IMG/VR virus record: IMGVR_UViG_3300037963_005450
Location: 83,396 to 115,963 of that record
Strand: one strand, 5' to 3'
Source of the DNA: a virus
Length of the DNA stretch: 32,568 nucleotides
Shown here: one piece after another, positions 1 to 32,568 of the stretch
How positions within the stretch are numbered: position 1 is the first letter of the stretch
Layout: the number at the start of each line of letters is the position of its first letter
The notes under the pieces: model-generated
What the model was told of the DNA's origin: nothing
What the model saw: only the letters and a program-made list of their open reading frames with translations
Database searches by the model: none
Program-made: the position numbers and the translations under genes

Positions 1-144
1 AAGGAGTTTGCAAAGCTTAACGCTAAACCTCCTAAGCAAGGAGCTCCTGTCAAAGGATATTGGATGGACAAGTCTGCTCCAATAATTGACAGGAAGACTG
101 GTCTTGAAACAGGTATGTTCAAGGTCAGACCAGTGAAGAAGTAA
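1..144 (+). CDS. C-terminal 47 residues of an unidentified protein (5' end outside window)
   Basis: Frame 1 is open from the window edge to TAA at 142-144. The visible tail is lysine and proline rich and ends KVRPVKK, with no domain I recognise. Base and codon use differ from the genes to the right: 8 of 10 lysine codons are AAG, whereas AAA dominates elsewhere, and the first 60 bases are about 43% GC. It may therefore belong to a differently expressed module, for instance an abundant protein. Too little is visible to assign a function. Confidence 0.6.
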   Translation, partial: KEFAKLNAKPPKQGAPVKGYWMDKSAPIIDRKTGLETGMFKVRPVKK

Positions 145-170
145 TTCTTCCTGGTTTCTTTAACCTAACT

Positions 171-210
171 GTGCATTGCTACTTAACCGTGGCAGTGCAC
201 TTAATTTTAA
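171..210 (+). terminator. Hairpin plus T-rich stretch before a small gene
   Basis: GTGCATTGC (171-179) pairs with GCAGTGCAC (192-200): nine pairs, one of them G-U, with a 12-nt loop, then TTAATTTTAA. It could end the transcript of the gene stopping at 144. It also sits 29 nt before the ATG at 230, an arrangement repeated through the window. Confidence 0.5.
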
Positions 211-229
211 CCCACTAATACAACCACTC

Positions 230-427
230 ATGGCAAATAAAATCACATACAGATCAGCACAAGACATGGCATTAAAACATATTAGTGCATATGCAAAACA
301 ATTAGCAAAAGGCATGGATACTGACTATAACTACTATATAGGACAGAACATAGTATCATCAAGCTATCTAAACACTAAAGAGACAAGAAGACTCAACAAA
401 ATAGTGTTACGGCAAGGTAAATTATAA
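230..427 (+). CDS. Hypothetical protein, 65 aa
   Basis: A small mostly helical, basic protein starting MANKITYRS, with no recognised domain. The frame can be extended upstream to a TTG at 176, but that extension runs through the hairpin at 171-200, and ATG 230 follows an A/C-rich, SD-less leader like other genes here, so ATG 230 is preferred. It is flanked by hairpins on both sides (171-200 and 453-480), so it looks like a single-gene transcription unit. Coding status is moderately likely. Confidence 0.5.
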   Translation: MANKITYRSAQDMALKHISAYAKQLAKGMDTDYNYYIGQNIVSSSYLNTKETRRLNKIVLRQGKL

Positions 428-452
428 TATTTGCCTGCCATTCCTTTAATTC

Positions 453-484
453 CACGCACATTTTTATTTATTTGTGCGTGTTTC
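453..484 (+). terminator. Hairpin terminator candidate
   Basis: CACGCACA (453-460) pairs perfectly with TGTGCGTG (473-480) around a 12-nt T-rich loop. Only three T follow before C, so termination may be weak. It lies 26 nt after the stop of the 65-aa gene. Confidence 0.55.
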
Positions 485-648
485 TGTTAGGGTGAGATCA
501 TATTCACCACATTCTTCCACTAATCACCACCATATTTACAACAACCACAGTAATAATTAATATAGCTATCACTAATGCTATGACTGAAACAAACAGACTA
601 ATTACCTTTTGTTCTTCCTATGTATGTTCTCTATATACAGGATAAGCA
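485..648. other. Non-coding stretch with little recognisable content
   Basis: No plausible gene on either strand. The only local pairing I see is a five-pair hairpin GGTGA/TCACC near 491-512. A minus-strand frame across about 510-625 would encode a hydrophobic helix but has no ATG at a sensible place. It may hold the promoter and 5' part of the structured RNA that follows; no TAnnTTTG element is present. Confidence 0.35.
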
Positions 649-796
649 TATTGGTATCCGGAATCTTGTGGTTGAGTGGGTTCCTAAGCATGAAGTAAAA
701 CTGCTTTAACTTATTAGCATAAGGTTGGATACAATAAAAGGATCATTATGCATTATAACAGGAGTTGGCCAGTATCCGTTCTCCTGTTATTTTTTC
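649..796 (+). ncRNA. Candidate small structured RNA: four-way junction followed by terminator
   Basis: A closing helix of about ten pairs joins 649-659 (TATTGGTATCC) to 727-736 (GGATACAATA), with one bulge. Inside are three hairpins: 660-666/678-684 (7 pairs), 686-690/702-706 (5 pairs) and 710-714/719-723 (CTTAT-TAGC-ATAAG). Together they form a cloverleaf-like junction. It is not a canonical tRNA: no T-loop consensus and no CCA end. A strong terminator (755-796) follows at once. The GGATAC arm could also pair with GTATCC in the terminator loop (772-777), suggesting a pseudoknot or switch. Read by eye, not folded by computer. Confidence 0.5.
755..796 (+). terminator. Strong Rho-independent terminator
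   Basis: ATAACAGGAG (755-764) and CTCCTGTTAT (781-790) form a perfect ten-pair stem, followed by TTTTTTC at 790-796. The next start codon (824) is 27 nt downstream. Confidence 0.8.
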
Positions 797-823
797 AATC
801 ACTTAAACCTAATACCAAAGAGT

Positions 824-940
824 ATGACAAAAAAACAAATATATAACTTACTAAAAGATGTAAGTGAAGGTTATGTCACACCTGAAAGAGCATTGACACA
901 ACTATGCAAAGATGACAAACAAACAAAACAAAAAAAATAA
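824..940 (+). CDS. Small basic hypothetical protein, 38 aa
   Basis: MTKKQIYNLLKDVSEGYVT continues to a lysine-rich tail KQTKQKK. Residues 1-28 look like two short helices; no family is recognised. An in-frame TTG at 725 would give 71 residues but would translate through the terminator at 755-796, so ATG 824 is chosen. The gene lies between a terminator and the large structured RNA that begins directly after its stop. Confidence 0.45.
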   Translation: MTKKQIYNLLKDVSEGYVTPERALTQLCKDDKQTKQKK

Positions 941-1817
941 TAATAATTCTAGGCAGTTAAATAAAAGAGCCTATAGCCAAGTAAGATATAAGTCGTTATG
1001 ACATTTAGTATAGCATTATTTGTGCCTAGAAATTGTTATTTAAGATATTGGTCAGCCTTCGTGGCCATAAGGATAAACCAGCAATGGGATAAAAGAGAGT
1101 TGAATATGGAATAGACTCTCTGATGCAGCAATGCATTTCACTGAAAGGTATCGTAACATCTATGTTATGGTGTATCAAATCCTCTTGAGGTGATACAGTA
1201 GCATAGACAATCAGACAGGCTGGTTGTTGAGATGGAAACATCAATAAGCGTTATGATAGGTAATGGTAGTATGATCTTACCGGATCAAAAGCTGTTATTA
1301 GAATTTTATCTAGTTGCTAGTAGAAATACTGTGACAATGGATTTAAAACAATAAGTAATGGGGAGGCCCATGAAAGTAAGTAGGAGTTATAACCTAAACT
1401 GGTCAAAAGCTGGCATGGTTATATAAACTTTACGTGTCTTCTACTACTAACCTGAATCCTTTTAACAGAACGCCAATGAAGTTCAATAACTAAAAGCAAA
1501 ATTAACGTAGAGGCTATTGTATGTGGGAGATACCCCAACAATACACTTATCCTGTTGTAATATACAGGTGCAGATAAAGCTCGCAAGGCCTAATGTAAAT
1601 GAATCAAGTAAAATTTATCTAAGAGAGGTGGTTCTCTCCTAATCCTGCCAAGGAAGTTAGTTTGAAAGTGAAGTTATGTCTACAATAGCAGTGATGGCGG
1701 ACATCTTAATCCGTGTGTATTCTAAGTACATGCAGTAATGCATCGTGTGAATTGAGTCAGAAATGGCAAGTATAAACTTAGAATAAAGGGCCACATTCTC
1801 AACCCTTTGTTTATTTT
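941..1817 (+). ncRNA. Giant ornate non-coding RNA candidate (GOLLD/ROOL-like or new class)
   Basis: About 870 nt with no credible gene but very dense inverted repeats. Helices read by eye: 947-955/1023-1031 (9 perfect pairs), 1050-1054/1062-1066, 1094-1100/1115-1121 (7), 1123-1127/1132-1136 (GCAA loop), 1154-1159/1162-1167, 1171-1177/1191-1197 plus 1181-1183/1188-1190 (CUUG loop), 1207-1212/1222-1227, 1231-1234/1239-1242 (GAAA loop), 1259-1263/1277-1281, long-range 1318-1325/1439-1446 (8), 1358-1362/1367-1371, 1388-1394/1417-1423 (7), 1515-1520/1538-1543 plus 1524-1527/1534-1537, 1551-1555/1564-1568, 1623-1628/1633-1638, 1697-1701/1710-1714, and 1718-1727/1776-1785 (10 perfect), which encloses 1730-1734/1739-1743 (GTAA loop). 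GC is about 38-42% in sampled lines against about 28% in neighbouring genes. It ends in a terminator. Giant phage RNAs of this size (GOLLD, ROOL) are known and reported to form multimeric cages; membership here is untested. A group II intron is unlikely because no domain V is seen. Confidence 0.7.
1785..1817 (+). terminator. Terminator closing the giant RNA
   Basis: AAAGGG (1785-1790) pairs with CCCTTT (1803-1808) around a 12-nt loop, followed by GTTTATTTT. The A at 1785 is shared with the last pair of the preceding ten-pair helix. The next ATG is at 1831. Confidence 0.65.
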
Positions 1818-1830
1818 AAACCAAAACGTT
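1814..1830 (+). promoter_or_regulatory. A-rich SD-less translation leader
   Basis: TTTTAAACCAAAACGTT lies directly before ATG 1831. Close copies precede ATG 2573 (TTTAAAACCAAAACA, 2558-2572) and ATG 17073/17077 (17056-17072). Leaders of this kind replace the Shine-Dalgarno sequence in Bacteroidota. Confidence 0.5.
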
Positions 1831-1980
1831 ATGAAAAAAAAACCACTAAAAGTAATTAAGGTTACTATGCAAGAAATGTATGATGCAATGAAACCTTCCG
1901 TTCATAAGAACAAAAAGAAATACTCACGTAAAACAAAACATAGAAATCATGAAGAAAAAAACAACCCAGAGAATTTGTAA
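1831..1980 (+). CDS. Small basic hypothetical protein, 49 aa
   Basis: Starts MKKKPLKVIKVTMQEMYDAM and is rich in lysine, arginine and histidine (HKNKKKYSRKTKHRNH), so it is likely to bind nucleic acid or an acidic partner, but no family is recognised. It has the same A-rich leader as confirmed-looking genes and overlaps the next gene by 32 nt in another frame, which argues for translational coupling. It directly follows the terminator of the giant RNA. Confidence 0.55.
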   Translation: MKKKPLKVIKVTMQEMYDAMKPSVHKNKKKYSRKTKHRNHEEKNNPENL

Positions 1981-2278
1981 ATTTATTTATACTGTAATGT
2001 TACCATTACTATGTATTACAACTGACATCCTTGTAGTGTTAAGTCATAACATAACATGGAGTTGGTTGACTATACTCATTATTGGAACAATGAATATTGC
2101 TGTTATATCTGTAGCATTTTTTATGCTAGCACAGCTTAATCATGTTAAGATGTTACCTAAAGTAAGCTTTAAACCTAATCGTTTTAGAGGCGTAGGCATT
2201 GGATTTGGACATGAATCTAATAACACATACGTATTACTCTTACCTTTTGTATACTTTGATATAACCCTTAAATTTTAA
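1949..2278 (+). CDS. Membrane protein, 109 aa
   Basis: Two clear hydrophobic segments, about residues 12-32 (FIYTVMLPLLCITTDILVV) and 38-62, followed by a short polar region with KPNRFRG and a final hydrophobic stretch around residues 92-104. The N-terminus is basic (MKKKTTQR), consistent with inner-membrane insertion. No family is recognised. It is followed three bases later by another small membrane protein, so the pair is probably co-translated and may act together in the host envelope. Confidence 0.6.
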   Translation: MKKKTTQRICKFIYTVMLPLLCITTDILVVLSHNITWSWLTILIIGTMNIAVISVAFFMLAQLNHVKMLPKVSFKPNRFRGVGIGFGHESNNTYVLLLPFVYFDITLKF

Positions 2279-2281
2279 AAC

Positions 2282-2506
2282 ATGAAAAAGAATATTCATT
2301 TCGCAATAGCAGTGCTAAGTATATGCATTGCTATCACATCACTTTTATTAATAACAAACATGACAGCTAAGATGTTTATTTTAGTTACATGCATGTTTAC
2401 ACTTTGCTATGGTGCTGCAGTTGTAGAAACTATCAAGGAAGATGAACGCATAGCAAGAAGAAGAGAATCTTTCAAAAAAGAAAGACGTCAGCACATTAAC
2501 GCATAA
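2282..2506 (+). CDS. Membrane protein, 74 aa
   Basis: Two hydrophobic helices (about residues 7-27 and 31-50) followed by a highly charged tail rich in R, K and E (KEDERIARRRESFKKERRQ), which would lie in the cytoplasm. No family is recognised. It begins three bases after the previous membrane gene stops, and a terminator at 2522-2552 closes the unit. Confidence 0.6.
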   Translation: MKKNIHFAIAVLSICIAITSLLLITNMTAKMFILVTCMFTLCYGAAVVETIKEDERIARRRESFKKERRQHINA

Positions 2507-2521
2507 TGTGATACAATAGCT

Positions 2522-2552
2522 GGGATTACTGGGAAACTGGTAATCCCTTTTT
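2522..2552 (+). terminator. Rho-independent terminator
   Basis: GGGATTAC (2522-2529) pairs perfectly with GTAATCCC (2540-2547), then TTTTT. It is followed after 20 nt by ATG 2573. Confidence 0.8.
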
Positions 2553-2572
2553 ATTCATTTAAAACCAAAACA

Positions 2573-3325
2573 ATGAAAAAATTAAAATATTACTTCAATA
2601 AACTTTTTAAATCAGAACAAACTTTAGAACAAACTACTGATACTACAGGATTACAAGCTGCTGCTGAATTCTTAGATAGTATTTGCATCTATAAATTTGA
2701 TCGTGATAAATTATTTAGAGGTCATCAAGGTAGAATTAGTTTACTTAACTTTAAAGGTCAACAAGTTTTAGATTTTTCTAATACATATTTTAGTGGTCAT
2801 ACTAGCCATAAATACATGGTCAATGATAATAAAACACATTTGATTACTACTAAAAATGTAAAAATGCCTAAGAAAATCTTATATAAAGTTGAAGCATTGA
2901 CTAACTATATGCATAAAGATGTTATAGATCAAGGTAATGTTCCAGGTATAAGGTTTAAATATAAAACTTTTACAGATCATAATGGTATTCATGATTCAAT
3001 AAGCTTTGAAACTAGACATATGTATGGGGAAGATTTAGAAATCTCTATTGTACGTAAGCAAGTAAAGTCAGGATTACATATGAAAGGTCATTATGATAAT
3101 ATCCAAGAATTAAATGCATTAAATCTTAGATACAAAATATTCAAACAGAATATTGAATCGTTATCTATTGAAGATTTAAGTAGCAAACTGTTAGAAAATA
3201 GAATTAATCTGGGTAAACTAGAAGATTCTATACGGATGTATTTAAATGCACCAGATCAACATACAATCTATCATAATCAATTTAAAAATTTAAATCTTGA
3301 ATTAGATGATAGGTTTTTTGAATGA
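2573..3325 (+). CDS. Hypothetical protein, 250 aa
   Basis: A soluble protein with a lysine-rich N-terminus (MKKLKYYFNKLFKSEQ), a beta-rich middle, and a helical C-terminal part from about residue 185. No motif or family is recognised. The start has the TTTAAAACCAAAACA leader and stands 26 nt after a terminator, so it is probably monocistronic. Its stop codon TGA (3323-3325) is embedded in a perfect palindrome (3322-3337). Confidence 0.7.
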   Translation: MKKLKYYFNKLFKSEQTLEQTTDTTGLQAAAEFLDSICIYKFDRDKLFRGHQGRISLLNFKGQQVLDFSNTYFSGHTSHKYMVNDNKTHLITTKNVKMPKKILYKVEALTNYMHKDVIDQGNVPGIRFKYKTFTDHNGIHDSISFETRHMYGEDLEISIVRKQVKSGLHMKGHYDNIQELNALNLRYKIFKQNIESLSIEDLSSKLLENRINLGKLEDSIRMYLNAPDQHTIYHNQFKNLNLELDDRFFE

Positions 3326-3412
3326 CACCAGTGTCATACTAACAGTACCAGTATTAAAACCCACATTAAAAGAAGGGGATTTTATCTTACTTGTTTTGGT
3401 TAAGTGAGTGGG
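3322..3412 (+). other. Palindrome and nested hairpins in 3' region
   Basis: ATGACAC-CA-GTGTCAT (3322-3337) is a perfect inverted repeat overlapping the stop codon. Downstream, CCCAC (3360-3364) can pair with GTGGG (3408-3412) and, inside it, CTTACTT (3386-3392) with AAGTGAG (3402-3408, one G-U pair); the two helices share base 3408. A terminator follows directly. It could be a small structured RNA or an operator. Confidence 0.4.
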
Positions 3413-3454
3413 AAAGGGAAGGATATTGTATTTATTGCACCTTCCCTTTTTTTT
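3413..3454 (+). terminator. Rho-independent terminator
   Basis: AAAGGGAAGG (3413-3422) pairs with CCTTCCCTTT (3440-3449), ten perfect pairs, and runs into eight T (3447-3454). ATG 3475 follows 20 nt later. Confidence 0.85.
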
Positions 3455-3474
3455 ATCTTTAAAATTTAAACACT

Positions 3475-3981
3475 ATGAAAAAAATAGACTCTTATTCACT
3501 TACTAAAGAAACTGTAAACAGTATTATCTCACCATTATTTAACAAAACCTTTGTAAATGCAAAAACTATAGAAGCAATTATTATTAATTCATTGTCTAGT
3601 AATGATTTAGAATTAATAATGACATTGTTACATAGCAATGAACCATACAAACCACTTAAAGTTGGTAGTATATTTAGAGTTCAGAAAGATGCATGTACAT
3701 ATTTTACAGGTATGGCTGAAGATAAATTATTAGATTTAAATTTATTAAAGTACTATGATAATATACCGTATGTCTATGGCTCAGTATTATGTGATGACAG
3801 TTATAATTCTTCTAAAGAGAATTTTAATCCATTTTATTGGAAAATGAAAGTAGAATTATACGGTATAGATCTTGAAACTGATGAATTTAAAGTAATAACA
3901 GATACATTATACACACGGGACATTATAAAAACACATAAAGTTCCATTTAAGATTTCTGCAAAGGAATCAAAATTAGAATAA
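3475..3981 (+). CDS. Hypothetical protein, 168 aa
   Basis: Soluble, mixed alpha/beta, with an N-terminal helical third (to about residue 55) and a segment PLKVGSIFRVQKDACTYF that looks like the start of a beta barrel; the remainder has several aromatic strands. No family is recognised. The ATG follows an A-rich leader after a terminator. The next gene, a helix-turn-helix protein, starts three bases after its stop, so the two are probably co-expressed. Confidence 0.65.
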   Translation: MKKIDSYSLTKETVNSIISPLFNKTFVNAKTIEAIIINSLSSNDLELIMTLLHSNEPYKPLKVGSIFRVQKDACTYFTGMAEDKLLDLNLLKYYDNIPYVYGSVLCDDSYNSSKENFNPFYWKMKVELYGIDLETDEFKVITDTLYTRDIIKTHKVPFKISAKESKLE

Positions 3982-3984
3982 GTC

Positions 3985-4230
3985 ATGAACTTAGATAGAT
4001 TTGGTATAATTTCATATGAAGTTATTTCAGATCCTGAAATTTCATTGCAAGCAAAGGGTATTTATTCTATCCTTTGTTTGTTTGCAGATAAAAACAGAAG
4101 TTGTTATCCATCTATTAGCACAATTGCTGATTTAGCAGATGTTAGTCAACGCACTGTTGCAAGAAAAATACTTGAGTTAAAAAATGCAAAGTACATTAAA
4201 AGAAAAAACAATAAAATTTATTTAGTGTAG
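3985..4230 (+). CDS. Winged-helix / helix-turn-helix protein, 81 aa
   Basis: The sequence FGIISYEVISDPEISLQAKG, then ILCLFADKNRSCYPSISTIA, then the recognition-helix-like SQRTVARKILELKNAKYIKR matches the HTH_36 type domain found at the N-terminus of phage and plasmid replication initiators. Here only that domain is present; the protein stops right after the wing. It is likely a DNA-binding regulator or a minimal initiator accessory. Operon partner of the gene ending at 3981. An AT-rich 105-nt gap follows that may hold a promoter, but I found no clear element. Confidence 0.75.
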   Translation: MNLDRFGIISYEVISDPEISLQAKGIYSILCLFADKNRSCYPSISTIADLADVSQRTVARKILELKNAKYIKRKNNKIYLV

Positions 4231-4335
4231 ATAGCTATAATTATACTCATTATTTTTATTTGATTTAAACATTTAAGATTTTTTATCCGTCTAAAGTGTA
4301 AAGATTTAATTATTTTTAAAATTATTTTTTAACAA

Positions 4336-4608
4336 ATGATTTATCAATTACCAAACGGAAGAATTATTGAATTATCTCTAGAACAATTTCTCAATATGAA
4401 TGATGCAGAGATAAATGAATTAAATGGTTTGGGATCTGCTTATACTAGTGATTGTCATAATCCTAATGCTTTTAGTTATGCTAAAGGCTCATCAGCAAAA
4501 TCTGATACAACTCAAGCTCAGGAAGAAATTCATGAATATGAGCCTAGGTTGGATGAAATAGATGATGCTGATAAACTAAATGATGCTGATTTTAATACAG
4601 AAGATTAG
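4336..4608 (+). CDS. Acidic hypothetical protein, 90 aa
   Basis: Begins MIYQLPNGRIIELSLEQFLN and becomes strongly acidic in its C-terminal third (EIHEYEPRLDEIDDADKLND), which is probably disordered. No catalytic motif. The N-terminal NGR/IELS stretch resembles a short beta hairpin. It is followed after 44 nt by the gene at 4653, whose product also ends in an acidic tail. Confidence 0.6.
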   Translation: MIYQLPNGRIIELSLEQFLNMNDAEINELNGLGSAYTSDCHNPNAFSYAKGSSAKSDTTQAQEEIHEYEPRLDEIDDADKLNDADFNTED

Positions 4609-4652
4609 CAATCAATCAATTATTTTTATTAACCTTTATTAAACTTTAAAAA

Positions 4653-5249
4653 ATGCAAAAAGCTAAAGTTCAGATCGTGCCTGAAGATAAGACAGGTGCA
4701 GTAATCAGAGTGTCTAAAAACAATCCAGAATTTGGTCATGTTAGATTGACACAACAAAAAGTTACATTTACAGCAACAGGCTGGGTAAAGAAAACAAATC
4801 TTAGCACATTACTTCACGGTAAAGTAGAAGATTTAGAAGCTCTAGGTATTCAAGATTCAAGTGAATTACCTGGTAATATAGTTGTACAAGAAAGTACACA
4901 ACCATTTAGTGAATCAGATCCAGATAGAGATCTTAAAATAGCTGGTGAAACAGGTATTATTTGTGCTACTGCTGATGGAGAACCAATATATAGAAAGACT
5001 ATATATGATGGAACTGGATCAATGGAAGATACATTGATTGCACATGCAAATGGACAAGCAATTAGAGAAGCAAATTCTAATGGTGCAGATTCTATAGCTG
5101 CTGATGAATTTGAAGCATCTGTAGAAGAGAAACCATCTAAGAAGAAAAAGAAAGAGGAACCAGTAGCTGAAGATACTAATGACATGGAGGAAGAAAGCTC
5201 TGATGATTTAGTATTGGAAGATGAATCTACTGAGGAATTTGACCTATAA
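4653..5249 (+). CDS. Hypothetical phage protein with acidic SSB-like C-terminal tail, 198 aa
   Basis: Residues 1-130 form a compact domain containing RLTQQKVTFTATGWVKKTN, GKVEDLEALG, LPGNIVVQES and DRDLKIAGETGIICATADG. I recall similar unnamed proteins from marine phages, but no function. From about residue 150 a lysine block (KPSKKKKKEE) is followed by a disordered acidic tail ending STEEFDL, resembling the acidic tips of phage single-strand binding proteins. A role in DNA metabolism is a guess. It is followed by three consecutive hairpins. Confidence 0.65.
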   Translation: MQKAKVQIVPEDKTGAVIRVSKNNPEFGHVRLTQQKVTFTATGWVKKTNLSTLLHGKVEDLEALGIQDSSELPGNIVVQESTQPFSESDPDRDLKIAGETGIICATADGEPIYRKTIYDGTGSMEDTLIAHANGQAIREANSNGADSIAADEFEASVEEKPSKKKKKEEPVAEDTNDMEEESSDDLVLEDESTEEFDL

Positions 5250-5252
5250 GAA

Positions 5253-5275
5253 TTAGTGTGATAAGATCACATTAA
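5253..5275 (+). repeat. Ten-pair hairpin after the acidic-tail gene
   Basis: TTAGTGTGAT (5253-5262) pairs with ATCACATTAA (5266-5275), with one G-U pair and a three-base loop AAG. It begins four bases after the stop codon at 5249 and is the first of three tandem hairpins. It has no T-run of its own, so it may protect the 3' end of the mRNA. Confidence 0.6.
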
Positions 5276-5276
5276 T

Positions 5277-5306
5277 ATGCAACACCATCATGTTGTATTT
5301 TTTTTT
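5277..5306 (+). terminator. Terminator, first of a tandem pair
   Basis: ATGCAACA (5277-5284) pairs with TGTTGTAT (5291-5298, one G-U pair) and is followed by nine T. Confidence 0.75.
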
Positions 5307-5311
5307 CATCT

Positions 5312-5349
5312 AAATAGGGGTAGTGTAAAAGCTACCTCTATTTTTTTTT
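5312..5349 (+). terminator. Terminator, second of a tandem pair
   Basis: AAATAGGGGTAG (5312-5323) pairs with CTACCTCTATTT (5332-5343), 12 pairs with one G-U, then a T-run to 5349. ATG 5385 follows. Confidence 0.8.
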
Positions 5350-5384
5350 ATATCAATCTTAAAATAATACTTAAAATAACGCTT

Positions 5385-5954
5385 ATGTTTAAACCAGAAC
5401 AAATAGAAAAAATTAAAAAAGTAGTAAATCAAGCTCAAGCAATTGAGGAGTTAAAGAAAAGAGAAGAGAGATATGCATACTTAGGTTTATTATCTGAATA
5501 TCAAACGCACCCAAAAAATTTAGTACAAACAATATGTTATACTAAACTCAACCCTTATCAACATTTCTTATTTAAAAGAGTGTTGCATGGCCTAAATGTA
5601 TATAAACCTGAAGAAGTTCAGAAAATGCATTGGGATAAAAAAAGAAGAATTAAAAAAGTTTGGCAAAGAGGACAAAATGAGTTAAACATGTGGAAACAAG
5701 TCATTTGTAATAAAAAATCTAATGAAATATTCCGTATATTTACTAATAGTTCTTTAGCTAAAGGATTTGTTAATGCATCAGTAAATGATGTTGACCTTAC
5801 TTATAAAAATAAAATAAGTTTAAAAGATTTAGGTTTAACTTACAATGATTTAATTTTATTTTATATGTCAAAGGGGCTTTTACCTAAGAACTTTTTATCA
5901 TTAAAACCAACTAATAATGAGAAAAGTATCAAAAAAGTTAGCAAGGCAAAATAA
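5385..5954 (+). CDS. Hypothetical helical protein, 189 aa
   Basis: Starts MFKPEQIEKIKKVVNQAQAI. ATG 5385 is preferred to an in-frame ATG at 5277, which would be translated through two terminators. The protein is largely helical and basic, with a conserved-looking core LNPYQHFLFKRVLHGLNVYK and a C-terminal helix pair around DLGLTYNDLILFYMSKG. No enzyme motif. It is the first gene of a long plus-strand operon and its end overlaps the HNH gene by 38 nt in another frame. Confidence 0.7.
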   Translation: MFKPEQIEKIKKVVNQAQAIEELKKREERYAYLGLLSEYQTHPKNLVQTICYTKLNPYQHFLFKRVLHGLNVYKPEEVQKMHWDKKRRIKKVWQRGQNELNMWKQVICNKKSNEIFRIFTNSSLAKGFVNASVNDVDLTYKNKISLKDLGLTYNDLILFYMSKGLLPKNFLSLKPTNNEKSIKKVSKAK

Positions 5955-6177
5955 TTCTTATTCTAAATTAAGAAAAGAATTTTTTGAAAATAAACCACTC
6001 TGTGAAGCTGTAATACATAATTGCATGCTTAAAGCTACAGATGTGCATCATATGAAAGGCCGGGGAAAATATCATTTAGATACAACTACCTGGCTTGCAG
6101 TATGTAGAAATTGTCATATGTGGATAGAAGAACACCCACAAGACGCAAAAGAATTGGGATTTTCTCAATCAAAATAA
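5917..6177 (+). CDS. HNH-type endonuclease domain protein, 86 aa
   Basis: The core DVHHMKGRG, about 14 residues further LAVCRNCHMWIEEHP, gives the H-H...CxxCH layout of HNH (endonuclease VII-like) nucleases, with a zinc-type CxxC at CRNC and an upstream Cys pair at LCEAVIHNC. At 86 residues it is a bare nuclease domain with no extra DNA-binding module, more like phage recombination or packaging-associated HNH proteins than homing enzymes. It overlaps the upstream gene and is followed six bases later by the 90-aa gene. Confidence 0.75.
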   Translation: MRKVSKKLARQNNSYSKLRKEFFENKPLCEAVIHNCMLKATDVHHMKGRGKYHLDTTTWLAVCRNCHMWIEEHPQDAKELGFSQSK

Positions 6178-6182
6178 TTATT

Positions 6183-6455
6183 ATGGCAAAAAAAAGAAAC
6201 ATTAGAGAGTATAGGCAAGTAAAGGATTCTGTATACAGACCTCCTGTTACTCATATACATCAAACATTTACAGAAAAATTTGGAAATAAACTGTATGCAG
6301 TATTATTTCATTATAATCATCATAGAAAACATTGGTTTTGTTTTCCATCTGATGGTAAAAGAGAATATTTTAATGGAGCTACATACTTAGTAGGTAAAGG
6401 AAACACTCCAGAAGAAGCATTTCATGAATTACAAACAATTTTAAAAAAACAATAA
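6183..6455 (+). CDS. Hypothetical basic protein, 90 aa
   Basis: Starts MAKKRNIREYRQVKDSVYRP. ATG 6183 follows the HNH stop by five bases and is preferred to upstream in-frame starts inside that gene. It is rich in His and aromatics (HYNHHRKHWFCFP), and the C-terminal GNTPEEAFHELQTILKKQ looks like a single helix such as those in small HicB-like or phage accessory folds. No firm family. Confidence 0.55.
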   Translation: MAKKRNIREYRQVKDSVYRPPVTHIHQTFTEKFGNKLYAVLFHYNHHRKHWFCFPSDGKREYFNGATYLVGKGNTPEEAFHELQTILKKQ

Positions 6456-6456
6456 C

Positions 6457-6804
6457 ATGGAACCAGTACACATAAGTATACTTATAGGTTTGACATCTGG
6501 ATTGTTAGGTTATTACATTGGCACTTTGCATAATAAAATTAAATTATTTAATGCTTTGCAAAAAACAATAACAGAGTTAGAACAAAATATAATAAATCTT
6601 TTAAAAGAAGTTAAAGAAGCAAACATATTAGAACTACAAGAACGTGAAACTCAAAAGACTGATGGTCTTATTGGTGATTTTGCAGAAAAAGATCTTTTGC
6701 AATTTAGCTTAAAAATGGCAGTAAATAATGAAGATTACAAAAGAGCTGCATTTATTAGAGATATTTTAAAAATGAAATATGGGGAAGACAGCAGCTTTGA
6801 ATAG
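6457..6804 (+). CDS. Membrane-anchored coiled-coil protein with UVR-like C-terminus, 115 aa
   Basis: One N-terminal membrane segment (about residues 7-25, ISILIGLTSGLLGYYIG) is followed by a coiled coil (about residues 28-65, EQNIINLLKEVKEANILELQ). The C-terminal helices contain NNEDYKRAAFIRDILK, resembling the UVR motif of UvrB/UvrC/ClpC-type proteins, which mediates protein contacts. It may tether a repair or replication factor to the inner membrane; that is inference. It overlaps the following helicase start by 26 nt. Confidence 0.6.
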   Translation: MEPVHISILIGLTSGLLGYYIGTLHNKIKLFNALQKTITELEQNIINLLKEVKEANILELQERETQKTDGLIGDFAEKDLLQFSLKMAVNNEDYKRAAFIRDILKMKYGEDSSFE

Positions 6805-7891
6805 AAATGTTGTTAATGAGGAAGCTCTAAAGAAAACTTATAATTACAAAAAATGTGGTCTTGCAATGTCTATGGGTATGGGTAAAACCAGAATAGGTTT
6901 AAAACATATGCAAAAATTTTTTGACCCATTTGTAAAATATTTAGTTGTTGCACCTAAACATTCTGTATTTGCATCATGGATTGATGAGATTGCTGAAATT
7001 AATGCAGAAGATTTAATTCCTCATATAACATTTACTACATATTTGTCTATAAACAAACATAACCCAAATGATTTTGATTGTGTTTATTTAGATGAATGTC
7101 ATAGTTTATTAGAAAGTCATGAGCCTTTTTTATCTAATTTTAAAGGTAGGATTCTTGGGTTAACCGGTACTCCTCCTAAAAGAAAAGGTTCAGAGAAGTG
7201 GAGAATGGTACAAAAATATTGTCCCATTATATATACTTTCACTGTAGATCAAGCAGCTGATAGTAATATTTTAAATGATTATAAGATTGTTGTTCATCAA
7301 CTTGAACTATCTGGTTTACCAACACTAATGAAAAAAAATAAAAATGGTGGTAAATGGTATACATCAGAAAAAAAAGATTATAGTTATTTATGTGAAAGAC
7401 TGGCACAAGCCATTAGTCCAAAGCAAAGACAATTTTCATCTATAATGAGAATGAGAGGCATTATGGATTATACATCTAAAGAAGAATATCTTAAAGGTCT
7501 TATTAAAAATATAAACCAAAAATGTATAATTTTTGCAAATACTCAAGCTCAAGCAGATAAAGTATGTCAATATAGTTATCATTCAAAAAATAAACAATCT
7601 GAAGAAAATTTAGAATTATTTTCAGATGGTAGGATTGATAAGTTATCATGTGTATTACAATTATCAGAAGGTGTAACAATACCAGGTTTAAAACAAGGTA
7701 TTATTATGCATTCATATGGTAATGAAAGAAAAACAACTCAAAGGATTGGTAGATTATTAAGATTAAATCCAGATGAAACAGCCATATGTCACATCTTATG
7801 TTATAAAGATACTGTAGATGAAATATGGTTAGAAAAAGCTTTGGAAAATTTTGATCGTAATAAAGTTACTTATTTTAATCCTTTAACATGA
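6779..7891 (+). CDS. SF2 (SNF2/DEAD-like) DNA helicase, 370 aa
   Basis: Motif I is MSMGMGKT (residues 30-37), motif II DECH (105-108), motif III-like GLTGTPP (127-133) and motif VI QRIGRLLRL near residue 320. These define a superfamily 2 helicase/translocase with both RecA-like lobes. It would use ATP to remodel or unwind DNA during replication or recombination. At 370 aa it is a minimal enzyme without accessory domains. ATG 6779 gives a short pre-motif I segment and overlaps the preceding gene by 26 nt; a later start would leave little sequence before motif I. The next gene overlaps by ATGA. Confidence 0.9.
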   Translation: MGKTAALNRNVVNEEALKKTYNYKKCGLAMSMGMGKTRIGLKHMQKFFDPFVKYLVVAPKHSVFASWIDEIAEINAEDLIPHITFTTYLSINKHNPNDFDCVYLDECHSLLESHEPFLSNFKGRILGLTGTPPKRKGSEKWRMVQKYCPIIYTFTVDQAADSNILNDYKIVVHQLELSGLPTLMKKNKNGGKWYTSEKKDYSYLCERLAQAISPKQRQFSSIMRMRGIMDYTSKEEYLKGLIKNINQKCIIFANTQAQADKVCQYSYHSKNKQSEENLELFSDGRIDKLSCVLQLSEGVTIPGLKQGIIMHSYGNERKTTQRIGRLLRLNPDETAICHILCYKDTVDEIWLEKALENFDRNKVTYFNPLT

Positions 7892-8721
7892 TAAAGAAAC
7901 AGAAAACTAAAACTTTAGTTACAAAACCCAATAACAATAGTTCTGATTGTATTGCTCCAAACATTATATATGGATGTTTTGGTGGATGCATCAAAACTTA
8001 TTGTTATATGGCTAGATTTAACGGTGAAAGAGTTTTTGTAAATGAAAATGTAGATGAGATATTTGGATCTGTAGTTGATTGGGAAAAAACTTATAAAAAA
8101 GTTCCTAATCAACAAGATCCGGTATATACTATGGTAGATATTGCCTGCAATTCAGATTTAGTATTAATGCAAAAACATATGCCAGAACCGTTGATTGATT
8201 ATCTTAAAAGATATGATGATCATCCTCAACTTAATAGTACTATGGCTACTAAGTATCCTGGATTATTAAAATTAGATGTAAATCATTTTAATAAACGGCC
8301 AAGAGTACGTGTTAGTTTAATGCCTCAAAAGTATTCTGATATATTAGAACCAAAGATGCAAAAAATAATGAGCCGTATAGCTGATATTAACCGGCTTAAA
8401 CAATTGGGATGGGAAGTTCATATTAATTATAGTCCTTTAATATTTTATAAATTTTGGAAGGAAGAGTATAATAATTTATTCTCTATGGTAAGTGATATGG
8501 CAGGTGAAAATAAATGTGAAATAATTGCATTAACTAATCATCAAAGGCAAATGCAACGTGCATCACCAAAAGCTAGAGAAATAATGAGATTATCTAGTGA
8601 AATTAAAAATGGTGGTGGTGTAATGAGGTATCCATTAAAATACAAAACTATATTGTTAGATCAGTTTAAACAGATTTATAGTCAATATTTTAACTTAAAT
8701 ACAATTAGATATATTTTTTAA
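7888..8721 (+). CDS. Spore-photoproduct-lyase-like radical SAM protein with atypical Cys motif, 277 aa
   Basis: The N-terminal segment IIYGCFGGCIKTYCYMARFN carries C30, C34 and C39-Tyr, positioned like the 4Fe-4S cluster motif of radical SAM photoproduct lyases, but spaced Cx3Cx4C instead of Cx3Cx2C. Further similarity to the SPL family lies in VRVSLMPQKYSDILEPKM and LKQLGWEVHINYSPLIFY. If active it would cleave SAM to repair pyrimidine lesions or modify a nucleic acid. The family identity is an inference from layout. It overlaps the helicase by ATGA and is followed by a DNA 3'-phosphatase-like gene, suggesting a repair cassette. Confidence 0.65.
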   Translation: MIKKQKTKTLVTKPNNNSSDCIAPNIIYGCFGGCIKTYCYMARFNGERVFVNENVDEIFGSVVDWEKTYKKVPNQQDPVYTMVDIACNSDLVLMQKHMPEPLIDYLKRYDDHPQLNSTMATKYPGLLKLDVNHFNKRPRVRVSLMPQKYSDILEPKMQKIMSRIADINRLKQLGWEVHINYSPLIFYKFWKEEYNNLFSMVSDMAGENKCEIIALTNHQRQMQRASPKAREIMRLSSEIKNGGGVMRYPLKYKTILLDQFKQIYSQYFNLNTIRYIF

Positions 8722-8731
8722 AAATAATTAT

Positions 8732-9184
8732 ATGGCAAAAGAAGAAGCAATTATTGTTGATGTAGATGGTACATTGGCAGACATGAGAGGTATAAGAACT
8801 CCTTTTGAATGGGATAAAGTTCATCTTGATAAACCTCATCAAGATGTTATTGATCTTGTTAATGATTTAGCAAATATTGATTTTGAAAAAGAAGATCCTT
8901 TTTTTGGTAAAAAATACAAGATTATTATTACAACAGGTAGAGATGGTGTTTGTGAGAAAGAAACTAGAAAATGGTTGCAAGATCATAATGTACCTTATGA
9001 TTTATTATATATTAGAGATAAAGGTGACTTTAGAAAAGATAGTATAATTAAGTCTGAGATCTATATGGATCATATTAGGCCTAAGTATAATGTTAAATAT
9101 GTAATAGATGACCGTGATCAAGTAGTTGATATGTGGAGATCTTTAGGACTTAGAGTTTTACAAGTAGCACCAGGAAATTTCTAA
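8732..9184 (+). CDS. HAD-family polynucleotide 3'-phosphatase-like protein, 150 aa
   Basis: HAD motif I is VDVDGTLAD (nucleophile and acid Asp), motif II TTGR, motif III Lys in FRKDSIIK, and motif IV VIDDRDQVVDMW. The ending LGLRVLQVAPGNF and the overall order match the phosphatase half of T4 Pnkp. The kinase half is absent. It likely removes 3' phosphates from DNA or RNA ends, or acts as a nucleotidase. It sits ten bases after the radical SAM gene and its stop overlaps the next ATG (TAATG). Confidence 0.85.
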   Translation: MAKEEAIIVDVDGTLADMRGIRTPFEWDKVHLDKPHQDVIDLVNDLANIDFEKEDPFFGKKYKIIITTGRDGVCEKETRKWLQDHNVPYDLLYIRDKGDFRKDSIIKSEIYMDHIRPKYNVKYVIDDRDQVVDMWRSLGLRVLQVAPGNF

Positions 9185-9414
9185 TGGGTAGAATGAAAGA
9201 AGTCTTCATGGAAATGCGTGAAGCTGAGTTTGACGGAACATTAGAAGAATTCATCAATTTACAAAAAGAAGAGGCTTTAACTGAGCCTGTAGATATTCTT
9301 TGTCCAAATTGTCTAACTGATAAATTAGTAGAAACAGAGAATAATGAAATGAATTGTGCCACATGTGGGTATGATTTTATTAAAATTGATAGGAATACAG
9401 TAAGATTCAAGTAG
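9184..9414 (+). CDS. Zinc-ribbon protein, 76 aa
   Basis: An N-terminal helix (MGRMKEVFMEMREAEFDGTL) precedes a four-cysteine zinc ribbon, CPNCLTDKL then CATCGYDF, about 18 residues apart. It is a typical small phage nucleic-acid or protein-binding module. It is translationally coupled to the phosphatase through TAATG and may assist it. No further function can be read. Confidence 0.7.
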   Translation: MGRMKEVFMEMREAEFDGTLEEFINLQKEEALTEPVDILCPNCLTDKLVETENNEMNCATCGYDFIKIDRNTVRFK

Positions 9415-9481
9415 TTATTGAAATAAAATTCGTATATTATTATGTATCAACTATTTTCTAACAATTATATTTTAAATTAAA

Positions 9482-9955
9482 ATGAAGTCATATGGGTATG
9501 CTTGGAGGTTACTAACAATCTTAGTGGCATCTGCATATCCATACTTATGTCTATATTGGCATGGTTATGAACCTTCATTATCTACATATTGGAAAACACC
9601 ATTGCAACCATTGTTTATATTAGCAAATGTTGCAACAGCTTATTATTTTTTGCAAATGAAAAACTGGGAGATTCCTGGTTTATTGCTTATATTATTAACT
9701 GTTTTTTCAATTGATTATTATGGGGAATTGCACAATGTATTTGCAATTGCATTTTTTTTATCATGCTTATTTCCTCTTTATAAAACAAAACGTTATGTTT
9801 GGATCTTTCATTTATTTTTATTGGGAGGTTCTATAATGCCGTTAAGTTTATTAATAGGAGAAATTGTATGCATTACTGCAATAAGTTTATTCCATTTATT
9901 ATTATTGTTCAAATTTAAAACAATCAAAGAATATAATGACAGAAATTTACATTAG
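9482..9955 (+). CDS. Polytopic membrane protein, 157 aa
   Basis: Four to five hydrophobic helices can be seen (about residues 8-26, 38-56, 66-82, 85-98 and 106-145) with short aromatic loops. No family is recognised. It starts 67 nt after the zinc-ribbon gene across an AT-rich gap, so it may have its own promoter, though none matches well. Its 3' end overlaps a 22-codon gene. Confidence 0.6.
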   Translation: MKSYGYAWRLLTILVASAYPYLCLYWHGYEPSLSTYWKTPLQPLFILANVATAYYFLQMKNWEIPGLLLILLTVFSIDYYGELHNVFAIAFFLSCLFPLYKTKRYVWIFHLFLLGGSIMPLSLLIGEIVCITAISLFHLLLLFKFKTIKEYNDRNLH

Positions 9956-10004
9956 TGATCCGGGAGATGAACAACCGGGTTATGAAATAACAAAAGAGAT
10001 ATGA
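9936..10004 (+). CDS. Tiny acidic protein, 22 aa
   Basis: MTEIYISDPGDEQPGYEITK then EI and stop. It overlaps the membrane-protein gene by 20 nt and the next gene by ATGA, the coupling pattern used throughout this operon. It may be a real microprotein or only a relay for ribosomes to the downstream start. Confidence 0.35.
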   Translation: MTEIYISDPGDEQPGYEITKEI

Positions 10005-10264
10005 GATTAACAATACATATAGAAAATGGTGAGAAAACCAGAGAGGAAAGAATTGTAAAAAGATTAAATCCTAAGACAAATGAAGTAGAAAAAGTAAAAA
10101 AAGAAATTGATGTTACTTATAATACTTTATCATTTAGAAACATCCCTTCCAAAGCTGATGCTGAAGCTTTATTAGGACAATGTAGAGATAAATACATAAT
10201 CCGTAAGTGGAGCAAAGGTGATAAAAAAGGAAAAGAAATGTTCTATATAGCAAATGAAAAATAA
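10001..10264 (+). CDS. Hypothetical basic protein, 87 aa
   Basis: Very rich in Lys, Arg and Glu, with a central piece TYNTLSFRNIPSKADAEALL and a C-terminal KWSKGDKKGKEMFYIANEK. It looks like a small alpha/beta protein; no family is recognised. It overlaps the NinB-like gene by 11 nt, so both are probably made together. Confidence 0.6.
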   Translation: MRLTIHIENGEKTREERIVKRLNPKTNEVEKVKKEIDVTYNTLSFRNIPSKADAEALLGQCRDKYIIRKWSKGDKKGKEMFYIANEK

Positions 10265-10643
10265 TTTATTTGTTAAAGCCATCAAAAAAGATGGTGAAGT
10301 CACGTATCCAATTAAGGCTCAAGGTACAAGATATAAAAAGTTTATAGAAGAAATCCCTGATGGAGCCAATATAGAAATATTTATTAGCATATCTACAACC
10401 AGTAAAGGATCTAATGCCCAACTGGCAAGAGTACATGCTATGATAAGACAATTAGCTAATGATATTGGCTATACTTTTGAAGAAGTTAAAATGATGGCCA
10501 AAAGACACACTGGACTTTGTTTTAATAAAGATAATCAAGAGTATTGTAAATCATTTGCAGATTGTGACAAGTCTGAATTAAATTTAGTAATTCAAGAATT
10601 AATAAGAATGGGAGATTTTAATGGAACTCAATTGAGAACCTAA
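10254..10643 (+). CDS. NinB-like recombination protein (tentative), 129 aa
   Basis: The segment SNAQLARVHAMIRQLANDIG then EEVKMMAKRHTGLCF, followed by KSFADCDKSELNLVIQELI, has the order seen in lambda NinB (Orf): an SxxQNxxxHxxL-like helix, a central helix with Lys, then a Ser-xx-Glu/Leu helix near the end. NinB is a recombination mediator that helps load strand-exchange proteins on SSB-coated DNA, which fits with Sak4, SSB and RusA in this window. Similarity is by eye. It converges with, and overlaps by four bases, the minus-strand gene. Confidence 0.5.
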   Translation: MKNNLFVKAIKKDGEVTYPIKAQGTRYKKFIEEIPDGANIEIFISISTTSKGSNAQLARVHAMIRQLANDIGYTFEEVKMMAKRHTGLCFNKDNQEYCKSFADCDKSELNLVIQELIRMGDFNGTQLRT

Positions 10644-11122
10644 GCTTTTTTAACATCCAATTGTTTAACAAGCTTATTAATTTCTTCCACTTGTTTTTCT
10701 AAATCATCTGATTTAGTTCTTTCTTGTGCAAGCATACTAAAAACCTTCTTGGTCTGTTCAGGATCAAGAGGGTTTGATGTAATCTCAACCATACAACCTT
10801 GTTTTTCTGCCTCTTCTTGGCAGTATTGGATTAAATATGTACAAACATAAATCATTTGTTCAAATTGATTTAAAATAAGTTCTTCAGGAATTGTAGTTTC
10901 CTCTTGAATATGTTTTTCAATTTGATTGATTTTAGTATAAATACTAGCAACTTTTTCTGGATCTTTCATTTGAGAAATGAGAGTCATAAGAATATTTTGA
11001 AATGTAGGAACTATAGATGCATTTAAAGTTAAATTTTTTAATACTTTAGTTCTATCTATAATTTTTCTTTTTTCTCTTTTTGGTGCTGGCGTTGATGCTT
11101 TCTTTTGTTTTGACATATCCAT
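10640..11122 (-). CDS. Lone minus-strand coiled-coil protein, 160 aa
   Basis: A basic N-terminus (KQKKASTPAPKREKRKIIDR) precedes an almost wholly helical body ending in a likely coiled coil (SDDLEKQVEEINKLVKQLD). No family is recognised. It is the only minus-strand gene inside about 30 kb of plus-strand genes, has its own promoter at 11223-11231, and faces the DnaA-like gene, so it may be a regulator, origin factor or structural chaperone. Two ATGs lie six bases apart (11122 and 11116); either could be used. Confidence 0.7.
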   Translation of the reverse strand: MDMSKQKKASTPAPKREKRKIIDRTKVLKNLTLNASIVPTFQNILMTLISQMKDPEKVASIYTKINQIEKHIQEETTIPEELILNQFEQMIYVCTYLIQYCQEEAEKQGCMVEITSNPLDPEQTKKVFSMLAQERTKSDDLEKQVEEINKLVKQLDVKKA

Positions 11123-11145
11123 TTTTATTTAAGGAGTTACTATAG

Positions 11146-11164
11146 GCCATAAATCTTTTATGGC
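11146..11164 (-). promoter_or_regulatory. Hairpin in the 5' leader of the minus-strand gene
   Basis: GCCATAAA (11146-11153) pairs perfectly with TTTATGGC (11157-11164) over a three-base loop, ending 23 nt before the ATG at 11122. It has the same hairpin-then-start layout as many plus-strand genes here and may affect translation or mRNA stability. Confidence 0.5.
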
Positions 11165-11222
11165 TGATTGAATTATCTAATAATTTAAGATCACGGTGTA
11201 ATTCTAAATTGTATAACATACT

Positions 11223-11231
11223 GCAAATATA
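11223..11231 (-). promoter_or_regulatory. Bacteroidota-type -7 promoter element (minus strand)
   Basis: On the minus strand this reads TATATTTGC, a perfect match to the TAnnTTTGC element used by the primary sigma factor of Bacteroidota. It would start transcription near 11215 and give a leader of about 90 nt. No clear TTG -33 element is present. Confidence 0.6.
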
Positions 11232-11232
11232 T

Positions 11233-11279
11233 AAAAAATTTTTTAAACTATAAAAGTGTAATATATCATATTTATTACA
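11233..11279. other. Divergent AT-rich control region; possible origin or operator
   Basis: It contains the 12-bp palindrome AAAAAATTTTTT (11233-11244) and the inverted repeat TGTAATA (11257-11263) / TATTACA (11273-11279), lying between two divergent promoters and next to a gene with a DnaA domain IV-like fold. This suits an operator or a melting region of an origin. No standard DnaA box is seen. Confidence 0.4.
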
Positions 11280-11299
11280 AAAAAGTCATTTAAAATTAG

Positions 11300-11308
11300 T
11301 ATATTTGT
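11300..11308 (+). promoter_or_regulatory. Bacteroidota-type -7 promoter element (plus strand)
   Basis: TATATTTGT matches TAnnTTTG. Transcription would start near 11315, about ten bases before ATG 11326, and drive the replication operon. No consensus -33 TTG is visible. Confidence 0.6.
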
Positions 11309-11325
11309 TATTAAAACAAACCAAC

Positions 11326-11859
11326 ATGTCTATAAAAAATGAACTTCATAGCATGCATAATGCTATTAGTAAATTTACTAAAGATTTTGAAGAACAATTC
11401 GGTGAACAAGTCACTGTAATTATTGGGGAAACAGATGCTGTTGGAGATAATAGAACTCCAATTGTAGTTATTGAAAAGATTACATTAAATCTTTTAAAAA
11501 TATATAACCCAGAATATGAAAAAGTTGAGTCATTTTCATATAGAACTAGAAAGCATGATTATCAAATGCATTTACAAGCTTTTTGTTTAATTACATTTAT
11601 GCAAGGTTACAGTAAAAGTGCAATTGCTAGACATATAGGAAAGAATCACGCCAGTATTATAAATGCTATTGATTCTGCTGAAAACTATATATTTTGCAAA
11701 TCAAGCACTTTTTTAAGAATACATACTAACATTTTAACACAATTAAAAGATTATGTGGGAATTTCTGAAGACAATTCTAAAGAACAAAATAACACCAAAT
11801 CAAGCAATGTTACTATTCTCAATGAAAGAGAAAGTCTCATTGCCCATACAGTATCCTGA
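11326..11859 (+). CDS. DnaA domain IV-like DNA-binding protein, 177 aa
   Basis: The middle of the protein has RKHDYQMHLQAFCLITFM followed by GYSKSAIARHIGKNHASIIN, the same pattern as the helix-turn-helix and signature helix of DnaA domain IV (...S..EIG..FG.RDHTTV..A). There is no AAA ATPase domain, so it is a DnaA-like DNA-binding module on its own, plausibly an origin-binding or helicase-recruiting initiator. It is the first gene after a divergent promoter region and heads the operon with the DnaB helicase. ATG 11326 is chosen because an upstream in-frame TTG (11305) lies inside the promoter element. The C-terminal 35 residues are polar and overlap the next gene. Confidence 0.7.
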   Translation: MSIKNELHSMHNAISKFTKDFEEQFGEQVTVIIGETDAVGDNRTPIVVIEKITLNLLKIYNPEYEKVESFSYRTRKHDYQMHLQAFCLITFMQGYSKSAIARHIGKNHASIINAIDSAENYIFCKSSTFLRIHTNILTQLKDYVGISEDNSKEQNNTKSSNVTILNERESLIAHTVS

Positions 11860-12346
11860 AGAAGATTTTAAAAGTCTTCTTGAAAATAATTATTTAGAGT
11901 TTGTAAAAGGGGCCTATACTATTACTATAGAAGGTAAAATTTTAATGGCTCATTTAGATAATTATTTTTTAAAAGCAAAGAAGAAAACAAATATTCAGTT
12001 AATGGGAAAAGATTTTAATGAGAAGATTAAGCAATATAGAGAAATCTTTCCTGCTAAAAAATTACCCAGTGGTAAACCAGCTAGACAAAATGTCAAAGCA
12101 TTAACTGATTCATTTAGATGGTTCTTTGAAAGTTATGATCATACATGGGATGATGTAATTAAAGCAACAAAAATGTATGTGAATGAATATAGAGATGCTG
12201 ATTATCTCTATATGGTAACAAGTCAATACTTTGTCTCAAAACAAGATAAGCATAAAGTGAAAGTTTCATTACTTGCTGATTATTGTGATTTGATTAAAGA
12301 AGGAGTTGATACTACAGAAGATCATTTTAAAGAAAAAGTAGTATGA
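11753..12346 (+). CDS. Hypothetical replication-operon protein, 197 aa
   Basis: The N-terminal part (KNKITPNQAMLLFSMKEK, then YLEFVKGAYTITIEGKILM) looks like a small winged helix. The rest is helical, with LPSGKPARQNVKALTDSFRW and WDDVIKATKMYVNEYRD. No family is recognised; its place between a DnaA-like protein and DnaB suggests a helicase loader or adaptor, as inference. ATG 11753 keeps the TPNQ helix, giving a 107-nt out-of-frame overlap with the upstream gene; a later ATG at 11807 is possible. It ends with an ATGA overlap to the next gene. Confidence 0.65.
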   Translation: MWEFLKTILKNKITPNQAMLLFSMKEKVSLPIQYPEEDFKSLLENNYLEFVKGAYTITIEGKILMAHLDNYFLKAKKKTNIQLMGKDFNEKIKQYREIFPAKKLPSGKPARQNVKALTDSFRWFFESYDHTWDDVIKATKMYVNEYRDADYLYMVTSQYFVSKQDKHKVKVSLLADYCDLIKEGVDTTEDHFKEKVV

Positions 12347-12531
12347 AACCAATTGACATTAAAAAGAAAAATAAATTATATGGCAATGATTTTTTAAGAA
12401 TTAATAATGAAGATCAATGTATTAATGATTGGATAAGAAATGATCCAAAAACTTTAATTAAAACATTAAGAGAAAGAAGAATTAATCTTGAATATAAATG
12501 CTATAAAAAGTTATTAGGAAAAATAGTATGA
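12343..12531 (+). CDS. Small basic hypothetical protein, 62 aa
   Basis: MKPIDIKKKNKLYGNDFLRI opens a short helical, Lys/Arg-rich protein ending LEYKCYKKLLGKIV. It is joined to both neighbours by ATGA overlaps, between the putative adaptor and the DnaB helicase, so it is probably made in step with them. No family is recognised. Confidence 0.6.
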   Translation: MKPIDIKKKNKLYGNDFLRINNEDQCINDWIRNDPKTLIKTLRERRINLEYKCYKKLLGKIV

Positions 12532-13484
12532 GTAAAAGTAAAGAAGCGTGGGTTGGGCAATATGCAGCTTTTAATGATGCATTAAAGTATATGCTTAATA
12601 GACAAAACGGAAATGAAAAGTCTATATATACACCGTGGCCTAAATTTAATGATGCTACTACAGATGGATTAGAATGGAATACTCTTACTGTAATTGGTGG
12701 AAGACCTGGTTCAGGTAAAACATTAATTAAAGATCAAATAATAAGAGAATCATTTACATTAAATCCAGATGATAATTTTAGAGTTTTAGAATTTCAGTTT
12801 GAAATGGTTGGAAGAACTTCAGCTATTAGAGAATTTAGTTCTATAACTGGTAAAACTTATAAAGAATTATGCAGTGCAGGAAGCACACTGACAACAGATG
12901 TTTTAAATGTTTGTCATCAATATGCAAAAGAAAGAGTAAAATATCCGGTAGATATTATAGGAACTCCTATGACAGTAAATCAAATGCGTGATCAGATAGA
13001 CATGTATATGAATGAACACAAAGGTCAAAAAACTATAATAACATTGGATCATACTATTCTTGTAAAAAGAGCACCTTATCAAAATAATAGATTAGATATG
13101 TTATTTGAGTTAGGTGAATTCTTTACACAATGTAAGCGTGACTACCCTTGTCTGTTTATTGCTTTGTCTCAACTTAATAGAAATATTGATAATCCAGATA
13201 GAGCAGTAGATGGTAAATATGGTAATTACATTCTTGAATCAGATATATTTGGTTCAGATGCTATGTTGCAACACGCAGATACATTAATAGGTATTAACCG
13301 GCCTGCTAAACAAAAGATTAGATTCTATGGTCCTGATAGATATATTATAGAAAATGATAGAACATTAGTTCTTCATTTTTTAAAAGCTAGAAATGGAGAC
13401 ACTAGAATGAGTTTCTTTAAAGCACATTTTGAGCAAATGGAAATTGCAGAAATGGAGACGCCACAGCAGCAACAAAGAAGATAA
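12528..13484 (+). CDS. DnaB-type replicative DNA helicase (ATPase domain only), 318 aa
   Basis: Walker A is GGRPGSGKT (residues 57-65), Walker B TIITLDH with Asp174, then the DnaB H3-like motif FIALSQLNR (210-218) and an arginine-finger-like KARNGDTR (287-294). These are the RecA-fold C-terminal domain of DnaB/gp4 family hexameric helicases. The N-terminal collar domain of bacterial DnaB is missing, leaving only about 45 residues before the ATPase fold. It would unwind the fork with the primase at 15577. Overlaps the upstream gene by ATGA. Confidence 0.9.
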   Translation: MSKSKEAWVGQYAAFNDALKYMLNRQNGNEKSIYTPWPKFNDATTDGLEWNTLTVIGGRPGSGKTLIKDQIIRESFTLNPDDNFRVLEFQFEMVGRTSAIREFSSITGKTYKELCSAGSTLTTDVLNVCHQYAKERVKYPVDIIGTPMTVNQMRDQIDMYMNEHKGQKTIITLDHTILVKRAPYQNNRLDMLFELGEFFTQCKRDYPCLFIALSQLNRNIDNPDRAVDGKYGNYILESDIFGSDAMLQHADTLIGINRPAKQKIRFYGPDRYIIENDRTLVLHFLKARNGDTRMSFFKAHFEQMEIAEMETPQQQQRR

Positions 13485-13486
13485 TT

Positions 13487-14023
13487 ATGATAAATACTAA
13501 AAATAAAAGCATGACTCCAGCAGAACGCAAAGAAAAAGTCAATAAATTAAGAGAAGAGCATGAAGATTACTTTCAAAAAGAAGGTAAAATAAATGCTCTA
13601 TATATACCAAAGATGGCTTATAGGCCACCGGGAAAAGATGAATTGCATGTAAGCTTTTTTCCAAGTGAATTTGAAAAAGAACAAGATATTTATACAGAAT
13701 TTGTTAGTATAAATTATGAATCAGAAGATCCAAAGAGAACTCTTTATCTTTTACATAAAAATTTACACTGGAAAGAAGAGTATGAAGCAATTGTAAGTAA
13801 TTCAGGATTTGAAAGACATATTGTTCCTGTATCTGAGTTAACTATCATTAATGATATTAACACCAGGAATCCAAAAAAAGTAGAATCTATAATAGAAGAT
13901 TTTGCTGATCTTCCTAATCCAGATGAAACTGCAGAAGATTCTAATTTAATTCAAAAATTAGATAGAATTGCTAATTCATTAGATAAAATAGCTGAAATAT
14001 TAACAATAAATAATTTAAAATAA
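13487..14023 (+). CDS. Hypothetical protein, 178 aa
   Basis: A basic helical start (SMTPAERKEKVNKLREEHED) leads to a beta-rich middle, and the C-terminus is acidic then coiled-coil (LIQKLDRIANSLDKIAEILT). No family is recognised. Placed between DnaB and the Sak4-like ATPase and coupled to the latter by TAATG, it is probably part of the replication or recombination machine. Confidence 0.6.
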   Translation: MINTKNKSMTPAERKEKVNKLREEHEDYFQKEGKINALYIPKMAYRPPGKDELHVSFFPSEFEKEQDIYTEFVSINYESEDPKRTLYLLHKNLHWKEEYEAIVSNSGFERHIVPVSELTIINDINTRNPKKVESIIEDFADLPNPDETAEDSNLIQKLDRIANSLDKIAEILTINNLK

Positions 14024-14706
14024 TGGCAGAAAGTACATTAATTATTGCAGAATCAGGAAGTGGTAAATCTACTTCAATCAGGAATTTAAATCCTGAAGAA
14101 ACATTTATTATAAATATTGCAAACAAACCCTTACCATTTAAAGGATGGAAAAAAAATTATACTTTAATTAATAAAGAAAATCCAAATGGTAATATGACGG
14201 CAGCATCTAGTGCTCCTGGGATTATAAAAGCAATGAGACATGTTAATGATAAGATGCCTCATATTAAAACATTAGTAATTGATGATTGGCAATATATGTC
14301 TAGTTTTGAATACTTTGACAGAGCAACAGAAAAAGGATATGATAAATTTACTCAAATAGCTACCAACCTAGCACAGGTTGCAAAATTTCCAAAAGATTTG
14401 AGAGATGACTTATATATATTTTTCTTAACTCATTCAGAGGAATCAACAGATATAAATGGACACAGAAAAGTTAAAGCAAAAACTGTTGGGAAAATGATAG
14501 ATAATGCATTAACTTTGGAAGGTCTTTTTTCAATTGTACTTTTTGGTAAAGTACGTAAAAATGATGATGGTACTCTTGACTATGGTTTTGAAACACAAAC
14601 TAATGGAGAGAATACATGTAAATCACCAATGGGAATGTTTGAAGATCAATTCATTCCAAATGACCTTGAATATGTCATAAAGCATATAGAGGAATATAAT
14701 AAATAA
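14023..14706 (+). CDS. Sak4-like RecA-fold ATPase, 227 aa
   Basis: Walker A is AESGSGKS (residues 9-16) near the very N-terminus, followed by a Walker B-like TLVIDDWQYM and a helix-rich region with FFLTHSEES. Small RecA-core phage ATPases (Sak4, AAA_24 type) have this layout and promote single-strand annealing with a partner SSB. The next gene looks like such an SSB, which supports the call. No linker or C-terminal accessory domain is seen. Confidence 0.75.
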   Translation: MAESTLIIAESGSGKSTSIRNLNPEETFIINIANKPLPFKGWKKNYTLINKENPNGNMTAASSAPGIIKAMRHVNDKMPHIKTLVIDDWQYMSSFEYFDRATEKGYDKFTQIATNLAQVAKFPKDLRDDLYIFFLTHSEESTDINGHRKVKAKTVGKMIDNALTLEGLFSIVLFGKVRKNDDGTLDYGFETQTNGENTCKSPMGMFEDQFIPNDLEYVIKHIEEYNK

Positions 14707-14731
14707 TTATTAATCAAAAAAAAAGTAACTT

Positions 14732-15409
14732 ATGTTAAACACTAAGGACATGACCGTTGGGAGCGGCAAGACTAAACCAGTAATTAGTGCTGGTAATCAC
14801 GTTGTTAAAATTAATTCTGTTAATTTTGATCAAACGCCATATGATGCAGAAGCATATAATATTACATTAAATGTAGAAACTGAACCAGTAGGTGGTGAGT
14901 TTGAAGGATTTTTAGTTGATGTTAATAATCCTAATGGGCCAAGATATCAAGGTCAAGTAGGTAGAGTGAGATTTTCTCCTTACCCTTATAAAGATGCTAC
15001 ACTTCCATCTGGAAGAGAAATTAGCAGAGATCAAGAAGTTTTAAAAGCTATGGTTTATCTTTCAGAAACTGTAGGTAAAAGAAATGAACTTGATGCAATT
15101 GAAGCTCAAACTATTGAGGAGTTTATGGTATCTGCAAATAATATCTTGTCTGGTGATACATACATTAATGCATGTATTGGTGGAAAAGAATGGGAAAATA
15201 AAGAAGGTTATACAAACCAAGATTTATTTTTACCAAGAATGTCTAAGGATGGTATTCCTTTAGAAGCAGTTGATACTGAAAATTCTAGATTGTTAACTTT
15301 TAATGCAGATAATCATATTATCCCATTAAAAAAGAAAAATTCAGCACCTGCAGCTAATAATTTTGAACCTGTGAGTCAAAATGGTGCAGCAGCTGATTTT
15401 GATCTATAA
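14732..15409 (+). CDS. Single-strand DNA-binding-like protein with acidic tail, 225 aa
   Basis: Begins MLNTKDMTVGSGKTKPVISA, followed by strands typical of DUF669-like phage SSBs (HVVKINSVNFDQTPYDAEAY, then NITLNVETEPVGGEFEGF). The last 25 residues are a flexible Ala/Asn linker ending AAADFDL, an acidic-aromatic tip as in phage SSBs such as T7 gp2.5. It directly follows the Sak4-like ATPase, the usual genetic partner. It would coat single-stranded DNA and recruit replication enzymes. Confidence 0.7.
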   Translation: MLNTKDMTVGSGKTKPVISAGNHVVKINSVNFDQTPYDAEAYNITLNVETEPVGGEFEGFLVDVNNPNGPRYQGQVGRVRFSPYPYKDATLPSGREISRDQEVLKAMVYLSETVGKRNELDAIEAQTIEEFMVSANNILSGDTYINACIGGKEWENKEGYTNQDLFLPRMSKDGIPLEAVDTENSRLLTFNADNHIIPLKKKNSAPAANNFEPVSQNGAAADFDL

Positions 15410-15410
15410 A

Positions 15411-15503
15411 CTATAAGATGTAAGATAAGGCAGTCCTCGTTTTCTGGTGGTACTATTTCTTAATGTAAGGTGGCACAGGACTCATCCCTTACAGCATCTA
15501 TAG
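15411..15503 (+). ncRNA. Structured RNA or leader upstream of the primase gene
   Basis: CTATAAGATGTAAG (15411-15424) pairs with CTTACAGCATCTATAG (15488-15503), about 13 pairs with small bulges, enclosing AGTCCT (15432-15437) / AGGACT (15477-15482). Within it, GGTGGTA (15446-15452) repeats the 5' arm of the following terminator (15526-15532), so it could pair with that terminator's 3' arm as an antiterminator. No known riboswitch class is recognised. Confidence 0.55.
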
Positions 15504-15520
15504 GATTTATAATTAAGAAT

Positions 15521-15562
15521 AGAGAGGTGGTATAATCAACAATACCACTTCTCTTTTTTTTT
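15521..15562 (+). terminator. Very strong Rho-independent terminator
   Basis: AGAGAGGTGGTAT (15521-15533) pairs with ATACCACTTCTCT (15542-15554): 13 pairs with one G-U, followed by nine T. It separates the SSB gene from the primase start at 15577 and may act as an attenuator. Confidence 0.85.
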
Positions 15563-15576
15563 ATTATTTTTGAGAA

Positions 15577-16557
15577 ATGTTTAACACAAAGCAATTAGTT
15601 TTTACTGAAAAAGATGTTCCAAGTAATTGGGTATTTGAATATTATTTAGATCTTCCAGAAAAATTAACTGGTCAAGATGTTAAAATAAAGTCAATATTTA
15701 ATCCTAATGAAAGAACTCCTAGCATGTGCATATTTGTAGATCAAATTAATGCACAATATAAATACAAAGATTTTTCAAGTGGAAAATTTGGTAGTAAAAT
15801 TGATTTAGTAAAAGAACTATTTCATTTGGGTTACCCAGGAGCAGTAGAAAAAATTATTGAGGATTTCAATTCTTTTATAAAAAACAATGAATTCTTAAAT
15901 AGTAATTTTAAAGCTCAGAGTAAGTTTAAAGTTGACTACGTAAAACCAAGAGGTTGGACAGAAGAAGATAAAAACTTTTGGTTAAAATTTAGAATTGGTG
16001 CTACTATGCTTAATAAATATAACGTTAAAGCATTGGAGTATTATAATATGGTAAAGGAAAATGAAGATGGATCTACTGAACTCATAAAAATAAAAGGTTC
16101 TAAGATTTATGGTTATTTTAAGGAAGATGGCTCTATATATAAGATTTATCAACCTGCACAAAAGAAACATAAATTTATAAAAGTATGCATGCATACTCAA
16201 GGATTAGATCAATTAACATATACTGAACCGTATTTAGTAATTACATCTGGTTTAAAAGATGTAATGTCTTTAGATGGAATAGGTTATAATATTGAATTAA
16301 TAGCACCTGATAGTGAAAATACAATGTTAAAACCAATTCTAATTGAGAATTTAAAAAACAAATATGAAAAAGTCATAACTCTTTTTGATAATGATAAAGC
16401 TGGTTTAAAAGCTGTAGAAAAATACAAAGAGATATATGGCATAAATGGTTTTGTTTGTCCTTTAGAAAATGATCCTGCAGAAGCTTTGAATATACATGGA
16501 TTAGATCTATTGCATGAAAAACTAAAACCACTATTACAATTAACATTACGCTTATGA
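15577..16557 (+). CDS. DNA primase with TOPRIM domain, 326 aa
   Basis: Residues 41-90 resemble the primase zinc-domain scaffold (FNPNERTPSM, YKDFSSGKFGSKIDLVKELF) but lack the cysteine ligands. The TOPRIM domain at about 218-285 has LFDNDKAG (Asp271, Asp273). The usual TOPRIM glutamate is replaced: VITSGLKDVMSL has Ser224 where E is expected before G225. It would make primers for the DnaB-PolB fork. The gene follows a structured leader and a terminator, and overlaps the RusA gene by ATGA. Confidence 0.8.
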   Translation: MFNTKQLVFTEKDVPSNWVFEYYLDLPEKLTGQDVKIKSIFNPNERTPSMCIFVDQINAQYKYKDFSSGKFGSKIDLVKELFHLGYPGAVEKIIEDFNSFIKNNEFLNSNFKAQSKFKVDYVKPRGWTEEDKNFWLKFRIGATMLNKYNVKALEYYNMVKENEDGSTELIKIKGSKIYGYFKEDGSIYKIYQPAQKKHKFIKVCMHTQGLDQLTYTEPYLVITSGLKDVMSLDGIGYNIELIAPDSENTMLKPILIENLKNKYEKVITLFDNDKAGLKAVEKYKEIYGINGFVCPLENDPAEALNIHGLDLLHEKLKPLLQLTLRL

Positions 16558-16919
16558 AATGGTTTATACCGGGGAATGTTCCCTCAAGTAAAAATGGAAG
16601 AAGATGGACAGGTAAATACTTTATATCAAGTAAAACTGTAATGAAATATAGGAAAGATACAAAATCCTATTATCAGAAATATGCTGAAGAATTCAAAAAA
16701 GAATTAGAAAAGCATAATCTACCTGCTAAAATATCATTCACTTTTATAAGAGGTACAAGACACAAGTTTGATTATATTAATCCCGCACAAACAGTGCAAG
16801 ATGATATGGTTACACACGGTTGGATTGAAGATGATAATTGTAATTTCATAATTCCTACATTTAAAGAGTATCAATACAATAAAGAAAATCCAGGAGTAAT
16901 AATAGAAATTATAAAATAA
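16554..16919 (+). CDS. rusA: RusA-like Holliday junction resolvase, 121 aa
   Basis: The N-terminus MKWFIPGNVPSSKNGRRWTG matches the RusA opening (P..K...R). The catalytic region HKFDYINPAQTVQDDMVTHG followed by WIEDDNCNFI matches the RusA pattern RxDxDN..K...D.L...G...DD, with the conserved Asp residues (Asp in FDY, DD in QDDM, DD in IEDDN). At 121 aa it has the expected length. It would cut four-way junctions before packaging. Confidence 0.85.
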   Translation: MKWFIPGNVPSSKNGRRWTGKYFISSKTVMKYRKDTKSYYQKYAEEFKKELEKHNLPAKISFTFIRGTRHKFDYINPAQTVQDDMVTHGWIEDDNCNFIIPTFKEYQYNKENPGVIIEIIK

Positions 16920-16922
16920 AGG

Positions 16923-17060
16923 ATGAGTAAAACAAAGAAATGTAATTGGTGTAATAAAAGAAAAAAAGTAGATAGTATTTACCAACTTGGCAAATACCCA
17001 AAGGATAATAAAAATTATAACATTTGTGTTGATTGCAATACAGAAAAAGAAATAGTTTAA
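16923..17060 (+). CDS. Small zinc-finger protein, 45 aa
   Basis: MSKTKKCNWCNKRKKVDSIY continues to NICVDCNTEKEIV, giving two CxxC pairs 21 residues apart, a complete four-cysteine zinc site. It lies three bases after RusA and just before the next gene. Codon use matches its neighbours. It probably binds nucleic acid or a partner enzyme. Confidence 0.65.
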   Translation: MSKTKKCNWCNKRKKVDSIYQLGKYPKDNKNYNICVDCNTEKEIV

Positions 17061-17076
17061 AACCAAAAAAAAATGT

Positions 17077-17514
17077 ATGAAAAAAAAGTCTTCTGATAAT
17101 ACTAAGATATTATCATTAGAAGAATGGAAATCATTAATGGCTTTACTTAATGCTGAAGATGAGGACCGTCAAATTGCATATTCCAATATCCGCAATTGGA
17201 ACTTAGATATAATGTATCACATGTTATTGATAAAAGTTTTAAGATATTCTCATAGACGTTTATTTATGGATGAATTTAGAATTCAGTCGGATAGTATAAA
17301 AAATATATATAGAGAAACTGATGAGTTTAAATTTTATGATCTTCAACACGGCACAGGATCATGGGAAAAAGTTTTAAATGTCATAAAATCTTTACTTAAA
17401 AAAAGAGATAAAGATTTTGGTGATTCTATATTGGCTATTGTAGAGTATGAAATGGGAAACATAAAACCACAAAGACTTGAAATAGAAAATTATTTCAAAA
17501 ATTTAAGAATATGA
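17077..17514 (+). CDS. Hypothetical helical protein, 145 aa
   Basis: Basic start MKKKSSDNTKILSLEEWKSL, then mainly helices with an aromatic patch (FKFYDLQHGTGSWEKVLNVI). No family is recognised. ATG 17077 is used because the nearer ATG at 17073 leads to a stop after seven codons. It has the TTTAAAACCAAAA leader and overlaps the metallopeptidase/VWA gene by ATGA, so it is likely part of that module. Confidence 0.6.
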   Translation: MKKKSSDNTKILSLEEWKSLMALLNAEDEDRQIAYSNIRNWNLDIMYHMLLIKVLRYSHRRLFMDEFRIQSDSIKNIYRETDEFKFYDLQHGTGSWEKVLNVIKSLLKKRDKDFGDSILAIVEYEMGNIKPQRLEIENYFKNLRI

Positions 17515-18674
17515 TAAATATAGCAGATACTGTTGCAAAAACAGTTAAAAATTTAATTTTAGAAGAGCCCTTTTACGGGCTTTTTCTTATTGGTCTTAAT
17601 AAGACTTATAGAAAAGATCTGCCAACAGCAGGTGTAAGTAAAAATGGCATTGGTGTTCAGCTAGCAATTAATCCTGAATTTTATCAGGAATTAAATAGTA
17701 GACAGCAAGTTGGTTTATTAAAACATGAAATATTACATGTATCATTTGGTCATTTAGGAATGAGAGATTTATATCCAGATAAAAAGTTATTTAATATAGC
17801 TGCAGATTTAGAAATAAATCAATATATAAAGTCTGATGATCTTCCTCCAGGAGGATTGACTTTAGATACATTTCCTGAATTAAAGCTTCCACAAAGAGCG
17901 GGTACAAATAAGTATTATAGCTTACTTGAAGAAGCATGTAAAGATAAAACATGTCCTTCTCTTGATTCTTTATTGGGTCAAATGGATGGTGATTCACAAT
18001 ATGATCATGTAACATGGGATGAATTTGATGAACTAAATGAAGCTGATAAAAAGTTAATTCAAAAACAAATTGAACATCAACTTAAAGAAACAGCTGAACA
18101 AACACAAAAGAGATGTGGACATATTCCAGGTGAATTAGCTGATTTAATTGAAAGATTACTTCATGTTGAACCACCAAAATTTGACTGGAAAGGATATCTC
18201 AGAAGATTTATTGGAAATTCTACAATAAGCTATACAAAAAAGATGCGTAGAAAGTTTAATAAAAGATATGTAGAAAATCCTGGCTTAAAAGTTAAGTTTA
18301 AAAATCATATTTGTGTTGGTGTAGATACATCAGGTTCTGTATCCAATGAAGAATTAAAAGAATTTATGAATGAATTATGTCATATGCATAAAACTGGTCA
18401 TAAGATTACAGTTGTACAGTGTGATACAAACATAAATTCAGTAGAAGATTTTAATCCAAGAAAGGATTGGGAAATTAAAGGTAGAGGTGGTACATCATTT
18501 CAACCTGTAATAGATCATTACAATGATAAAAAACGTGCATATACGGCACTTATATATTTAACAGATGGTGAAGCTTATGCTCCAGAAAACTGTCCAAAAA
18601 ATACTCTTTGGGTTCACAGTTCTCGTTGTAGCATAAATGATAGTTTACCAGGACAAAAAATACAATTAAATTAA
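17511..18674 (+). CDS. Metallopeptidase-like / VWA domain protein (DUF2201 type), 387 aa
   Basis: The N-terminal half contains KHEILHVSFGH (residues 71-81), a HExxH zinc site, with the following NIAADLEINQYI typical of this family. The C-terminal half is a VWA-like domain with a MIDAS: DTSGS (272-276), GGT (326-328) and LTDGE (350-354). This two-part layout matches DUF2201 proteins, which are coded beside MoxR-type AAA ATPases, exactly as here. The pair is thought to assemble or remodel protein or metal-containing targets. It may act on a phage or host complex; the substrate is unknown. Confidence 0.8.
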   Translation: MINIADTVAKTVKNLILEEPFYGLFLIGLNKTYRKDLPTAGVSKNGIGVQLAINPEFYQELNSRQQVGLLKHEILHVSFGHLGMRDLYPDKKLFNIAADLEINQYIKSDDLPPGGLTLDTFPELKLPQRAGTNKYYSLLEEACKDKTCPSLDSLLGQMDGDSQYDHVTWDEFDELNEADKKLIQKQIEHQLKETAEQTQKRCGHIPGELADLIERLLHVEPPKFDWKGYLRRFIGNSTISYTKKMRRKFNKRYVENPGLKVKFKNHICVGVDTSGSVSNEELKEFMNELCHMHKTGHKITVVQCDTNINSVEDFNPRKDWEIKGRGGTSFQPVIDHYNDKKRAYTALIYLTDGEAYAPENCPKNTLWVHSSRCSINDSLPGQKIQLN

Positions 18675-18678
18675 AATT

Positions 18679-19941
18679 ATGGCACAAGTAAATTTAAACA
18701 TTGATGAATTAAAAGGTTTTGTAAATCACATAGTACAAAACAATAGATTTTTACAAGAGCAAGGAAAACTTCCTGTAGCAATTGAAGTAGTAGGTGAATC
18801 AGGAATTGGTAAAACATCTACAGTAATGGAATTAGCAAAAGAAAACAACTTAGATTGTGTAAAATTAAATTTAGCACAAATTGAAGAGTTAGGTGATCTT
18901 GTTGGATTTCCTGTAAGACAATTCCAAATGTATAAAGAAAAGAAAGTAGCAGGTAAACCTGGTGATCTTAATTATACTGCAGCACAAAAAGCTGCTGCTT
19001 CTGCTCAAGTAGCAAATGCAACCATAACCAAAAAAGTTGGGCAATGGGTTGATGAACTTGCTGTTGAAGAGTATTTAAAGCAAGGTTGGAAAGTTACCGG
19101 TAAGAATAGAATGTCTTATTGTGCTCCTAACTGGATTGCTGATGTAAAAAAAGGTGGTATGTTAATCTTAGATGATTGGAACAGAGCTGATCAAAGATTT
19201 GTTCAAGCTGTTATGGAATTAGTAGATAGACAAACTTATATATCTTGGTCTTTACCAAAAGATTGGCATATTGTTTTAACTGCAAATCCAGATAATGGAG
19301 ATTACATGGTAAACTCTATTGATGCTGCACAAAAAACAAGATTTATTTCTGCTAATCTTAAATTTGATGTAGAAGTATGGGCTCGTTGGGCAGAAGAAGC
19401 AGGTATTGATACAAGATGTATTAACTTTTTGTTATTACATCCTGAGTTAGTTACTCAAGAAACTAATGCAAGATCTATTACCAGCTTTTTTAATTCTATA
19501 TCTAGTTTTGAGTCATTTGAAGATAATCTTCCTATGATTCAATTGATTGGAGAAGGATCTGTTGGTGATGAATTTGCATCTATGTTTACCACATTTATCA
19601 ATAACAAATTAGATAAGTTAGTAACACCTAAAGATTTATTAACTCATGATAATGAGCAATATATTTTAGGAGAATTAACTTCTTGCATAGGTAAAGATGA
19701 TAACTATCGTGCAGATATTGCATCAACTCTTGCAACAAGGTTGGCTAACTTCTCTGTAGTATATTCTAAAGAGAATACTATTACTCAGAAGATAACTGAC
19801 AGATTGGAAAAACTTTGTACAAAAGATTATTTTACAAATGATCTAAAGTATTTAGTAGTAAGAACAATTTTTAATGGTAACAAAAATAAGTTTAATAAAC
19901 TTATGATGAAACCAGAAATAATTAAAATGACAATGAAATAA
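18679..19941 (+). CDS. MoxR-like AAA+ ATPase, 420 aa
   Basis: Walker A is GESGIGKT (residues 39-46), Walker B GGMLILDDWNRAD (159-171), sensor 1 TANPDNGDY (201-209), and an arginine-finger region DAAQKTRF (215-222). The long insertion between Walker A and B and the NRAD motif fit the MoxR clade. It works with a VWA partner, here the gene just upstream, to remodel a target using ATP. It is followed after one base by the 352-aa gene, so four genes appear to form one module. Confidence 0.85.
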   Translation: MAQVNLNIDELKGFVNHIVQNNRFLQEQGKLPVAIEVVGESGIGKTSTVMELAKENNLDCVKLNLAQIEELGDLVGFPVRQFQMYKEKKVAGKPGDLNYTAAQKAAASAQVANATITKKVGQWVDELAVEEYLKQGWKVTGKNRMSYCAPNWIADVKKGGMLILDDWNRADQRFVQAVMELVDRQTYISWSLPKDWHIVLTANPDNGDYMVNSIDAAQKTRFISANLKFDVEVWARWAEEAGIDTRCINFLLLHPELVTQETNARSITSFFNSISSFESFEDNLPMIQLIGEGSVGDEFASMFTTFINNKLDKLVTPKDLLTHDNEQYILGELTSCIGKDDNYRADIASTLATRLANFSVVYSKENTITQKITDRLEKLCTKDYFTNDLKYLVVRTIFNGNKNKFNKLMMKPEIIKMTMK

Positions 19942-19942
19942 A

Positions 19943-21001
19943 ATGGCAAAAAAAACTGTATATCAAGATTTTGATGCAGATGCACTTGATCATTTTGGTT
20001 TGGATGAAGCTCCTGTAATGGGAGTTTCATCATCAAACTTTGATTTTAATAAAGTGCTAGTATCAGAGTCTGAAGCAACATATAATAAAGTAATAGATAT
20101 AATAGAAAATAATACCTCTACAAATTTTACAAACTGTAAAAAAGCTTTTGTTTTACCTATGTCACCTATGTCTTTAGATAGGATAAAAGCTGCATGTAAA
20201 GAACATAAAATAACCGTTACAAATGATTATGAATTAGCGGATATGATTATTGTTCATGATAATTTCTTCAAAGGTTTAAGAAATGGAGAAAAAATTTCAA
20301 ATAGTCTTATGACATTTAAATTATGGAATTTTGAAACAATTTCAAGTTTTAATAATCCTAGCTTCCTTTCTTCTTTTGATAAGGCTAATGAATGGATTAA
20401 AAATCATGGAGAAATAATTTATGATCAAAAAATGGAAGAATATACTTCTTCTCATAAACATAACAGAGGAAGTGATTGTTATGATGTTTGGTGTTTTACA
20501 GGATTAGGAATTAATCTTGCATATAAAATAGATCAAGGAGATGTTACAGCTGTAGCAATTGATGATTTATTAATGACATCTGCTACAGTTACTCCTTTTA
20601 CAGAAGAGTTAGGTAAATTACTTTCAAGCCAAATACAAAGTTATAATGATGAAGACAGTGAGTTAGCTGGAAAATTACTTCCAACCATTGATCCAACCGG
20701 TGTAGAACATTTATTTTGGGAATTTGTTCATCAAGTTGATTCTAGAATATATAAATTCAATAGAAATAAAGATGTTCAATATTGGTTAAATAAAGTTGAT
20801 TGGGGTAAATACAAATATGAAAGTGCTGAAGAGTTAATTACCAGACTTCATGAAGAAAATAATCTTAATTCAGAGAAGTTCCGTTATCTTGAACCTCAAG
20901 TGAGGAAGGATATTCATATTAGTAATAGGGATTTATATGTATTTAAAGTATCTGTAAAACCTGAGTATCGTAAATATTTAAAACCAATTGAAAATGACTA
21001 A
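19943..21001 (+). CDS. Hypothetical protein of the MoxR-VWA module, 352 aa
   Basis: Acidic N-terminus (DFDADALDHFGLDEAPVMG), then an alpha/beta segment KKAFVLPMSPMSLDRIKAAC followed by ITVTNDYELADMIIVHD that resembles one in the next gene (VDLLKEKYNLSVTRNKDKAD). Later parts are helical with no enzyme motif. It is probably an adaptor or substrate-recognition subunit; that is inference from its position directly after the AAA ATPase. Confidence 0.65.
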   Translation: MAKKTVYQDFDADALDHFGLDEAPVMGVSSSNFDFNKVLVSESEATYNKVIDIIENNTSTNFTNCKKAFVLPMSPMSLDRIKAACKEHKITVTNDYELADMIIVHDNFFKGLRNGEKISNSLMTFKLWNFETISSFNNPSFLSSFDKANEWIKNHGEIIYDQKMEEYTSSHKHNRGSDCYDVWCFTGLGINLAYKIDQGDVTAVAIDDLLMTSATVTPFTEELGKLLSSQIQSYNDEDSELAGKLLPTIDPTGVEHLFWEFVHQVDSRIYKFNRNKDVQYWLNKVDWGKYKYESAEELITRLHEENNLNSEKFRYLEPQVRKDIHISNRDLYVFKVSVKPEYRKYLKPIEND

Positions 21002-22232
21002 AGTATATAAATTACATTTTAATTTTTACCAAAAGTATACAGAAGGAGATGCTGAAACAAATGGTAAACTAACACAACATGCCTTTGAAGCTGAAGAGCT
21101 TGGTATAATTGCATTCCATTCAGATACATGGAGAGTAGATAAACAAAGTTTACTTGAATTTAAAAAAAGATTTCCTTTACAATCTATAGATGATTCGTCA
21201 CTATTACAAGATAAAATTATATATAGATTTCCTAAGCTAGCATTGCCTAGACAAAAAGTAGATCTTTTAAAAGAAAAGTATAATCTTTCTGTTACCAGAA
21301 ATAAAGATAAAGCTGACTATTTAGTTATATCTGATAAATACATAGATTCATTAGTTAATAGAGATTATCAAGGAACAGTTCTAAGTAAATCAGAAGTTCA
21401 TGGTTTATTAGTTCATATGAGAGATAATAACTATTGTACTGAAGATGGATTTACAGCAATAAAAAATATGTTTTCAACATTTGAAAATGATTGTAGAATT
21501 ATTTTTTGTATGGATTATTCATATAATGTTAAACATAGAGTTCATGATGCAGTAAAAACCCTTTTAAAACCATATGGTTACCAAGGTGATAAATTTGCAG
21601 ATATAAATAGAAAAGCTATTTTTTATGTTAAAAAAGATGATTGGGTTAATGTGAAAGATATTTTTAACAGTGGTAAATTAGTTATTGATCAAGAGTTAGC
21701 TGCATTTACTACAGAAGATTCACATGTTTTTACTGAAGCTGATTATCATCAATGTAAAAAAATGTTAAGAGCTGATGATCGTGATAATGTAAGTTTAGCT
21801 GTAGAAATGATGGCCAACTGTAATATAGAAAAGTCAATTCCATTTTTAGCAATGTTATTTTATTTTAATATGGATTATTTAAAATATTCTAAAAATTGGA
21901 ACACTGTTAATGTAAAAGCATTAAGAGAAAGACTTTCTAAATTTGCTGATGGTTTATATCCTAATAATGGAACTATTCATGGATATCAAGCATTTTTAAA
22001 AAAACTTGATGAAGAAGGGGCTTTAACTAACTTTGTTTTTCAATCAACTATGAAAGACATGTTTAAGTCTGTTTTAGTTTCAGGATCTGGATTTAATCCA
22101 GAATCTATATTTGATATGGATATAAGTGTATTAAAATTAAAACCAGAATGGCAGGAAAAATTAGATACACAAAATAAAGCTTGGGAAATCTCTGCTACTT
22201 CACACGTAGTTTTAGATGATTTACCATTTTAA
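20994..22232 (+). CDS. Hypothetical protein with host-SSB-like DDLPF tail, 412 aa
   Basis: Begins MTKVYKLHFNFYQKYTEGDA; ATG 20994 overlaps the upstream stop by eight bases and is preferred to a TTG at 20988. Residues around 78-117 share the VTxxxxxAD pattern with the previous protein. The C-terminal half is helical (possible HEAT-like), and the chain ends HVVLDDLPF. DDLPF/DDIPF is the tip by which bacterial SSB recruits repair and replication proteins, so this protein may mimic host SSB or bind the same partners. No other family is recognised. Confidence 0.65.
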   Translation: MTKVYKLHFNFYQKYTEGDAETNGKLTQHAFEAEELGIIAFHSDTWRVDKQSLLEFKKRFPLQSIDDSSLLQDKIIYRFPKLALPRQKVDLLKEKYNLSVTRNKDKADYLVISDKYIDSLVNRDYQGTVLSKSEVHGLLVHMRDNNYCTEDGFTAIKNMFSTFENDCRIIFCMDYSYNVKHRVHDAVKTLLKPYGYQGDKFADINRKAIFYVKKDDWVNVKDIFNSGKLVIDQELAAFTTEDSHVFTEADYHQCKKMLRADDRDNVSLAVEMMANCNIEKSIPFLAMLFYFNMDYLKYSKNWNTVNVKALRERLSKFADGLYPNNGTIHGYQAFLKKLDEEGALTNFVFQSTMKDMFKSVLVSGSGFNPESIFDMDISVLKLKPEWQEKLDTQNKAWEISATSHVVLDDLPF

Positions 22233-22292
22233 GGAGGAATGCCATAATTGATTGGGGTTGTGTACTGCAAAGTGCACACCCTTCCTCCGTTT
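22233..22292 (+). terminator. Two-tier hairpin terminator
   Basis: Outer arms GGAGGAA (22233-22239) and TTCCTCC (22282-22288) enclose an inner stem, 22255-22265 with 22272-22281 (ten pairs, one bulged T), loop TGCAAA. Only four T follow. It has the same architecture as the element at 29222-29268. Confidence 0.65.
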
Positions 22293-22316
22293 TAAAATTT
22301 AATATAAAATAAAAAA

Positions 22317-22709
22317 ATGAGTAAAGAAGAAACTAAAAAAAAATACAGAGAACACGGGAAAAAATATGCCCCATATAAAGATGATATAATTTTATCACAT
22401 CTCCAAGGAATGAGTGATAAAGAATTAGCAAATATTCTTGAAAGAAAAGTTCCATTACTAAGAGAAAAAAGAACAGAATACATCCGGGAATTTTTATTAA
22501 ATAATATGAGTTCATTAAACTATTTTGTTTGGATGGCCACTAAGTTTTACTTGCAAAATAAATTATTGAAAGAAAGGCTTGATAGTGTTGGTATTACTGT
22601 ATTAGATGTAGAAATATCAAATGATGATATTCAAAAACAAATGAAAGAAATACAAGATGTTGCATCTAATGGAAATATATCTGAAAAATATCCAGAATGG
22701 AATCCTTAA
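22317..22709 (+). CDS. Helix-turn-helix (Myb/SANT-like) protein, 130 aa
   Basis: The region YKDDIILSHLQGMSDKELAN followed by ILERKVPLLREKRTEYIREF resembles the small tri-helical Myb/SANT-like DNA-binding domain found in phages, in which a tryptophan is often replaced. The C-terminal part is helical, with a stretch around NNMSSLNYFVWMATKFYLQN. It may bind DNA near the recombination genes that follow. Overlaps the next gene by 13 nt. Confidence 0.55.
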   Translation: MSKEETKKKYREHGKKYAPYKDDIILSHLQGMSDKELANILERKVPLLREKRTEYIREFLLNNMSSLNYFVWMATKFYLQNKLLKERLDSVGITVLDVEISNDDIQKQMKEIQDVASNGNISEKYPEWNP

Positions 22710-22879
22710 TTTGTGTTATATGTGAGAAAGAGATAAAAGATCTTTATCCGCATAATGCAGAACCAGTTAAAAAAGGTCCCTGTTGTACACGTTGTAATAA
22801 TACAAAAGTACTTCCCGCCAGACTGGCTGCAGTATATAATTATAAACCTGAAAAACCAAAAAAGAAAAATGGTAGATAA
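22697..22879 (+). CDS. Small zinc-finger protein of a common phage family, 60 aa
   Basis: ICVICEKEIKDLYPHNAEPV leads to KKGPCCTRCNNTKVLPARL. The CxxC...CCxxC spacing and the NAEPV...G.CC..CN...V.PARL pattern match a small zinc-finger protein widely seen in phages and prophages, of unproven function. It overlaps the genes before and after it (13 nt and 11 nt). Confidence 0.8.
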   Translation: MESLICVICEKEIKDLYPHNAEPVKKGPCCTRCNNTKVLPARLAAVYNYKPEKPKKKNGR

Positions 22880-23852
22880 AGAAAAAGAAAATATTTTTTA
22901 TAAAAAGAAGTTTAATTTTAGTTATTCTTCTATAAATAAGATGTTATTTTCTCCTAAACTATTCTATAAAGAATACATTCTTTTAGATAGAGAGGAGAGA
23001 ACAGATAAACATTTAATTGAAGGCCGTGTAATTCACTGTCTTTTATTTGAACCAAATAATTTACATAATATATTTTCAATGGTTCCAGGTAAGGTTCCTT
23101 CTGATAATATAAAAAAGGTTCTTAAAAATGTTACTATGCATACAGATGCTCCTGTTTTAGCTGATGTAGAAGACTTTGTAATTTTAGATTCATTAAAAGA
23201 ACAAAATCTTTATCAATCATTAAAAACAGATGAATCAAGAATTGCTAAAGTAAAAACTAGTGATGCTGAGGATTATTATAAATTTATGTGCACTACTGGA
23301 AAAGATGTTATAGATCAGGATACATTAGATAGATGTCAAGAAAGAGTAGAAATTATTAAATCAAATAAAGAAATAATGTCTCTATTTAATTTAGCACAAA
23401 CTGATTTTGAGTTAGATCCAATTGAAGCTTATGCAGAAAATAAACTAGAAACTAAATTAAATTCATATGATTTTGGATTAAAAGGCATAATAGATTATTA
23501 TCAAATTAATCATGATGAAAAATCAATAACCATAATTGATCTAAAAACTACAGGTAAGACTATTACTGAGTTTACAGATGCAATAGATTATTGGAATTAT
23601 GACTTACAAGCTGCTATTTACACTAAATTAGTAATAGATAATTTAGATGAAGCAGCTTCAGATTATAAAATATTATTTAAATTTGTTGTAATTGATAAAT
23701 ATAACCAAGTATATCCTTTTGATGTGTCTGGTGAAACATTAAGAAGATGGGCCAATAAAATGGAACATTGTCTTGAAAAAGTTAATTATCATTACAGTAA
23801 AAAAAATTATGAATTACCTTATGAATTCTTAAATAATAAAGTTGTTTTATAA
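22869..23852 (+). CDS. PD-(D/E)XK exonuclease (exonuclease VIII / RecB-like), 327 aa
   Basis: The N-terminal SYSSINKMLFSPKLFYKEYI and EGRVIHCLLFEP match the opening of phage RecE/Exo VIII-type nucleases. The catalytic core is GLKGIIDYYQI, then SITIIDLKTTGKT (Asp in GIID and D-L-K), followed by WNYDLQAAIYTKL, which carries the QxxxY motif. It would degrade or resect DNA ends, giving 3' overhangs for annealing by Sak4/SSB. ATG 22869 is chosen; earlier in-frame ATGs lie within the zinc-finger gene. Confidence 0.85.
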   Translation: MVDKEKENIFYKKKFNFSYSSINKMLFSPKLFYKEYILLDREERTDKHLIEGRVIHCLLFEPNNLHNIFSMVPGKVPSDNIKKVLKNVTMHTDAPVLADVEDFVILDSLKEQNLYQSLKTDESRIAKVKTSDAEDYYKFMCTTGKDVIDQDTLDRCQERVEIIKSNKEIMSLFNLAQTDFELDPIEAYAENKLETKLNSYDFGLKGIIDYYQINHDEKSITIIDLKTTGKTITEFTDAIDYWNYDLQAAIYTKLVIDNLDEAASDYKILFKFVVIDKYNQVYPFDVSGETLRRWANKMEHCLEKVNYHYSKKNYELPYEFLNNKVVL

Positions 23853-24440
23853 ATGAAGAGTATATATACAAATTATTTTCAAAAAAGCAAAGTGTTTTTA
23901 TATCCATTATTGAGTCTTAGGAAGGGGATTACACATGTCCCTTCTGAGACTTTTATTGCTTGGGAAAATGTATATGATGCTTTAGAAAACAAATTTCTTT
24001 GTTTATATTCAGTTGATCCAGAAGAGATAGATAAATTTAAAAACTTTGAATTTAAATTTTTAAAGTCTCATAAATTATTTGAAGCTTATTATCAATTAGA
24101 TGAAGAAACTCATCTTTATGTTTTTGATTTTAATTCTTTTAAAAGAGATCTTCAAATGTTTAGAGATGGTAAATATTCAAGATTTAGTGTTAAAACTAAA
24201 GATATAATATCTAATTTTTTTGGTGAAGTTGGAACAGTTTCTGATTATATACAAAGTTATATTAATCCAGAAAATTATCACGGAACATATGCTGATTATC
24301 TTGGCGTAAAAATTGAAGCTATTAAAGATGTATATGAATTATGTAGTAAACCAGATTTAGAAAAAGAAACTTTGGTAGATCCAAAACCTGAAAACTTGGA
24401 AATCCAAAATAAATCTGTATCTTTGGAAAAAAATAAATAA
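23853..24440 (+). CDS. Hypothetical protein, 195 aa
   Basis: Begins MKSIYTNYFQKSKVFLYPLL. Mixed alpha/beta with many aromatic residues; the last third has a helix YLGVKIEAIKDVYELCSKPD and a polar tail. No family is recognised. It abuts the exonuclease stop (no gap) and couples to the next gene by TAATG, so it is likely a partner in the end-processing module. Confidence 0.6.
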   Translation: MKSIYTNYFQKSKVFLYPLLSLRKGITHVPSETFIAWENVYDALENKFLCLYSVDPEEIDKFKNFEFKFLKSHKLFEAYYQLDEETHLYVFDFNSFKRDLQMFRDGKYSRFSVKTKDIISNFFGEVGTVSDYIQSYINPENYHGTYADYLGVKIEAIKDVYELCSKPDLEKETLVDPKPENLEIQNKSVSLEKNK

Positions 24441-24871
24441 TGGCAAATACAAAACCAACCCTTGGAGCTAACATGCTTCTTATTACCGGGACATTTAGAA
24501 ATGTCAAAACTTTTAATTTAGTACCAGTCTCTTTAGACTGTCCATACGTTGAAGCAATGTTTGATCCCACAACATCAATTCTTGCTGTAATAACAAAAAA
24601 CATGAAGCAATCTTTTCATATGGTCCCAAGACTAAATGAAGATGGTCAACCTCAAAAATTAAAATTTCCAAACAAAGAAGCTGGAAAAACAGTTAAAGAA
24701 CAAAGAGTGTCTGTAGATACTTTTTCTGAATTTTATTTAACTGAAAAAGAGGATATTAAAACATTTTTAGCATTATTTGCTATTAATTACAAAGATTTTG
24801 ATACTGATCAATATTTTGTAGAAACAAAAGATGTGAAGCCTTCAAATCTTATACTAGGACCTAACGCTTAA
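24440..24871 (+). CDS. Hypothetical protein, 143 aa
   Basis: Begins MANTKPTLGANMLLITGTFR. A beta-rich first half (NLVPVSLDCPYVEAMFDPTT, ILAVITKNMKQSFHMVP) is followed by a helical C-terminus (SEFYLTEKEDIKTFLALFAI). No family is recognised; the compact beta-rich core could be a small structural or binding protein. It ends the transcript before a strong terminator at 24901-24929. Confidence 0.6.
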   Translation: MANTKPTLGANMLLITGTFRNVKTFNLVPVSLDCPYVEAMFDPTTSILAVITKNMKQSFHMVPRLNEDGQPQKLKFPNKEAGKTVKEQRVSVDTFSEFYLTEKEDIKTFLALFAINYKDFDTDQYFVETKDVKPSNLILGPNA

Positions 24872-24900
24872 ACTGTTAAGTTCTTTCTATGTTTATCATT

Positions 24901-24929
24901 AAAAGGGAGGCCTGTGCTTCCCTTTTTTT
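24901..24929 (+). terminator. Rho-independent terminator
   Basis: AAAAGGGAGGC (24901-24911) pairs with GCTTCCCTTTT (24916-24926), 11 pairs with one G-U, tetraloop CTGT, then a T-run to 24929. ATG 24942 follows 12 nt later. Confidence 0.9.
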
Positions 24930-24941
24930 ATTTTTTAAATT

Positions 24942-25286
24942 ATGAAGCCAGTAATGGATATTTTTACACGTCAAAATTTTGAATCAATGAAATTGGCAGG
25001 TGAAATATTAGGAATTCCCGTAACAAAAATTAAAGAAAGTGCTGATGAAAGTAGGCCAGTAATGAAAGGAAAAAGAAAATTTCAATTTGCATATTCTACT
25101 ATTACTGAAACTAGAACATTTGAAGTAAAAAAGTTTACTTTTGGTAAATATAAAAATCAGCTTATAGAAAAATGTGAGGATCTACCTTACTTAGAGTGGT
25201 ATGTTAAACTTCCGCAATTAAATGCACAGTTTAAACATGCACTGAAAAAAAGAATAAATAATATTAAAAACTCTAAAAATATATGA
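24942..25286 (+). CDS. ExoX C-terminal-domain-like protein, 114 aa
   Basis: The segment KKFTFGKYKNQLIEKCEDLP followed by YLEWYVKLPQ matches the FGKYKG...YL.W motif of the small domain attached to ExoX-type exonucleases and found alone in phages. The N-terminal 55 residues are of unknown fold. It overlaps the DNA polymerase by ATGA and may serve as a polymerase- or DNA-binding accessory. Confidence 0.65.
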   Translation: MKPVMDIFTRQNFESMKLAGEILGIPVTKIKESADESRPVMKGKRKFQFAYSTITETRTFEVKKFTFGKYKNQLIEKCEDLPYLEWYVKLPQLNAQFKHALKKRINNIKNSKNI

Positions 25287-27274
25287 ATCACTATGTAATG
25301 GATTATGAAACTTTGTCAAATTGTTTTGTAGCTGTATTTGAACATTATAAAAAAGAAGAGGTAAAAGTCTTTGTTATACATGAATTACAAAATGATCTAG
25401 TAAAGTTTTTATCCTTTTTAGATGACAATATTGAAAACAGAGAGTGGCATATATCTTATAATGGATTATCATTTGATGCACAGATCACTCAACATATATT
25501 AAATAATAGAGATTTTTTATTATCTCAGAATCCAGAAGAAATAACTGGATGGATTTATAAAGCAGCACAAGACTGTATAACTAGATCTAACAATAAACAA
25601 TGGCAGGTATTTCCACAATGGCATTTAAGTATTGGTCAAATTGATATTTACAAAATGCATCATTGGGATAATCCGGCTAAAAGATCTAGTCTTAAATGGA
25701 TCCAATATAGTATGGATTGGGAAAACATTATAGATATGCCCATTCATCATACAACAAATATTTCTTCTAAAGAGGAGTTGGATACTATAATTAAATATTG
25801 TATTAATGATGTAAAGTCAACTAAAGAAATCTATAACAGATCAAAATCAGAAATAGGACTACGTAAAGAGCTTACATCCAAGTATAATATTAATTTGTTT
25901 TCTGCATCAGAACCAAGAATTAGTAAAGAGTTATTTGCTTATTATTTAAGTAAAAAACTTAATATATATAAAGGAGAACTTAAAAAAATGAGAACATATC
26001 GTGATACTATAAAGTTAAATGATATTATACTTCCTTATATAAATTTTGAATCTCATGCATTTAAAAATTTATTAGCACGGTTTAAAACTGTAGAATTAGA
26101 TGCTTTAAGGCTTAAAGGTCAATTTAAATATAGTGTTGATTATAAAAATGTATCTACACATTTTGGTTTAGGCGGTGTTCATGGTGCTAGAAAAAAAGGT
26201 GTTTATGTTTCAGATGATGAATATATAATTATGTCATCAGATGTAACATCTTTTTATCCAAATCTAGCAATTAAAAATAAATGGGCTCCTGGACATTTTC
26301 CTGCTGAACAATTCTGTGATCAGTATGAATGGTTTTTTAATGAAAGAAAAAAAATCCCTAAGAGTAATCCAATGAATTATGTATATAAAATTATACTTAA
26401 CTCTACGTTTGGTCTTAGTAATGATGAAAATAGTTTCTTTTATGATCCTGAATTATGTATGCGTATAACTGTCAATGGTCAATTAAGTCTAATGATGTTA
26501 TATGAAATGATTATGGAAAGAATTCCTGATGCTGTTGCTTTACTACAAAATACTGATGGCATAGAGACTAGGATTCCTAGAGATAGTTATGATCAGTACA
26601 TGGAAATATGTAAAGAATGGGAAGATATTACTAATCTTAATCTAGAACATGATGAATATCAAAAATTAATTTTAGGTGATGTAAATAATTACATTGGTTT
26701 AAATAATTTTAAAGAGGTTGACATCACAAGCTGGAGAAAGATTAAACAATCTAACCCGCATTATCTATTTAAGATAATAGATAATAAATTTTATTATGCA
26801 CCTGCCAAAATGAAAGGTAGGTTTGATTTTCATAATTTAGCTCTTCATAAAAATAAATCTAAATTAATAATACCTAAAGCTATTTACCATTACTTTATTC
26901 ATGATATACTACCAGAAGATTATTTAAAAAAGAATAGAAATATTCTTGATTATTGTATTGGTGGAAAATCAAAAGGTAACTGGAAACAAGTAGCTAGATA
27001 TATTAAAGACGGAGAATTTAATGAAGATGAACTTCAAAAAATTAATAGATATTATATAACAAAAACCGGTGTAAAAATTATTAAAGTAAATAAAGAAGAT
27101 AAAAGAGAAATACAATTAGAAGCTGGTAAATGGTTACAAAATATTTATAATGATATGAAGTTAGAACCTAAATGGGAAAACTATAACATTGACAATGGTT
27201 ATTATTTAAAAGCCATTGAAAAGGAAATTAATGATATTCTGACAGTATCAATAAATCAATTAGAATTATTTTAA
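25283..27274 (+). CDS. Compact family B-like DNA polymerase with 3'-5' exonuclease, 663 aa
   Basis: Exonuclease motifs: Exo I DYE (Asp7, Glu9), Exo II YNGLSFD (Asp65), Exo III YCIND (Tyr172, Asp176). Polymerase motif A is SSDVTSFYPN (Asp320), motif B KIILNSTFG (Lys369), and motif C LQNTDGIE (Asp425), where the usual DTDS has become NTDG. The A-B spacing is only 49 residues, so the fingers are short. It would be the replicative enzyme with DnaB and primase. It overlaps ExoX-C (ATGA) and MazG (TAATG). Similar NTDG/QTDG variants occur in other phages, as far as I recall. Confidence 0.9.
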   Translation: MNHYVMDYETLSNCFVAVFEHYKKEEVKVFVIHELQNDLVKFLSFLDDNIENREWHISYNGLSFDAQITQHILNNRDFLLSQNPEEITGWIYKAAQDCITRSNNKQWQVFPQWHLSIGQIDIYKMHHWDNPAKRSSLKWIQYSMDWENIIDMPIHHTTNISSKEELDTIIKYCINDVKSTKEIYNRSKSEIGLRKELTSKYNINLFSASEPRISKELFAYYLSKKLNIYKGELKKMRTYRDTIKLNDIILPYINFESHAFKNLLARFKTVELDALRLKGQFKYSVDYKNVSTHFGLGGVHGARKKGVYVSDDEYIIMSSDVTSFYPNLAIKNKWAPGHFPAEQFCDQYEWFFNERKKIPKSNPMNYVYKIILNSTFGLSNDENSFFYDPELCMRITVNGQLSLMMLYEMIMERIPDAVALLQNTDGIETRIPRDSYDQYMEICKEWEDITNLNLEHDEYQKLILGDVNNYIGLNNFKEVDITSWRKIKQSNPHYLFKIIDNKFYYAPAKMKGRFDFHNLALHKNKSKLIIPKAIYHYFIHDILPEDYLKKNRNILDYCIGGKSKGNWKQVARYIKDGEFNEDELQKINRYYITKTGVKIIKVNKEDKREIQLEAGKWLQNIYNDMKLEPKWENYNIDNGYYLKAIEKEINDILTVSINQLELF

Positions 27275-27765
27275 TGAAAAAAGAAATCAAATGCTCAGTG
27301 CCAAAAGGATTGAAATTTAATTTTCCTTATAAAATAGATTTTTTACTTAATAAACTTAAAATGGAATTAACTATGGATTATTTTGAATTAGAATGTGCCG
27401 TAGAAGAATGGGCAAAAGATAAAGGTATTTTTGATAAAGCCACTCCAATGGCCCAAGCACTTAAAACATTGGAAGAAACAACAGAGCTTTGTACAGCTAT
27501 TAATAACAATGATCCAGAAGAGATTGCAGATGCTATGGGTGACATTATGGTCACCCTTATCATTCAAGCAAAAATGCAAGGAGTAACGCTTGAAAAATGT
27601 TTAGAAGGGGCATATAAAATAATAGCAAAAAGAAAAGGTAAAATGATTAATGGTCAATTTGTTAAAGAATCAGATTTACCAAAATACAAATGGGATGAAA
27701 TATCCAAGGAAGAAAAAAATGTTTTAAATAATAACAATCTTCCTGATGATTATATAATGGATTAA
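27274..27765 (+). CDS. mazG: MazG-like nucleotide pyrophosphohydrolase, 163 aa
   Basis: The all-alpha core at about residues 65-125 has TLEETTEL (EExxE) and EIADAMGDIMV (ExxD), the magnesium-binding signature of MazG, then IAKRKGKMINGQFVKESD typical of the family end. It would hydrolyse NTPs or ppGpp-like nucleotides, which some phage MazG proteins use to adjust nucleotide pools. The first 30 residues are extra, basic and of unknown role. It is coupled to the polymerase by TAATG. Confidence 0.85.
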   Translation: MKKEIKCSVPKGLKFNFPYKIDFLLNKLKMELTMDYFELECAVEEWAKDKGIFDKATPMAQALKTLEETTELCTAINNNDPEEIADAMGDIMVTLIIQAKMQGVTLEKCLEGAYKIIAKRKGKMINGQFVKESDLPKYKWDEISKEEKNVLNNNNLPDDYIMD

Positions 27766-27766
27766 G

Positions 27767-27991
27767 ATGACTAAAAAAGATTTTATTTTAATTGCTGATT
27801 CTATTGCAGAATCTATTATAGATGATAGATCTAGATTAGAAATTACATCTACATTTATAAAAAAATTAAAGCATTTAAATCCAAAATTTGATAGTTCTCA
27901 ATTCAAAGAGTACATTATACAACAAACAAAAGAAGCTAAACTTAAAAGAAGAAAAGCTGATGTTCCTTTAACTAATAAATTAATTGATTAA
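27767..27991 (+). CDS. Small hypothetical protein, 74 aa
   Basis: MTKKDFILIADSIAESIIDD begins a helical protein with LKHLNPKFDSSQFKEYIIQQ, a pattern (NP.FD...F..Y) seen in small unnamed phage proteins. Its function is not known. It starts one base after MazG and the DUF932-like gene starts two bases after its stop. Confidence 0.65.
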   Translation: MTKKDFILIADSIAESIIDDRSRLEITSTFIKKLKHLNPKFDSSQFKEYIIQQTKEAKLKRRKADVPLTNKLID

Positions 27992-27993
27992 TT

Positions 27994-28848
27994 ATGCCAA
28001 AAAAAATTCAATTTGCAGATAAATATGATATTGTTAATGCTGCAACACCAAATCATAAAAAAAGTTACACTGTTATTCCTCATAGAGAGGTTATTGATAA
28101 TACTGTAAATATTTTAAATAACTCTAATTTTGAAATAGTAGATGAAAGTTATAGATGTACTGAAGGTGCTCAAATAGCACAAGGTATATATTATATTAAG
28201 CCAAAAGTTTCATATAGTAATCCTATTTTAGAAAAAGAAAATGAAATAGGGATGATGTTTGCTTGGTTAAATAGTTATAATAAAAGAGTAAGATTTCAAT
28301 GTGCAATAGGTGCACATGTTTTTGTATGTAATAATGGAATGTGTGCGGGAGATATGATGTCATATGCAAGAAAACATACAGGAAGTGCTAATTATGATGC
28401 TAAAATGCAAATAGGTAATCAAGTTAAAAGTGCTGAGAAATTTTACACTAGAATTGTAAATGATAAAAAGAACATGAAAAATATCTCTTTAGATAAACAA
28501 ATGCAATCTGAGCTATTAGGTCGTTTATATGTTGAAGAAGATATTCTTGATACTAGTCATGTAGCTGTAGTTAAACAAGAAATCAATAATCCATCATATG
28601 ATTATAATTGTGATGAAGAAAATGCTTGGATGTTTTACAATCATGTTACACATGCATTAAAAAAATCTCATCCAACTAGTTGGTTAAGTGATTTACAAAA
28701 ATTTCATGAGTTTTTTACTGCTAATGTTTTATCTAGCATGGGAATAAATTCTGCGGATAATCCACCAAATATTCCAGATGTTGATACAAATGCTTTAGCA
28801 GATATTGAAGCTCAAGATTTTTTTACAATGGGTAATTATAAAATATGA
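27994..28848 (+). CDS. DUF932-like phage/plasmid protein, 284 aa
   Basis: The core CAIGAHVFVCNNGMCAGDMM, then HTGSANYDAKMQ, and NAWMFYNHVTHALKKSHPTS followed by LSDLQKFHEFF match DUF932 (a phage and plasmid protein family with a CSNGM-like motif and a helical end), of unknown role. Length is normal. It may take part in DNA maintenance or anti-host functions. The next gene overlaps it by four bases. Confidence 0.7.
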   Translation: MPKKIQFADKYDIVNAATPNHKKSYTVIPHREVIDNTVNILNNSNFEIVDESYRCTEGAQIAQGIYYIKPKVSYSNPILEKENEIGMMFAWLNSYNKRVRFQCAIGAHVFVCNNGMCAGDMMSYARKHTGSANYDAKMQIGNQVKSAEKFYTRIVNDKKNMKNISLDKQMQSELLGRLYVEEDILDTSHVAVVKQEINNPSYDYNCDEENAWMFYNHVTHALKKSHPTSWLSDLQKFHEFFTANVLSSMGINSADNPPNIPDVDTNALADIEAQDFFTMGNYKI

Positions 28849-29132
28849 TGAACTCTAAAATTAAGTTAGACAACTTAAAAAGTTTATTAAAATGTCATAA
28901 TCTTTCAGTTTCCAGGGTTAATGAAAAATCATTTGAATTAAATACTCAATATTTAGATTCAGATGATTATGATAAAATCAAATCTTTTTTCCCGGCAATT
29001 ATTTTTGAACAACCGCATGCAACAAGTTATCTTACTTTAGAAGATATCCATGATGGTGAAAGAGAATATGATGATGATAGACATTATTACCCAAGAGTGT
29101 ATTTTAAAGAAAATATATTTTACCATAGATGA
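28845..29132 (+). CDS. Hypothetical protein, 95 aa
   Basis: MMNSKIKLDNLKSLLKCHNL is followed by a beta-alpha unit and an acidic stretch DGEREYDDDRHYYPRVYF. No family is recognised. ATG at 28845 or 28848 is possible (double Met). It overlaps the small membrane protein at 29129 through ATGA. Confidence 0.6.
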   Translation: MMNSKIKLDNLKSLLKCHNLSVSRVNEKSFELNTQYLDSDDYDKIKSFFPAIIFEQPHATSYLTLEDIHDGEREYDDDRHYYPRVYFKENIFYHR

Positions 29133-29215
29133 TAATTCTTTTATTAAAATTGTTAGCCTGTGGTGTTATATTATATTTAATTATAAATAGAAAAGATCCA
29201 TTTACTAAAAAATGA
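29129..29215 (+). CDS. Tiny membrane protein, 28 aa
   Basis: MIILLLKLLACGVILYLIIN is a single membrane helix followed by the charged tail RKDPFTKK. It is coupled to the gene before it by ATGA and followed by a two-tier hairpin. Its length and layout suit a phage micro-membrane protein such as an inhibitor of host envelope functions; the role is unknown. Confidence 0.5.
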   Translation: MIILLLKLLACGVILYLIINRKDPFTKK

Positions 29216-29221
29216 TCTTTA

Positions 29222-29268
29222 AGGAAGGAACCAATCAGGCCAGTTTTGCATTTCTGGCCTGCCTTCCT
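29222..29268 (+). terminator. Two-tier hairpin, likely terminator
   Basis: Outer AGGAAGG (29222-29228) / CCTTCCT (29262-29268) and inner CAGGCCAG (29236-29243) / CTGGCCTG (29254-29261) form a long stem with a seven-base 5' bulge. The T-run is weak. ATG 29305 follows. Confidence 0.6.
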
Positions 29269-29304
29269 CTGTTAACGTATTGATATTTTTATTATCTTTA
29301 TGGT

Positions 29305-29505
29305 ATGAGATCTTTAATTTTAATACCATTTTTGTTTTTTGGCTGTAAAAAATATCAAGTTGTTCAAGAACTTGAAGTTAATATGTATCATTTACATAGT
29401 CCCAAACACGGTGTAGAAATCATTATTACTAAAGATAAATTAGAAATGGGAAAATGGTATAGATTAAAAGAAATAGATGCAATTAATATTGATAATACTC
29501 AATGA
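29305..29505 (+). CDS. Small lipoprotein, 66 aa
   Basis: MRSLILIPFLFFGCKK has a short signal peptide with a lipobox (LFFG before Cys14), so the mature protein would be lipid-anchored in the envelope. The mature part is short, with a beta-like VEIIITKDKLEMGKWYRLKE. It overlaps the next gene, also a lipoprotein, by ATGA. The pair may block superinfection or alter the envelope; that is inference. Confidence 0.7.
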   Translation: MRSLILIPFLFFGCKKYQVVQELEVNMYHLHSPKHGVEIIITKDKLEMGKWYRLKEIDAINIDNTQ

Positions 29506-30050
29506 GAAAACTTTTTATATTTCTGTCTTTGCTTTTTGGTTGTAAAAAAATAGATCAAGAAGGCCGGGAAATATTTACTATTCATAAAGATACTCACAGA
29601 TCTACATTTAGATATAGATCTACTACCTCAACTAATATAGAATTTAATGTTATGTTTGATAAAACAGCAGTATACAAAACTGTAAAAGAAGAAAATCAAG
29701 CTGACATAAATAAACTTTTTGGAGTTAGTGATTGTAAATCACATCATATGGATAACTCAATAAGGTTTGGATGGAGATATTATAATGATCGTTTACAACT
29801 TTTATGGTTTAAACATGAAAATAATAAGTTTGATTATGGATTTATTACATATATAAAACCAGATACTTTATATACATGTAGTATTGAAATAAAACCTGAT
29901 TACTATTTATTATGTGTAGATAATACATGTGAATTAGTACCAAGAAATTGTAGTAAAAACACAGATTTTAAAAGATATATTTTATGGCCCTATTTTGGTG
30001 GAAATGAAACAGCACCACATGATATACATATAAGGCTGCAAAGACTATAA
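29502..30050 (+). CDS. Lipoprotein, 182 aa
   Basis: MRKLFIFLSLLFGCKK carries a lipobox (LLFG before Cys14). The mature region is beta-rich (STTSTNIEFNVMFDKTAVYK, FGWRYYNDRLQLLWFKHENN, CSIEIKPDYYLLCVDNTCEL) with several Cys, suggesting a periplasmic or surface domain with disulfides. A lectin-like jelly roll is possible but not proven. It is coded with a second lipoprotein. Lipoproteins of this kind in phages often serve in superinfection exclusion. Confidence 0.7.
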   Translation: MRKLFIFLSLLFGCKKIDQEGREIFTIHKDTHRSTFRYRSTTSTNIEFNVMFDKTAVYKTVKEENQADINKLFGVSDCKSHHMDNSIRFGWRYYNDRLQLLWFKHENNKFDYGFITYIKPDTLYTCSIEIKPDYYLLCVDNTCELVPRNCSKNTDFKRYILWPYFGGNETAPHDIHIRLQRL

Positions 30051-30066
30051 ATCAAAATCAACAAAT

Positions 30067-30324
30067 ATGAAAGAATACCTAACATGGTTTTTTACCAAAC
30101 ACGTAAAGCAAGGGTGGCAACAAATGATGAAAATCCCTGCAACTATCTATGGAATAGTACAAGCTATAATAGTAACTCCAATCATCTGGGATGAATGGTA
30201 TTATGGACACATGCCCATATGGCCATTAATTGGAGGATATATTGCTGTTTATGGTTTTCTAATAGGTATGATATATCAACCAATCTCAATTTATCGTAGA
30301 CTGAAAAGGTTGGGTAGATTATAG
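30067..30324 (+). CDS. Small membrane protein, 85 aa
   Basis: Amphipathic basic N-terminus (MKEYLTWFFTKHVKQGWQQM), then two hydrophobic segments (about residues 24-42 and 50-70) and a basic tail YRRLKRLGRL. No family is recognised; the size is compatible with a holin-like or envelope-modifying protein. It is the last plus-strand gene before the shared terminator. Confidence 0.6.
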   Translation: MKEYLTWFFTKHVKQGWQQMMKIPATIYGIVQAIIVTPIIWDEWYYGHMPIWPLIGGYIAVYGFLIGMIYQPISIYRRLKRLGRL

Positions 30325-30340
30325 ATGGTTGAGTGAAAGA

Positions 30341-30405
30341 AAGCGTGTGGAAGAGAAAAGCCCTTGACTGTTAAAGCCAGAAGCCACATGCTTCTTTTAT
30401 TTTTT
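30341..30405. terminator. Terminator between convergent gene sets
   Basis: AAGCGTGTGG (30341-30350) pairs with CCACATGCTT (30384-30393), ten pairs with one G-U, over a 33-nt loop, then CTTTTATTTTTT on the plus strand. It lies between the last plus-strand gene and the stop of the first minus-strand gene and may serve both directions. Confidence 0.65.
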
Positions 30406-30501
30406 AGAATCTTCTTGAGGAACTTCTTTAGGTTTTTCTTCCTTTTCTTTTGGGACCCAATCATCCCAGTAGATGAATATCCATTCTTCTTCTTTTTTCA
30501 T
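30397..30501 (-). CDS. Tiny charged protein, 34 aa
   Basis: On the minus strand, MKKEEEWIFIYWDDWVPKEK is followed by EEKPKEVPQEDSKK. An aromatic-acidic start and a K/E/P-rich disordered tail give no family. It is the last gene of the late minus-strand unit and lies 14 nt after the 53-aa gene. Confidence 0.45.
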   Translation of the reverse strand: MKKEEEWIFIYWDDWVPKEKEEKPKEVPQEDSKK

Positions 30502-30515
30502 TGAAGTAATATTTA

Positions 30516-30677
30516 CTAATATATATTAATGTTGATTGTTGCTACAAATAGGAAAATACTAATTGTTGTAACAGGAAATTGTCTTGTTGGTCCAATATAT
30601 TCCCAACCTAAAGCAAATCTATCATGAGGCCAATGTAATACTAATAAAACATCCCAACCTGAAGTTTCATCATTCAT
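30516..30677 (-). CDS. Small membrane protein, 53 aa, coupled to holin
   Basis: MNDETSGWDVLLVLHWPHDR continues to a hydrophobic segment TTISIFLFVATININIY at the C-terminus. Its ATG overlaps the holin stop (TAATG), the normal coupling in lysis cassettes. It may be a spanin-like or antiholin component, but no lipobox is seen and the call is inference. Confidence 0.5.
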   Translation of the reverse strand: MNDETSGWDVLLVLHWPHDRFALGWEYIGPTRQFPVTTISIFLFVATININIY

Positions 30678-31081
30678 TATTTTTTCTTATTGGTGTTTTT
30701 TACTTTTTCAACTGATCTGCCACCAAAATAAGCACCAATTACTGTAATAAGAACTAATTCTAATAAACTTGTCCACTTTTGTTCTACATCAAACTCAATC
30801 CAACCGGCATCAATAAAAATCATTATTACGGTGCACACCACTAAAAATATTAAAACCATAGGTCTAACATTCTTACTTAGCCAGGAATCACTGGTCATAT
30901 CACTTTTCCATCTTTCCGTTACATTTTTTTGAAGTTCTGCTTCACTGTCTATAAGCATTTGTTGTAATGCATTTTTAAGAGTCATTTTCTCCTCTTTAGA
31001 AGTTACTACTTCATCTATAATTTTATCTGCCTTACTAAACAGGCCACCAAATATTTTGGTTACAAAAGCTGGAACTGGCAT
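30677..31081 (-). CDS. Three-helix-type holin (GTA holin family-like), 134 aa
   Basis: A charged amphipathic N-terminus (residues 1-65) is followed by WLSKNVRPMVLIFLVVCTVI with a first membrane helix at about 74-94, and by LLELVLITVIGAYFGGRSVE (about 107-126) as the second. The order SKNVRP-helix-helix-GGR matches the 3TM holin group found in gene-transfer agents and phages. It would permeabilise the inner membrane at lysis. The C-terminus is basic (KNTNKKK). Confidence 0.75.
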   Translation of the reverse strand: MPVPAFVTKIFGGLFSKADKIIDEVVTSKEEKMTLKNALQQMLIDSEAELQKNVTERWKSDMTSDSWLSKNVRPMVLIFLVVCTVIMIFIDAGWIEFDVEQKWTSLLELVLITVIGAYFGGRSVEKVKNTNKKK

Positions 31082-31093
31082 AATTTTTATTTT

Positions 31094-31294
31094 TTAATTA
31101 ATTTCAAAACCATACGCTGCTTTTTTGGATGGTCTAACTTTATTTAAAGTTTTCCATAATGTGCAACGTTTCTTATTTTTACCTTTTGCAGTTTTACAAA
31201 ACTCTGATTTGCTTTTACCAGCACGTTTTGCTGCTGCATTTAATGAGCCAGGATTTTTTATAGCTCCTTTAATCCATTTTTTCTTCTTTGCCAT
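31094..31294 (-). CDS. Small basic virion-type protein, 66 aa
   Basis: MAKKKKWIKGAIKNPGSLNA opens a very Lys-rich protein with two Cys. Small proteins with KKWIxxAIKxPGxL at the start are common in phage genomes near structural genes, so a DNA-binding or virion role is likely; the exact role is unknown. It lies between the structural gene and the holin, with a gap of two bases to the former. Confidence 0.65.
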   Translation of the reverse strand: MAKKKKWIKGAIKNPGSLNAAAKRAGKSKSEFCKTAKGKNKKRCTLWKTLNKVRPSKKAAYGFEIN

Positions 31295-31296
31295 GA

Positions 31297-32568
31297 TTAT
31301 GTAGGATTAATACTTAATGCTAAAGGTTCATGATGCATATAATAACCATGTCTATTTTGAACAGTATTATAAATATCTATTGGAGCTAATTCAAAATCAG
31401 GATCTGCTTTAGCAACAAGATATACAGTATATAATGTACCAAATGTAAGATTTTCAATATCTATATAATCTATTATATCTGTTACAGCTCCGGCCCCTTG
31501 TAAAGAATATTGTTTTGATCCTACATATGGTGTACCAGGTAAATTTACGGTTGTAGTTGCACCTAAAGCGTAACCTATACTTACTGTACCAGTATTACCA
31601 CTTGGTCCTTGTGTTCCTCTTATAGCAAGATTAAAATGAATTCTATGTACATCAGATGATGCATGAAAATCAAGTCTAAATCTTCTTTCTGTACCATCAG
31701 AATTTAAACTTAATGCAGTATAAGGCACTGTTGCAGGTGTAGCGGGTGCAACAAATGATGTAGATTGCTCCCATTCATCACCAGTATCCCACGCACTATT
31801 AAATCCACTACTAACGCTATCATCTGGATCTACATTAGATGCTATAATAGTACCACCTTGACTAGTTTGTGTAGTTAAAACCCAAGCTTTAGTATTGCTA
31901 TCAAAAGGTTCATTAGAATCCCAAGCATCATCATATCTATCATAACAGTTTACATAATATGTAGCTCCATCTTTAGGTATTACTATTGGTTCATCAGTTA
32001 ATGTACCATTATCTGCACCAAGTGTTGCTCCTTGTGACCATACAATTCCACCTGTATTTGCATAATTTGCTAAATCTGTTAATGCCGTACTTCCTGCTGT
32101 AGGATCTCCTAATGCAGCATTTTTACTTATACAAACCCACAGTTCAGTAGATGGTGTACCGGAAGTTGATAAATAATAAGTTACATTACTTACAGGATTA
32201 GCTGCTATAGCTCCAGTTTCACCACCAGTAGTTTTTACTTGTGTAATTTGTTTACGGTGTAATGGTACAGGAATTACTTGAAAGTTTATTTCACTGTTTG
32301 TCCATGCTGTTGGGTCTGTATCATTTGGATCTATTCCGCTATCAATTTCTTCAACTTCACATGCAGGAAAAAATACTTTAGTAAATCCAGTGATTTTTAA
32401 GAGTTTAAATGTTTCCGGGGCATCCGCCTTTGTAATTTTTAAGAGTGCATGATTTAAATTATTTGGTCCTACAGAGATTTGTAATAAGTCAAATATTGCC
32501 TTATAAGTAGAACCAGAATTAAATCTCATAGTTGCTGCTTCATTCCAAGTATTAAAATTACCGGAAGT
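31297..32568 (-). CDS. Virion structural protein, tail or fibre-like (5' end outside window), at least 423 aa
   Basis: The minus-strand frame is open through the window edge: before the first internal Met, 13 more codons (starting TSGNFNTWNEAAT) stay open, so the real start probably lies beyond the window. The protein is beta-rich and Thr/Ser/Asn/Gly-rich, with PSTELWVCISKNAALGDPTA, AVTDIIDYIDIENLTFGTLY and a C-terminal NRHGYYMHHEPLALSINPT. This composition suits a tail, collar or fibre protein. No conserved family can be named from the sequence alone. Confidence 0.65.
   Translation of the reverse strand, partial: TSGNFNTWNEAATMRFNSGSTYKAIFDLLQISVGPNNLNHALLKITKADAPETFKLLKITGFTKVFFPACEVEEIDSGIDPNDTDPTAWTNSEINFQVIPVPLHRKQITQVKTTGGETGAIAANPVSNVTYYLSTSGTPSTELWVCISKNAALGDPTAGSTALTDLANYANTGGIVWSQGATLGADNGTLTDEPIVIPKDGATYYVNCYDRYDDAWDSNEPFDSNTKAWVLTTQTSQGGTIIASNVDPDDSVSSGFNSAWDTGDEWEQSTSFVAPATPATVPYTALSLNSDGTERRFRLDFHASSDVHRIHFNLAIRGTQGPSGNTGTVSIGYALGATTTVNLPGTPYVGSKQYSLQGAGAVTDIIDYIDIENLTFGTLYTVYLVAKADPDFELAPIDIYNTVQNRHGYYMHHEPLALSINPT

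Follow-up and report, generated by a model that had tools for sequence, protein, structure and literature searches.

What occupies the block between positions 941 and 1817 of this phage DNA? In the window, by which we mean the whole 32,568-nt stretch analysed (it lies in a record of 115,963 bases), the original prediction had placed a giant structured non-coding RNA there, of the GOLLD or ROOL kind or possibly of a new class, and we confirm that the block holds no plus-strand gene. Judged by comparison with its homologues, the plus strand of 1036–1812 is a conserved, covarying non-coding RNA of ~780 nt (777 nt), and it almost certainly belongs to the GOLLD lineage. The best overall explanation, which we consider probable, is a divergent ~780-nt GOLLD RNA, encoded by a crAss-like phage and forming a homo-oligomeric cage.

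At least 14 homologues of this RNA were found in IMG/VR phage contigs. A blastn search with the RNA against 50,697 phage records gave no match, and the relatives used as queries of this type gave short weak matches or none. The 250-aa protein at 2573–3325 led to the close relatives L004 and L005, and a motif from the RNA to L012 and L014 (~70% identical); two- and three-motif patterns added L034, L016, L031 and L046, then to L118, L110, L141, L152, L161 and L108. One three-motif pattern returned two chance matches in IMG/VR (L002, L003), and none of the 19 matches from one contig pattern scan was convincingly similar by nhmmer.

All nine full-length clade members have their ends at ~1036 and ~1812 in window coordinates. 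Of the extent first proposed, ~1036–1812 is conserved in all homologues, while 941–1035 lies outside the conserved RNA, aligning in the two closest relatives only; it could be a small structure of its own. In it, 947–955 and 1022–1030 are complementary as a perfect 9-bp stem. The RNA block is 94–96% identical in L004 and L005. In L005, identity is 95.8% over an 890-base alignment covering the RNA versus 76.7% at the DNA level downstream, and this fall to 77% shows that the RNA is more constrained, and evolves more slowly, than its neighbours. Its GC content (0.35–0.38) had been described as higher than that of the surroundings, which is true of the downstream genes (0.25–0.33) but not of the upstream part of the window (0.33–0.40). 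Scans for Bacteroidetes-type TAnnTTTG and sigma-70 promoters yielded no matches above chance, and the terminator scan left the 3′ hairpin uncalled, its loop exceeding the scanner's permitted length.

Is the structure under selection? Where at least fifteen helices had been claimed, an RNAalifold consensus of nine full-length homologues supports 26, with compensatory (double) changes in 81 of their 144 pairs. By an independent count, 95.5% of cells in this consensus pair, versus 35–44% when the partner strand is slid, and the covariation score is 0.587 versus 0.076–0.113; the sequences represent a handful of lineages and the cells are non-independent, with the slid controls having equal relatedness. 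A core alignment of 15 sequences, which was fitted to the model's structure and whose counts are therefore biased toward it, has double changes in 29 of 39 pairs and a covariation score of 0.711 (0.08–0.16 after sliding).

Two long-range pairings had been singled out from the window sequence. That of 1718–1727 with 1776–1785 is upheld, with a complementary core in 13 of the 14 sequences checked and with covariation. The pairing of 1318–1325 with 1439–1446 is complementary in the window and contradicted by the homologues; we reject it because 1313–1322 pairs with 1327–1335, and 1438–1445 with 1379–1386, each with covariation. The GNRA loops noted earlier are borne out by GAAA at 1235–1238 and 1323–1326 and CGCAA at 1582–1586, in covarying or invariant hairpins. 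The CUUG-capped hairpin CCUCUUGAGG (1182–1191) exists as described, but is not conserved in every relative.

To which family does this RNA belong? A scan of 700–1900 against Rfam with permissive filters assigned 1379–1806 (+) to GOLLD (RF02032) at 42.8 bits, with E values of 1.1e-9 (1.2 kb searched with all families) and 5.7e-10. Scanned in full under standard Rfam settings, the window gave nothing above gathering scores, and a genome search with RF02032 also missed the RNA. The match is accompanied by the architecture of GOLLD as known from RF02032 and from the cryo-EM structure of env-38 (PMC12286853): besides the homologous 3′ domain, the RNA has all three conserved motifs (UCAAAAG loop, CGCAA hairpin and 3′ hairpin with UCUCA), a long-range helix, a pseudoknot, a variable linker and a separate, less conserved 5′ domain of GOLLD length (this domain is conserved in the clade and in L110, L152 and L161), it approaches the ~800 nt of GOLLD in all (777 nt), and it is phage-borne. 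In the 15-sequence set the long-range helix is 94.8% paired, and eight of its nine pairs have changes on both sides. Inside it lie a three-way junction, the GCUCGCAAGGC hairpin and one further hairpin, and it encloses, as in GOLLD, elements of the P18, P19/20 and P21 types. The pseudoknot joins, as in GOLLD, a strand after the long-range helix with a strand after the next hairpin, and is fully paired in 14 of the 15 sequences by several different pair sets. The linker varies widely in length between homologues and takes the position of GOLLD's disordered linker (PMC12286853).

Coordinates of the RNA and its elements in the window
Feature	Position	Strand	Remarks
Whole GOLLD-type RNA, conserved block	1036–1812	+	nhmmer and MAFFT homologues align there and no further
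5′ domain, outside the Rfam model	1036–1378	+	covarying helices 2–11 in the A2 alignment
5′-domain junction	1149–1258	+	1149–1157/1250–1258 around 1160–1168/1198–1206, 1207–1214/1220–1227 and 1231–1234/1239–1242
GAAA-loop hairpin	1231–1242	+	covarying stem, helix 8
GAAA-loop hairpin, helix 11	1313–1335	+	every cell paired (100%); 5 pairs with changes on both sides
3′ domain	1379–1806	+	matches RF02032 GOLLD positions 1–416 of 416
First 3′-domain stem	1379–1445	+	1379–1386/1438–1445 and 1389–1394/1417–1422; Rfam alignment, helices 12–14
UCAAAAG loop	1403–1409	+	between 1399–1402 and 1410–1413
Variable linker	1446–1512	+	ends near the conserved AAAAGCAAAA motif
GOLLD [[[ ]]] long-range helix	1513–1689	+	1513–1521/1681–1689
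Pseudoknot helix	1541–1720	+	1541–1546/1715–1720; helix 15
GCUCGCAAGGC hairpin, CGCAA loop	1579–1589	+	matching place in the Rfam alignment; invariant in A2
Three-way junction and two hairpins	1611–1663	+	helices 19–21 (9-sequence set); helices 5–7 (15-sequence core)
Long-range helix 1718–1727/1776–1785	1718–1785	+	aligned by Rfam with a helix of GOLLD
3′-terminal hairpin 1785–1790/1803–1808	1785–1812	+	UCUCA in the loop (1797–1801), then a U-rich stretch; helix 26

The 5′ domain is, by profile comparison, present in other phages too, the A2 profile matching L110, L152 and L161 from model position ~20 onward. In its junction, the outer helix is paired in 98.8% of cells with 8 pairs changed on both sides; the three inner helices, in their order in the table, are paired in 100%, 97.1% and 100% of cells with 6, 4 and 3 such pairs. 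The GAAA loop of the hairpin at helix 8 is present in eight of nine A2 rows (AAAA in L034), and this hairpin is a possible counterpart of loop L11a of the solved GOLLD structure (PMC12286853).

Does the RNA assemble into a cage? Published work on GOLLD describes a rise in its expression during lysis, the assembly of env-38 into a 14-mer cage whose disordered linker points inward, and the binding of GOLLD by ribosomes in pull-downs (PMC12286853); one Lactobacillus prophage GOLLD is dispensable for phage production (PMC7567579). By analogy, the window RNA would be strongly transcribed in infection, and many copies would come together by kissing-loop and A-minor interactions to build a hollow RNA cage, whose interior the variable linker would face. 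Homology makes it most likely that the RNA oligomerises, and we think it reasonably likely that it forms a cage. Speculatively, such a cage might sequester or concentrate translation components during host takeover; that phage tRNAs, ribosomes or the like are its cargo appears doubtful.

The alternative that survives best is an RNA of GOLLD lineage that has lost its cage and works in monomeric form or in small oligomers, for instance as a ribosome-binding or regulatory RNA. In known GOLLD cages, the L21a kissing loop (bridge B8) is self-complementary (PMC12286853). The presumed L21a loop of the window RNA reads GUGGUU, unlike GOLLD without a GC or CG palindrome (L012 and L031 have GC), suggesting that the half-shell may differ in one contact or more, and a loss would also be consistent with the distance of the clade from the RNAs behind the GOLLD model, as reflected in the 42.8 bits. 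However, the mapping of L21a comes from the Rfam layout and is uncertain, and strong selection maintains the architecture as a whole, from the 5′ domain and the linker to the pseudoknot and the conserved loops, as expected if quaternary contacts matter. On balance, we consider a cage-less GOLLD unlikely.

Could the RNA instead represent a new giant phage class that is GOLLD-like by resemblance only? Its 5′ domain is not in Rfam, and both the RNA and its relatives (55–103 bits) stay below the RF02032 gathering score of 150 bits. This cut-off, however, is an annotation threshold and not a structural property, and the published GOLLD collection was assembled with cmsearch at a 1e-5 cut-off (PMC12286853), which is why we file the RNA as a divergent GOLLD. 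Full-length RF02032 matches form graded intermediates (L118, 103 bits; L031, 100.4; L046, 99.4; L152, 96.3; L110, 85.4; L108, 79.1; L141, 74.9; L161, 55.2), and a classic GOLLD member, L126, reaches 281.5. Detection is also reciprocal: model R1, built from the window RNA and its eight closest homologues only, finds L118, L141, L161, L110, L152 and L108 at E 5e-11 to 5e-7. The R1 search did not find L126, so that it is RF02032, together with the intermediates, that links the clade to classic GOLLD. Together with the full-length match at E ~1e-9, this leaves a new class highly improbable and the corresponding option of the original prediction unsupported. ROOL, HEARO and OLE, also proposed for comparison, were without a match in Rfam up to E = 5; ROOL is likewise a large, phage-associated and cage-forming RNA, but is reported to differ from GOLLD in both sequence and secondary structure (PMC12286853). 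Alike by description is an abundant ~800-nt non-coding transcript of phage ICP1 (PMC7567579), which shares the size, phage origin, orf-less spacer and tRNA-less phage genome.

A protein-coding or decayed coding region with incidental local folds has a negligible probability, since, despite a 72-aa minus-strand ORF and folding z-scores no better than those of genes, no protein frame is conserved across the homologues, their longest stop-free runs vary in position and strand, indels break the frame, and compensatory changes conserve pairing. Folding energy did not set the RNA apart (MFE z −2.1 to −3.0, versus −2.6 and −3.9 in two coding controls) and, with coding controls folding equally well, is uninformative on its own here.

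Which phage carries this divergent GOLLD RNA? Terminase, portal and capsid sequences point to a crAss-like phage. The terminase matches mostly crAss-like records, with a Crassvirales genome on top, and the portal matches include the crAss-like phages met with the terminase. The nearest relatives of the capsid include Leptolyngbya phage Lbo-JY46, csAssE-Sib and the Cellulophaga phages phi17:2 and phi4:1, which renders the exact placement uncertain. A terminase homologue is present on 12 of the 15 RNA-bearing contigs, and in all 12 the RNA lies on the opposite strand, at ~6–10 kb in most contigs (in one only if circular) and at 21–24 kb in three whose terminase contains in-frame TAGs. In the literature consulted, we found no paper that links GOLLD to crAss-like phages; as evidence that no such link has been described, this is weak.

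The distribution of the RNA is patchy, as 17 named crAss-like or related genomes gave no convincing match to it. With R1, the phages tested by name (crAss001, phi14:2, the cr-series, phi17:2, phi4:1, csAssE-Sib, Fpv20, ProJPt-Bp1 and Lbo-JY46) gave borderline matches of 63–64 bases at best (E ~0.08), which were treated as chance; RF02032 gave no match in them. What sets the RNA apart from GOLLD, besides its loop, is a score of 42.8 bits versus a cut-off of 150, a crAss-like host, and a record in which no tRNA was called, whereas GOLLD is often near tRNAs. Among the relatives, L031 has a tRNA-Met (631–703) ~1.1 kb downstream of its GOLLD RNA on the same strand, and L005 a tRNA-like cloverleaf (4982–5055, z −3.7) directly 3′ of the RNA, at which ARAGORN called no tRNA.

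The terminase frames with in-frame TAGs are those of the GOLLD-bearing contigs G010, G013 and G014. On L152, ARAGORN called a tRNA with anticodon CTA (7932–8006), and together the two observations suggest TAG recoding. It is a bolder, and in our view improbable, reading that GOLLD has been inherited for long in a crAss-like branch, TAG-recoded members included, always opposite the terminase strand, and that the altered contact loop of the clade results in a cage whose size or symmetry differs from the 14-mer.

For the search of further family members, it matters that the Rfam cut-off hides full-length divergent GOLLD RNAs. The present data assign a GOLLD RNA to crAss-like phages, where its position is conserved, and they provide a 5′ domain that covaries and is missing from the Rfam model. 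Knock-out and cargo experiments on GOLLD would become feasible in a crAss-like phage that carries this RNA and can be cultured. Upstream of the RNA, a hairpin occurs in opposite orientations in L012 (~2700–2770) and L014 (~9146–9210), and ~1 kb upstream of the GOLLD RNA of L110 there is a sub-threshold match to a hammerhead ribozyme (2074–2132; 43.4 bits, cut-off 48.5).
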